Positions 1-64,000 of a DNA stretch of 64,000 bases are shown in pieces. The position numbers and the translations under genes are program-made. This DNA comes from Mesodorylaimus sp. YZB2_4 (Eukaryota; Nematoda; Enoplea; Dorylaimida; Dorylaimidae), in contig JASANH010000554.1 in NCBI GenBank assembly GCA_030248295.1, forward strand, positions 124,001-188,000, read 5' to 3'. The notes under the pieces are model-generated. The model searched no databases and was not told the origin of the DNA. It saw only the letters and a program-made list of their open reading frames with translations. Each line of letters begins with the position of its first letter. Within the stretch, counting starts at the first letter, position 1.

Positions 1-16
1 CAGGTGGAGGAAAAAG

Positions 17-227
17 TTAGAGGCACATCGACATATTTACTGGGTAGCAGCCACCACTTGTACGAGTACAGCCTGCATTGAAAAGTATCCCCTTTTGCGA
101 CGTGACTGAAACACCGATCTTCAGCTTATGCTTCACAACCATACTGCGGTCATACGTCATCATAGCAAAAAATGTTTCTTGCACAGACATAGGCTCAAAC
201 ATTGAGCCGGTCATCAGCAGCGCTAGG
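17..227 (-). CDS. possible terminal coding exon, unknown protein
   Basis: A minus-strand open frame ends in a stop at 17-19 and encodes about 68 residues ending in a Cys-containing tail (C-T-R-T-S-G-G-C-Y-P-V-N). A possible acceptor (CCCCCTAG) lies just upstream of the frame near 227, so this could be the last exon of a gene. The secreted-protein gene just upstream on the same strand has its own stop at 359 and I could not find a donor that joins the two. I do not recognise the family. It may be a chance open frame. Confidence 0.25.
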
Positions 228-358
228 GGGTTTTGATGAGCATGAAATCCGCTGAAGCATTATGAACTGAATTCACAAATGCAGCAAAAACTGCATCATC
301 CTTTCAAAGTATGCTTAAAAAAATCGAGACAGCTCATCCACAACAAAAACACTGTCTG

Positions 359-1165
359 CTAATTTGTTCCCCCCAAGAAGGTAGGATTTGGATCCCTGCC
401 ATTAGCCAAGTGTTCATAAATTTCTTCCTTGGGTATGTGGAATGGATTCACATTTGGAATCGCCTGTCCGAATTGCATGGTTCTCGCCAAAGTACCCGCG
501 GAATACCTCGCACTCAATGGAAACCTTTCATCCGTGGCCGGCATTGGAAAGTCAACGTTGGCCACCAGATTACGCCTTCTCTCTTGATAGTGTCCTTTTA
601 GATCGAAAGTATCGAGATCACCGTTTTGATCTAAAGTAGGAACTTTAATACCACCGGTCAGGTATTTCCATTTTTGGATGTCGTATTCCCCTCCAAAATT
701 GACCACACTGTCGAACGGGAACGCTTGGCCGTCACTTTCAATGGGTCTGGAAGCCGCGGCGTAGGCTTCGTGCAAGCTGCTCACGTCCATGTCCAAAGGG
801 TTGACGCCGTGAATAACCTGCCCATAGCCCCACGAATTGCGTGGACTGTAGTTGAAAGTGCTGCCAAAAATGGAAGTGGTGGGAGAGAATGGGACTTTGT
901 CAGGGAATCGGCGTTCTTGATTTGGTAAAGCGACACCAGGCACAAATTGCTTGCCAGGGCCTATGTAATTGCCGGGCACTGAGATACCTCGGAATAGTTG
1001 AGCACTGCGTTGGCCTACTGCTCCAAACTGTTCGTTATCTGCGCCTAAAATGTGACGACGCAATATAAACTCACAGTCGTGGCACTGTGATCTGATCCCA
1101 ATCGTAACTATGATGAGAATGAGGATGGTGATACACAGTAAGCAGTGTTTTTCTGCGGTGTGCAA
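359..1165 (-). CDS. secreted protein of unknown function, 268 aa
   Basis: Single open frame of 268 codons with a hydrophobic N-terminal segment (about residues 8-25, rich in I, L and V) that reads as a signal peptide or signal anchor, followed by Cys residues near 28 and 31. The mature part is Gly/Pro/Asn rich, hydrophilic and repeat-free, with one N-glycosylation sequon (N-Y-S near 105). I recognise no domain. Support for it being a real gene comes from a diverged, inverted copy of its G-V-A-L-x-N-Q-E-R-R region near 2219-2345. The start at 1165 is the first Met before the hydrophobic stretch; a poly-C run lies 20-30 bases upstream. Likely exported or membrane-anchored by a type II signal. 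Confidence 0.55.
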   Translation of the reverse strand: MHTAEKHCLLCITILILIIVTIGIRSQCHDCEFILRRHILGADNEQFGAVGQRSAQLFRGISVPGNYIGPGKQFVPGVALPNQERRFPDKVPFSPTTSIFGSTFNYSPRNSWGYGQVIHGVNPLDMDVSSLHEAYAAASRPIESDGQAFPFDSVVNFGGEYDIQKWKYLTGGIKVPTLDQNGDLDTFDLKGHYQERRRNLVANVDFPMPATDERFPLSARYSAGTLARTMQFGQAIPNVNPFHIPKEEIYEHLANGRDPNPTFLGGTN

Positions 1166-2060
1166 CCAGAAGCTCCTCCTTCCTTCCCCCCCCCCCTACC
1201 ATTTTTGGTGCCCGCGAATAAATTGTTTAAATAATTAGGCAGAACATCGACACTGTTTCTTTATATTATTTAAACTGATTGCTGCATAATTGTTTTATCT
1301 TCGTATAAGCAATATATATGCGCCTTATTTAACTGTTATGATACATACTGCTAACAAAGGCGTAAATAAAAATGCACCAAGAAGCAGTGTCATTGTTCTG
1401 CCACATATTCAACAGCCTCTCCGAAAATTGTATTCTGCTTACCAACAAGCACCATGAGCTCGAATATAAATAAGGCGAGCGAGATACGAAATTCATAAAA
1501 TTGCATCATTTAGGCAGATATAAACCACCAGCGTCAAAAATTGCTACACAGGCAAAATCAACGCGGCTGTGAACAATCATGCAAACTAGCGCAGAAGCCG
1601 AAAGATTCTTACTTATATACTGGCCCACCACATGGCACTGTCGAACACTCCACAATCAGTCATTGTTGCTTGACATCGAACAGGCCTGATTAAACCGCCT
1701 CAGGCGAGGCAGAGACTAACGACAGGGCATCACGCAATTCGTCAAGGGTGTGACGTCTGCCCTTCGTTAGTGCAGAACTGGGACTAACCGGCAAGTGAAG
1801 CCCGAAGTATTATAGTTCGATACGATGCGTCAAATCAGCGTGCGATGCGACATTTTGGGGTGGCATGACAATGTAAAATGATGCCTAAACCGTCGCATCG
1901 CAAGCTTATTTGACGCATCGCATCGAACTATACTTCCAGCTTTAGAGTAATTTTGGCGACCTAGATCTAGTCTAGAGTCAGACAGGTGTAAGCAAGCCCA
2001 ACAGGCGCAGGAGAGTACTGTACAACCACCCAGTCCACCCGTCATCGTTCGAGGAGTCAG
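1166..2060. other. intergenic, contains a palindromic element
   Basis: No supported gene. The A/T-rich part up to about 1800 shows nothing I can name. A long imperfect palindrome at 1806-1935 is listed separately. Confidence 0.5.
1806..1935. repeat. long imperfect palindrome (MITE-like)
   Basis: The left arm from 1806 (AAGTATTATAGTTCGATACG onward to about 1851) pairs with the right arm 1892-1935. The arms differ by a 3-base indel and a few substitutions. Pairing continues inward through GCGACATTTTGGGGTGGCAT against ATGCCTAAACCGTCGC, leaving only a short loop around 1867-1880. The whole 130 bases therefore folds back on itself, as expected of a small non-autonomous inverted-repeat element. 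Confidence 0.7.
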
Positions 2061-2130
2061 TCCAGTGGAGGAGCCATCCGTGGAGGAGTCAGTCGAGGAG
2101 CCACCGTTCGAGGAGTCAGTCGTTCGAGGA
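2050..2130. repeat. short degenerate tandem repeat, GAGGAGTCAGTC motif
   Basis: The motif GAGGAGTCAGTC recurs about four times in 80 bases, interspersed with GGAGGAGCCA and CGTTCGAGGA variants. It is low-complexity and probably not coding. Confidence 0.6.
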
Positions 2131-2218
2131 CGCCCTCATATGAAGGTGCTCCTAGTGGAGACACGCAGAGGGACGTTGCTATGTGTACTGGTCCCCGCGC
2201 AGGTCCTCAGCTCAGCTA

Positions 2219-2345
2219 CTGGGAAAACCTACATTGGGCACACATTTTCTGCTTGGTGTAGCTTTATCAAATCAAGAACGCCGACTCCCTGATGAGCTCC
2301 CAGTCTATCTATGTAATCACTTCCATCATCAGCTAAATTTCCCCC
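2219..2345 (+). pseudogene. inverted fragment of the 359-1165 gene
   Basis: One frame here translates to a segment with G-V-A-L-S-N-Q-E-R-R-L-P-D-E-L-P, matching G-V-A-L-P-N-Q-E-R-R-F-P-D-K-V-P of the minus-strand gene 1.2 kb away. The DNA match runs both ways past this (GGNANAANNTACATNGG ... CACTTCCAT) with frameshifts and a missing segment. It is on the opposite strand to its relative, has no start or signal peptide and is only about 125 bases long, so I read it as a decayed partial duplicate. Confidence 0.65.
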
Positions 2346-3278
2346 ACCCATTTTTAGCTAGCCATGATTGTTGGACCCAAGAGAAAGACTAACATGTATC
2401 ACGCTCGCCTACTGCCGGTGTAGAACTTTTATTAATCGACTAAGAAAATTCAGCGTGACCACCCAAGTTCTGCATTTCTGTACACACCAGCTGCCAGATA
2501 GAGTCTATTGCAGAAAACAGTAGTTACAGCATTAAAATCGCGAATTTCGCTTTCACTCAGGTGGGTCGATAAAAAATCCATTTCCTGTCGCCATAGATGA
2601 CTTAACCTGCATGACTTAACCAACATGTCTTCCACATGTGTAAATTCTAAATTCGCTTCGACTTTTGCTTCACGCAAAATCACAATGCCTGAGCCATTGC
2701 TGGTGATTTTAGTTGGTCCGACTGTTTGCAGCATCAATTTGCAACTGCATGATGACTGTGCTAAAAGATAGTTCTTCCTTTTGTACGATTCATGTTTCAA
2801 TTGAAGCTATTATTGTTTTTGTGCACAAAGGATTTTCGGGTCGCCATCTTCGAACCGCGAGACAAATTTCGATAATTTTTGGTACTAGCATGTCCTACCT
2901 GTCAACCTATGATCCCACAAGGTGAGCTTGCATAATAATAGCCGATTGTCAAGATACCCAAATGAAACCATTTCGCCCTATGTTATAAGATACGTTGGGT
3001 CTCTGGACCTGAGAGTTAGAGCAACTACGGGTTCGTGGGCAGGGAAAAGTTTCATAGCGCTGAAAGAAAACCTTCATTCTGTTTACATCTTAAATTGGAT
3101 TCAAGATGCAGCCCATTCTTATTCTTGTAGACCAAAAAACTCCACTGTGGATTTATATCCATTAGGATTCTGTGCGGAGTACCTTGCTCCCTTCGTACTG
3201 TCAATTTTATTTATTCCACATGCCAAATCCATCCTATTTTTTTAAGCATATGCTTCAAAAAAGACATATACGGATTGA
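2346..3278. other. intergenic, nothing supported
   Basis: There are open frames on both strands, including 116 codons on the minus strand at 2450-2800, but none shows a recognisable domain, signal peptide or plausible splice pattern. The last 300 bases are the upstream region of the glycosyltransferase gene; I see no clear core promoter. Confidence 0.4.
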
Positions 3279-4313
3279 TTGGAAGCGGAATCGCCTGAAA
3301 TGGGAATTCCCCGAAATAGTTGCTTGTTGATATCTTTTATTCTGATTAACATTTTTCTCGCGTCCTTTTTCTTCGTCCCTTATTCTTTCAGTTCCAAAGA
3401 TTATTCTGCAATGGTTCCTGATATCGACCAGATGTCACCCTTTGTGCCCACATCAAAATACCGTTTTTGTTACAAAGAAAATTCTTCTACCATAGTTTTC
3501 TTGGACGTGACTCCACCAAAAAACGCGACTGAAAGTTGGGGTTGGATCGAAAGCTGCTCCTTCATCACCGCTGCCTTGCATAACCAGGGAAATGGTGTCT
3601 GCGTTTTGACACTAAGAAAACAGTTGATCGAAGGTGTAGCCACAAAAGGCACACCAAGCCAGCTATCACGTTTCAACAATGTGGAAATAGCACCTTTGAA
3701 TGCCAGTCTGATCTTCGAGGACACACCAGCGAATGACTGGTATTTGAATTATGCTCTAGATGAGGAGATCAGGTCGCCTCTTATCTTGTACGAGCTGAGT
3801 GACGCCCTCCGATACGCCTATCTGTACAAATATGGTGGCAAGTACATGGACACCGACTCGTGGACTCTACGGAATTTAGATTCTCTGACGAATGTGGTCG
3901 GCTGGCAATTCCCTGGATCAATTGCCAACGGGGTCCTCTTCTTCGAACCAAGACATCCATTCATGAGGGCAGCTCTAGAAAGTATTCAAACAGATTTTGT
4001 TCCTGGTTTGTGGGGATCAATCGGATCTGAAATGATCTCAAAAATTCATAAAGGAGGGTTGGTTGATAAAAAGATATACAGGGTCGTACCCACGCATATA
4101 TTTTTTCCTGTCCCTTGGAGCCGCTATCAGTCAGCTTTTCATTCGAAAGGGGTAGATTACTTGAAACGAGCTAGCAAAAATTCTTCTGCGCTGCATATTT
4201 ATAGATTTATGCTCAGAGGAGGTGGATTGGACAAGGAATTGCCAAAAAGAGAGTCGTTTCTTGGACAACTGTTCTACAAATATTGCGCAGAAAATGCTAC
4301 AGGATCTTCGTGA
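3279..4313 (+). CDS. alpha-1,4-galactosyltransferase-like glycosyltransferase (A4GALT/Gb3 synthase family)
   Basis: Single-exon gene of 344 codons with the layout of a Golgi type II enzyme: a short cytosolic tail, one membrane anchor at about residues 15-37, then a lumenal catalytic domain. Family hallmarks are A-L-R-Y-A-Y-L-Y-K-Y-G-G-K-Y-M-D-T-D (the D-x-D nucleotide-sugar/metal site, D-T-D near residue 190), the following N-G-V-L-F-F-E-P-R-H-P-F-M segment and the L-W-G-S-I-G stretch that matches W-G-x-x-G-P in A4GALT. It would transfer a hexose from a UDP-sugar to a glycolipid or glycoprotein acceptor. Which sugar and linkage cannot be read from sequence, and invertebrate members are diverse. 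The second Met (3300) is an alternative start that keeps the anchor. AATAAA occurs about 250 bases after the stop. Confidence 0.85.
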   Translation: MEAESPEMGIPRNSCLLISFILINIFLASFFFVPYSFSSKDYSAMVPDIDQMSPFVPTSKYRFCYKENSSTIVFLDVTPPKNATESWGWIESCSFITAALHNQGNGVCVLTLRKQLIEGVATKGTPSQLSRFNNVEIAPLNASLIFEDTPANDWYLNYALDEEIRSPLILYELSDALRYAYLYKYGGKYMDTDSWTLRNLDSLTNVVGWQFPGSIANGVLFFEPRHPFMRAALESIQTDFVPGLWGSIGSEMISKIHKGGLVDKKIYRVVPTHIFFPVPWSRYQSAFHSKGVDYLKRASKNSSALHIYRFMLRGGGLDKELPKRESFLGQLFYKYCAENATGSS

Positions 4314-5339
4314 CTTGTACAAAGCCTAAACAATTTGCTGGTTTGTTCTGACCAATTGATTTCGAATATTCGCTTTTGTGATGTCGAGGATAATATGAGT
4401 CTTCTCGAGTACACTCGTGACTGAACTATTTTGTTGATCGAATTAAAGTAAGTTTTAAATACACCTTTAAAAGTGCTTGAAAAGTTTTTAAACAGAAACT
4501 TTCTTGCAGAATCCTGGCAAGTTCTCGCAAAGATCTAAGCAGACTTTAGAATCTTAGAAAGAGCCAAATAAAAAATAACCAAGAAACGCTTTTGCAAAGA
4601 TCTCGCTGAGAAATTGAACGGATCTGCCTCAGATTTCTTCTTAGTGGTGAGATCTTGCTTAGCCTAGCTTAGAAATAGCAAAGATGGGAAATATGGGTAG
4701 AGAGAAGGGTTATGGATGCGACGACCAGCCAAATGTGTCTTTCGTGCTCCATGTTGTAATCAACTGATTTTTAAAATGTCAAACTGCAGACACCATGTCT
4801 GTGGTGCAAGTCTGTAGTGAAAAAAAATCAATTTTCTTGTATTTAACTTTTTACTTTCATAGAGACATTCAAGTATGTATGTGTTAGTGTGGCCTTCAGC
4901 AAACAGGCCTATTCAGTAAAGAGCACGCATAGAAAAAAAGAAGCATAGAAGCAGGCAGTAAAAAAAAAGGATACGACCAGGCCTGAGCACTCGTTCAACG
5001 TGGTTCACCTCCACTCCCCTCTCCGAGCACACAGGTTATCATCGTAGAGCGGATACATCATGGGTTGCAGCCGAAGCGTTGACTGCAATAGACAGTGCAC
5101 TTCACTGCTTCCCATGATCACATGCGCCTGGGATGTCAGCTCAGATCGGTTCATGTCGGATCTATTTGAATCCCAAGCACCCAAGTCCAAGTCACATGAA
5201 TCGTCAGTATGTATCAAAAAAAGGTATCACAGTAACTTCACCGTCTACAGAGCAAACGAATCTCGTCTATCAATAAGAAAGTTCACAAAGGGGTTTTTGA
5301 AACGCTCCTGTTTGCCCCGATTATTTGACACAAAAAAGG
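4314..5339. other. 3' flank and intergenic sequence
   Basis: AT-rich 3' flank with an AATAAA near 4566 that may be the polyadenylation signal of the glycosyltransferase gene. Nothing else is recognisable. Confidence 0.4.
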
Positions 5340-5850
5340 CTACATTATAGTAACTTCTGATTGTGCCCAAGAAGGCACTGAAGCATGGATTTTCCTGCTG
5401 AAGTTTGCGCTGATAAATAAAAGATTTAGCCCACAGAAGAAGCACCCGCCCCCTGCAACCGGAACATCTAGCGACCCAAGAAGTACCATTCCAGACGACA
5501 AATTACAATTAAACGAGCACGACGCTAATTTATTCTGAAAGAGCTCCCAAAAGTCTGTTGGGCATCTACATTCAAAACAATAATGCACGATTGTATCTGG
5601 AGATACCTCGCACCACTGACAGGTCTCGGAGTTCAGAATTTTCCTGATAATCAAAAATCGACCCGTTGGTATGATTCGATGCAAAAGTTTTCATTGGAAG
5701 CCTTTGAGTTGCGGGGTTATCTGCATGTGCTGCAACAGTTGAAAGAATGGCGTGATCTACGGAGTAGAAAAATCTCTATCCCAGGCTTCCTGGGCAGTTG
5801 CAAACGATCAACTTTTGACCAACTTCAGGGTAACGGGTGTTTATCCACAA
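5340..5850 (-). mobile_element. decayed LINE (non-LTR retrotransposon) C-terminal fragment
   Basis: Read on the minus strand, the sequence translates to a F-Q-stop-K-L-L-H-R-I-I-P-T-G-R-F-L stretch followed by C-Q-W-C-E-V-S-P-D-T-I-V-H-Y-C-F-E-C and F-W. This is the pattern of the region and zinc-knuckle motif (C-x2-C ... E/D-T-x-x-H-x-x-x-x-C) that follows the reverse transcriptase domain of many LINEs. A TGA replaces the expected TGG (Trp) before K-L-L-H, and other stops lie upstream, so the copy is dead. No reverse-transcriptase catalytic motif is visible in the window. Confidence 0.6.
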
Positions 5851-7218
5851 CCCGTACAAAACGTTCTTTTTCTGATGCAAATAGAAGAAATATTGTAATA
5901 AAATTTATACCATCGGAAAGAGTAGGAAAAACTGCGTAAGACAAATTTGTTACCGACTTAACTTCGCGGCGGCTAACAACATAAACCAGGGACTTATTGC
6001 GCAAAGTAAGAGCGCGAACACCTGATTAATCGATCTTTGTAGAACTTGTGCACCGGCAATCTTGAAGCCAGCTCTTTCGACCATATTCTTCACAATAAGA
6101 CAAGTTATGAGCCAGAGTACTCGATTCAGAATTTTTTTGCCTATCTCCAAGGCTTTTTGGCGCAGTCCATTTCGTTCTCCGTAGTTTGTACGGATTTTTT
6201 CACGAGCGCCTGTCTTTGGAATACATACAGTATATGCTCCATCACTCTTCAAAATTAAGTCCAAGTTAGGCATATCAAATTCACCGCATGTATTTGGACA
6301 TAAATAAGCCGTCAAGACCCACGTCAAAAACTCGTTCCAGAACGCGGCCCACAGGCATGGTTCTATGAATAGGAAAACAGGATATTATGCCGCAGTCGGA
6401 TGATGTTTTTCCGAAAAAATTCCAGCCACTGCATGATGCAACGATTCAAATTCACCCTTTATGCACGCATCAACAAAAGACGATACTGTATTTCTGTACC
6501 CTTCATTAGGCCGAGTCTAAAAACCATTGGCAAGTAGTAATAAATTTTAGACCTTTGTGGCTTGGGGTGAGGCGATATGGAAGAAAAAATGAAAACTTTC
6601 CACCCTATTAACTCGACTTTTGTGATGAGACATGGAGCTTGATGGTGGCAGTCAAAGTGTTCGAACACAAGAGCACTACGCACCGTCAGAAGAAACTCGC
6701 TCACAAAACCACCCCAAACGAGAACCGCCAACACCCAAACCGGCACCACCCAAAAAAACAACAGGGACTATAGTGACAGTGAGAGAATGCGGTAAACGGT
6801 CCTGAATTCGAGTCTTGTATAGCGGGGAGGCGGCAAATTGGCCCCAACGGAAAATTGACCCCACGCACACTTGATTCGCAGGTTTGCCTGCTAACCGCGG
6901 GAAGAGGTATATATCTACGTGATTCCTTACGGTACACGCATACTATCTGTTTTCTTTGGGAATGTACACGCGGCAATATGCCACAACGTGGCGGGCGTGT
7001 ATATTTCTAAAGAAAAAGGATATAGTGACATCATTTTTATGCTTGTTGGCAACTTGGAAAAGTGGCGAAATTTGGGAAACTTTGAAAGAAAATCAAAAAC
7101 TTGTTTGTAACGGCTTGGTGTCTACAAAGAACGCTAGGAAAGCAAGAAAACTCTTCTAAGATTTTTCTTTGCACTTGTCCATCAGATTTTGACAACACGT
7201 TTGCCGTCTGACCCCCGA
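5851..7218. other. intergenic, nothing supported
   Basis: Possible further remnants of the retrotransposon lie on the minus strand up to about 6330, but I cannot identify a motif. 6330-7218 has only short uninformative open frames. Confidence 0.35.
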
Positions 7219-7620
7219 CTTAGGTTACCTTAGGCTTGTATTTGGCTTAGGCTTAGGCTTAGCCTGGTGTTAGGGCCATTCTGGCCAGCCTTATACCAGC
7301 TAAAGTCTGAGCACCAACAGGCAAGGGCGCGCATCTGTTTTCACTGTTAGGCTTAGGGGTTCGAGGCAAATTATAGGCTTTTTCGCGCTTTGTCCCCCAA
7401 TAGCCTTAGGCTGAGGCTAGGATAGGCTAGATTTAGGCTTAGTGTTAGCCTTAGGCTTAGGCTAGGATAGGCTAGATTTAGGCTTAGTGTTAGCCTTAGG
7501 CTCAGGCTAGGATAGGCTAGATTAGGCTCAGTCTAGGCTTAGGCTAGGATAGGCTAGATTCAGGATTTAGGCTCAGTCTCAGTCTTAGGCCTGAGGCTTA
7601 GGCTACGATGGGCTGGATTT
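7219..7620. repeat. interstitial TTAGGC-derived satellite
   Basis: TTAGGC and one-base variants (CTAGGC, TGAGGC, TCAGGC) occupy this stretch. It is sparse at 7219-7275 (including CTTAGGCTTAGGCTTAG) and dense at 7400-7615. In the dense part a higher-order unit of about 45 bases (CCTTAGGCTTAGGCTAGGAT AGGCTAGATTTAGGC..., starting near 7403, 7448, 7493 and then shorter variants) repeats four to five times. TTAGGC is the nematode telomere hexamer, so this is a degenerate interstitial telomere-like array or a satellite grown from one. Confidence 0.8.
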
Positions 7621-9432
7621 CTCATTTGCACTTTTAAAAGTCGTGCGGGAATGGAAATAGGCAGTTTCGACATGGTAGCACGCAAACGCAAAATTTGAAT
7701 TTCGCGGCTGGGGCCAATTTTCCGCTGGGGCCAATGTGCGGCAAGCCGCATAGCGCGGGCAACCTGCAGTGGAATCACTCGAGCAGTTGCCCTTCATGAT
7801 ATGCGCACTTTACAAAGAGCGCAGAATCAATGCACTGTTTATTCGAAACCAGAACCGTATATCACTAAGATCTTCTGACTGCCATCTTTCTCTCTGAGGT
7901 CAACGTGGCTGTCAGCAATTTATTGGTTTCCAACATTGGCTCCACGCACCCGTAGCTGCAAGCGCTGAAGATCGAGGCGTTGTTTACGATGTTAATGTAC
8001 CACGTCCTGGCTAGTTGGTTGCTGCAGTAGATGCCCAGTGGGCAAGATGAGGCATCCCCCGCGTGAGCCACTGCAATAAGGTTGACTGTAGCTGATGCAT
8101 TGCCGCGAGTTTAGCGCGCGAGCTGACTGGCGTGTGCTTGTGCGCGGCGAACGTCTGAATTCTTGTGTGGTCTGATGATTCGTGACTTCAGTGGTTATCA
8201 CGTTAACGTGTGCTGTGCGCTTGCTCGTCATGTCCCACCGGCTTAACACCCGAGGTCGTCAATACCGCACTTCGTATGCTCGTACAGAACCCCGTCCAGA
8301 TAATGCCTGATCCAGATATAATGTAAGTAACCCGGATCATCCCCTGGCATCTTCACTACACCACCATTGATTGAGCTGTACTATTTCGTGACGGAGCCAG
8401 TATCAATTGCGTAGTGGCATATCGGTGTCTGACATTTCGTCAGAGCCAACTTCCATGTTGAATGGTGCGTTCGCAGGATCGAATGACCTACAAAAATTAG
8501 AAGAGATGACAACGGGAGGCAAGAGCAAATATGAAGTAGGAAGTAGGAAGCAAGATGCCACAGGCCAGGATGTCGGGAGACAGTCCAATTTCTATGAAAG
8601 GAAGGCGCTTCATAGCTAACTACTATCTTGATGAGACCAACCACTAACACGGGGCACTGGACTGATCTTAAATATTTGAAAGCATTTTCCGCTATCTTCC
8701 GTGCTCCCTCGCTCTTACTGTTTTTAAGTCACCGCGATAACGGCTACATCCTTTACAATTCCGGATATCCAAGCTGAAACTGGGTGCAATAAGATTAGAT
8801 TGGATTGTCCAATCGAATTTGATCCGATGGTGCTGTGTTTTCTTAGGCCAACTGCTGCCCAATAAGCACCAGCATGGAGTCGTCGCTTGCCTACTGATTA
8901 CAGTACAACCCTTTTTCTTATTTCTGAATTTACTCGTTACCTTCACCTCTCTTAGCGACAGGTTTTCCCGAAAACGTGTTCCTTGTTTGTGTTTCCTCTA
9001 AAAACTTGATTGAGCCATACATTGGAGACTTCTTCGCGCTGCTTGTGCTCTAAAGCCTCCTCAGTAATCATAGCCTGAAACTCAGAAAATGTGCTGAGAA
9101 GTATTTAAAACCTTTCCAGCACTCTTCAAACAATGTGCACTCAGCTCAGCTTTCAAGTCGGTGTGCATAGGCTGCGAAGCGAAATCGATTTGAAAGGGGT
9201 TAGCCGGAACACAAGAGCGGCTGCCTTGGAGTCTCGTTGAGTCGAGCAGCTAGTCTATACGGGGACCCAGTGCTTATTCCCAGGCGCTCCCAGTCCAGTT
9301 GCGTGCGGGTTCTATAGTCGCGCCTTTTTCGATCTCTGACTGAGATCTCTTGGCGAGATAGGTCTCTAGAAGTATGAATGATGCTCTAAATTTTTCCCTT
9401 TTATGGCATTTTTCAGCTGAAAAACGACAAAA
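7621..9432. other. intergenic, nothing supported
   Basis: 1.8 kb upstream of the transporter gene. Several 60-90 codon open frames occur on both strands, with no signal peptide, domain or consistent splice sites. I see no recognisable regulatory element. Confidence 0.4.
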
Positions 9433-11566
9433 ATGCCGAATCACCATCAAAAAGTATTCATTCAGTTTCTGGCATTGTTGTCGGCGTTTATTGGGCAATT
9501 TGTTTCCGAGGGTGTCATGTTATCGTTCCCCATTTTGTATCCCGACTTGGTCAATTATTTTAACGCGACAAATGCTGAAATTTCTCTAGTCGGGTCTCTG
9601 ACTTATGGTTGTTGGTTCTTGACAGGTCAGTATCTTGTTTTTCCAGATCAACTGCTCACAGGATAAAGCACACGTACGAAATGGCAGGAAAATTTGCAGT
9701 TGTTAATCTCTAATTTCAAGGAAATTTGTTTTTGCAAGCCACAAAGCAATCTTTTCTGCTTGTAGGCCCGATCAGCGGCAAACTGGTAGATAGATTCGGG
9801 CCTGTTAAAGTTCTGATGGTTTCTGGAGCGGTCGGAGCTGTGGGATGTTTGCTGACGATATTTGCATCGAGACTATGGCATGTTATGGTCACATTTGGAC
9901 TGATTTTTGGTACGTATCAGGTTAACAGCTGCGAAAAGCTGCGACTTGTGAGTTTGGGGCCACTGCCCTTACCTTCAGCGCCAGCATCTTATCCAAACTA
10001 GCTCAGTTGCTTTAAGGCGTTGGTCCCGCATTGCTTGGGCTAGCAATCCTGGCTGGGAGGCCGCATTTCTGTTCCGACAGAGGACGACTAGTAAGTCCGT
10101 TCTCAAAGAGGGAAGACGGCGATTTAGTAAGTCGGTCGATGGCCTTGCACACCTGGCTCTGGGCGACTCACCCAGTACCGTCAAATGGTGGACGGGGAAC
10201 GAGTAGAGAATCAGGAAACTGGTCCTCGAACACCAGTCGGGAAGGACCTCCCTTCTCGCCCAGGATCATCCTGGGATGCTGGTGCTGGCACAGAATGCCC
10301 TCGTGTGGTGGAGGTGCTCCTAGTGGAGACACACAGAGGGGAGCTGCTGTGAGAGCGTCACCGCAGGGCCCAGCTTGTCATAACATGACTGCTGGCCATC
10401 TATTGGCAAAAATGGGTTGGAAGTCCAGTGGGGGAAGTGCGGGGCCCAACCCACAAAAAATCTTGTTCCAAACTCACTTATTGTCCCGGACATCAGTCGC
10501 ACAGAAGTATCACTTTGCATATTGGAGTCCTATTTCAGGCACCTGCTGCGGCATGGCATTTATCCCAGCCATCACTATCGTCGGTACATACTTCAAAAAG
10601 CACCATCACTTGGCCACAACTGCTGCAACTGTGGGTGGTGCTGTCGGGGGCGTGGTATACCCGCTGTGCATGCAAGCTATCCTCCATGCATACCCGTGGC
10701 AATTCTGCTTCGCTGTCACGGCATACATTATGTTACAAGTGGTCGTATCGGGTGCCATTTTTCATTTGAAACCTGAGCATACGCAGTCGGCAGAATCGAG
10801 CGACACGTACTTAAAAGCATTGACTGAGAAAACGGGTATTGATCATCAGCATGAGCCCAATGACAATTTCCACGAAAACCACCTGGTCTTGCGAGTAGCC
10901 AGTATTGAGCAGGATACCGACCAAGGGTCACCCCGCCCTCATCCACCTTTAGCCCATTGGCGACGCAATCTTATCTTATTTGCTGTGCATAATTTCTTTT
11001 GGAATTTTGGTGATTTCGGATTTATGACCATGCTGCCTCTTTTCTTATCGCATAATCACTTTAGTGTCGACGATATCGCCTTGGTCATCTCCGTCTCTAT
11101 GTTCGCCACTATCCTTGGTCGCCTCGTGGCGGCTGCCTTCAGTGCGTGGCCGAGAGGAGACCGCATTTTGGCCTATAATCTGAGCACACTCTTATCGGCC
11201 ATCTGCGTTTTCCTATTTTCCATCCCAGTGACCAGTCTGATGTTATATCTCACGTGTGCTGGTGTTTACGGGTTCATGTTCGGTGTCCAAACAGCTTTGG
11301 TGCCATCAGTGACCATCGATCTAGTAGGTCACGACCGCACAAATATGGCCTTGGGTGTAGCCATATTCGCCAGTGGAGTAGCGGGACTGAGCAGCCCATT
11401 CGCGTCCGGACTATTGACTGATTACACTGGTGACTATTATTGGACTTTCCGCATAGCAAGTTTGATGGTGGCTTCGTGTTTTTTCATCATGGTACATTTG
11501 CACTGGCCTTTGAAGCGAGCTGGTAGAGCTGGCAAAGAGATGCAACGGGATACGACTGCAAAATAA
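9433..11566 (+). CDS. monocarboxylate-transporter-like MFS protein (SLC16-type), 454 aa
   Basis: Three exons join in phase: 9433-9625 (M-P-N-H-H-Q start), 9766-9909 and 10539-11566. Donors are GTCAGT and GTACGT; acceptors are TGCTTGTAG and CCTATTTCAG. The product has about 12 membrane segments in two halves split by a charged loop at about residues 205-270. TM1 carries S-E-G-V-M-L-S-F-P-I-L, matching the MCT-family signature after its conserved acidic residue, and the loop after TM2 reads G-P-I-S-G-K-L-V-D-R-F-G, the MFS loop motif. It probably moves a small organic acid or related solute across the plasma membrane; substrate is not readable. The stop codon TAA lies inside an AATAAA hexamer. 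Intron 2 contains a dispersed repeat, so a longer frame through that intron (from 10031) is an artefact. Confidence 0.85.
10130..10475 (+). repeat. dispersed repeat copy in the transporter intron
   Basis: GC-rich sequence within intron 2 whose last 170 bases match 41590-41775: both contain a GAGACACACAGAGGGG-like stretch, GCCGTGAGAG / GCTGTGAGAG, CATGACTGC, CAAAANGGGTTGGAAGTCC and CGGGGCCCAACCCACAAAAA. A shorter match (GTGCTCCTAGTGGAGACACG CAGAGGG) occurs at 2146-2175. I cannot assign a class; no terminal inverted repeats are obvious. Confidence 0.6.
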
Positions 11567-12702
11567 AGTCTCCAGATATTTTGAAATACCAAACCTTTTT
11601 TAAGCTCCCTGTGAATGGTGCATTACCTCATTAAAAAAAACATCACCGAGAAATGGCGTGACCATAAAAGTGAACCATCCCACACAGTACAAGTACAGTA
11701 CAGTTAAAAGTACAGTATAAAAAAGTCGACATGAGTGCATAAATTTTCACGACCATGGTGGTGGCAGGGGTGCTATTCCACACACGAACCAGATTTTTTT
11801 GGGGGTAACGCCACAAATACACCGAATTATTTTCTCATAGCTAAAACTTGTCTCACAACTGAGGCGGCATTGGGTGATATTTTGTTGCCAGCCATCCATA
11901 CGATGTTGCTCAATCTTGGTAAGAAGTCAACCAGGTCTAACACAGCTGCCGCTCCCCGATCGCTTATGTTATTGCCTGAAAAACATTAAAATTCGTAGAA
12001 TTTGCCAACATGAGTTTGATTCCCTATGGGGCTTTTCTAATGACAGATTTCTTACAGCTTAGGGCAGCCTCTTCAGTGACATTTCGGACGGGGACAAGAG
12101 AACGAATAAATTCAAGATAGTCATGTTTAACATTCTTCTCGACAGCTTCTTGTATATTTCCTCGCGGACAAGCATGTGTGCAATGTAAAAGCTTTTTCTA
12201 GCAATTTCTCTTGTTTTGCTACAACACTCGTCGATCTTCTTATCATCTGTTGCTGTTCCTACGGGAATTATAAAACTGGTTTGTAACGTTAATCCTGAGG
12301 CATAAAAATTTTGTACAAGGAGTTTTGATGGTGCACTTGTACGTTTCGAAATTCGTTTCTAGTCACTCATCAGGCATAAAACCAACGTCTCATCGTCAGA
12401 TATTAATGTTAAATTTCTTACAGTAGGAAAATGACTTGTGATTTTTATCAGCCTGTGAATTTTGTAAATAGTCAGAAACATCAATTGAAACTTTTATCAA
12501 GTTCAGAACTTGTCAAAAATATTTTGCATAATGTGCCAAAACGTCGAGCACAAGGCATGAAATTTTTTTGCTGATTATGGCCAAAGCAGAATGAATGCCC
12601 TTCGATGGTCTAACTCTTGGGTCCGTTGACTGAACGTATCTTGTGACAAAGGGCTGGACCATCATCTAATTACCCCTACACCTGGCCAATATTATGCAAA
12701 TA
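11567..12702. other. convergent intergenic region
   Basis: Between the 3' ends of the transporter gene (plus) and the ERICH3-like gene (minus). AT-rich, with short direct AGTACAGTACAG runs near 11690-11715. No gene is supported. Confidence 0.4.
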
Positions 12703-14143
12703 TTATAAACCTGGCCAATTTATATTATCGTTGTCTGAAAGATAAGATTCAGTATGCTTGCACCAAAAATTATCAAAATTGGCTCTAAAATAATCCCGGA
12801 GACTCCAGAGAGTGCCTAAAACAGTAGTAAGTTCAATTGAAAACTGAATCGTGCAATCTAGAGAACTATCTTCTAGCACGTGCTTGGCACGGATGCGCGT
12901 TGATGCACAGTCAGACCAACGAAGGGTGAAGCAGATTTTTAAATTTGACTTACAGTAATACTTTTACAGAAATCCAAGAAAACATGATTTCTTACCATCC
13001 AAATCCAGGAACTTCAAATTGTGGTTGTTTTTCAATGCCATGCACACTAATTCGAGTGCCTCGTCGCCCATATGACAGTAGTCAAGATTAATGGTCTCGA
13101 GGGCCTCGTTTTTCATGAATCCTTTGGCGATATATTGCCAATCGTCATTATCAAAATTTGGACTGCCTCCAACGCTGAGAGCTAGCAAGGAAGTTGTACT
13201 GGAGATAAGTTTGCATAGAGCACGTGCGCTCTTTTTGCTCATGTCGTTTTCACCTGAAATGGAGGACGGTATGTAAACTTCATTTCACGGGGACAGGTTT
13301 CTAATTTGAATTTCGCGCCTTCGAGTGAGCAAATATATTTTGGTGCAGGTTTGTGTAAAAATCTTTATTAAGGTTGCTGCCGCGTATTTGAACACGGATT
13401 TTGTAGCCGCCACGCAGGTCACAGAATACAGCACTATGTACTCCGTAGTAAAGGTGAGTGGAGCATGAGGAACGTTAAGCAAAGTACACAAGCTTACGCT
13501 TTTGCAGAACACGGACGGTGCACAAAATACTTTAGCAGCTGTGGTGGTAAACTTACCAACATCTAACTTTTGTACTGTATTAAGCGATTGGATTTCTGCA
13601 AACAGACTCGCCATTGCTTCGTCTCCAATTCGATTTCCGCGTAAGCTGAAGTTATTGCATCTCCTGGTTTATCAAGACTTATCAAAGTAAAAGTCGAGGA
13701 TGAAACTTACAGCAGAGACTCAACTCCGTGCCTTCGAACCATATCAATAAGGCGGGGCATGGATGCCGATGACAAATAGTTCATGTTAAAGTTGAGGGCC
13801 TGAGTAAAATTAAGCTTGTGACTTTGCTTAGTGATTTGTAAGCCTCCCTAGAAGGGAGTTACACCCACACAACCACTCAAGACTACAAATTTACAGAGCG
13901 ATATAACAGAACTTAGCTAACTATGAGTCCGAGCTGGAACTCGTTTTGCAGAAATGAACACCCCATTATACAGCCAAGAAATATGCACAGATCATTTCAA
14001 GTAATTACCTTAATTGGTGGTAACTTCGCAGCAAGTAGCGCCCCATCGATCGATGCCAAGCCATCATCTGTCAAATGGGCGTTTCTGATGGTAAGCGAAC
14101 GAATATTCGGATTTTGCTTCAACTGATGTGTGATAATTTCGAG
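12703..14143 (-). CDS. C-terminal leucine-rich-repeat domain exons 15-19 of the ERICH3-like gene
   Basis: Exons 14143-14009, 13799-13711, 13663-13557, 13253-12996 and 12734-12703 give ribonuclease-inhibitor-type repeats: I-R-S-L-T-I-R-N-A-H-L-T-D-D-G-L, F-S-L-R-G-N-R-I-G-D-E-A-M, V-Q-K-L-D-V-G-E-N-D-M-S-K-K, L-E-T-I-N-L-D-Y-C-H-M-G-D-E-A-L and L-K-F-L-D-L-D-D-N-D-N-I. The last repeat is completed only when the 32-base terminal exon is added, which fits the LRR consensus exactly and supports that small exon. Such arcs bind protein partners. Tropomodulin and NLR-type LRRs are the closest kinds. The stop is TAA at 12703-12705. Confidence 0.75.
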
Positions 14144-17100
14144 CTGCAAAAAGTCCCTAATTGTTAAAGTATACATAATTTTATACCTTACATTGACTCT
14201 CACTATTCATCTGTAACACAACGCACTGGTCTTTGCAACTCGCACTTACTGCGGCACTATCCAACTCGATATTATTTATGGCCACGTCTTCCTTTGAACA
14301 TAGCTCTTTCAATTTTGCACTGACCGCATCTTGCCTCTCTCCATGGTCATCACCAGTGTCGATCAGATGCGTTTCATCCACCATCACCATCTCACCTTCT
14401 CCTGTGCTCGCAGTGGCGGCCACATTAGGGCCACTAGCTGAGGCCAGAGTATTTGGCAATGTGGTATTTTCTTCAGCAAGGCTTGTTGAATCCAGTCGAC
14501 CATTATTTCTCCTATCACTGGACTCTTCCTGGTCTGTGCTCGATTCGTTGTCAGGAGTATGTGTCAAGATGCCGTCGGGTGGTGGATGAATGTCGGCGGT
14601 GTGTTGCTCGTGTGTATCAGGTTGGCGAGTGTCACCTAGAAGTTCAGTGAACTGTATTTTGACTAGCATACGTCTTATCAGTGCTTGCCGCAGCAAAACT
14701 TGACTACTATTGTGCGTAAAGCTTATCAATATCCAACAGAACGACTTTTTGTCTGCACTATAGCAATAATCATATGTTGATACCCTTTCCGTGAATTGTG
14801 AGTGCCCAGCGACAACATTTATCTTACTTGGAGCAAGGCAGATATCAGTGACTGTTCATTTACATACAGCAATGACTCGTTCATCACAATGACCAAAGCT
14901 TATCATTCACCCACTGATAGTGGCCGTGGAGTTGTCACTTACTCTTATCACCTCGGTCCTCCTCGCCCTCTCCTCCATCACGATCAGTTCTAGCACTAGC
15001 AGCGCTGACCACTCTGGTGCCGCCTTCTCCATCAGACTGCGACTGTGAAGGAGGCTCGATGCTGATCGTCGGCTTCAGGAAACCGCCCTCATCCCGGTCG
15101 TGTTGCTCACTGAATTCATTTTTTATACTTTCGGCGTCGGCAAGAGTGTCCTCGTCGTCGTCCTTGGTTTTCGTTTTTTCTTCGGGCATCCCATCATCAT
15201 TGTCCTTGCCCACTGCTTCCACAACTCTCGCCTCATCATGCACGCGCACCTGGTCGTTCACTCTGGCCGATGGATTCAACTCTTCGGTAGTGCCTGATTC
15301 GGATGAACTACGGGGCACGCCGCAAACACGACATCGGTGCAAATCGTAATCATTATCAAAATTGCAGATCTTGCACGTCCACGGGCCTAAGTCAACGTCG
15401 CTTTTTTCCACCTGATCGTGATGTGGGTCGGGTGTGATCGATATTGGTCTGGCATTATATTCGTTGGTTTGATTTTCTGCTTGATCGCCAGAGGATTCCC
15501 TGGCCACTCCACATATTCGGCATTTAACCGTGTCGGGATCATTATCGAAATTGCAAATTTTACAATACCATATGTCACCTTGACTGCTGACTTGCTGATC
15601 GGCGATCAGCGATGGCTGATTTTCACTCCCTGCGTTTTCGGGGTGTTCCTCTTGCACGTGCGCTGCTTCAGCTGCTAACAAAGCGCTAGAAGCAGTTTTC
15701 AGTTTTTCTGTGAGGTCGTGCTCTTCGGTTTGGCGATGCGTTGAGCTGTGCTCATCAGCACTGGGATGATCCGAGGTATCTTCTTCGCTTTCACTCCCGC
15801 TCGAATCTGAGTCGGCACTTGAACCGCTTGCTGAATCTGTGATCTGTAAAGAAGCGGCTAGCATTGGGGAGCAGAGAATACTCTACAAAAAAAAGTTGAA
15901 GTCGTTTAGGGATTATTTAGAGTTTTTACCAAAAAGCATGCTCTCATCGCATATAAAGCGCGGAGGATTAGTGTCCCACGGCCTAAGACTGCCTACATAC
16001 AGACCTCAGTTGTGAAAAACAGCATGTAAAATGCACATATGCTGCGCGAGTGTAGGTAACCATAAAATAACACTTACTCCGGGCTGAATACCAGCATCGT
16101 GATGAGATGTTGTTTCCTCATGCGAAGCTAAAAATCATAAATGAAGTTTCAATATGGGGTGAATGTGACTTTTCAATGAAGTGTTTTAATCGATTAACAG
16201 GTGAACAATTGGGGCATACGCTGTATCAAAATGCGGAAATTTCGTCCTTGCTTGAAAAATTGGCTTTTCTAGTAGGTATTTTTGGTAAAAAGAGTTGAGG
16301 AAGAGGAAAAAAAGATAAAGGAGTTAATCAGCAACTTTGCTAAGATGGTGCTGCAAAATGGCCGCACTCACCGTGAGCGGTTTCCTGAACATCAGGATCT
16401 CCGTTTTCTTCCACTTCCGCTTTGCTTCCTTGTTCTTGCCCCTCGCCTGCTTCGTCGGCCTCATGCGCTGACCCTCTCTCACCAGTTTCCTCCTGCTTGT
16501 GAACCGCTTCACCCTCTTCTCCATCCCCCATCGACCCCTTATCTTCGTTCCCCGCTGCCTTGATAGTTGCTTGCGAATTTGTCTCCGTGCGATCCTCGTC
16601 CGATTCCTCTGATCCACTGCCGCTTCCACTTCCACTCCCACTTTCACTATCACTCCCGCTTCCTCGTGCATCCACTCCACCATCGTGGCCAACCGAAGTG
16701 GGCACAGCTTGCGAATTATGAACTTCACTCTCAGACTGCTCCTCGTCTTGCTGAGCTGCCGATGCAGTGGCATGACTCCCAGCATCGCCTTCTGCTGATT
16801 CACTCTCCGAGTCAGATTCAGAATCAGAGCCAGAACCAGAGTCAGAGCTGGAGCCGGATGCTGACTCTTCTGCTTCTGCATTGTTCTCGTTGGCTACTGA
16901 CCTTCTGTCCGCGTGTTCATCTTCTTGCTGAATGTGCGCTGAATGTTCTACATTGCCCTTATGACTCACTTGCTTATATGCACTGGCTTCTTCCTTCTCT
17001 GACTCTCCTCCTGAACCATTTTTCTCACTTTTCTGAGATTCGTTGTCTGGATGCGCCGTTTCTGAAAAACTTGTCAAAGAATATGTTCTGTTGTGCAATT

Positions 17101-20100
17101 GAATATTACTGATTACCATGTTCTTGTCCTGCATCTTCGTCTTCTTCATGTTTCTCGCCGTCATGATGAGCTTCGGCCTTCTCATGATGCTCGCTTTCTT
17201 TCTGCTCCGACCCAGATCTCTCCTCCTCGTCTTCGTCGCCACGCCCATCCGTCTCTTCCTTGTCTTCTTCTCCTGTTGTTTCCTCGTGACTCTCTGTCGC
17301 CGTTGCAGTCGCTGTGGCTGTGTTATCTTCAGTAGCTTCTGAGATTAATAGGTTTTTGTTAGCAAGTAGAAAGTAAGCTAATTTAACTGAGGCTGCTTTC
17401 TCAAGAAGGAAAAGACTAAGGAGTAGGCTGGAACTTTCCTGCTCCAGTATTCTCCACTCCCATTCCCACCATACCTTCTGATGCTGCTGATAAGCGCGAC
17501 TCAGTTCTTGTCCGCTCCTCGTGCTCACTGTGTTGATGCTTATCTTCTCCTTCGCCATCCTGCTCTGATCCAGATCCACCTTCAGCTGATTCACTGCCTG
17601 ATTCTTCCTCTAAACCTGACTCGTCGTGGCCTGATTCTGCACCAGAATGTTCTTGGTATCCCATAGCGTTCTGGTGCAGCTGCGCAGAATAATGGATTGA
17701 GGGCATATCGTCTGGAGGCAAAGAAACATGGTTAGAAGGATGGGCATGTTATCAGCGTTAATGGCATGGGGAGCATGTTTTGTTTCCCCCTCATAGATCT
17801 CGCCATTTGCATGCAATGACCTGCATCGTTCATACGTACCTAGCAGGACGCCTAATCTGCAGATTGCAGTATATCTCTACAGTATCTCCTTTTTCGTGAA
17901 CTCTAATTCTTTGACTTACCCACTATCTTTTGGTCCCCGCGTTCTCCACTCTCGCCTCCGTCCTGCCCATCTGTCACTGCCAACGCTGCCACTGCACCTG
18001 CTGCTCCTGCTGCTGCTATGCCCACGGCAGCCCCTGCAGCCACTTTCTTCGCCGTCGACATCGCCCCGGCGCCTTTCCTGGTCGATTTTGGTGGCAGCAA
18101 TTTTTGCGCTTGACGAGGTGGCCGAGGGGGTTTCGAGGAGAATGGCGATGCCAGAACCATGACTGACTGTTCAGTGGCAGAAGAACTCTTCTTCTTTTTG
18201 ACTGGTTTCTGATTTGAGTTTGTGTAAGGCGCTTCCAAGCCACGGTACATTTGGCATCTGAAAAGAGTAAGATAGTGGTTTACCATTGGATGTTGGGACA
18301 TAGTAATTTTGAGACGGACTCGTCACAGGGCTGATTCAGTGAACTAGCGAAGGATACAGTATATTGAGCAGGTAGCTGAGTGTCTAGCACCTGGGAGGAC
18401 GAAGGCTCTACCAAGCACTGCAGCAAAATCAGAACATTTATGGCGTGCCGAACTTTCGGTTTTTTGACAAATAAAAATTTTCCGTCGAATTTTTTTGTGC
18501 ATTTGTACCGACTAAAAGCAAGCGTCGATTATGTAAAAAAAGGCATTGTTAAGTATTTTAGCAATCTAGAAGAATGCCTACAGCTTGATAGCTAGTAAAT
18601 CATAAACAAGTTCTTGCCATTTTTATCATTTTCTGATTCAACCCCTTTCTTCACTGCTAATACTGTGACTGCCTGTGCATAAACCAAGTTTAGCTCCTTC
18701 TACATCAACAATCATCCGATTTTGTTCTTTATTAAGTACTCTATCGCGCCAACTTCGAGTCCTGTTGCCATAATCGAATCGTCTTACTTGTAACAAGGAA
18801 CTGCATTTTGTACTCCCAGCCACCGAAATATTCCTTTCTTCCCACCTAGTCGAGTTCCAACCGAATAACGCGACTCGCAACAAGTGCTCACACGGAGTAC
18901 AGCGTTGTTGTCCTCCAGAAAAGTCAACGAAAAAGGGTAACCACGTTGGCGAAACGACACAAATTGGAATTTGGCTAGAACATACAGTGAAAAACGATGA
19001 TCAGGAACTGCTCATAAAAAAGTACTTAGAATAGCTTGTTTGGGGGACTTGTTGGATGCTAATAACTAACGGTCCTTGGTCACTGCTTACCCTTTGGCAT
19101 AAGCTCTCCAGTGAACACGTTGATCGTGTTTCCACCGCAATGTTGTTGAGTGATAGAAATAGAGTGAACTGGATTTTCGGTAGCCTTGTCACCAGTGATT
19201 CCGTTAGGGCCGGTATATTGAAGAAAGCATTCGCACGATGCTTGGGGTTGTCGTCGACGCTTGCCTGGTGCTGCTGCTGATGTCAAGTACAGTCTTGACA
19301 CCTTAGAGAAAATGAGACTTGTAGGATTTACGTAGCAAAAGCTCGAGATTTGAATGTTAAAAAAATCTGAGATAAGTACAAGTGTTTTTCTTGTTGAACT
19401 ACAGTACCACACTCTACTGCTGCCAAAGGTTGAGACGTTAATAAGTATACGAGTACTCCGAAAACGCTCTTTAATCCTCAAAACTGTTAGGTCAGATAAA
19501 TGTGTGCTGCCGGATGAACTGTCCACCCGATTTCTCCTGATTTTTTGCAATAGCTATGTAAGTACTGTAATGTGTAGATCGATTTGTCAATCAATTCACG
19601 ATGTCGCTAATGGTAAAATAGAAAATATGATCAAAATCGACCAAACTCTAAGATTTCAAAAGACTGCAGAAGCGAAATATCCATAACTGCCACATCGATG
19701 TTCCACGTGTTGAAGCGCAGATATATTTCTAAGGTTACTTGGAGACACAAAAGTACGCATTCAATAGAGGGACAGATTTCTGGCTTCGGCGAATGGGACA
19801 GATTTTTTATGCCCCCTGGCTGGGAAACATCAACCCCTCAGGTTGATGTCTCAGCCGTAGGTGTAGCCAAAAGACTAGCCTTATTGTCCAGCAGGCTTTG
19901 GTCGGCCACATTATCTCCTGCTTTTCCAGACTTGGTCACTACTCTCGGATATTTCCCCTCCTATAGACCCGTTATAGTAACTGCTATACAAGGATAGAGG
20001 CCTGCATTTCGACGACCTGGATACGGCTTCCATGCACTTGCTGGCTTTCAGCTATGAGCCTTGGGGTCTGGCCAGCCAGATTGAGCTGTATTGACCTCCT

Positions 20101-23008
20101 GTTATAGTCCCCGTGTCTGAGAAATTTGAAATCATATAACATGCAGTGTCACCCACGGCCTGGGGTGCAGGGCCAGCGAGGGTTCATGGTTCGCAAGCCG
20201 ACCTCCATCACTTGGGATCGAACCCAGGATGAGTCCATCCACTCGCTCACTAGCAATACGGAGAGACGAATGCCGGAGCACTGCACCGCTGCACTGCACT
20301 GCAGTGAGCTCATGGTGTCTAATTATGGCTAATAAAATCGATTTCTGCCGCTCTTTCCAAATATGTACCAATACTCACCACGGGTTTATTTCCTTGCCAG
20401 CTCTTATTGGGCGACTGACTTTGACTTCTTTGCTCTGGCCCACCGTCTGCACTCGCCATACTCCTACCAGTTCCACTTCCGCTCGTTCTGTTTCTGATTT
20501 GCAAGTGACGCCATTTCGGTCTGTTCGATTGCGTCGATCGTCCTCGATAATCGTACAGACTATCGATCGGTCGATCCGGAATTTCTGGCAAACCAGCATC
20601 AGGCTCGACAGCTGTTAGAATGTGGGTGATTTCATCGTCATCAGCGTACGTATAGGTAAATGGACGAAAACGGGCCCTTTCGAGCCGTGCTAATTGTAAC
20701 CGCAAATAGGCGTCGTAACGTTCGAGGCTTTCATTGTCGAGCTGAATAGACAAAGAAGGGGAATTATTAAAAATTCGTTGTCAGTATGGCAACTTTTTTG
20801 GAATTTGTCATTGACAAAGCTTAATTTATTTCGATTATGCACTAGAAATAACTGAACTGATGTTGCCACATTTGGGCAAAAAAGTCTTACCCTGTGCAAA
20901 AATTGATAACGATCTAATTCTTTCATGTATCGTCGTTTCAGTGCCCGCTAAAAAAGAAGATCTACAGATCTCCTAAAGGTTCAAATCGTTGTGCGATCTT
21001 TTGCTTAACGAATTTCTACTTAGTAACTTTGTCCCATAAACGCAATTTGTCACCTTATATTTCCGGGAAACATTGACTCTCACAGGCCGTACCTTCTGTC
21101 TAGCTCTTTCCTCGTTCTCAGGTAGCTCGCTCCTGGGACGATCGTCATCGGTGTGATAACCACTGGAATTGAAATGATGCTCGGGTGATATCAAGGGCGG
21201 GATCGACGAACTGGCTGCAGTGGATGGGTTATTGTAGGGTGCACGATACGATGGCGCTGACTGCGACCGAGTGAGGGTACGTTCCACTTCCAGCGGGGTG
21301 ATCGAAACCAAGTTTTGTTTTTCTGATTCACCCTATAGAAGGCATACTGTAAGTGTGCCAGAAATGGCATTCAATGGAGGTTAAACGAGGAGCAGAAATA
21401 AATGCTATAGCATGCTAGGCGAAGAGAGAGATTTGCCACACTATGAATAGAACGGGGTGGCAAATTTCGCTTGATACCATATAAGAACGGGGCAGCCGAA
21501 CTTTCATTGGCATGCCCTGAACCAGAACGCTTACTCTCATTTTCCTATAAAATTCCACTTTCGATACAGCCTGCAACTGGCGCTGCAATTCCAATTGTCG
21601 CCCCAAGTGAGAGTCACGTGCATCCATGGCCATACGATGAGCCAACTGCTGCCGAGCGGCCCAACGTTGCTGCCGACGAATCGTTGCTTTCTTGTATTCT
21701 TCCTCAGTGAGCACACGACCATCTTTGGTCATCTGCAGTAGAGGAGTCGGATCAAATATCAGCCATTTAAATATCAGTGTTCATCATGCAGTCGCTTACA
21801 CGCAGTCGTTTGATTTTTCTACAGTCACCTTATGGAACAAAATACCAGTGGACATAGCCGAGAGCAACCTTGGGATCTTTTTATCGTCAATCAAAAACAC
21901 GATTTTATAAATTTTCGATTGGTTTTTTGACTGGTTTGTCTCTTCCTTGACCAATACTTATTCTGGTAGTTTTTTAGTTTTTCCATGTTCTGCTCTTTTC
22001 CATGTCTTTCAATGCTTGAGTGCAGTGTGACTGCTTCATTGAAAGTAAAGTCACAAGTCATAAGTCACACGTGCAATCTATGGAGGACACGTTGCGTTAA
22101 GGGTCGGCTTCTGAGATATTTGACCTGTATTCCCAAAGCGACGATCGCCCCACTTACTGTAAAATGCGCGTTGACCGCACATTTTACAGTAAAAGTGGAA
22201 TCTAATGCGGCTACAAGACCATCCGCCCCTGGGTCGCCCTCAGAAACCTGCTTCCGTTTGGTATCAAAAGTTAAAAACGTGCATGAAAAGAACCTCATAA
22301 GATCTTCGCTGACACATTTGTGGCACCAACAATACCTCAGCGCTGCAGCTGCTACAGTAGTTGCCAGGCGGTAGCTAATTTACTTCTAAAGGTTTACCCA
22401 TGAGTATCCAACGAGTCTCGAAACTTGGATACGAGAGTGCCGTAATGAACACTTTGAACGATCGCCTTGTTCCAATCGGCATCAACCTCGTGCATGAGTC
22501 CCTTTACCTTCAAGTACGCTTAGGCGCGCTTGGTGAAGTGGTAAAACGTGAATATGAGCGTACTGTATGCTTTTTTGGTTATAGATTTGTTGTCTATTGC
22601 CTAATTTTCGTATAATGGGACTCTACATATACAGTAGTATGCATCTGATCTAAGGGCATCATAGATCAAGGAATATACTAGCATAACCGTATTTTTCTTT
22701 TCTCAAATGTGATATAAGTGTCTTTAGTGATGTTTTCCCATAAAATAGGTGCACTGGGTAATGGTGCCGTCCCCTTCAGATTAGCCTTTGCTATCAATGG
22801 AAAGAGAGCTATTCAGCTAATTGGCTGATTCGGGATCATCTTATGTCTGACCCTGCAAACAGGAACGAAACAGGTTGCTGTAACTTACCAAACCCACTCG
22901 GCATAATTGTGACTTCACTTGTGGCAGTGTGAAGTAGTCGCGCAAATATCGATCATTCAAAGCGTCGTAGGAGCGACGCCGATTATTCTCGCCCAACCAG
23001 TCTACCAT
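12703..23008 (-). CDS. ERICH3: ERICH3-like protein with DUF4590, RanBP2 zinc fingers and C-terminal LRRs (about 1,635 aa)
   Basis: Nineteen minus-strand exons: 23008-22889, 21732-21535, 21332-21093, 20947-20891, 20741-20379, 19276-19091, 18974-18788, 18257-17920, 17711-17475, 17338-17117, 17061-16372, 16127-16078, 15882-14943, 14635-14187, 14143-14009, 13799-13711, 13663-13557, 13253-12996, 12734-12703. All junctions keep phase except exon 5 to 6, which needs the later donor near 20369 (GTACAT) or a missed exon. The N-terminus (Y-D-A-L-N-D-R-Y-L-R-D-Y-F; D-G-R-V-L-T-E-E-E-Y-K) is the ERICH3 start. Exons 6-8 give the DUF4590 signatures Q-Q-H-C-G-G, F-Q-F-V-S-F-R, G-Y-P-F-S-L-T-F, S-T-C-C-E, G-T-R-L-G-G-K and P-C-Y-K-C. 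Then follow about 600 acidic Ser/Glu/Asp residues, two RanBP2 fingers (W-Y-C-K-I-C-N-F-D-N..., W-T-C-K-I-C-N-F-D-N...) and RI-type LRRs. Role unknown; vertebrate ERICH3 has been linked to cilia and vesicles. Confidence 0.8.
14943..15882 (-). CDS. exon 13 of the ERICH3-like gene: two RanBP2-type zinc fingers
   Basis: This 940-base exon encodes a Ser/Glu/Asp-rich lead, then two fingers of the form W-x-C-x2-C-x10-C-x2-C: G-D-I-W-Y-C-K-I-C-N-F-D-N-D-P-D... (about 15600-15500) and L-G-P-W-T-C-K-I-C-N-F-D-N-D-Y-D... (about 15390-15310), each with the central N-F-D-N typical of the class. RanBP2 fingers bind single-stranded RNA, ubiquitin or Ran depending on the member; the residues that decide cannot be judged here. 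The two fingers are close copies separated by about 45 residues, so they arose by internal duplication. The strong acceptor at 15883 and a weaker one at the ACAG|ATCACAG site about 40 bases inside are both in phase. Confidence 0.85.
16372..17711 (-). CDS. acidic low-complexity exons 9-11 of the ERICH3-like gene
   Basis: Three phase-1 exons (17711-17475, 17338-17117, 17061-16372) encode almost pure Ser/Glu/Asp/Gly/His sequence, including long S-G-S-D-S-E-S-D runs and H-E/E-H-H clusters. All begin with two bases of a Glu or Asp codon and end after one base, so any of them can be skipped without shifting the frame. That makes the linker length open to alternative splicing. The composition matches the Glu-rich C-terminal part of vertebrate ERICH3. 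The plus-strand open frames opposite (Leu/Ser/His-rich) are shadows of this composition. Confidence 0.75.
19788..19990. repeat. dispersed repeat, copy 1, within an ERICH3-like intron
   Basis: CCTGGCTGGGAAACATCAAC ... TTGATGTCTCAGCCGTAGG...GTAGCC resembles 35838-35925 (CCTGGCTAGGAAACGTCAAT ... TTGATACTTCAGCCGCAGGC...TAGTC) in the same orientation. It is a moderately diverged pair, and a short AAACATCAACCCGAGAG echo lies near 29950. Class unknown. Confidence 0.45.
20203..20265 (-). repeat. tRNA-like (SINE-type) fragment
   Basis: On the minus strand, a pol III B-box consensus (GGTTCGATCCC) lies about 45 bases downstream of TAGTGAGCGAGTGGATGGAC, which resembles a tRNA D-arm/A-box. The flanking stem bases do not form a good acceptor stem, so this is more likely a tRNA-derived SINE piece than a functional tRNA. 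It lies in intron 5 of the ERICH3-like gene. Confidence 0.4.
22149..22198. repeat. short inverted repeat
   Basis: CCACTTACTGTAAAATGCGC and, after a short spacer, GCACATTTTACAGTAAAAGT GG form a hairpin of about 20 pairs with two interruptions, in intron 1 of the ERICH3-like gene. Confidence 0.6.
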
Positions 23009-23982
23009 TATTGCTGTTTCGGGGATTTCGAAAACACGACACGAGATGATAAGGTGATCAAGAGACCACTTAGACCAGTGATAAGAATCAGAGATAGTAA
23101 AGATTGAAAGTTCGATGGTAGCTAGTATACCGAATCAATATATTGAGGCGAGAAATGACAAGAAAAACTGTCGAATGCGCAGAGATAAGCAAAAGTCTTA
23201 TTGTAGCATTTTCAAGCTTTTAAATCAAGCTCACCTTGTCACACTCTCACGTCGAAATCAGGCACGCCTCGCTCCCGATCTTTCTACTTAGAAATAATTC
23301 ACAGTGACTGGCTTTTCTATCAAGCCACTCTCCTAGACGGTCAAAGGAGTTTTCCGCTAAGCTAACCTTCACTTCTCAAAGACGTTCTAAAGTTGGGTGT
23401 AGCAACTCCTAAAGAGAGGATGGACTTACAGGAAAGGGCGAAGAAGACAGCGAGCCAGCGATCACTAGGCTACGAGGTGGTAAATCTCTGGCCATCCAGC
23501 TTTATATTCATGCGATATCCAAGGGCGACCGAGGCAGCCATGACAACACTAGTAAATAACAGTCATTCGTCTCCGGCCTTCTTATGACCTCGCCCGTGTT
23601 TGGACACGCGCGGTTGGAGATTGGCGCTTATGTGATTCGAATATGAGCCATCCATAACAGCACCAGATCCTGTACCACGGCATGCAAGGCGGGTGCATTT
23701 TTTTATGTCGCGCAGTAGGCTGCGCAAAGTAACAAGGGGGTGGGGGACAAGTCGCATCGTGGAAACGACTATGGATTGAAATAGTGCATGAAATTATACG
23801 TTTCATACATAATATATTTTCATGTTTATGATCGATAAAAATTCTGCAATAAGCGGAACACAGGAGCATTGAAGGTTTATGCAGGACATACATTTAAACC
23901 AAAGAATCATCATAACGTCTAATTTAAATTTGGCGCCTTTATATGTAATATATTAAAATGATATCATCAGCGCACACAGGCG
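23009..23982. other. 5' flank of ERICH3-like gene / 3' flank of MLT-10-like gene
   Basis: No gene is supported. Both neighbours are transcribed on the minus strand, so this stretch is upstream of the ERICH3-like start (23008) on its right and downstream of the MLT-10-like gene's 3' end at 23983. A further untranslated or short coding exon is possible. No clear core promoter is visible. Confidence 0.35.
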
Positions 23983-25878
23983 TCATGGAATGTAACTTTT
24001 CCTTATGAACAGGCTCCGTCGCCGACGCTTCCGTTTTTTACACAGAAAGCAAGGCGATAAAATGCTTGGTCCATCCGAATCGGACAAAATACTCGGCGAT
24101 AATAAACCTGGACTTAAAATGGTAGCTGTCAATGTGCTAGGTGATAAAATAGCTGGGCTTAGGACAAATGGACTGAGAATTACTGGACTACCAGCGGCTG
24201 GGCTTAGAATGACCGGGCTGAGCACGAATGGAGTTAGCACAACGGGCGACAGAACTGAAGGTGACAAAATAGAAGGGCTTAGAACAAATGGATTCAATAT
24301 GTCCGGTGATAAAACGAAGGGATTTAAAATAAATGGCGTCAGAACTGCAGGCGATAAGACATATGGAGCCAATAGATAGGGTGACAAGATATAGGGGCTT
24401 AAAATTAACGGACCCAATATAACCGCTGAGAATAAGGAAGGGCTCAAAATTTGAGGCTGCTCTACGTAAGCTTGCCCAATGCTGGGGCCAATGTATGGGG
24501 CTAAAATTGCTGGAGGAGCCTGTCTAGTTTTTCTTTCGGCTCTTTCCTCGTAGTGATCAGAGCTACCGTAGGCGATATCAGTGATTGTTTCTTTTATGAT
24601 ACGTCGTCTCTCTAGCGGATCCGTAGTCAAGTACTCTGTGATCACTGGGTCGGCATTCTCTAATTCGGCACTGTACACAAATCGCAACTGATCAGCATTC
24701 AAGAATGAAAATCCCTGATGATTCATCTCGTCAATCTGATCCATGCTAACTGAAGAATACAGTTGGCCAGCAACTGAGCTACCAACTGGGACAAGATAGG
24801 ATTCAGAGCTTTGTGTCGTTGAGGTTCTTTGAGACAATAATCTTAAAAAATCAGAGGCTCCTGTGGCCTCTCCAATAAGTCGATACCACGATAGTTGCTC
24901 CTGCAGGGGAATGGATTTTAGAAAGCTCGACAGCGCGGCCACGCTGTTTGGCCCATCGAAGAAACTGAACAGGTCAGGCGAAAGAACGTTTTCCGATTCT
25001 TTGTCAGCAAAAAGTGGGAAAATTCGAGGTGACAAAAATCGCAGCGGTTTTCCTTCATTTTGTCTTTTTCGTCGCCGAATGCCAGCAGCTTGATCATTTA
25101 ATCGATATAACGGGGATTGAAATAGATTTTGAATATAATCTGCCACATTTATAGGAAAAGACGATCCCGATAAAGGTGGAATTTCATCTGAGAACCACGG
25201 CCCTATTTGAGATTTGATTCCTTGAAGAAAATATGTTAATAAATCCGCGACGCCTGCGGTCGATTGGCTGACCTGAGTATCGTAAGATTTTATGGCCGAC
25301 ATAAAATCGTGCTCAATCCGAATCGGCTCAGAAACTGATCGTATTTCACGTTGTTGGTTACTTTGCCAAAAATCCCCGTTTTCGATCTCGAAACCTCGCA
25401 GTAGACACGACGCATAAAATGTGCTCTCGGTAGAATTCTTGATGCATTCACGAATCGGTTCAAACTCGTGGCTTGGTAGAGTTCGTTCAAATTTTGTAGC
25501 TACTGCTGCCAATAATGAAATCTGGGCGCGTTCGCGTAATTCCAATGCGTGCTGAAGATGTGATGATTTAAATCCAGTTACTAAAAAGAGGTGCAAATGG
25601 TGTCTGTTTGCATTAAGAAATCCATGTATCGATTGATGGGGTGAATGACCATTCAACTATTTGATGGCTACTTGAAACATGCATTTAGCAGACTAATGTA
25701 GATACATTCAACAAAGAGGATAAACATTCGTGCTTCTGTGAGCGAAATAGTTCTTTGAGAACTATTTATGTCGCAATAGGAATATTACTAGTGCATCGAA
25801 AAAGCATCGCACTTTACTCTGGACAAAAATCTTACCGGTATTCCAAACCACTAGCAAAACTATGAATTCAGTTTTCAT
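23983..25878 (-). CDS. MLT-10-like moulting-cycle protein, 546 aa
   Basis: Two exons: 25878-25836 encodes M-K-T-E-F-I-V-L-L-V-V-W-N-T, a signal peptide, with donor G|GTAAG; 25580-23983 follows an acceptor CTCTTTTTAG and the phases match (G + TA = Val). The middle region is Cys-poor and helical. The last about 150 residues are a tandem run of L-S-P-x-x-L/I units (I-L-S-P-Y-I-L-S-P-Y-L-L-A-P-Y), then a basic tail with K-R-K-R-R-R-R. This is the hallmark of the nematode 'moulting cycle' family (C. elegans MLT-10 and paralogues), secreted by the epidermis and needed for cuticle renewal. A poly-basic motif may be a proprotein cleavage site. The longer reading from 25656 without the signal exon would lack an export signal, so I prefer the spliced start. 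Confidence 0.85.
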
Positions 25879-27672
25879 GATTTCCTCATTTACAATGCTT
25901 CCGTTTTGCTGCTAAAAACACCATATTCCCTTCCTAAAATATACCATTTTATCCCTGTGATCTTGTCAAACGAACAAGGCTTTTATTTTCAGCATCGTAA
26001 TGCGTCAATTCTCTATTATGCAAGTTGCAAGGTTCAGAAAATAGGCTCATGTCAGCCACCGAACCTCGCGACCGATGTGCTCAACTAAGCACGATTAAAT
26101 TTGAAAGTCGGGCCTGGAATTTGCTGCTGTGCACTCACTTTTGCAGGTTGCGCAAGTATTCACTAACGGGACAGAGAGTGCCGGGGGGGTGTAAAAAGCG
26201 TTTTGTTCGGTGAATTTAAACCGGCAATAAAAAAATGACGTGACATTATAATAATGATATAATGAGACGCCGCCGCGACGACTGACAACTGGTAGATAAT
26301 TTCCAGTGTGAGAGCTGCTGCGCTTTGCTGTGACAGTCTTTCACCAAGAATGCGCGGTGGCCTGTACTGCACAGTGAGATTACATCCCCCACTTCTCTAT
26401 GTAGCAGAGTACCCAGGCTAGGCTGATACGCGTAGGATAATCTGGCAACTTCCGCCTGTAAGGACAGGATCCTGTCCTATGTGCTGTAGGATAAGCCGAG
26501 GGTTATGCTCTTCACGGTGGAGCGGACCTTGGCGAGGGTTTGCTCTGCGTGGAAGGAACAGACCCTTCGAGTCGACCCTCAAGCTTGTTACCAGGGTGGC
26601 GAAAGTTGACAGAGTACCACATCAACCTAGCGTGGTAGAGTATCTTCCGCGAACAAGGTCTGTCTGCGGAGAGAGAAGTACCTGTTCGATGTCGCAACAG
26701 ACCGGATTCATGTCTACAATGAATTTCATGATAGTGCTAAAACCTGCGAAGATGGCGAGCAAATATGTGAACTCTCAAGCACATCGATTCTCTTCGTTTT
26801 CGAGAGCTGCACATATGTCTTGGTAAAAGTAACACTTTTTTATCCAAGGCCTAGTACACAGCATTTACATTACCGTCATCTGGGGCTATTTCGGACCAGT
26901 GAGGCAATTTCGAATAACAGTTGCGTGTAGACTTTGATAGAACCTCCACAGAGAGCGTCACCGCTGAGCTTGGTCGCTTTATACACCATTCTGTAGCTAA
27001 AACTCTATTGTATCAAAACCGAGCGCTGTGCGCCACCTAAAAATCAGGTACAGTAAGAAAACACAATTATTCTCAACCTATAAAAATTTCAGGGGATTTT
27101 CTGGTCGCGAACTTTTTCTCGCGTTTGGGCTACGGATGAATGTGCTGGATGAAATTAGGTTTTTGACAGCTTTTTCTCCCAAGTTGCTTGGCTTCCTTGT
27201 CTTTCTGGCCTACCTTCTCCAGAGAGCCCTATGTCAATAATTTGAGAAGCAAACTTGTAATTTCCCAAGGGTCCCCCCCTTTGCAATCAAGAATTTTCAC
27301 TTTCATAATTAGGAGGTATTTAGATTCAGCACTCGCATTTCTACAAAATGCGAGTGCTGAATCTAAATATTACACTGTTTTTAATATCCCGACATCGATT
27401 CACGAGAGTGCACTTCGTGTAGCATAGGTCATCCGAAATACCATCCTTGGGTCATTTCGGACGCTACCAGGTTTTTACAAAAACCTTCCTGGTGCAGTTT
27501 AAGAGATTTTTCACGCAATATTTCGATTCTGTAACATCTTGGCATTCTACTGATACACTAGATTACAGGTTTCATGGAATTTTTTGTAAGATATTCAACA
27601 GCAATTCTAACGCAGTAGGGAGAAAACGTCCGAAATAGCCCCGGATGACAGCCCTGGTACGTACCTTGACGA
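25879..27672. other. intergenic, nothing supported except a perfect hairpin
   Basis: No coding region is supported. The open frame at 26479-26826 has no domain or splice support. A perfect hairpin at 27317-27369 is listed separately. Confidence 0.4.
27317..27369. repeat. perfect 24-bp palindrome with 5-base loop
   Basis: 27317-27340 (TATTTAGATTCAGCACTCGC ATTT) is the exact reverse complement of 27346-27369, with CTACA between. No mismatch occurs in 24 pairs. It is isolated, AT-rich at its ends, and lacks target duplications that I can see. Confidence 0.9.
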
Positions 27673-29061
27673 TCATTCGCCAACAATGATGCGAGTACTT
27701 CTGTCGAACCTGCTCGGCTCTCTTTTTGCCACATTTGATTTGAGGACTTTCCTTACACTATTTCGAAATTGTCGACTACAAAAACTGTGTATAAAAAAGT
27801 TTGCGCTGCTGTTGACGACAATCAAAAGTGTGGAAGCATCGACGAGATTCTCGATAATCGGAGTGTGAAAGGTTTCATCGTCCATAAACGCTTCGCATAA
27901 ATTAATAACCGTCGGCAAGCTGTGACAGACCAAAAATTTTAATGCGATACAAAACAGTGTATAGGTCAGGGTATTTTTTTGTTTATATCCATCCCTGCTT
28001 CCTGCCGAATTAAGTCGCTTTATCGCTCCTGTATTTTTCTTGATCGCTTGTACCTCAGGAGTGGTCCCCTTGCCAGCTTCAATGATCTCAGTTCCATTTG
28101 GGGGTGACACTACGGCCGACAATGCGGGGCCGTTGGTAGTAGACCCTGCGGGTCCAAGCAGTAATGTATTTGGCGAATGCGACATCAATCTTGCAATCGC
28201 CACAAACTGTTGACTCCTCCGAACTGGCTTCCACATCCGCGCACTTAAGAAGCATAAAAGTGTGAAGGGTCCAACTGATAAAAATATCTTTTCAAGAATA
28301 ATTTTATACAAAATCCAGAAAACCTGCGATTGTCGCAGTTGGGATTCTTGCAGCACAATGACCAATTTGTCGAACTCGATATCAAAACATGTATGAGTGG
28401 TTGCTTCGAAATAACGAGGTATATTATACACGAGCGCGGAGAAAAGACAGAGCGAGGAAATAATCAAGGACCGTTTCTTAGCGTTGTAAGCAATATGAGT
28501 CAGAGGATGGCATAAGGCGAAGTAGCGTTCAATAGACAAGGATAAAAACAACCATACACTGCAAGTATAAGCGAAATTCGAGAATAATGTCAGAAAAGGA
28601 TAAAATCTTACATAACTGCCATAATTTTTCATACGCCCGTATAAAAGGTGGGGTAAATTAACCATAAAAAATGAACCGGTCAAAACGCAAAAGTCGCATA
28701 TGCACAAGGGCAAAGTAAAATAATTGACAATGGGAACTGGTCGCATCTTTACTTGAACAAATAAAAATATAAGATTACTTATAAACCCGATTAGTATCAA
28801 TAAGCTCAGAATGGGGCCGCACACATAATAACCATAATCTACGGGAAATACGAAATACCGCATTCGAACAATACATTGTTCAGGAAGAGCAGAGAAATTT
28901 TCAAATTCCATAATATCTGAACAAATTGGTTGAAAATCTTTCGCAGCTGCAGTAGGTTGGGCTATAAGATACACCGTAGGTGCCGCCTTGTCGTAGCTTA
29001 TCACTGGGATTGTTTCAAGAACGCACAGGAAAAAACTGCTTTTTGTGGTAGACGGAAACAA
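27673..29061 (-). CDS. class A GPCR, peptide-receptor type, single exon (462 aa)
   Basis: One open frame gives seven hydrophobic segments at about residues 80-103, 112-135, 155-178, 198-213, 247-272, 370-390 and 400-425. TM1 has G-F-I-S-N, TM2 C-D-F, and TM3 ends in S-I-E-R-Y-F-A-L-C-H-P, the E-R-Y form of the DRY motif. TM7 reads N-S-S-A-N-F-F-I in place of N-P-x-x-Y, the form seen in invertebrate FMRFamide/myosuppressin-like receptors. Extracellular Cys near 225 can pair with one at the top of TM3 only if the latter exists; I do not see it clearly. The third intracellular loop is long (about 90 residues) and Ser/Gly/Pro rich. Met at 28911 (M-E-F-E-N-F-S, with a sequon) is an equally good start. 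The ligand is unknown, probably a neuropeptide. It has no introns, unlike its neighbours. Confidence 0.85.
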   Translation of the reverse strand: MFPSTTKSSFFLCVLETIPVISYDKAAPTVYLIAQPTAAAKDFQPICSDIMEFENFSALPEQCIVRMRYFVFPVDYGYYVCGPILSLLILIGFISNLIFLFVQVKMRPVPIVNYFTLPLCICDFCVLTGSFFMVNLPHLLYGRMKNYGSYVRFYPFLTLFSNFAYTCSVWLFLSLSIERYFALCHPLTHIAYNAKKRSLIISSLCLFSALVYNIPRYFEATTHTCFDIEFDKLVIVLQESQLRQSQVFWILYKIILEKIFLSVGPFTLLCFLSARMWKPVRRSQQFVAIARLMSHSPNTLLLGPAGSTTNGPALSAVVSPPNGTEIIEAGKGTTPEVQAIKKNTGAIKRLNSAGSRDGYKQKNTLTYTLFCIALKFLVCHSLPTVINLCEAFMDDETFHTPIIENLVDASTLLIVVNSSANFFIHSFCSRQFRNSVRKVLKSNVAKREPSRFDRSTRIIVGE

Positions 29062-30151
29062 CGGACTTAATTATGGCAGCTGTACGAGACTTTGTCATAA
29101 CGTTACAAGCATGTGTGGCGGCCTGTTTTAACCAATTTTCCAAAGGATGTTATTGCTGAGTTGTCAAAAGCGAGGGCGCTCCGCAAATATAATTGCGAAT
29201 TTTATTGAATTTTTAACATAGGGGTACGTTAACTACAAAAAAGCGTAATCCTGTTACACTACTTGGACGGATTGTCAGTGTCGAGCTACGGGGCTCCTCG
29301 CAGCACGTTCTTGTTCAAATGGATCTGTATCCTGTGGCTCGACTTTCATCCCGCCTAAGAGAGTTTCGACACGAAATAATTCGGTATTAGCAAACTGTGG
29401 TGCGCTGCGTAGGAGTGCTCTTAATAGAACGGGCACTTTAGTAGGTATGACGAATCTGGCACCCTTTGATTTTTTTCGTTTTTACGATTGTTGGCGGAGT
29501 TGTCCTGAATAGAGAATAGGAGTAGACTCTGGTACAACATGACAGGCTGCAGAGATAGAAGATCATAAATCTGCTGCGTGTGATGAGAAACAATGGCGAT
29601 GGCGCGATGGCGTTTTTCTCCAGAATCTGTAAATTCTGCCAAGCGCACTAGGACAAATTATACAACAGACCAACAATATCGGCGATAAATCTTTTTCATA
29701 CCGTAATTCGCCTTTTGATCGGCCCCGCATGTATCGCTTATGGTCCCATCACTACCTTTAGTAAGTCTGCTGAAACACGCGCCCACCACCTACGTCCTGC
29801 CTGGTGTCGCCTCCTGAGTCTAGGCGCTTGACTCCCGTCGGACGAATTCTTAGGGCGCGTAGGTGGTGCCGCGGGAAGCTGACGTACTCCGCCTAGAGCT
29901 CACTATCAGAGGAACAAATTTCCGACCTCTATTAGTCTAAGACTGGTGAAACATCAACCCGAGAGATTGACTACGTTCCACTTGTGCCAATCGATGGGCA
30001 CACTGCCGGCTCCAGGCACATGTTACACTGCTTACTGAACCCGTTTCACAAAATCGAAACCTTCACATGCGCGTGCTTTTTTATTTCATGAACGCAATAT
30101 TGCCCTGGCAATCAGTGTCAAACGGACATGATCATAGATCATTTCATTATA
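29062..30151. other. intergenic with an inverted repeat
   Basis: No gene is supported. GCGCCCACCACCTACGTCC at 29779-29797 pairs with GGGCGCGTAGGTGGTGCC near 29852-29870, a GC-rich hairpin with a 55-base loop. Otherwise unremarkable. Confidence 0.45.
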
Positions 30152-31345
30152 TTAGCCCAACTTGGATGTGACCCAGCTTTGAATATCCTGAGCCTTATCT
30201 TGAATTTGATCCAAGATGCCTGTCTTGTTGTCAAAAAAGTTCAGCAGGTCCTTTCCTTTGCCCTTGACGAAGTCGATGACCTCTGGATCAGTCTTCTTGA
30301 TCAAATCTTCGATCAGCTCCTTTACAGCGGTTGCCTCGGGGCCGAAGAAAGAAACAGCACATTGCAAGACATCCTTGTCGGGCACTGCCTTGATGCATTG
30401 TTCGATCACGTGCTTAGCTTTGAGTATTGTAGCCACTTGACCATCAGCAAACCAGACGGAGAAAAAACGATTTCTTTGCGCTTGCTGTTGCTTCTTGTAT
30501 TCAACAAATTCCTTGAGAGAGTGGCCCTGCTTCTTGTATTCGAAGAATTCCTCGAGTTCTTCCAAGACGGCTTCATATTTTACAATCGTATCCAGTTTGA
30601 CCAAATCAACCTCGGCGGGGTTTTCACCAAGAATCTTAGCCAAACAGTTTGTCGGGGTTTTGTCACCAGTAATATCCATGCAAATCTAAGAAAAGAGGTT
30701 GAGCTAGTTGAGAAAAACGTTTCCAAAAAATGGTCTATCCCCGGTGAGTTCTATCCCCGGTTCCACAACTTCCTGATTTTTTCACATTTCGAGGTGCCAT
30801 TATGCATTAAAATCAGCCCTCGCTGATATAAGCTGGCTAAAAGTAATTCTTACCTTGACTCTCTTAGCCAACTGCACTTCATCTTGTGTCGGCATATCAC
30901 GTTTTTGGCGTTTACCAAATTTTTCGTTTAACCAAGCTTGAGCCTTCTCTTTCAATTCTTGGGCCTTGTCGTGGACTTTGTCGAAAATGCCTTGCTTCGA
31001 TTCCAAATAATCGTGGATTTCTTTCTGTTTCGATAATTCGAAAAAATTCGATAACCTTTTTATCGGCATTTTCCTTTGCCCTTTATCGGCTTTTTATCGG
31101 CATTTTATCGGCTTTTTATCGGCATTTTATCGGCATTTTATCGGCTTTTTACCGGCATTTTGTAGCAGAGCCTCGGCTTTTTCTTTAGCTTCGACCACAT
31201 CGGATCCTAGAATGTTGCCAATGCACTTGACTTTGGCCGATGTATCTTGTCCGTTCAAGCACTGCTTGACTTGATTGACCAGGTCGATTTCGGCTCCAGT
31301 GACGGCCAACAGGACCAAAAATGCGAAGGAGATGCTCGTCTTCAT
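30152..31345 (-). CDS. secreted helical three-repeat protein with C-x11-C motifs, 297 aa
   Basis: Three exons in phase: 31345-31153, 31020-30854, 30685-30152. The signal peptide is about residues 1-18 (T-S-I-S-F-A-F-L-V-L-L-A-V-T-G-A). Three segments share C-x11-C followed by a hydrophobic stretch and Gly: C-L-N-G-Q-D...K-C-I-G-N-I-L-G, C-M-D-I-T-G-D...N-C-L-A-K-I-L-G and C-I-K-A-V-P...Q-C-A-V-S-F-F-G. Two segments share G-I-x-D-x-x-x-D-K-A-Q ... W. Between repeats 1 and 2 is F-G-K-R-Q-K-R-D, a furin-like multibasic site; repeat 2 ends with Q-R-N-R. The rest is amphipathic helix rich in K, E and A. It looks like a secreted polyprotein of helical units, perhaps a lipid or small-ligand carrier by analogy only. 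I do not recognise the family. Confidence 0.75.
31021..31152 (-). repeat. tandem repeat filling intron 1 of the C-x11-C gene
   Basis: On the plus strand, units TTTTATCGGCATT and TTTTTATCGGC alternate about eight times between about 31055 and 31150. On the coding strand they read AAAATGCCGATAAAAAGCCG, almost the same as the exon 1 donor sequence AAAATGCCG|GTAAAAAGCCG. The array therefore seems to have grown out of the splice site itself, with the GT changed to AT in the copies. Confidence 0.8.
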
Positions 31346-31436
31346 GTTTCAAGACAGATATCACAATTGGTCAGTTCGAAGTAATAAAATACTTGTTGAA
31401 CTGAATTAGTGGATGTCAGAGCTGCAACTGTCGCCT

Positions 31437-31446
31437 CTTTTTATAC
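31437..31446 (-). promoter_or_regulatory. TATA box of the C-x11-C secreted-protein gene
   Basis: Minus strand AAGTATAAAAAGAGGC lies 92-101 bases upstream of the ATG at 31345. A transcription start about 30 bases downstream would give a 60-base leader. It is the clearest core promoter match I found in the window. Confidence 0.5.
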
Positions 31447-32989
31447 TTTTCCTGATCAATGTTCTCTTCTCGTTTTGTTAGTTCATCTTGTTTTCTTTCA
31501 CTTGACTGTATCATTCAGTTTCGTCCTTACTGTACTCTAGAATTCGATGGGATCGACCGGAGTATGCTCAGGTGAGAAAACGCAGCACGTGCGTCACTGC
31601 TGTACATATTGAGCGAGCGATGTCGAACACGTTTCGTAAGTGAGCGAGCTACGAGGTCGACTCGATGTTGGTTCAGGACAACTGCGGAGATACAAAGAGC
31701 AATCAAGGCATAATACTGTAGCAGGCTAAAGTGTCAGTTGAGCCTAGAACTTATTCACTCATGTCACTCGTGCAAGGGGTACATCCCTAGCAGTCATAGG
31801 TCGAATGAACTCGATTTGATCAGAAACTCCCATTCTTACATTGTTGGACTCTAGTCCGATAATTCAATCATATAAATTACAAGCGAAAAATTACGCAGTG
31901 AATTATCCGACCCTGCTTGGAGTATTTTCGATCCGAACGTTGTCTCTCTCTTTGGTAGCTTGGCTTATCCAGGATGGACATACGAGACTTGTGTTTGAGC
32001 AGATTCCCCTCTCCGTTATAATATGTTTAGAAAATAACGTTATATGCTGTAATCGTGCCAGCACTGTTGTATACCTAGTGTAACGGATCAGCAACACGGT
32101 TGAGGAGGAGAAGCCAGCTAATAGAAGCCAATAGTCCGCGATAAGTCATTCAGTGTACTTTTCTTGGTGGGAAGGTTTTTATGTATGTATAGTATCATCT
32201 TTGCTGCATTGTCTACAGTAGATCCTTCTAAACGAGTCATAAGGCATCCAGTAACAGTACAGAGGACATGCGTGCCCGATATGACACAGCATCACGATAT
32301 CATCGCGTCACGAAAGCATACAATGTTGGATCATCATCGAAGTGGCAGGAGATACTAATGCTGGTGGGGGGGCGCAGGATTCGTTTTGGTTTTGCCATCG
32401 TAACCACGATTATTTATCAATATTTGCACCTTGAGCTTTGTTTTGCGAACGTGATACAACATCCTCCATGCTTTAGTCGACAAATACTGTACTAGCTCAA
32501 TAAATCCACGTGTGTATTTTATTCCACGTTAAAAAATCTGCAACATGCTATTTTTTTAGTCCGTCCGTTCCGTTTACCAGTGCACTTCAACTGGCATTCG
32601 TAGCCACCGCATTCATTAATCTCCTCTAGTTTACATCCGACGGGCCAAGCCCCGATGTACAGTACGTACTGTATATACGTGTGGGTGGGGAGGGAGTAAA
32701 AGTTAGGGAGATTTGTAAATCATGAGATCCATTTTGAGTATCCATTCCTTGTTTTTCTGTTGACAATTTCGCCCTGTAATATCACTTTGTTGTCATCAAC
32801 AAAAATGCCTGCCCAGACTTTCCTAAACAGGAATTCCACTGTGGAGTCCAGGTGAATTCCTCGTCAGGGCTTACCAGCTCAGTGGCCTAATAATTGTGCT
32901 TTAGTAAAAGAACAAATACTACGTCGGACAGCTTTGAAATCCTGCAACCCCACTTATAATTAGAATTCTGCTTAGAATTCTGTAGCCCA
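31447..32989. other. intergenic, nothing supported
   Basis: This separates two divergent genes, so promoters for both probably lie here. Apart from the TATA box just outside it I cannot name any element. Short open frames have no support. Confidence 0.4.
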
Positions 32990-33040
32990 GTGGCAAATAA
33001 GGATGCACAACATATTTTCGTCTATCATTGTAGAGTACTC

Positions 33041-34160
33041 ATGCTTGGAATCATGATCCTATTATTCTTCATGACTGTCATCCAAGAGAATTCAGCCATT
33101 AACTGCGATCAATGTCAAAAGCAACCATCTTCCTGCCCCTTCAAATATCAAATGATCGAAGGGACGGCTAGCTGCTTCTTCGAAATCGAGGAGCTCGAGT
33201 CCAAAGCCGTATTCACTCCATCTGCTGATGGTATGGTCGGATTCAATAAGAAGGATGCCATAGACATGTGCCAGAAACGAGGCGCGAGACTGCCTTACTT
33301 CACAGCTAGTCATGAAAACAAGGCGCATCGTGTAGCATTTTATCTTTTCATGACAAACGTCGCAGGCGACCAGCCCACGGCATTTCTCTTAAGCCATGTA
33401 GTCAAGGTACGGTACTATAATACATACTGTATGTGCTCTATTGCCCTGGGTTTTCCAAGTCTGAAATCAAAGTTCCTCTTCCAAATTTCTGCGTCCTCTT
33501 TTGCTACCCTAAACCAGGGTAGGAAAACCTTCGACGGCTTTGACCGCATGCATCTTGACTTCGCCCATTATTTCAAAAACTTTGACCTTGACATGACCGA
33601 AGAGGGCTCTTAAAAATTTCTCGGCTTGAAGCCATTTTTAAGATGGCGTTGTGCTATCGAATTCTGCTTATCGGGTCACAACTTCTTTTCTAGTGTCTAG
33701 TAATGCTGATTATTTCTGGTAATGCTGACCCTACAGTACTAGCTGCTCTTTAAAGTCCAGTATTTCCCACAATCAGGTTGGTCTTTTTTCTCCAGGATGT
33801 CGGTGCAAAATCTAAATGAAACTAGTCCAAGCTTGTGGACTGGCTTCATTTAACTGGTGCGATCGAAAATCTTCAGCTTGTTCCTGCAATCTTATGTAAT
33901 TTTGTTTGCATTTGAAGGAGTACCAGAAATATGTTGTGGTTTTTGAAGAGGATCCAGCTAGTGGCAGGGGTTACCGTAGCAAGACCAACATCAATAATGC
34001 CTTCGGCGATTACAAGCAATGGTACGCCCCCACAATAGTCGATGGTGCAACATTTTATGCGACTGGTGTCGACGGCTACTTATCTGTCCCCCACAACCAC
34101 ACGTTTGATACTTCGCTGAGGTTGCGCTTGATATGTTATCAGGAGGATGATCCAAACACG
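33041..34160 (+). CDS. secreted C-type-lectin-like protein (3' end unresolved)
   Basis: Exon 33041-33406 encodes a signal peptide (M-L-G-I-M-I-L-L-F-F-M-T-V-I) then the start of a C-type-lectin-like domain: C-P-F-K-Y-Q-M-I-E-G-T-A-S-C-F-F, then K-K-D-A-I-D-M-C-Q-K-R-G-A-R-L-P and S-H-E-N. Exon 33918-34160 joins in phase 0 (K|E) and carries the domain's end, with W-Y-A-P and L-R-L-I-C-Y-Q-E-D. The usual W-I-G-L and calcium-binding E-P-N/W-N-D motifs are absent, so sugar binding by the classical route is doubtful. Met at 32990 is an alternative in-frame start that puts 17 residues ahead of the hydrophobic core. After 34160 (donor GTATTA) a frame ending at 34506 (V-K-S-T-W-S-D-V-D-V-H-Y) may be the last exon, but no in-phase acceptor is clear; the 3' end may be broken. 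Confidence 0.6.
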
Positions 34161-35518
34161 GTATTACTTTTAACTAGAAATTCAGATCTTTTAAAATGCA
34201 ATCTAATCTGCAACACTCCTGTCATGGCGCCATGACATCCGCATGGCTACCACTTTTTTCCGCAATGAGACCTACGTGGATGGATGATATGGTATCCACT
34301 TGGAACCAAAACTGTCCCCGCATGATTCCAAAGTTTTCACGATGCCATTCACGCGAACATTTCATTCCATGCAGTCCTCTCAGTTTTTGATTCCAAAACG
34401 GCAGTTGTGAAATCCACGTGGAGCGATGTGGATGTACACTATCAAATACAGCCCAACAGTCAGTGCTTGTACTCAGGGTCACCGTTCAACGTGATCACTC
34501 CGAAATGACATTCAGTACCCGGAGTAGCCTGGACTTGGCTTACTGTACATACTAGGACTGCCACTAGCGAACAAGTTTTGGCTCCAGTTCTGGAACTGGA
34601 CCGAAATCTCAGAACCAATGTTCAGCCAAACTGAAAGAACCATATTGGATCCTCTCAAGAGAACCCTTGAACTCCAAAATTCGAACGATCTTGGTTTTTT
34701 CTCTCCTGTGTTTGTCATGCAGAATAAGGTTCGAGGGCTTCTGGATTCCCTGTGAGTCCCCTGTGTTTCTGAGAGAAGGCGTGGTTTCGGCTACCTAAAA
34801 AATCTGCTCAAAACCGCTAGCCGCATTGTAAGCTTAGACAATTCGTTGGCCGGCATGTGACTGATTGAGAAATACATTCTGACACATCTTATCTTACCTT
34901 ATCCTTATTTGAAGCCATATGCAAATTATAAGCACGAACTGTCGTATCTCTTCAGAAAGCCACGACAAATACAGCCATCCGTTCGATGGAAGGCTGCGCC
35001 ACTGGATCAGAAATCATTTTATTAGCATATTTTGGCGTTTCATCAGTGCTAATCGCGGGAATATAATCTAGGCCTGGGCATGATTTTTAGTTTTGAGCTT
35101 GAAGTATATGCTATACTCTATGGTTGCCCTGTGATTTTTATGACCTGTCTACTCGTAATATGCAATGTGCGTTTTTTACCTTGTCCAATCAAGATAGGTA
35201 TTTGCGTATTTGCCTAAAAAAACTGACGGTTACTACTGCCTCCGACTTACAAATATGTCTAAAAGGTGCAGGCCCTTTAATCCACCCTATCAGAAGACAA
35301 TTGAGTCGGGTTCTGGCCTTCACATGGAATTCGGATAGGAATTTTTCCATTAATATAAACGTTTGACGTGCTAAAAACGCACCCTGTTTCTAGTCAAGAT
35401 CTTCTACTGGTGTATACTGTATATACTCTGCTGTAGAGTACGGCTAGACTGGTAGAAAACAAAAGTTTTATCACACTCGAGCAGGAGCTAAGCTTATGTT
35501 GCTAGCGCTGCATCAAAA
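34161..35518. other. possible 3' exon of the lectin-like gene, then intergenic
   Basis: 34340-34506 is a possible terminal exon (see the lectin-like gene). 34507-35518 shows nothing I can support; the last 100 bases are the 5' flank of the next gene. Confidence 0.4.
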
Positions 35519-38028
35519 ATGATTCGTTTCAACATAGTTTTACTTCTGGCTCTCTCAATACCTACCATTGTTCGAAGTGACTACTCCCAGCAGGATATCC
35601 AGAACGCACAGACCGCTCTTGCGTTGGGAGGCGAATACGTGTCATTTTTTGGTAGCTGGTTAATGAGCGAAATGGTGGAACAGGCGAAAGAATCCTTTTA
35701 TAAACAAGCGGTAAGCACTCGAAAGAGAGATTTTTAGAACTAGGATAGAATCAATGAGTGTTAAATCAAAAAACGATCACAAACGCACCTAACCCTCGTC
35801 CCTGGTAGGCCAAGGCGAGTGGGAGAGCGTAATCGATCTCTCCTGGCTAGGAAACGTCAATCGCTCAGTTGATACTTCAGCCGCAGGCATAGTCGGAGGC
35901 GCCTTGCTGAAGTCGGAGTTTTTGTCCCACCCACATTCTCTCCAGCGGGTTATATAGTTATGCAGCGGATTATTATAGCTCTAGCGGGTTATGTAGCCTC
36001 CTAGGCTTGGTTATGTAAAAGGCTACTTTGATGAGAGCGGGGTCTCGAAAAGCCTCCAGGAAAGCCTCCCGGTCGTAGGAGGGGAAGACATCAACCCGAC
36101 GGGTTTCTGCTTTGCCGAACGGAGCGTATCGAGCGGTCATCGAAGGAGCTGGTAATCTGTTCAAGGCAACCACATACTGTTTCGCGTATAAAGCGGCCAG
36201 TTCAACCACTACCTCTCCACAGGTCCACAAGCTAAACACACCTACTACAGTTACGCAAATTACCCCCCCCCCCCCCAACAGCCTTTTTCGCAAGCATGCT
36301 TGATTTCATTTCCGTCTTAAAATTGTTACTTTTGAACAGTAATGATCAAGGTCTCTATTTATAGGAAAGGATGCCAGAACTGCGGAATTTTATCGTAGGA
36401 GTTGGAAGTGCCGTGGACACTGCCACTCACTTCGTAGTACTGAGTCCCACCACAAACCCAGATGCCACTAAAAAATTCAAAGACCTTATGGAAAAAATGG
36501 ATTGGAGTTTTGCAAAAGCAGTCACTGCCGAGATGCAGAAAATGCTGGAGGTATTGCCAGAAACGCATATCTTCCGTGCCAAACTTACTGAAGTAGTAAC
36601 GACAATTGGCCAATATCAAGACCTTTTTGATGCATTTTCAAAAAATATGAACTCTGCTAGTCTGGAACCACTGAAGCAGGCGTGCAACGGTATACCATAT
36701 TTGGAGGGACTGCTGGAAAATCTACATTTATTTTCAACTTATGGAACAGTTTTCGAGCTGTTACACGAGCTATCTGGCTACTCGTACGTCGGGCACAAAA
36801 AACAATTGGCTGCAAATTTCTTGGACGCTGTCAGAGCCTCATTTCTGCAGCAGGTGTGCTTTGGATTAACGAATCCAGGAAATGTATCTTTTGTGGCATT
36901 CATGGGCGCGATGAAGGGTAAGACAGTACATGCTTTCATACTTCAGGCAATTTAGTGGGTCATGCTGTACGTGCTCCTAAAGGTTCCAAAAAACATTTAG
37001 GAAGCAGGGTGAAGCATCCCCCAGCCGCCATTTGCATGTAGTTTCTTGAGCTACTACATGCCTTTTGACCCGAATTCCTTCCTGTCAGGGGTCTCCAAAT
37101 CCTGCATATCTATTCCACTCCAAAGCAGGTTAAAAATTGGTCTTAATTGGCCACTTAACCCTTTGAATTTTAGCACCTGCGAAGTAAGGAGGCATCACAT
37201 AAGAGTTATAGCGGGTAAAAAAAAAAAAATAAGGATTCAGTGCGGATGATAGCCCACACTCTTGCCAGGCATCCATTCCATGCTCATGATATGGGATCAA
37301 CGGATTTCATGGCGCCAAATGTTCGCTCATATTTCATCGGTTTGAAAATGAGGCTAAAAGCTTGTTTTTTAGTTGAAAAACTTTGGAATATCCTGATCGC
37401 ATCGATGCACAGCGAGCACGTAGCCAAGACTTATCGGCTGACACAGACTATGCTGGGTGTTTACCCATTCATGGGACACGGCCCCGCTGATGCCTATATC
37501 AATGCACTGTGCGATCCATTGGTAGAGTCCGGATACTGCAAAAATATGCCGCAGAAACGCAACAGTAAAGAAATATGGAGTCATTTCGAAAAGACTTTCC
37601 AAGATTTGATTATTTGGGGTGGATTTTGGCGGGGCTGCTTCTGGCAGAAGGGAAATGTTACAACAGTTTTAGACAGCCATGTCTTGCGTGCTTGGCTTTG
37701 GGGGCCCCAAGGACCCGATTACAACAACGACGACCAGAAATGTCAAGGCTGGGCAACGTCGGCTACGAAAACGCTGCGAGAGAAGGTCGACTGCAAAAAT
37801 GTAGCGAAACCATACGATTTGTATGCTGAAATAGCCCATATCAGCTCTAGTTCTACCACTTTTCGGGATACTCTAGGCGCGGTTCTGATTGTAAACAAAA
37901 CTTGCACAAGTGACGTGAAAAAGCAAACTCGACGCCATATTCGGACGGGGGCGTGCTTGATAATATTGGACAATATATGCGGGGCTGATCTTTATTGCAT
38001 GCCTAACGGGGCAGGTATCAAGAATTAA
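35519..38028 (+). CDS. secreted protein of unknown function, 466 aa
   Basis: Three exons join in phase: 35519-35710 (donor GTAAGC), 36365-36917 (acceptor ATTTATAG, donor G|GTAAGA) and 37373-38028 (acceptor TTTTTTAG). The first exon begins with a signal peptide, F-N-I-V-L-L-L-A-L-S-I-P-T-I-V. The middle part is helical and Cys-poor. The last exon has about ten Cys and aromatic motifs such as W-G-G-F-W-R-G-C-F-W and W-L-W-G-P-Q-G-P-D-Y, ending at a TAA. Several sequons are present (N-V-S, N-S-A, N-K-T). I recognise no domain. Intron 1 carries a dispersed repeat and a 15-base poly-C run near 36266. Exon joins are inferred only from phase and consensus sites. Confidence 0.65.
35838..36010. repeat. 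dispersed repeat, copy 2
   Basis: The moderately diverged relative of the 19788-19990 sequence, in intron 1 of the secreted-protein gene. After the shared part it continues with short repeated GCGGGTTATATAG / GCGGGTTATGTAG units. Confidence 0.45.
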
Positions 38029-38242
38029 TTTTCAAATCGTACTTGTCGTATGGCCCGTTGAAATTAAATGCACCGGTGTGTTTTGAAAAGCTGCCATGCA
38101 TTTTTTGCTGTTATATATTTTAGAACAAACCTAGCATGCGCGTAACAAAACTTGACGCAAACCTCTCTGAGAGACTTAAAATTGTTCCGAAAAAATAAAA
38201 GCTTACAGCTCCTTGGTCATTATTTATTGTTCGAAAAGTCAG

Positions 38243-39134
38243 CCTGAGTGACTCAGGGCAGTTTCCTTGGCTTGTATGTACAGTCCTCTGTGGACCGAGG
38301 TGCTTGGATGCTGCTTGGGATAAAATGGCCACACACACACAGTGAAGACCATTCACATTCGAGCAGTTCGTTTTCTTCCAGGAGGTCTATTCAATTTGAT
38401 AGAGCCAGATGTACGGATCAATTTGCACCATCGTTAAATTGTTCTTTTTGAAACAAAGTTTTCTAGTTCGCTGAAAATCTCGCCTGGTCGTTTTCCTAGT
38501 CTGCACTTAGAAAGTACAAGATCTTGGACGTCTTTGGATTTCATCTCGTAAAAACTCACAGGCGATAAATTTTTTCCTGACCTTTCTCGCAGTAATACAG
38601 TAAGACAACCTCTACTTAACAACATCACGCGCGGCAAGATCCGAGCAGCCTGTAGGTTTTGCGCGCCAATCGAAACAGTCCGCCATTTTTATCTGATCAC
38701 CCGTTATATGGCGTGCGAGGGACGTGAAGCAGTGAATGTAGACCTAATGATTAGTATTGGTACTGGTACATCAAAATCGCGCCATATCGACAGTCATTAC
38801 CCGACCCGAGAATTGCCCCTGCTCATTTTCCGTGGTACAGTGCACACGCAAAGAGGCCAGAGGGGTCGGCGTCTGACGACTTTTACTATAGATTGTCGTT
38901 TCACAATTGACCACAAAGTCCGAATGCCGCGATTTTGATGTACCAGTACCAATACCAATCATGAGGTGTCAATCCTGCTTCACTGGGTCTCGCAGGCTAT
39001 ATACATACTATGTAATGTGTATAGTCTTCACTGTGTGTGTGTGGCCGTTTTATCCTAAGTAGCATCCTAGCATGTACCTCGGTCCACAGAGGACTGTACA
39101 AACAAGCCAAGGAAACTGCCCTGGGTCACCCAGG
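38243..39134. mobile_element. foldback element with about 106-bp inverted termini
   Basis: The left arm 38243-38348 (CCTGAGTGACTCAGGGCAGT TTCC ... GGACCGAGG ... ACACACACAGTGAAGAC) is the reverse complement, with few mismatches, of the right arm 39023-39134. Inside, a second inverted pair, 38748-38784 and 38927-38962 (TGATTAGTATTGGTACTGGT ACATCAAAATCGCG), is nearly perfect. A third, diverged copy of the arm's GTCCTCTGTGGA...GGATGCTG part lies in direct left-arm orientation at 39262-39310. No transposase frame is visible, so it is non-autonomous. Confidence 0.85.
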
Positions 39135-41460
39135 CCCAGGCGTTTTCTTTGGCAAGGCAACGCTGTTACAGGTTGAAGACAGGTGAAGCGGTTGCACCAA
39201 GACCCAATAGATCAGTAACGGACCAACTTCGAATTCACACTATCGGACTACATTTCCCAGTTTGTCTGTCCTCTGTGGATTGGATGCTGTTTAGGACGAA
39301 ACGGCCTCTGAGTGCTAGTTCTCTCTTTAGAAAATGTCTGATAATCGTGGGACTGACCAAACTGCAGCAGCCGCCACATTATGCCAAAGTTTGTATAATA
39401 TAACGGTAAGTCTAGGAATAAGCACTCAACTTCGCCCAAGCAATATTTTATTGATTAGGTATACCATATGCTCGTATAGTTACTGTAGGTACTTGAAATG
39501 TCATCAAATCACTATTTGTGCTCTTAGCCGACATAGACACATTGAACAGGCGAGAAGAAACAATTGATAAAAGTTCTATGCTGTGATTTCAAATAAATCT
39601 TCTGGTCATTTTTTCTGTTGAGTTGTACCAGAACCTTTTTGTATTTCGATGGCGCGGTAAACTTGATCAATCTCTTTTGTCTCATTGGAATCGTCATATC
39701 CAATTGATCAGATGGGAAATTCGGCTGCTGGTTTGTCAAAGTGTGGAGAATAAATGATCTAAAAATATTTTTAGATAAGTGAAGGCTGTTTATGGTATGC
39801 ATTATGGCACTCTCACCTCCTCACCGCTGTTTCAAGCGACGCAGCGCACATATTATTCAAAGGCCACAATAGGAGAAAAACGTACACGACGAAAAGTTGG
39901 GAGAACATGGTCGGAATGTAAGACACTAACTGGAGATCTGGGCACAGCAGGCTGCATTGGTCTGCTTGGTCAGCTCTCCCTTTTATACTGTACCATTGCG
40001 CGGAAGCAGGTCAACTCGCACAGCCTCGTTCCATCGAGCAACTTCGATATGCTCCATCTGCAATTACCTGTCTCGGTACTTGGATTATTTACCCGACATT
40101 TGGATAAATAAATGTCATGTTGAGCCATCCTAAGCCATCCCAAGTTCTGTCGAGACTGGTACTGCCTTCCAGTTTTTAATTGATAGTTGCACGCCTAAGT
40201 CGTATCAACCTGCTCTTTTGCAAGGTATAGCTAGCAATTAGCAAGACTGCTAGCGCAGTATTGGCCGAGGGACGATTAGAAAAGGGCTTATGGCGACAGA
40301 TTATGTACAGGAAGAGAAGAAAAACTGACACACCCAAATGACGGCATATCTTAATAGAGCGATAAACCTCCATTGCTAGAAGCTTCCAGACAAGATTTCT
40401 AATCTTCGAGTATATTCGATCTGCTGGCCCAAACACTTTGTCGCTGATCGCCAGCTGTTCGGGACATGGGCTCTGTGCCATGACAGGATATACTGGTAAA
40501 TATGTTTTGGCCTTAGAGTGGCGAGGGGTGTACACATTCGTGACTTTGTAAACTCAAATAAATCATGGACGGACCATGCTCGAAGGGAGGTAACGTTATT
40601 CGAGGAAATTTGTCTAATCTTCGAGCGATATCAGTAGAAGTCAGTAGAGCTATGATCAAAGTGGAACAAGTGAAACATTGTATCTCAGTACAGCGCATAA
40701 GCTACAGTGGAAAAGTTGCCCTGGCATGTCTCATCCGAATATATATGAGAGAAAGCCTGCACCAGCCTCAAAGGAGCTGCACCACGAAGGTGTGATAACT
40801 GCCGTTGTTTTGGAAGGACCAAGTACCTATAACCTGTTTTGCCCATATCACTGAGAAAGTGACCGCTGCACCTATTGCACCGCGCCAAAAACCCAGACTA
40901 CCAGGTTCCCACTCACCATGGCCCGGTGGATGGTCGGCCTCTCGCGCTAGGTGAGCAATTATCAGCGGACGTCCGACCGTCGGGCCAATGTGTGTGTCAT
41001 GTCCGAAACATCTCGATGACGGGTGACGGCTTCACGCAGAAGGTCAGACGAACCACTTCATTATTCTGTTTATGCATGATACCTTAACTGGCTGCACTAA
41101 CTGGACCGGAGCCTGAAGTTGTACTGCAGCCTGAATTTTACTTCAACATTTGAGAATGCATAGTCATCATGACATTCCCCGAGCTCCGACTGGTTCGTCA
41201 GAGCTTGGTGACTGCATCGAAATTTCGATCATCCACCACGCGCCCACTTTATTCAACAACGGTGTTCTGACTTGGTCGGAATAGACGTGCATTCGGGCAA
41301 ATTTTGGTGGCGATGCTGTCGGTGCCCGAATGCGTGACGGATAACTGACGATGAACTTGGCATATGAACTGCTAAGCGCACTTTTGTCCCAAGTCCGTTA
41401 CAATCCAGGTAGGCCGGCACGTACCGTCTCCGAAATGAGGGTCTGTCTGGCCCCTGTGGT
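39135..41460. other. intergenic, repeat-rich, no gene supported
   Basis: Contains the third foldback-arm copy near 39262-39310 and otherwise single-copy-looking sequence. Open frames of 60-120 codons lack any support. Confidence 0.35.
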
Positions 41461-41589
41461 GCGTTGGAAATAAACTCAACACGAGGCGTGGACCACGTGG
41501 GATTATTCCTGCGGCTCTTTCTGTGGTTGGCACTAAAGATCCGCCTTGGACGAGCCAGCCCGGATTGGACCTCCGTAATTTTTACCCGC

Positions 41590-41775
41590 GAGGGTGACGG
41601 GAAATCATTTTCGACCTCTTCACTCGCGTGGAGGCGCAGAGGGGACGCTGCCGTGAGAGCTGGCCACTGCCTCGCTTATCATCTCATGACTGCGGACCGG
41701 CTAGAGGCAAAACGGGTTGGAAGTCCTGCGGGGGGAACTGGAGCGGCGCGGGGCCCAACCCACAAAAATGTTGAA
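41590..41775 (+). repeat. dispersed repeat copy (family of 10130-10475)
   Basis: GAGGCGCAGAGGGGACGCTG ... GCCGTGAGAG ... CTCATGACTGCGG ... CAAAACGGGTTGGAAGTCCT ... GCGGGGCCCAACCCACAAAA matches the transporter-intron copy in the same orientation. It ends at the same CCCAACCCACAAAAA, which suggests a defined 3' end with an A-rich tail, as in a retroposed element. Confidence 0.6.
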
Positions 41776-42821
41776 AAATAACTTCAGGGGTCCTCTCGCC
41801 TTGTCATGTCATATTCGCCTTCGAAAATACGGCTTCCTATGGAAATAACGTTAAGTCATAGTGGGGAACTGACACGATTGAAAAACTTTGCATGTCGCAT
41901 GGCGTCAATGCCACCACCAGACACCAGCGGCGAATTATCTCTTAGATGGGGAGCAAGGCGTATGAATGTGAGTTTTAGCTCTTCTGGTTTAGCTGGTCTG
42001 CAGATTCCGGTAATTTTATTATTGCAGACTCATTTAATTCCCTTTTTTTAATCCATCCTGATTCATCTTCATGCTATTCTATGGTCCATTTATTATAAGT
42101 TCAGAAATGGACATTCAGGAATCGCTTTTTCCTCTAGACATATTTCGGCTGTCTTGTTGCGAGAATCGATAATGAACTACTCTAGCAAAAAGTTTTTGGT
42201 TTTTTAGCTACAGTATTATTTGTTCGTAACATAACTGAGGAAACGCAACGGCTCACACTCCTTTATGTCACGTGAATCAAGAACCTCTGTTGCACTAAAA
42301 CTGCCCTTGCTTTCCAGCATGGCCAATGTTCATCTAACATTCCTCCGCGCACCAACGTCAAAGGCCAATCAGGACACGAACGATCTGTGAATCACATGTC
42401 ATTCACATCAGTTTCCAAATTAGTCACTAATTTTAAACTGTTCAACAAACTGGCAAACGGATTTCGATTTAAATTCAGGGTAAACCTGTTCCCCCACGGT
42501 AGGACGCAAATTTATGGAATAGCCGTATCTAAACTGGGCCGTATAACCTGTCGTCTCCAACACACTGACGTTGAGTGTGGTGATAAACATCTGAATTTTG
42601 CCTCGGGCGAAGCAGGCACTTTGGCCTTCACTTCGTCATACACGACTTTTTTCCATTCTTAAAGCCACACATACTGGATCTCCCTGCCTGGAGGACAAAC
42701 CAAGTGAATTGCAGTCGAATAGGTGTATTAAATTTTGTATATTTCACATTCGATTAATTCATTTCTCACCGAAAGACGTCTTTGGACTTGTCCTCTGTCG
42801 GTGCTTTGACGCTGTCAAGAA
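41776..42821. other. intergenic, nothing supported
   Basis: 5' flank of the Cys-rich gene. An open frame at 42387-42662 has no recognisable feature. Confidence 0.35.
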
Positions 42822-44322
42822 ATGACTCGAGATGCTTTTATCTTCACCATATTTGCCATCATTTTGCTATCACTCACGTCGTGCACACGACTGTTCAGTG
42901 ATGAAGAGGACCATATCGATCCATTTCTAATCAGATTGGAACGAGGTGCTGATTACAGCACTGGAATCGGTGGACCTGTTGCGGCCGGCCCCTTGGGACC
43001 CCCCGATGGTAACACTTCTTCTTTTACTGTAAATACTCGCTTTAAAGAAAGCCCCTTGAGCGAGAGGGATAGAACAATTCCCGAATCGTGCAAGCAAATA
43101 TGTCCGCAGATGCAGAAATGACATTACTTTGCGACAAAGTGCACCTCGTTCATCATATCTTTTCTCATAGTAAAAGATACACGTAGAGATCTGTTTATAC
43201 GCACGATCAGTGTGGACGCACTCACTCAAGACAGGCCTTGGACCTCAGATGGCGGTTAGCAGTAATTTCGGCGGAGTAGTGTGAAGCATACTGTATATTT
43301 AAAAAAAGTATCTCCAGAGTATCAAAAATGCGATATGATACCTGATCTTTCATCTTTAGGCTGATAGTGAGAGAAAACATAAAACGGGGAGATTATTTCG
43401 AAAATTCTACTCTCATCGTTAGTTTTAGAACGAGAGAACAAGGGGATTTTCATTTCAGAAGTTCCAGACCCTGCCGACAGCCGATGCATTTTCGAGAAAC
43501 GATGGCATAGAAGCCTCACAGCGGTCAGACAAGGTAATCAAACCGTAAAAAGCCATAAACTTCTGAAGACTGTTATTTGCAAGCCAGAATCAGCCTGCAT
43601 GAAACAATGCGCAAACTTAAAAGTAAGATTTTTAAAATTCCTATCTCTTATTAGTTTTCTATGAGCACAGCTGTTGTTCAGTGTACGTCCAGAATTACTC
43701 GAGAAATCTTGCACTTTTCCGAAGTAGCAACCTCTCAGAAGTGTTACTACTCCGTCTTTAGTTTCCGCGAACGGTCACTCGAACAGTGAACTGAAGCAAA
43801 AATTGAAGCAACTACTCTTTATTCTTCTACTAGTTATATCTTGGCTTCGTGTTTTCAATCTTCTGATTACTGATTTCTAACTTCACTGAGGAAGCTTGCT
43901 CTAGCAAAGAAGCTGGAAATAGATCCAGAACAGTTGCACCGCTCCTTTTATACAATTTTTATCTCATTCTGTTCTTTTTTTAATTTTAGTGTAGCTATTT
44001 TACTCAAACACCTCAAATGGGCTTAACATTTTTGTACTCATTGGATGCTTCTACACTGACCGAAGACGACTTCTCCGATACACGGTTCTTTACGACGTAC
44101 CTGAGAAAATGCAAAGGCCCCATAAAGAGTAGGCTTCAGGTTTTTACACAGTTGTTAACATTATAGAAATTATTCGAGTGCTTCTTCAGATACTTCAAAG
44201 CGACTGGTGTCAAAATGAGAAACGTTGCCGCTTATTCGAAGCTAATTCCTGATGAAAATGGAAGCACACAGTGTTCACTATTTTACTCCGCAACATTCAG
44301 AGTTCCTAAGCATCCACCATAG
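42822..44322 (+). CDS. secreted Cys-rich protein of unknown function, 200 aa
   Basis: Five small exons join in perfect phase: 42822-43008, 43459-43533, 43588-43622, 43990-44139, 44167-44322. Sites are G|GTAAC, TTTCAG; G|GTAATC, CCAG; A|GTAAGA, TTTTAG; CAG|GTTTTT, TTATAG. The product starts with a signal peptide (F-I-F-T-I-F-A-I-I-L-L-S-L-T-S-C) and a short Gly/Pro linker, then eight Cys including C-M-K-Q-C-A-N-L-K-C, R-K-C-K-G, F-E-C-F-F and T-Q-C-S-L. It is short, likely disulphide-bonded and secreted. No known domain is recognised. Individual exons are too short to stand out as open frames, which is why simple ORF reading sees only the first one, extended falsely into intron 1. Confidence 0.7.
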
Positions 44323-44734
44323 ACGAATAACGCAAATTTTTCGAAACTTTCGAATAGATACAGCACTATTTAGGTGTTTGTTCAAATTTGTGATGTACTG
44401 TACAAATCTTCAAACTATATGCCATGTTCTTCCTGTCTTATCTTTCTTCTTGATTTTCGTCCCTGACAACTTCTAGCTCGCTACAGGGAGATATTCCAGC
44501 AATTTTGCTTCTCTGCAGTAATAAATCACGCTAGTAATTTAAGATACGGCTGACTAGAAGCTAGCCTAGATAAGCAAAAACTTGCCTGCTGACTGTTTAC
44601 GCAACGCATCGTGTTACATATTTTAGGTCAGTTCCTTGTTTTCGTAGCTGCCAGAACATCAACGAGGTTTCACGGCAAAATTCAGGAGTGGCTGTTTTAA
44701 TTTTTCTATCCAAGCCTGCATTTATGACTTTTGC

Positions 44735-45108
44735 ATGAGGATGAAAACTCTGATTGCCTGGTTTCCCCTAGTGTTTTCTGTATCCTTTCCCTTTTTGCCA
44801 TCTCCGTCGTCAGCTTTCGGAAGGTACTCTCCAAGCTGGGACAGTTTGGACAAGCGTCCCCTACCCTCTTGGTATGACAAGGAAAAATTTGGTATCTTCA
44901 TGCATTGGGGGGCATACGCTGTGCCCGGTCTGCGTGACGCCTGGTTCTGGTGGTACTGGCAAGGCGACAGTCCGACGCCTGATGTGGTTACTTTCATGCG
45001 AAAGAATTATCCCCCAGGATTCACGTATGCTGAATTCGCCACGATGTTTACAGCAGAATTATTCGATCCTGATGAATTCGCAAAAATTGTCAAGAAATCT
45101 GGGGCAAA
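44735..45108 (+). CDS. alternative first exon 1a of fucosidase gene A (variant active-site exon)
   Basis: This exon encodes a signal peptide (about residues 1-28) and the GH29 N-terminal segment to G-A-K, ending in phase 2 at AA|GTAAGC. There is no exon 2 between here and exon 1b at 46838, so it can only splice to the shared exon 2 at 47666, giving 507 residues with no frame change. H-W-G (fucose-binding His) is kept, but the canonical S-E-W-F-W-W is D-A-W-F-W-W: the Glu is replaced by Ala, and the preceding loop reads A-V-P-G-L-R. Its upstream sequence is unlike the other first exons, implying a separate promoter. It could instead be an orphan from a deleted gene, but the frame, signal peptide and donor are all intact. 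Confidence 0.8.
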
Positions 45109-45544
45109 GTAAGCAATTATATTTCGAGTAAGCGGCGTAGACAGCAAAAACTACAGTTTTTAAGCGCAAAGATATTTACTATTATATATTGCAATCTACA
45201 TAGTGGAGTACAGCCAGACCAGCGTACAATACTCTACTCGTACTGTATTTGTCTCGCAACCAGATGTGTCTGTGTAGCCACTGTCTACCCATGATCAGCG
45301 CCATCTGGCGGCCTGTCAGATAAGCCCCTCCAGCATTGACCACATTGTCCGCTGCGGAGCTTACAATGCAGGATTGTCTGGTAATGGCGGTCGCACGAAA
45401 ACGCGAGGGAGGGGGCGTTAGCATCCTTGTTGTATCTACATATCTTGTGCCGCGAATTTTTTATCATGGTCAATCACATACTGAGCATGGATTTGCATGG
45501 CAACGAATAGGATCGAAAAACAACGAGCACTAATTTCTGCGCTT

Positions 45545-46411
45545 TCATGCAAGCATATCATTGCAGATAGAAACGTCAAGTGTTAGTGTATGTATATCCT
45601 TTGAACCGACAATGAAGGGGCTCAAACTGAAACGGGGGAGTTTGTCAGGAGACATTATACTCAAACAGACTGTTAAGTCTCCCAGCGCAAACTGTCTTTC
45701 TGGTACGTCGCGAAGCGATTTCCAGTCCAGTTCACCACTGTTCACCAGCAACAGCAGCCAGTGATCTAATCTTCTACAGTATAAATAATTGTGTGCTTGG
45801 ACGTAAGCTTCCTTTTCGGGTCAAAATTCAAAATTTTGCGTTTTCGTATATTTTTCTACGAAAAAAGATCGACTTCCCTGATTGTTTACTCGTAATAAAT
45901 ATTTTTATGTTCTGCAGCTGGGCGATTGACACTAGCCTACTGTAAGTACAGCGTTTTGGGCATAGTTTGATAAAGGGCAAAGCAAAGCAATGCAATGCAC
46001 TGTAATTTGTTTTTCATCACAGGATTTTTTAATCCAAGTTTTTTGGATCTATCTGCAACCTAGCGATATTTGCTGGGGAGCTAGTATATGCACCGAACAT
46101 TGCTAGTAATATGATCTGTCAACCAGAGGTGGTGATAGGTCGCGTTACAAGCTAACAACCTCATCGTAAGAAACCGTGTTAAATCATAACTTGCGTTAAA
46201 ATGTCTGCTGCGACTAATAAGCTTTTACAATAGCTTTAACACCGCTATACTTGCGCAGAAAAACAACGAAGACATATTGGCTACTTCATGTTCTCATTTC
46301 ATCATATCATTTGAGATAGAAACGTTAAGTGTTGGTGTATATCAGAATATCTTTTGAACCGACAACACATGGATTCATATTGAAACAGGAGGATTCACCA
46401 GCGACATGCAT
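45545..46411. repeat. direct duplication (about 115 bp) in intron 1 of fucosidase gene A
   Basis: 45545-45660 and 46296-46411 match: CATATCATTNNAGATAGAAA CGT ... AAGTGTTNGTGTAT ... ATCTTTTGAACCGACAA ... GAAAC. They lie between exons 1a and 1b and are 750 bases apart. They may be the trace of a local duplication that also made the two first exons. Confidence 0.65.
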
Positions 46412-46837
46412 GGCCGCAAGGGATTGCTAAATTAAAAATAAGGGCCCACGCACCAGTACATGAGTTTTAGCACTCTCTAGCGCATACTTTCACAGCCCAC
46501 CACTTTTCGAACCAGGCACTAAGAAAAAATGATAAGATTTTTTTATCAAAGTAGCATTTGCTGAACCCCTGCGCCATTCGCCATCCCAGAAGCAATCTAT
46601 CAAGGCATAAGCTCTTTGAAAGTCAGTTGCTGCATTCGCTCGCGCAGCGCGTAGCTCACCCTTCTACACCAGGCTGCCAAACACGCCCTTGTTTATCACC
46701 CAGCTGAGCCGCCCTCGTATCATCAATCCGCTTTCCAAAACGCATAAATTTTGGCCAGGCTGACTAGACTCGATCGCCAGCCAAGTCACCAGCCATTGTG
46801 CTTTCTTCTCGTCCCGCAGAGCACACCACAAGCAACC

Positions 46838-49800
46838 ATGTCTTTTCGCCTTCTTGCATTGGTCATCCTGCTATCTCAATCTTGCTCCATCAAGTCGCAG
46901 CCTAAATATCGCCCTGATTGGAGTTCTCTGGACACTCGACCATTGCCTTTGTGGTACGACGATGCAAAATTTGGTGTCTTTATGCACTGGGGCTTGTACT
47001 CGGTGCCATCATATGGCAGTGAATGGTTTTGGTGGAACTGGCAAGGCACATCACCCAATCCAGCCGTAGTACTATTTATGGCTAAAAATTATAAGCCAGG
47101 ATTCAAATATGCCGATTTTGGATCAATGTTTACGGCTGAGTTATTCAGTGAAACGGAATTCGCTAGCATCATTAAAAAAGCTGGTGCAAAGTAGGCAGTC
47201 CTGCTGTACAGCATGAAGATTAGGAGAGGCTTGTTCCCCGGCCGAAGATTTTTCTAGCTTTCCAAGCGAGCTTTTCTGGGTGTGAGCGGATGCACTATGC
47301 TGAATAAGTCAGGCTTCCTAAAATTACGTGAGAAAATACTTTCGCCAAGGCATAATCAGGATATAGGAACAATCAGCTACACATTTAACAGCATTAGGTG
47401 TAGGATCAGGATATTTTGACTCTTATCGACGGGAAGAGTCCGCAGATTCAAAAACAGATTCATGGTCAATGCAGTTAAATCAGAAGACACAGAAAATTTA
47501 TTTTAATATTATGCTCCGAAAAGTTCAAGAAAACTGAAATATCTGTAAAAAAGTGTTCCCAATCCCATTCGAATCTTTCTGTTCAGCCGCAACAGGATTG
47601 TTCGCGATGTAAAAACTAGATGTAGCTCCAGACAATTCCTGTTCTGATCTGATCACTCCTTTTAGATATTTCGTCTTGACGAGCAAGCACCACGAGGGGT
47701 ACACCATGTGGCCAAGCAATTACTCTTGGAACTGGAACAGTTTTGATGTTGGCCCTCATCGTGACCTTGTGGGTAAGAATGATATATTTCTGTCGCAGAC
47801 GTCTTCAGAACTGCAAATTATCAAAGAGGCTAGCTAAGGAGGTATCTAAAACTATGTATTGATAATGCTAAAAAAGTGAAGGTAACTGGGTACGATTTTC
47901 CATCCCAGTATCACAGTGCTTGCCGCTAAATCAAATTTAAAAAAGCTCGGAAACAAACCTTTCGAAAGCTGGGTCCTGCTACACAGGAGACGACTGTAAA
48001 TTACATACTTGTACGCTTACGGGTAAATGCGCGATGCGGTGTGTTCTGACTGCATTCTCATACTGTAAATGCACGGGGCAGAAAAAGGGGGCGATGGTGC
48101 ACCTCGCACTGCACTCACCCCACTTTCTCCTCTATTTCTGTCCCAAGATAAGAAACAGCAAAGAAAGTCTTGCAGATAGCTTGTCTTTACGTAGCTCTAT
48201 TTGTTTGTCAGGTGATCTGTCGAAGTCTATGCGAGCCCAGGGAGTACGATTCGGTTTATATTATTCTCTGTTCGCCTGGTTCCATCCGCTTTATCAGAAA
48301 GATAAGGCCAATCTGTTCAAGAGTCAAGAGTATGTCAGGGTGAGTGGGACCAGAGTGCCGTAGCGGCAGGTGCTCAAATAGTGCAAGCTACGTTACAGTC
48401 ACATTCGACAGAGCATCACCCACCGGACCATGCAGAAGTGATGCATGTGCGTAAGCGATAAGAAATGCAAGGCGATAAGATTTTTCAGAATGGATACGCA
48501 AACAGTGTGATTCATGTCCTTGGAGCTGAATGACATATCTGATACAAAATGCATGAATTTCACTGGCTCACAGCGAGCATGTCTGAGAGCCCGCCACCAT
48601 TTTATGCGACACTACGTGCGCGTTAACAAAATTTACAGCACGCTGATAGGTCGCGCATTGTAAGCAGACGTGACGCAGGCAACGTAATTCCGTCTCACTG
48701 ATAATACCACAAGACTGTAACAGCAATGTTTCCATAAAGCTGGGCGCTTCCAATTGCGCAAGTTTATTCAGACAAAACTACTGTATAGCACATAAAGAAT
48801 ATGATGGAGGCATGGAAGGAAACAAGAGATACACCTGCCCCAAAAGCACACATACTGAACGTGGCAGCACCATCTTAGATATGTAATATTTCAAAAATTT
48901 TCAGGATGTAGTTATCCCCCAAATGCGCGAAATTATCAACACTTATCGCCCCGAAGTGTTGTGGAATGATGGCGATTGGGAAGCGTCCTACCAATACTGG
49001 AACTCTACTGAATTGATAGCTTGGCTGTACAATGACAGGTGAGTCAACACTAGTTGCACTTCGTGCTTTGACAACTACAGGAGAAAAGCAAATAGGCTAA
49101 AAGGTTTACTTGCTTTATCAACTCAAGCAATAAAAGCTCTGCAGACTTTTCCAGAAAAATTTTTAAAGTTTCTACCATGCATTGATTGGACAGGGCCATG
49201 TACTCCGCTGTGCTTGCCTTCATTGTTCTTGCCATGAGGATAAAGAAACACAGTTTCCGACGCACAGCGTCCTAAAAGGCCGTATGGTACTCTAACTACG
49301 TCTTTGCCTGTAGCTACTTCAGGCGAAATGTAATCACCGTAGCGCCTGCACTGCTAGAAATCCAGCAGACAAATTATTAAAATTTCCACAAATGTGAAGT
49401 ACCAACTGATTTCCAAAAGCAGCAAGAGCGGAAAAAGATGAAGAGCAACAAGAGCTTGCCCTCTTACAATTGCAAACTTCAAAATAGAAAAAACGATGGG
49501 GACTCCTCTCTTCCATCAAAGACCCGCTGGCCGCCCTCACGCCTATCGATACGGTCTCCCTCTCAGCTTACCCGAGCCCTGCCATTTCCAGTGTTGCTGG
49601 TGGGTTCTGGGAACGGCCAGCCGCACTGGCAGTGGGCATGGCAGGATTCGAGGAGTGCAATGTCCTCATCGTCGATACCGCTCAGGGAAGGATGCGGGAT
49701 CTCGATGCGATCTAACGTCACTGGCGAAGGTGTTTCGGGTGTAGTCCACTTTACACAGAGGTCACTGCAAGTATGAGCGTCGCTATTGCGCCGTCAGGAA

Positions 49801-52023
49801 CCCGTCTTACCGAGACTGGTGCTGTGAGGAACAGTCCACCACCGACCAACTTAAAGTTTCAGCTTTAGTATTTATTTGCGAGCTTTTTCGTGATAAAGAC
49901 TCGGCGCCACCGGGAGTCGAACCCAGGGCATTCAGATCGCAAGTCGAAAATCATACAACTCGACCTTATGGGTCATAAAAATATAGTTAATATCACCGGG
50001 GGGTTTAAATGATTTCAAGGTTGCGAAATGATGCATGCGGGTTTTATCTCACGTCTCAACCTTTCCTTTAGTTTTTTGCCACCCACTCCTTGGCCCATGC
50101 ACGCTCTGGGGAAGGGCACCATTTGCAGCTATACCACACACCCTTCAACAAGTCTTTCACTAAACTGTGCCAGAATCTTTAAAAAATCAAAGAAGTCATA
50201 AGAACATGTACAGAAACGATGAGTGACTTCTCATGATCACTCTGCGATTTCTAGCCCAGTCAAAGACACCATTGTGACAAACGATCGTTGGGGCGTTGGT
50301 GCATTGTGCCAACACGGCGATTTTTTTACCTGCTCCGATAAATATAACCCAGGTAAAAAGCTTTATAATTTAATAAAATGCACTTAAACTCTATCATTAA
50401 TGGGACAGAGGTGTTTTTTCGTTGTTATGGCAAAACCAGTCCACCCCCAAACAGAAAAACAATGCTCTGATAAAAAAGTTTAGGGCTTACATGCTGTACT
50501 TCAATAAAAATGTTTATTGACTTGTTGCAGGGGTATTACAGAAACACAAATGGGAGAACTGCATGACAATCGATCGTAATTCGTGGGGATTCCGACGCGA
50601 CGCCCGCTACGCTGACTTTTTAACAATTCAGGAATTAATTGGAACTCTGGTTACCACAATCAGGTAAGAGCGCTCTGTGCCTGACCGCTCATTATCAGAG
50701 AAACATGGTTTAAAAGTTGGCTGTCAGCAGTTAGAGGGGAGTAATGCGGAAAGTATTGGGAATATACCGCACTGATTCTTCTGTAACATTGTTTTCAGAG
50801 AACCCATTGTCTCGATTCACTTCCGCTTTTTATGAGTGATAAGTGATGGCAGACTTGTTTCCTCAAAGCTTATAGTTGTGGTCAGACTTCATCCCTAGCC
50901 CCGGAAGAGCAAGAATCCGTATTTCTGCTTAGCCGTGCATTTCTCCCTTGCCTAATACGGCACTCAAGAGGCTTGGGAAGACGTCAGTTCTCAGGTCTTG
51001 ACTGTTGTGCATCATCATTACCTGCCAAATAACAAACAGAAAATTACAGGTAACTTTAACGCAGATTCATGCACTCATTCTGAAGTGACTATGTCAACAT
51101 AAATCACAAATGAGAGAAAAACTGCAATACCATAGAGCCCAAACACAAAAAGTTTAACTTACGCCATCATCTTGCCTTGTTCAGTTAAAAGACACAATAA
51201 CTGATTGTGTCGGCCAATACTTTTTAGGGCCCAAAAAATGTTTATATTTATCCATTGCAGTTGTGGTGGCAATCTGCTCATGAACGTTGGCCCAACCCAT
51301 TATGGAAAAATCACTCCTATCTTCGAAGAACGCCTGACTCAAATGGGTGAATGGCTGCAAGTGAATGGCGAAGCTGTCTACGAGTCCAAACCATGGATAT
51401 ATCAAAATGACACCCTGACACCAAATATATGGTAAGGCTTAGAGACCAACACATAACACTTCTTTTAAGTGTACCTACTCGTAAGATATGCAAACCAAAA
51501 GATGCGTTTTTATTAGTATAAAAATAAGGCAACCACCATGGATACATGTTTGAAGGGCATGAGCTCTTTTGCTGGTGCACCATATTGGCGCAACATAGGC
51601 TTTGGAGTTATGTCCCACAGAATGTCATTCGAAGTGCTTTGCAGGTTCACCTCTAAATTACGCGCCGCTGACGGCATTCCATCGCGTCGTATTTACAATC
51701 CTCAAAAGAAGGACGACACAGTAGTTTATGCCTTTGTCCTTGAATGGCCCGAAGATAATCATTTGAAACTAGCATCGTGCAAGCCGACTGCTCAAACCAA
51801 GGTGTCCCTACTGGGCTACAACGGCACCCTGACCTACAAGCCATTGAAGCCGAGTGGTCTGACTGTGGATTTCAGCGGCATTCAGTGGACCCGTCTGCCC
51901 AACCTGTGGGCGTGGACACTGAAGTTGGAATATTTGGAAACGGATTCGCGCGTCCCATATATGGAAGATGCGCGTATTCCAAGACAAGCTCCTCAATCTC
52001 CAATTCCAGCTGGCGCTATTTAG
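46838..52023 (+). CDS. alpha-L-fucosidase (GH29), tandem gene A, canonical form, 500 aa
   Basis: Eight exons: 46838-47190 (1b), 47666-47772, 48212-48339, 48905-49038, 50255-50352, 50531-50663, 51261-51431, 51645-52023. A secreted or lysosomal enzyme that removes alpha-L-fucose from glycans with retention. Signal peptide [16 protein letters not shown], then [23 protein letters not shown] (sugar-binding His pair), the nucleophile Asp in [26 protein letters not shown] and L-M-N-V-G-P, in the order of metazoan FUCA1. The last exon is the C-terminal beta domain. L-W-N-D replaces the L-W-S-D of genes B and C. In-frame Met 87 bases upstream of 46838 is not used, because it would bury the signal peptide. 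Confidence 0.95.
49903..49974 (-). repeat. tRNA-like (SINE-type) sequence in fucosidase gene A intron 4
   Basis: On the minus strand, GACCCATAAGGTCGAG (D-arm-like), a central stem, and CCTGGGTTCGACTCCCGGTG GCGCC with a perfect B-box are spaced as in a tRNA. The 5' end does not pair with the GGCGCC 3' end, so it is probably a tRNA-derived SINE or pseudo-tRNA rather than a working tRNA. Confidence 0.45.
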
Positions 52024-53843
52024 ACGACAGAATAATGCACAAGAGGTGTGATCATATATGCGAGTGGACCAGGACGCTATAGGCCACGAATAATTATAAT
52101 TATGGGTGACGTAACGTTTCTTCCTTGTACGCTTTGCATGCAATAGCGGAGTAATAATACGGAAAATACCGCAAATATACTATGCTGATTCTTCTGGAAT
52201 ATTCTTTTCAGATAAGGTACTGTTTTGAATCACTTGCGTTTTTCGCCAGTATACATTAGTTACTGTTTGCGTTTGCAACCCACCACGGACGTACACCATG
52301 CTAAAGGAAAGGGGGAACCTGTGTCGCTGGCTAGTCCCCCAGCAAAAGGGAATTCTCAAAATGTCTATTAAGAGGCACGGTAATTGCCTGCTTAGCCCAG
52401 GAATTTATGCGCAGTAGGCCACGGTGACCGAGCATAACGCGGCAACCTTCTTTGTACGAAATTTGCGTCAACTCGGGAGGGACTAGACGACAAAGTTTTT
52501 CTATCTATTCTGAATTTTTCAACCCAAATATGGGTGCGAAAAAGTACTAGTATTATTTAAAAAATCTGCTCTCAGACAACGAAAAGGTTAGTCCAGCCAC
52601 CCTACTCTAACCAAATGCAAGGCAAACGAGGTTGGCTGGGCGGTTAACTGGGTAGGTGCTAGGCATGCAGTACTCGTGCCCTGTTACGGCAAATGCAGCC
52701 TACTGCAGCAAGTCCCCACTGTTTCCCAAGTAAGTCCAAGGTAGCAGAAGGCAATCGTATTCCAAAACTATAAACTTCCAAACTTACTCCAAAATACGAA
52801 TAAGTATATTCATGTGGGTACTAGCCTTCGGTGAAAAACAGAAAGAATAAAATCCCACAGGGAATCGACCCCACGACTTCACGATGCACCAAATACATCA
52901 CAGAGGCATGCGTTATGAGCGTAGGAGTACGATTGTGAGCCTCGCCCTGAACGCAACATGAACCTAGATATATCATGTCTAGATAAGTATACCCACTCAA
53001 GCGTGTGCCGTTGAGGGAGCCCAGCCAACCTCGTCTCGCCTTGCATTTGGTTAGAGTAGGGTGGCTGGGCTAACCATTTTGTTGTCTGATAACAGATTTT
53101 TTAGAAATAGAATTTGCTCCTGCAAGATGTATTGTGAAACACTGGCGACCCCGTCAACCAATACAAGTTGAAGTTCATTTGCTTAGTTCTAAAAAGGCAC
53201 ATACTGACAATGAGTAGCGAGCCCGCGAAGATGCAATCGGTACCTCACACGGTTAGATCCTGAATACGTGTACGACCTGGCAAACTGGTATAGGAAACGG
53301 CAAGATCTCACCTGATACCATAGTGAGTTATAAGTTCTCTAAGATCCCAAAGGGAACCATAAGACAAAAATAGGTAGCCAAGTGAGCAGGGTAACTATGC
53401 AAAGTGCTGGTCATGAAGATGGACTCAACTTAGGTTTATATCAGCGCTCATTTCAAATTCTGTCAGCGCTATTCTAAAAACAGCTTTCAGATCAACTGCC
53501 GAATTCTTTTTAACATTTTGTCTGGACGTCTACAGAGCAATATTCACGTTTGTGTGCTCGTCTAGCGCATCCATGCTCTTCATTACTTTCTGTGTGCCCA
53601 GTTGATCAAAGTTAGCCAAATTCTCGCATCGGCTGTCCTATGGCTTTAGTTTTCGTTACCAATTTATTTTCCTTCAAAACAGCCCGATACGGTTCCAGCA
53701 GCCTTGGGATACAAGGGCTCTCATGGATACACTGTCTCCAAGCGTCGCCATGAGACAGTGCATCCGCTGGGAACCAGACGAACAATGTTTTTAGCAAAAC
53801 CATCTTCGGAGTGTTCAACAGACAACACTCGTATGAATCCCCA
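52024..53843. other. intergenic between fucosidase genes A and B, holds a TIR element
   Basis: Apart from the 52556-53107 element no gene is supported. Confidence 0.5.
52556..53107. mobile_element. MITE-like element with about 85-bp terminal inverted repeats
   Basis: TTTAAAAAATCTGCTCTCAG ACAAC...GTTAGTCCAGCCACCCTACT CTAACCAAATGCAAGGC...GAGGTTGGCTGGGC (52556-52641) is the inverse of 53019-53107 with few differences. No transposase frame. On the minus strand the interior (52854-52930) carries a tRNA-like B-box (GGGGTCGATTCCC), so a SINE may have inserted, or the element itself has a tRNA-like interior. Confidence 0.85.
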
Positions 53844-54022
53844 GTCGTCCCTATATGTACACGTGATCAATAACGGCACCTTGACATCAGTCGCGCAGGG
53901 GAAGTTCCGAGTGACACGGGAGCGACTACGCACACACCCAGTTTTCGAATGAAAACACCGCCAGCCGAGTCACCTTGGCTGGTGTTTACTTTCTTTTCCG
54001 CAGTGCACACGAACAGACAGCC
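53844..54022 (+). promoter_or_regulatory. conserved 5' flank of fucosidase gene B
   Basis: 53844-54022 aligns with 58994-59178 upstream of gene C: GTCGTCC..TGTACACGTGATCAAT AACGGCACC..., CGCAGGGGAAGTTCCGAGTG ACACG, GAATGAAAACA, GCCGAGTCACCTTG, then a T/C tract before the ATG. Gene A exon 1b shares the last 60 bases (CCAGCCAAGTCACCAGCC onward). TTTCTTTTCCGCAG 22 bases before the ATG looks like a splice acceptor, possibly for a spliced leader or an upstream 5' UTR exon. Confidence 0.55.
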
Positions 54023-57000
54023 ATGTTTTTTTACCTTCTCACCTTGATCATCGTATTTTTCCAATCATGCCTAGTCCAATCGCAGCCAAAATATCGACCT
54101 GATTGGAGTTCTCTGGACACTCGTCCATTGCCGTTATGGTATGACAACGAGAAATTCGGTATCTTCATGCATTGGGGTGCATACGCTGTGCCCGGTCTGC
54201 GCGACGCCTGGTTCTGGTGGTACTGGCAAGGCGACAGTCCAATGGCTGATGTGGTTTCTTTCATGAAAAAGAATTATCCCCCAGGATTCACGTATGCTGA
54301 ATTTGCAAAAGATTTTACAGCAGAATTATTCGATCCTGATGAATTCGCAAGAATTGTCAAAAAATCTGGAGCAAAGTAAGCAATTGTATATTGTGCATGG
54401 TAGGATCGTGAATTGCATACGTAATTAAACCTATATTTTATTTGCAACACTGCCGTTCATACGAGTAGCATTAATCGTAGCGCCAGGAGTTCGCAAATTC
54501 AGTGTCAACCTTTCGCGCTCGTAGTGTTTGCTGGTACAGTGGCGAGATGCAGCCTCTAAAACCGGCTGAGCTAACTAAACTAGACTACCAGCCGAGTGAT
54601 GCATCCGTGCTTTCCTCAAAATGCACAACACGGAGCACCATGTTTGCCTGCCTCACCTTCTTTATCCTAGTTTCTTCTTCTGTGTCTTTTGCCCCAATCG
54701 CAACTTAAAAATCTCTCTGATTGGGACTCACTAAACACGCGCCCAACATTTTTTGGTGTCTTTTTGGCTTCTGCTTTCTTGTCAGTCAATGCCATCGTTC
54801 TATTGCGATGTTCTTGTTGGGAAAGGCAGGGCCCAATTCAGCTTTAGGATGTCTAAATAATTATTAGCTTTGATTCAAATATGCTGTCTTTCTCAATCCT
54901 TTTGGCTAAATCACACTATGAAGGGGAATTCGCAAATACAGCATGAAAAGCCTGGTGCAAAGTAGACAGCCGTGCTGTTCGAGTATCATATGTCCCGTGT
55001 GTGCATGCTCATGTTCTATCGCAGCACCAAATGCAGTTTTGCACACTCGGATGCATTTCACACAGAATATTTAACCCAGCTTGGTCTCGAACACAAGTTG
55101 GAAAATGCGCATCCAGTGTGACAGGCAGCACACCGTAAGCAAAGTCCTAGTACGATGGTTCTGATAGCGCAGTGACTCTCTGATCGCCTCTATGGGCCTT
55201 TCCCGAACCTACGAAAATCTATGGCTGATGTTAAAAGTTTCCATTTTAAGGCTATTCCCAAGAAACGTAAAACTGCTGCACCTTGTGAATAGAAGACTGA
55301 TCGCGAGAAGTTAAAAAATTATTTCGAAAAGAGCTTAAAATTCAAAACATTTCTAATTATTATTTCGTTGGTCACACAGTGTTTAGATTCAGAGAAAATT
55401 CTAGAAACGTAGTATAGTTTGTGGTCTCCTGTGCATGTGCTGCCGCGACGGAGCGCGATGGATTCAAGGCTCACATTACAGCCCAGGAGAAGCATCGTCG
55501 ATCTGTGACTTTGCGATGTGATTCTTTTTCCCTTCTTTGCCTAGTTCGCTTCCCTGTGGCTCATTCTTCGTTTTTGTCTCTGACCAGAGTGGTCGTCTGC
55601 TTATCTTTGTCCTTTAAGACAGTGTGACGAAGCTGCTTTATACTCAGTATCCCATCTTCAGCCAACCTGAGCAGTCAGTTCACTTATTCGCTCTGCATCT
55701 CTACGCTTCCATTACGTCTCTCTCGCTACAGTAGATGTCCTCAAATGTTCCTGATTTATATTGTACAGCCCTTTTTGTGTGGAGCTGATAGATAGCAGTG
55801 AAAAGAAAGTAATCCAACCGTTAAGAAAATATGTAGCGCTAGTTCAACATTTAGTTCTATGTATTATTTAAATTGATCAGTCTGTTCTTTCTAGATACTT
55901 CGTCCTGACAAGCAAGCACCACGAGGGGTACACCATGTGGCCAAGCAATTACTCATGGAACTGGAACAGCTTGGACATTGGTCCTCATCGTGACTTAGTG
56001 GGTAAGGGTGGCACTCACAATTAGTTGCAGAGGCCTATCTTATTTTTGGTCACCAGGCGATCTGTCGAAGTCTATGCGAGCCCAGGGCGTACGTTTCGGC
56101 TTGTATTATTCGTTGTACGCATGGTTCCATCCTCTCTATCAGAAAGATAAGGCCAATTCGTTCAGGAGTCAAGAGTATGTCAAGGTGAGTTAATGTAGAG
56201 GAATGCTATGGCTATTGTGCACTGAACAGGATATACTGTACAGTGGCTAGGGAAGAGCGTATCATTTTCGAATGTCTGCAGGAAATCTACATCGGATTGC
56301 GATGATAGCCATGCGACGCAGATATAGTGACAGAATAATGCTTTTGAATAAGAGGAATATTTAATATTTTAGGATACAGTAATTCCTCAAATGCGCGAAA
56401 TCATCAACACATATCATCCCGAAGTGTTGTGGAGCGATGGAGATTGGGAAGCGTCCTACCAATACTGGAACTCAACTGAGTTCATAGCTTGGCTCTACAA
56501 CGACAGGTGGGTCAAAAATATTGCGCTTTATACACCTATGTCCTGCTGCGCCCCTATAATCCGTGCGTAAACACCTCCAGGAGGGTGGTCTAGAGAAGCA
56601 ATAATTTATGAAGCTCAGGGAGGGTCTCTTATTGATCAATCCATCTTTCAGCCCAGTCAAAGACACCGTCGTAACAAATGATCGTTGGGGCATTGGCGCA
56701 TTGTGCCATCACGGCGATTTCTTCACTTGCGATGATAGATATAACCCAGGTGAGATGGACAGTTCACGCGGCACCATCCGATTTCGCTAACTGAATCCTA
56801 TTTCTGTTGGGTAACACATTCGTATTGGCTCTGGGGGACGATCGATTCCGCATCCGCAGGGACGGGGGTACAGAGTCAATCGTCCTGCAGGGGAGCCTGT
56901 TGGTTAATCTCTCGACTACCTAGAATGTTGATTACATCTTTTTATCAGGAGCCATAACAGCAAAAGATTTATGTGCAATTTTGACTCATGTGACCAGCCC

Positions 57001-58129
57001 ACCCAGGCGGCGGGAGATACCAGAGACAAATCACCAATAAAAACTCTGGCTGGACAAAGGCAAGGTTCTCGACAGTACCTGCCGCTGAAAAAAGCCAGAG
57101 TGATACCGCTGTACACTGTATTTTTGCAGGGCTATTGCAAAAACACAAATGGGAGAACTGTATGACCATCGATCGCAAGTCGTGGGGATTCCGACGCGAT
57201 GCTACTTATGCCGACATTTTAACAATTCAGGAATTGATTGAAACTCTGGTCATTACTATCAGGTAAGCGAGTGATGTGCAAGACAGTTGGCCAATAAGAG
57301 TACCAAGCATGAATGAAACTGGTCGTTCCTGCCGATACTTCATAGGATCATACAGTATTTACCCATTTCAGTTGTGGTGGCAATCTGCTCATGAACGTTG
57401 GCCCAACCCAATATGGAAAAATCACACCAATCTTTGAAGAACGGCTGACTCAAATGGGTGAATGGCTGAAAGTGAATGGCGAAGCTGTCTACGAGTCCAA
57501 ACCATGGATATATCAAAATGACACTCTGACACGAAATGTCTGGTAAGTAGTACTGCACGCAGACCGGAGCTTTACAAAGATTTTTGAAATTCACAGTCAG
57601 TGACACAACGAAGTCGGTTCACACGCAAAGTGGGTGATACAACAATCCACCTGAAGAGGTGTTTCAAAATTTGACGATTAACTGAATAATCCAGTTATCA
57701 AGTCTTTGAGATAATTTTCGTAATCCAAACACTTTTCTGGACCATGACGAGAGTCATTGCAGGTTCACCTCAAAACTACGATCGTCAAATTCTCGTCATG
57801 TTTACAATTATCAAAAGAAGGACGACACAGTGGTTTATGCCTTTGTCCTCGAATGGCCTGAAGACAACCAGCTGAAACTGGCTTCGTGCAAGCCGACTAT
57901 TCAGACCAAGGTGTCGCTACTGGGCTACAACGGCACCCTGACCTACAAACCTTTGAAGCCGAGTGGTCTGACTGTGGATTTCAGTGGTATCCAGTGGACC
58001 CGTCTGCCTAACCTGTGGGCGTGGACATTGAAATTGGAATATCTGGAGTCGGATTCACGCATCCCGTATATGGTAGAGGCTAATGCAACGAAAATACCAA
58101 TGTCTCTGGTTCCTGGTTTTGCTATGTAG
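54023..58129 (+). CDS. alpha-L-fucosidase (GH29), tandem gene B, variant first exon, 496 aa
   Basis: Eight exons: 54023-54375, 55895-56001, 56057-56184, 56373-56506, 56652-56749, 57130-57262, 57372-57542, 57763-58129. Exons 2-7 have exactly the lengths of genes A and C. The intact first exon is type 'a': it keeps H-W-G-A-Y but has D-A-W-F-W-W, so the Glu of the canonical S-E-W-F-W-W is Ala. Its front half (signal peptide through [11 protein letters not shown]) is type 'b'. H-H-E-G-Y-T-M-W and the nucleophile in L-W-S-D-G-D-W-E are present. The canonical first exon is wrecked (54640-54965), so gene B can make only the variant. Whether it is an active glycosidase, an altered one or a fucose-binding protein is open. 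AATAAA lies near 58310. Confidence 0.92.
54640..54965 (+). pseudogene. decayed alternative first exon 1b of fucosidase gene B
   Basis: An ATG and a signal-peptide-like start ([11 protein letters not shown]) run into a stop after CCAATCGCAACT. One base over, the frame gives [10 protein letters not shown], the family's D-W-S-S-L-D-T-R-P. The H-W-G and W-F-W-W parts are deleted or scrambled. The end is recognisable: TTTGATTCAAATATGC..., GAATTCGCAAATA, GCCTGGTGCAAAGTAGACAG CC matches gene A exon 1b and its donor. It is therefore a dead type 'b' exon between exon 1a and exon 2. Confidence 0.85.
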
Positions 58130-58993
58130 AAGGCAGTATGACCACACAGTATAAAGTATGTACATCTTAAGGGGTACCGTCAAGGTCATGAAAATTAAGG
58201 AGGTGGCGTAAAATACTTTCTTGCCGATAAGCTGGTTTGGAGAAGAGGTGTATAATATTTTTCCGAATGAGATCTATGTAGGCGCATTTTGGGGTCATAT
58301 GCAGTGACAAATAAACACGGACTTACATCTCCGTGTTTATTAAGCCGGTATGTTATACATACCAGTGTGTTAACAGAAACGTGATTGCAGCAAGTGTTAT
58401 GTGTTTTAAAGTGAATATATATTTGTTGTAGTGAGTCCATGGCTTCTGTATTTTGACTCATCTCTGTAAAATATTATTGAATTATGATGATTTGGCTTCT
58501 TGGAGTTAAATGAACTGCTACCATCAATCTGAGGTTGACAGCTAGAGCCAGTGCCTTTATCAAACATTTGAGCATGAAAACGCATTTAGCTGCTGGCACA
58601 AGAAAATATTGTCAAGTTTTTTGAAAATACTTGCGCTAGTATTCATAAAGCTGAACTGCTTGGAGAAAATCTTCCATACAGTCCATTATTACTTCGTCCA
58701 TCGCAGTTCACCATGTTTCGAAGGCAATCCTGCGACAAGTTATTCGCACTTGACGACATGCGATATCATGCAGTGGCAGAAATCGATGGTACAGTGGAAA
58801 AACACAGCACACAATCGCTGGTCCGCAATATTCAGGAGTGCAAAGTACGATTCGTTATTTTTCAACAACACAACGCGTGAATTTCGCTCCAGCGCCTACG
58901 ATCTGATGTGGTTGCGAAAGCCATTAGTCTAAACATCGCCGACGCGCTAACCAGACAAACACAGCAACTAGGCAACTAGAAACTCCGCGCCCG
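58130..58993. other. intergenic between fucosidase genes B and C
   Basis: 3' flank of gene B with AATAAA near 58310, then sequence with no supported gene. I searched for a type 'a' first exon and found none. Confidence 0.5.
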
Positions 58994-59178
58994 GCCGTCC
59001 TTGGCGCTGTGCACATGATCGATTATAACAACACCTTGAGATATCGAGCGCACAGGGAAAATTCCCAGCGACACGTGACCATAGACGCCAGTTGAGTGAA
59101 AACATGGGCAGACAAGTCATCTTGCGTCTATGCTAGTCGTGTTGGTTTCTTTCCCACTCAAAATACAAACAGGCAACC
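58994..59178 (+). promoter_or_regulatory. conserved 5' flank of fucosidase gene C
   Basis: Counterpart of 53844-54022, about as long, with the same order of blocks ending in GACAAGTCATCTTGCG and CAGGCAACC before the ATG at 59179. The pyrimidine-rich acceptor-like tract is weaker here (TTTCTTTCCCACTC). Confidence 0.55.
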
Positions 59179-62100
59179 ATGTTTCGCCTTCTCTCCTTGT
59201 TTATCCTCCTTCCTCACTCGTACTCGCAATCGCAGCCCAAGTATCGCCCTGATTGGAGTTCTCTGGACACTCGACCATCGCCATTTTGGTACGACGATGC
59301 AAAGTTTGGTGTCTTTATGCACTGGGGTGTCTACTCGGTGCCATCATTCTATAGCGAATGGTTTTGGTGGGAATGGCAAGGCAAATCACCCAACTCAGCC
59401 GTAGTGGAAGTTATGGCTAAAAACTATAAGCCAGGATTCAAATATGCTGATTTTGGATCAATGTTCACGGCTGACTTATTCAGTGAAACGGAATTCGCTA
59501 GCATTATAAAAAAAGCTGGTGCAAAGTAAGCAGGTTTTTGACAAGGTCGAAAATGGACAGGCTGCGCAACCAAGATTTCTGTGGGCGCCTCAGGGTGCTC
59601 TTAGGATTAGCGTTCTCAAGTTTGCCGTGTGCTTAAAAGATTCAAGCTTCCTGAAATAAAAAGTCCTAAGCTCTAGGCATTTGCCATATAAAGAGTCAGA
59701 TAATTCTGTTTCTAAGACACTTTTGGCATGCCTTCACACGAGCAATCAGGAATTTGCAAACCATTTGCGCAGTCGCACACTCTAGTGGAGTCCATGCACT
59801 GAACCAAAACGTGAACTTTTCTGTTTCACTCCTGGACTGGACGCCTTTAACAACTAGTGCTGTAATTAGAGGCAAAAATGAGTATTGCAAGCGTAAAATC
59901 TCTTTGAAATTAATCCGATCAGCTGAAATAAGCTAATTGCGAAACAAACTTGTGGTTGTTGCAACTAGCAGTGTGTATTTTGTTTTGAAATGCAACTGAA
60001 AATGGATGCTTCTAATTTGCGTGCTGTATATTTGTGTCCGTTTTTTTCACAAATACCTGATGAGCAAAATGCAAAAAGCGTGATAAGTCCCGCTCATGTA
60101 ATCCGTCTGTTATGTCGTAGGTATTTCGTCTTGACGAGCAAGCACCACGAGGGGTTCACCATGTGGCCAAGCAATTACTCTTGCAACTGGAACAGTTGGG
60201 ACGTCGGCCCTCATCGTGACATAGTGGGTAAGAGTAACACGACAATTATCTGCAGAGGCCGACCTAATTTTTGGTTTCTGCTCGCCAGGCGATCTGTCTA
60301 AGGCTATTCGAGACCAAGGAGTCCGCTTCGGCTTATATTATTCATTGTACGAATGGTTCCATCCTCTCTATCTGAAAGATAAGGCCAATTTGTTCATGAG
60401 CCAAGAGTATGTCAGGGTGAGTAACGGGACAGAGTGAAACACGACTTGACTGACGCCTGCGCTGAAAGCATGAAATATGCAGCCTATCAGTAGCAAAGGA
60501 TCATTTGGAAACGCGCATAACAATGTTAGTCGCGAACCAGCCAGGCGAAGTGATACGCAAAGAGGTATACGACTCCACGGTTATCGCTATGGTAGCATAT
60601 CCAAGGGGTTACGAAGTGTGGGCCTACTTTATGAATGCTTGCAGTAACGTCAGAGTACAGAGTAGCAAAATACCATTTTCAAAGTCCGAATCTTTGAGGA
60701 TTTAACTTTTGCCCTTTTGATTTTTCTCCCCTTTTGCCCTTTTAGTGCCGCAGGACTTTTGCTAGGCCTGACCGAGTGCAGTATGAAACGTAATGGTTGC
60801 CCTGTTTCTGTGTTCCACCCATTTCATGTCTGTGCAGAGTTTCTCTTTCCCCATTGTGCATCAGGCCATCTGTGGTAGGTGCGAGATGCTGTCATGAACA
60901 CCTGACACTTGATCTGGAACCTATGCCGGCAAAAAGACTCACATAAGATGAAGGAATCACTGGTTGTTATCGTGCTTTTCTAAATGGCATCTCGTCGCAC
61001 CCTCATCAATAGTTTACCCTACTGTAAAGTACCTACCTCCACCACACTATCTGGCGGCTAACGCTTGTCTAGAGTGATTCATAAATACTCCTACGGTACG
61101 TCTGAAGTTTTATAGGACCTAGTCATTCCCCAATTGCGAGAAGTCGTCAGCACCTACCACCCCGAAGTGTTGTGGAGCGATGGAGATTGGGAAGCGTCCT
61201 ACCAATACTGGAACTCTACTGAATTCATAGCTTGGCTGTACAATGACAGGTGAGTCAACTGCACTTGACACGCACGTGACGATAGGAGTTTCAGTGGCAC
61301 TTGATTTCTCGCAAAATCAGTGTGGGCGGTCGTGAGAAGCAGTAGTTTTATGAAGGTCACGAAGTGTCTTCTCAATTGACCACTGCACCTTTCAGCCCAG
61401 TCAAAGACACCATTGTGACCAATGATCGCTGGGGTGTTGGTGCGTTGTGCCAACACGGCGATTTCTTTACGTGCAGCGACAGATACAACCCAGGTATATA
61501 TCTGACTCTTTATAATTGCGCCGTCCTGTCTAAATGCTGTCCGTAGCGTAAACTCCATTGACAATACTCTTCGTGCCAGCCATGCGCTGCCTCTCTTTAA
61601 AGGATCGGTTTGATAGGTTTTTAAAATAAGCTGACTCACTGCTGGCATGCCGTATGTTGGCTCAAAAAATAAGGGAAGAGCTTGAATAGCAGAAAAAGGC
61701 AAGCCTGAGAACATCATTTACATGTCATCGCTCTTCATTTTCAGGAGTTTTAAAAAAGCACAAATGGGAGAACTGTATGACAATAGATCGCAATTCGTGG
61801 GGATTCCGACGCGAGGCTACTTATGCCGACATTTTAACAATTCAGGAATTGATTGAAACTCTGGTCATTACTATCAGGTAAGCGAGCGTGGTCAGCATCC
61901 AACAAAGGATTGGTCAACAGCTTTTTTGTCGCAGTGGGTCTCCATCTCCCTCTTTCCTGACTTACCTTCGATCACACCCGTCTGCAGAAGAAGAATAATT
62001 GAAATGATAAAATTGCCTGTATTTCTCGTAAGATCGTGTTCTCTGAAACCACACATACAGAATGAGCAAATACGCAGGTTGACGCAAACATGGTTATGCA

Positions 62101-63272
62101 TACTATATATTGAGCTACGCTACCACCTTGGACTGTTACCAAATAAGAATAATGACAGAAAGTGGTTGTGTCCACCAATACTTTTCTACTGTCCAAAAAT
62201 GTTCATCTTCATTCATTGCAGTTGTGGCGGCAACCTGCTCATGAACGTTGGCCCGACCCATTATGGAAAAATCACACCAATCTTTGAAGAACGGCTGACT
62301 CAAATGGGTGAATGGCTGAAAGTGAATGGCGAAGCTGTCTACGAGTCCAAACCATGGATATATCAAAATGACACCCTGACACCAAATATATGGTAAGCAG
62401 CACTGCATGCAGACCACTGACGGCTGAAGGTGGGTGCATTGTACGCCAAGTCAATTTGACCCGTCTCACGATCAATGGCATGCTGTCTAGTTACTCATGG
62501 GATATTCTGTGCACAAAACTGTAGCACGCTACCCTCACCTCCAGAATGTGTTTTCATGAGTCAGAGTGATTGTGCAGGCTGGGCCGCGCGTTGGGGCGGA
62601 AGTCCAGTGGAAGCCTTGTTTTCCCAACAGAACAAAACGGCCCGAATTTTTTCTCTTCTCTCTTCTTTTCTAATAATCCCCCTGCTCGGACTAAGTCTTT
62701 ACTCGAACAGAACTTTACACATGGTGGACACCTCTCTCATGCTATGCTCACTCGGCGCCTAGCCGGTTTTAAGAAGTCACAAGGGAAAAATTATGTTTTG
62801 TGCCTCATGATTTCTGTTTGAAATCTTTTTTCTAATCTTTATTTCTGGTCATACTGGCCATTGCAGGTTCACCTCTAAATTACGCACTGCTGACGATATT
62901 CCCCCGCGTCGTATTTACAATCTTCAAAAGAAGGACGACACAGTGGTTTATGCCTTTGTCCTTGAATGGCCCGAAGATAACCATCTGAAATTAGCTTCTT
63001 GCAATCCGACTGATCAAACCAAGGTGTCCATGCTGGGGTATAGCGGCACTCTGACTTACAAACCATTGAAGCCGAGTGGTATGACCGTAGATCTCAGTGG
63101 AATTCAGTGGACCCGTCTGCCTAACCTGTGGGCGTGGACACTGAAATTGGAATATTTGGAGTCGGATTCACGCATCCCGTATATGGAAGACGCGAGCATT
63201 CCAATAGATAAGCCACAATTTCCAAATGCGGCTTGTACTTTTTCAGAAGATGGGACATGCGAGTCAGTATGA
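59179..63272 (+). CDS. alpha-L-fucosidase (GH29), tandem gene C, canonical form, 507 aa
   Basis: Eight exons: 59179-59525, 60121-60227, 60289-60416, 61116-61249, 61396-61493, 61745-61877, 62222-62392, 62867-63272. The first exon is type 'b' with [17 protein letters not shown], so all substrate-binding positions I can name are canonical; H-H-E-G-F-T-M-W and L-W-S-D-G-D-W-E follow. Signal peptide [11 protein letters not shown]. Exon 3 has diverged most (A-I-R-D-Q-G, Y-E-W-F, F-M-S-Q). The C-terminus is longer than in genes A and B and ends in an extra Cys-containing tail ([10 protein letters not shown]). There is no type 'a' exon upstream. Confidence 0.95.
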
Positions 63273-64000
63273 GATCATTAGGATGTCAAGGGTCGGAATC
63301 AAGAGTATGAAGTAAATGTTTTTGTACTTGACAGATGGTACAAACGTAAATAGCATCTTTGTATGGTGTGCTATTGTGTGGCTTATTCGCGTGTTGCTGG
63401 CGTTTTTTGCTGATGTACTTTTGCATACTGCATTCCATGCCGACGTGACCTACTTATTGGAAAGGCAGTGGTGGGTAGCCAACGACTTTTGTGCTTCAAG
63501 TAGCGTTTGAGCAAAACAATTCGGTTCTGATTTGAGGTGGTTGAGTTGCTGTACTTGCTGTGCGTACAGCATCTGAAGGCGCGTTGAGCCTGTGCTCGAC
63601 GATCGCATGTCCACAGAACTCTGCTTGACGGCGAGGCGTGAGGAATTGTCTGCTGTAATGCAATGGTGGTGCCCTTCAACGCTCCCGTTGAGTTGGGGGT
63701 CTTCGAAATAACAGTAATATATGCAGCAGGCCTGTTTTGGTAGCCTGTACGGTATACGTGCATGCGCAGGCGTGATTGAGACAGCCGAACGCAGACATGT
63801 CTACAAAGTTCTTTCCCTGTTTTGCCTCTCGCTAATCTTGAATATTTGCATGAACTTACACTATACTAATTCACCACAAATCGTTCGGATATTCTGAAAA
63901 AACGACGTAGTAATTGCTTTTTCTGCAAGACGACTTGTTCCTCCACAACTCGTTCATTCTCTAGTTACTTCGTGTTGGATCCCTCAGCATAGAACCAAGT
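63273..64000. other. 3' flank of fucosidase gene C, nothing further supported
   Basis: An open frame on the minus strand (63383-63763) has no recognisable domain. No fourth fucosidase first exon is seen before the window ends. Confidence 0.4.

Follow-up and report, generated by a model that had tools for sequence, protein, structure and literature searches.

A nematode GH29 alpha-L-fucosidase gene with two probable alternative first exons that differ at an active-site position

Paralogous first exons that feed one constant exon set are known from the vertebrate UGT1 and GCNT2 genes, and in UGT1 the variable part is the acceptor-binding domain. The available portion of the source (PMC1885805) describes the Ugt1, Gcnt2 and Ugt2a organisations as specific to vertebrates, with little gene conversion. 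Among the papers listed by literature searches, judged by title and opening of the abstract, there was no case of alternative first exons in fucosidases or other glycosidases. An experimental yardstick for what follows is AlfC of L. casei (6o18), a smaller bacterial enzyme in which E39 and W40 hold the fucose O3. According to the consulted part of its description (PMC7718225), the E39A substitution lowers kcat/KM from 2.0 to 0.0046 per s per mM, an approximately 430-fold loss, and raises KM from 0.70 to 14 mM, with activity still measurable.

The 64,000-nucleotide stretch of Mesodorylaimus sp. analysed here (the window) holds three tandem GH29 genes on the plus strand; the complete copies besides gene 1, neither of them described in the initial annotation, lie at 54023-58129 and 59179-63272 (genes 2 and 3). 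Judged from the DNA, and with a probability of roughly 0.6, gene 1 is a single GH29 alpha-L-fucosidase gene whose common body is used with either of two alternative first exons. Exon 1a (A type, 44735..45108, 374 nt) and exon 1b (B type, 46838..47190, 353 nt) each have a start, an N-terminus that looks signal-like by eye and a 15-residue segment, and both break off two bases into a Lys codon, at the phase-2 donors GTAAGC and GTAGGC, respectively. The two share 65.6% identity over 96 aligned residues. Exon 2 (47666..47772, GT-AG) carries the frame on from either head and is followed by exons 3 (48212..48339), 4 (48905..49038), 5 (50255..50352), 6 (50531..50663), 7 (51261..51431) and 8 (51645..52023, with the stop and the Fucosidase_C domain). 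AG acceptors and GT donors bound exons 2-8 throughout. Coordinates and splice sites agree with the initial annotation, which had proposed two such first exons before a single body, and its claim of an unbroken frame from either also stands, as the joined frames run without a stop for 507 (1a) and 500 (1b) residues. Both forms exceed the curated cut-offs for the Alpha_L_fucos and Fucosidase_C domains (PF01120, 434.9 bits for the 1a form and 436.4 for the 1b form; PF16757, 75.7 and 75.8 bits). Exon 1a matches PF01120 by itself (E 5.1e-33), so its frame is not a product of chance. Between the heads, a tblastn search of 45110-46815 with four proteins found nothing convincing of body exons 2-8 (best E 0.79), and blastn detected no similarity between the regions upstream of 1a and 1b.

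Gene 1 has the arrangement of a variable-first-exon gene, with at least two paralogous first exons, a common donor phase and one constant exon set, as the consulted part of PMC1885805 depicts for UGT1 and GCNT2. Unlike those genes, it encodes a nematode glycoside hydrolase, has two heads only and places part of the catalytic pocket in the head. Each head would bring a signal peptide and the opening section of the (beta/alpha)8 barrel, with the loop that grips the sugar O3, and the common exons would add both catalytic residues (nucleophile and acid/base) together with the C-terminal domain. Transcripts begun at or upstream of 1a would join 45108 to 47666 and skip 1b, and the remaining transcripts would use 1b. 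The 1b form would then retain Glu62, whereas the 1a form would have a different loop with Ala at this position. Splicing of 1a to the gene 1 body in vivo, selection of the head by start-site choice and an effect on specificity are all predicted from the sequence.

Placement of the Glu/Ala position depends on the relatives included in the alignment. No relative was confirmed when bacterial genomes were scanned with a single sequence, and a scan with alignment A1 gave at least 595 stretches, 590 of them confirmed; the best 80 of these were used, and they are therefore the nearest relatives rather than a family-wide sample. The scan patterns reach position 55, so the counts at H50 and S55, which lie inside them, are biased; E62 and E175 lie outside. 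HMMER pairwise and four-sequence MAFFT alignments set the nematode Glu opposite the Ala of Thermotoga DAWFF, an assignment replaced by Glu66 once 61, and then 80, relatives were added. In the alignment with the 80 relatives, the Glu/Ala site corresponds to Thermotoga maritima Glu66 and human E70, an active-site position. Residues H34, E66, W67, H128, H129, Y171, W222, D224 and R254 of the Thermotoga enzyme TM0306, which we take to contact fucose, sit on family positions by chain count. TM0306 (1hl8, 1odu) differs in being bacterial, in a longer loop ahead of E66 and in having Asp177 at position 175. Glu62/E66 was equated with AlfC E39 by the start of the match (H18 on nematode H50 if ungapped) and by the E-W pair. 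The earlier proposal that this position contacts fucose is borne out by these alignments and by the part of PMC7718225 that names E39 as a ligand of O3. Position 62 is Glu in 80/80 bacterial relatives (the best 80 of 590) and Ala in 1a and gene 2. The Glu of the E-W pair, which is not a formal family criterion, is present in 1b, gene 3 and an unlinked homologue (the C309 gene); given its replacement by Ala, the 1a-body form is a GH29 homologue rather than a proven fucosidase.

The catalytic residues lie in the common exons. The nucleophile D218 (exon 4) is present in genes 1-3 and the C309 gene and is Asp in all 80 bacterial relatives (the best 80 of 590), and the animal-type acid/base D269 (exon 5) aligns across genes 1-3, C309 and human FUCA1. 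FUCA1 (7pls, 7pm4), the top sequence match among solved structures (E 2.3e-156), belongs to the same family, and its D225 and D276, as given in the consulted part of PMC9548408, align with D218 and D269. It differs in having an SEWFWW head and Glu182 where gene 1 has Ala175. A dead GH29 protein would be expected to have lost the nucleophile or the acid/base, but both Asp residues are found in all three bodies, and the other contact positions examined (H50, W63, H127 and W221) are retained in the 1a-body form and gene 2. The initial annotation had left the 1a form between altered specificity and loss of catalysis as a lectin-like binder; the retained catalytic pair and contact residues favour the former and make the latter less likely. 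Because both forms have the catalytic pair, the switch would most likely alter the accepted sugar or fucose decoration rather than enzyme status. Given the unusual fucose decorations of nematodes, plausible substrates would exist for an altered fucosidase.

The shared body is itself unusual. Position 175, encoded by exon 3, is Ala in the bodies of genes 1 and 2, and Glu or Asp in gene 3, the C309 gene, FUCA1 and 79/80 bacterial relatives (the best 80 of 590). Of the 72 columns where one residue accounts for at least 95% of these best 80 of 590, three (55, 62 and 175) are changed in both the 1a form and gene 2 but unchanged in gene 3. Ala175 in the gene 1 body, as in gene 2, suggests that the shared body is adapted to a 1a-type head. 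The description of the 1b form as a canonical fucosidase consequently survives in part, since Glu62 is kept but the body carries Ala175. Across body exons 2-4, genes 1 and 2 group together at 12/19 two-against-one amino-acid sites versus 8/29 synonymous ones (Fisher 0.019, with the partition picked after the counts were seen). Exons 5-7 lean the opposite way (2/17 versus 12/32; Fisher 0.096), and exon 8 has little signal (9/23 versus 7/32).

Genes 2 and 3 place the variant head in context. Gene 2 exon 1 (54023..54375) is a chimera with a B-type 5' part and an A-type 3' part (GLRDAW). Informative sites are B at 40/46 left of the breakpoint, which lies between 54135 and 54142, and A at 56/61 right of it, a signal reached by 0/2000 shuffles. 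Conversion or crossing-over is thus evident here, unlike at Ugt1, Gcnt2 and Ugt2a as characterised in the consulted part of PMC1885805. This chimera, with its 1a-type active-site part, is the sole intact first exon of gene 2. Intron 1 holds a dead B-type first exon (54570..54978) with frameshifts and deletions, 61-64% identical in nucleotides to 1b and to the first exon of gene 3, so that an A-type active-site head, a dead B-type exon and a body follow in order. The body comprises exons 2-8 at 55895-56001, 56057-56184, 56373-56506, 56652-56749, 57130-57262, 57372-57542 and 57763-58129. Exon 1a is not alone in carrying GLRDAW, as the variant occurs in gene 2, a complete gene, and the two are identical over a 28-residue stretch of the loop. 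Gene 3 has a B-type exon 1 with SEWFWW (59179..59525) and exons 2-8 at 60121-60227, 60289-60416, 61116-61249, 61396-61493, 61745-61877, 62222-62392 and 62867-63272. Upstream of gene 3, the stretch 58973-59092 weakly resembles body C-terminal residues (E 0.006; 27.5% over 40), a match taken as chance.

Synonymous sites are saturated between 1a and 1b (37.5 differences over 46.3 sites), against dS of 0.48-0.56 among the three bodies, so the A and B head types seem to predate the gene copies. Several observations bear on constraint in exon 1a, which is supported but not proven by the sequence comparisons. Between 1a and the A part of gene 2 (79 codons), dS is 0.277 and dN 0.056, a ratio of 0.20. 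In simulations over 79 codons with a clock and fixed parameters (kappa 1.5; the codon model estimated 1.08), neutral drift of 1a matched the data in 3/200 runs with the partner at 0.15, 3/200 at 0.30 and 9/200 at 0.05. A five-sequence codon model assigned almost no change to the 1a branch, too little to inform on constraint (LRT 0.02). The upstream DNA and first ~29 residues of 1a match no other copy here, which leaves its promoter and signal peptide without comparative support. The distance measured between 1a and gene 2 would come out too short if gene conversion had acted on the pair.

A different reading, which we consider unlikely, makes 1a an orphan head left behind by a former A-type gene that recently lost its body, unused by gene 1 and perhaps only a donor for gene conversion, as to gene 2. 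The recombinant exon 1 of gene 2 contains A-type sequence, the neighbouring dead exon demonstrates that heads do die at this locus, and the B-type exons do not share the 1a upstream DNA. A lucky open frame is not rare either, as 10-27% of simulated dead 1a exons, evolving by substitutions alone, still had the ATG and an open frame (5000 simulations at each of three distances). However, a body remnant between 1a and 1b was not convincingly found, the frame, donor and active-site stretch are intact, signs of constraint postdate the split from gene 2, and Ala175 is common to the gene 1 body and the A-headed gene 2. Still less probable is an assembly artefact in which 1a belongs to a separate, complete A-type gene whose body was lost or collapsed in the assembly. 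Tandem similar genes are collapse-prone and the genome is in 1067 contigs, but the window has no N, tblastn found no body exon in the 1a-1b interval, and a search with the 1a peptide finds at least five first exons in the genome; body copies at dS of about 0.5 would be unlikely to collapse.

If both heads are used with the gene 1 body, the 1a form might be catalytically dead, a fucose-binding lectin or decoy. This is improbable, though slightly less so than the artefact. The lost Glu is Glu in every one of the best 80 of 590 bacterial relatives, a second near-invariant acid (175) is also gone, and AlfC E39A is about 430-fold weaker in the consulted part of PMC7718225; yet that same part records measurable residual activity, D218, D269, H50, W63 and H127 are kept, and the identical loop in 1a and gene 2 fits retuning no less than loss. 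Alternative use of two active heads can be extended, tentatively and at rather less than even odds, to a UGT1-like switch in a glycosidase. Start-site choice would exchange the O3-reading part of the active site in front of unchanging catalytic exons, these constant exons would have co-evolved with the variant head through a second Glu to Ala change at 175, the 1a form could take an O3-substituted or different sugar into its emptied O3 pocket, and recombination would have put the variant active-site half into gene 2. Should splicing join 1a to the gene 1 body, a single glycosidase gene would yield two enzymes differing in the part of the pocket that reads the sugar. Such a gene would serve as a natural experiment on what determines GH29 specificity and would carry the variable-first-exon design beyond the vertebrate examples. 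The shared Ala175 yields a testable prediction about active-site positions that change together.

A 19-nt pyrimidine-rich stretch ending in CAG (46801..46819, plus strand), read directly, lies 18 nt before the 1b ATG and is a possible acceptor for a 5' UTR intron or a spliced leader. Neither the Rfam SL1 model nor the SL1 sequence (up to 2 mismatches) matched the genome, and the Rfam control was also without a match. A comparable pyrimidine-rich stretch was found before gene 2 exon 1.

The fucosidase cluster contains three tandem GH29 genes, all on the plus strand, and a further GH29 gene lies unlinked on another contig (C309). A search of the genome (145 Mb in 1067 contigs) with the exon 1a peptide detects at least five first exons. 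Two of these, exon 1a (44735-45108) and exon 1b (46838-47190), precede the single body of gene 1, exons 2-8 (47666-52023). The exon coordinates, the open frames of both joined forms and the sharing of one body by two heads are all as the initial annotation described them, and no convincing body exon was found between 1a and 1b (best E 0.79). That interval also holds a non-coding stretch in two diverged copies (45545-45636 and 46294-46389; 77-83% identity, spacing about 750), a sign of an old duplication between 1a and 1b. Between genes 1 and 2 lies an inverted repeat (52558-53103) whose 66-nt arms are 92% complementary and separated by 414 nt; it resembles a small terminal-inverted-repeat element.

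In the proposed mechanism, either head would supply the predicted signal peptide, the O4-binding His and the O3 loop, and the body would supply the nucleophile D218 and the acid/base D269. In UGT1-type clusters, splicing runs from the chosen first exon to a common exon 2 and bypasses the first exons in between. The same skipping would work in gene 1; joining 1a to exon 2 would make 45109-47665 a 2.56-kb intron. The variable-first-exon design of UGT1-type clusters is outlined in PMC1885805. A pyrimidine tract and CAG, ending 18 nt upstream of the 1b ATG, are similar to the site preceding gene 2 exon 1. The site may serve as a splice acceptor, either of a 5' UTR intron or for a spliced leader, and if so a single upstream promoter could serve both the 1a and 1b forms. 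SL1 was not found in the genome, a result that covers this one leader only.

The heads differ at residue 62. In an alignment including the best 80 of 590 bacterial relatives, which are the nearest ones and not family-wide, the 1b form has its Glu62 in the same column as Thermotoga Glu66 and human Glu70. All 80 of these relatives have Glu there, as repeated in a second alignment, and 1a and gene 2 have Ala. The initial annotation's view that this Glu contacts fucose is supported by the alignment with the 80 relatives; pairwise and four-sequence alignments put Glu62 elsewhere than Thermotoga Glu66. By chain count, Thermotoga H34, E66, W67, H128, H129, Y171, W222, D224 and R254, which we take to have fucose-site roles, land on the expected residues. 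AlfC H18 falls on H50, counted from the match start and provided the match is ungapped, which together with the shared E-W pair is the basis for equivalence with AlfC. In that enzyme, O3 of fucose is held by E39 and W40. The E39A mutant has a kcat/KM of 0.0046 per s per mM, compared with 2.0 for the unmutated enzyme, and its KM goes up from 0.70 to 14 mM; the sequence equivalent of E39 is implicated in catalysis of a Sulfolobus and a spider enzyme (PMC7718225).

The shared body departs from these relatives at position 175. Of the same best 80 of 590, 77 have Glu there, 2 have Asp and 1 has Asn. Gene 3 (59179-63272), the C309 gene and FUCA1 (E182; enzyme treated in PMC9548408) also have Glu, Thermotoga has Asp (D177), and the bodies of genes 1 and 2 have Ala. 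At the 72 columns with at least 95% one residue among these 80, gene 3 departs 12 times and the 1a form and gene 2 15 times each. The three columns beyond gene 3's departures are 55, 62 and 175, the conservation of 55 being biased by its position within the search pattern that collected the relatives. At positions 86 and 112, genes 1-3 all depart, and the A-type heads have a common residue that gene 3 lacks. Across exons 2-4, a partition picked after the data were seen, genes 1 and 2 pair at 12/19 two-against-one amino-acid sites versus 8/29 synonymous sites (Fisher 0.019). Exons 5-7 show no such effect (2/17 versus 12/32; 0.096), and exon 8 shows little (9/23 versus 7/32). The simplest reading of these comparisons is that the gene 1 body has evolved in step with an A-type head, from which it follows that 1b plus body would be no plain canonical fucosidase. 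The canonical 1b form of the initial annotation is at odds with Ala175, a position held by Glu or Asp in 79 of the 80 relatives.

Synonymous sites are saturated between 1a and 1b, and the bodies differ from each other by dS 0.48-0.56. The dN/dS is 0.20 between 1a and the A part of gene 2, and also 0.20 between 1b and gene 3 over the same stretch. In simulations that assume a clock and a fixed partner dN/dS, a neutral 1a was matched in 9/200 runs with the partner at 0.05, and in 3/200 at both 0.15 and 0.30; a neutral 1b, simulated over 115 codons with gene 3 as its partner at 0.15, was matched in 2/200. A five-sequence codon model carries no information on 1a (LRT 0.02). Because the 1a frame stays open by chance in 10-27% of simulations (substitutions alone), its openness taken alone is weak evidence.

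In its pocket-forming part, the head is type A in 1a and gene 2 exon 1, and type B in 1b, gene 3 and C309. Exon 1 of gene 2 (54023-58129) is a recombinant of a B-type left and an A-type right: 40/46 informative sites are B to the left of 54135/54142 and 56/61 are A to the right, a split of 107 sites reached by 0/2000 shuffles. The only intact head found in gene 2 is the A-type one, and a decayed B-type first exon lies within intron 1 (54570-54978). Gene 2 therefore has an A-type pocket head, a dead B head and then the body, matching the order of gene 1. Either this order is older than the duplication or recombination rebuilt it. The stretch separating genes 2 and 3 (58130-59170) yielded no type A first-exon remnant.

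Both A-type forms, 1a plus body and gene 2, keep the two catalytic Asps as well as H50, W63, H127 and W221, the further contact positions inspected. Since all of these are kept, sequence favors, with modest confidence, an altered preference for sugars rather than a catalytically dead binding protein. For the variant 1a form, the altered specificity suggested initially thus gains ground over the loss of catalysis and lectin-like binding offered beside it. Among the matches listed from open-access literature, no glycosidase, fucosidases included, was recognisable as having alternative first exons. In the C309 fucosidase (reverse strand), no residue aligns with Trp221, a position directly behind the nucleophile that is Trp in 80/80 of the best 80 of 590 relatives; tblastn covers this gene with four matching segments instead of eight exons.

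The window is C61:124001-188000, and outside the cluster a profile scan covered 10 of its 167 listed ORFs of at least 75 aa. A 557-residue ORF (23986-25656, minus strand) matches Moulting_cycle (PF04870) and has a long ILSPxxLSP-like repeat tract. A receptor ORF in the window matches 7tm_1 and Srw over the cut-offs and Srx under its cut-off. Moulting_cycle, Srw and Srx are known as nematode families, and the ORF matches point to an animal, probably a nematode. COX1 is open across its match in the invertebrate mitochondrial code. The COX1 copies, either nuclear mitochondrial copies or parts of an unusual mitochondrial genome, include one at C73:253316-254668, accompanied on its contig by a partial copy in inverted orientation at a distance of about 1 kb, and fragments on other contigs.
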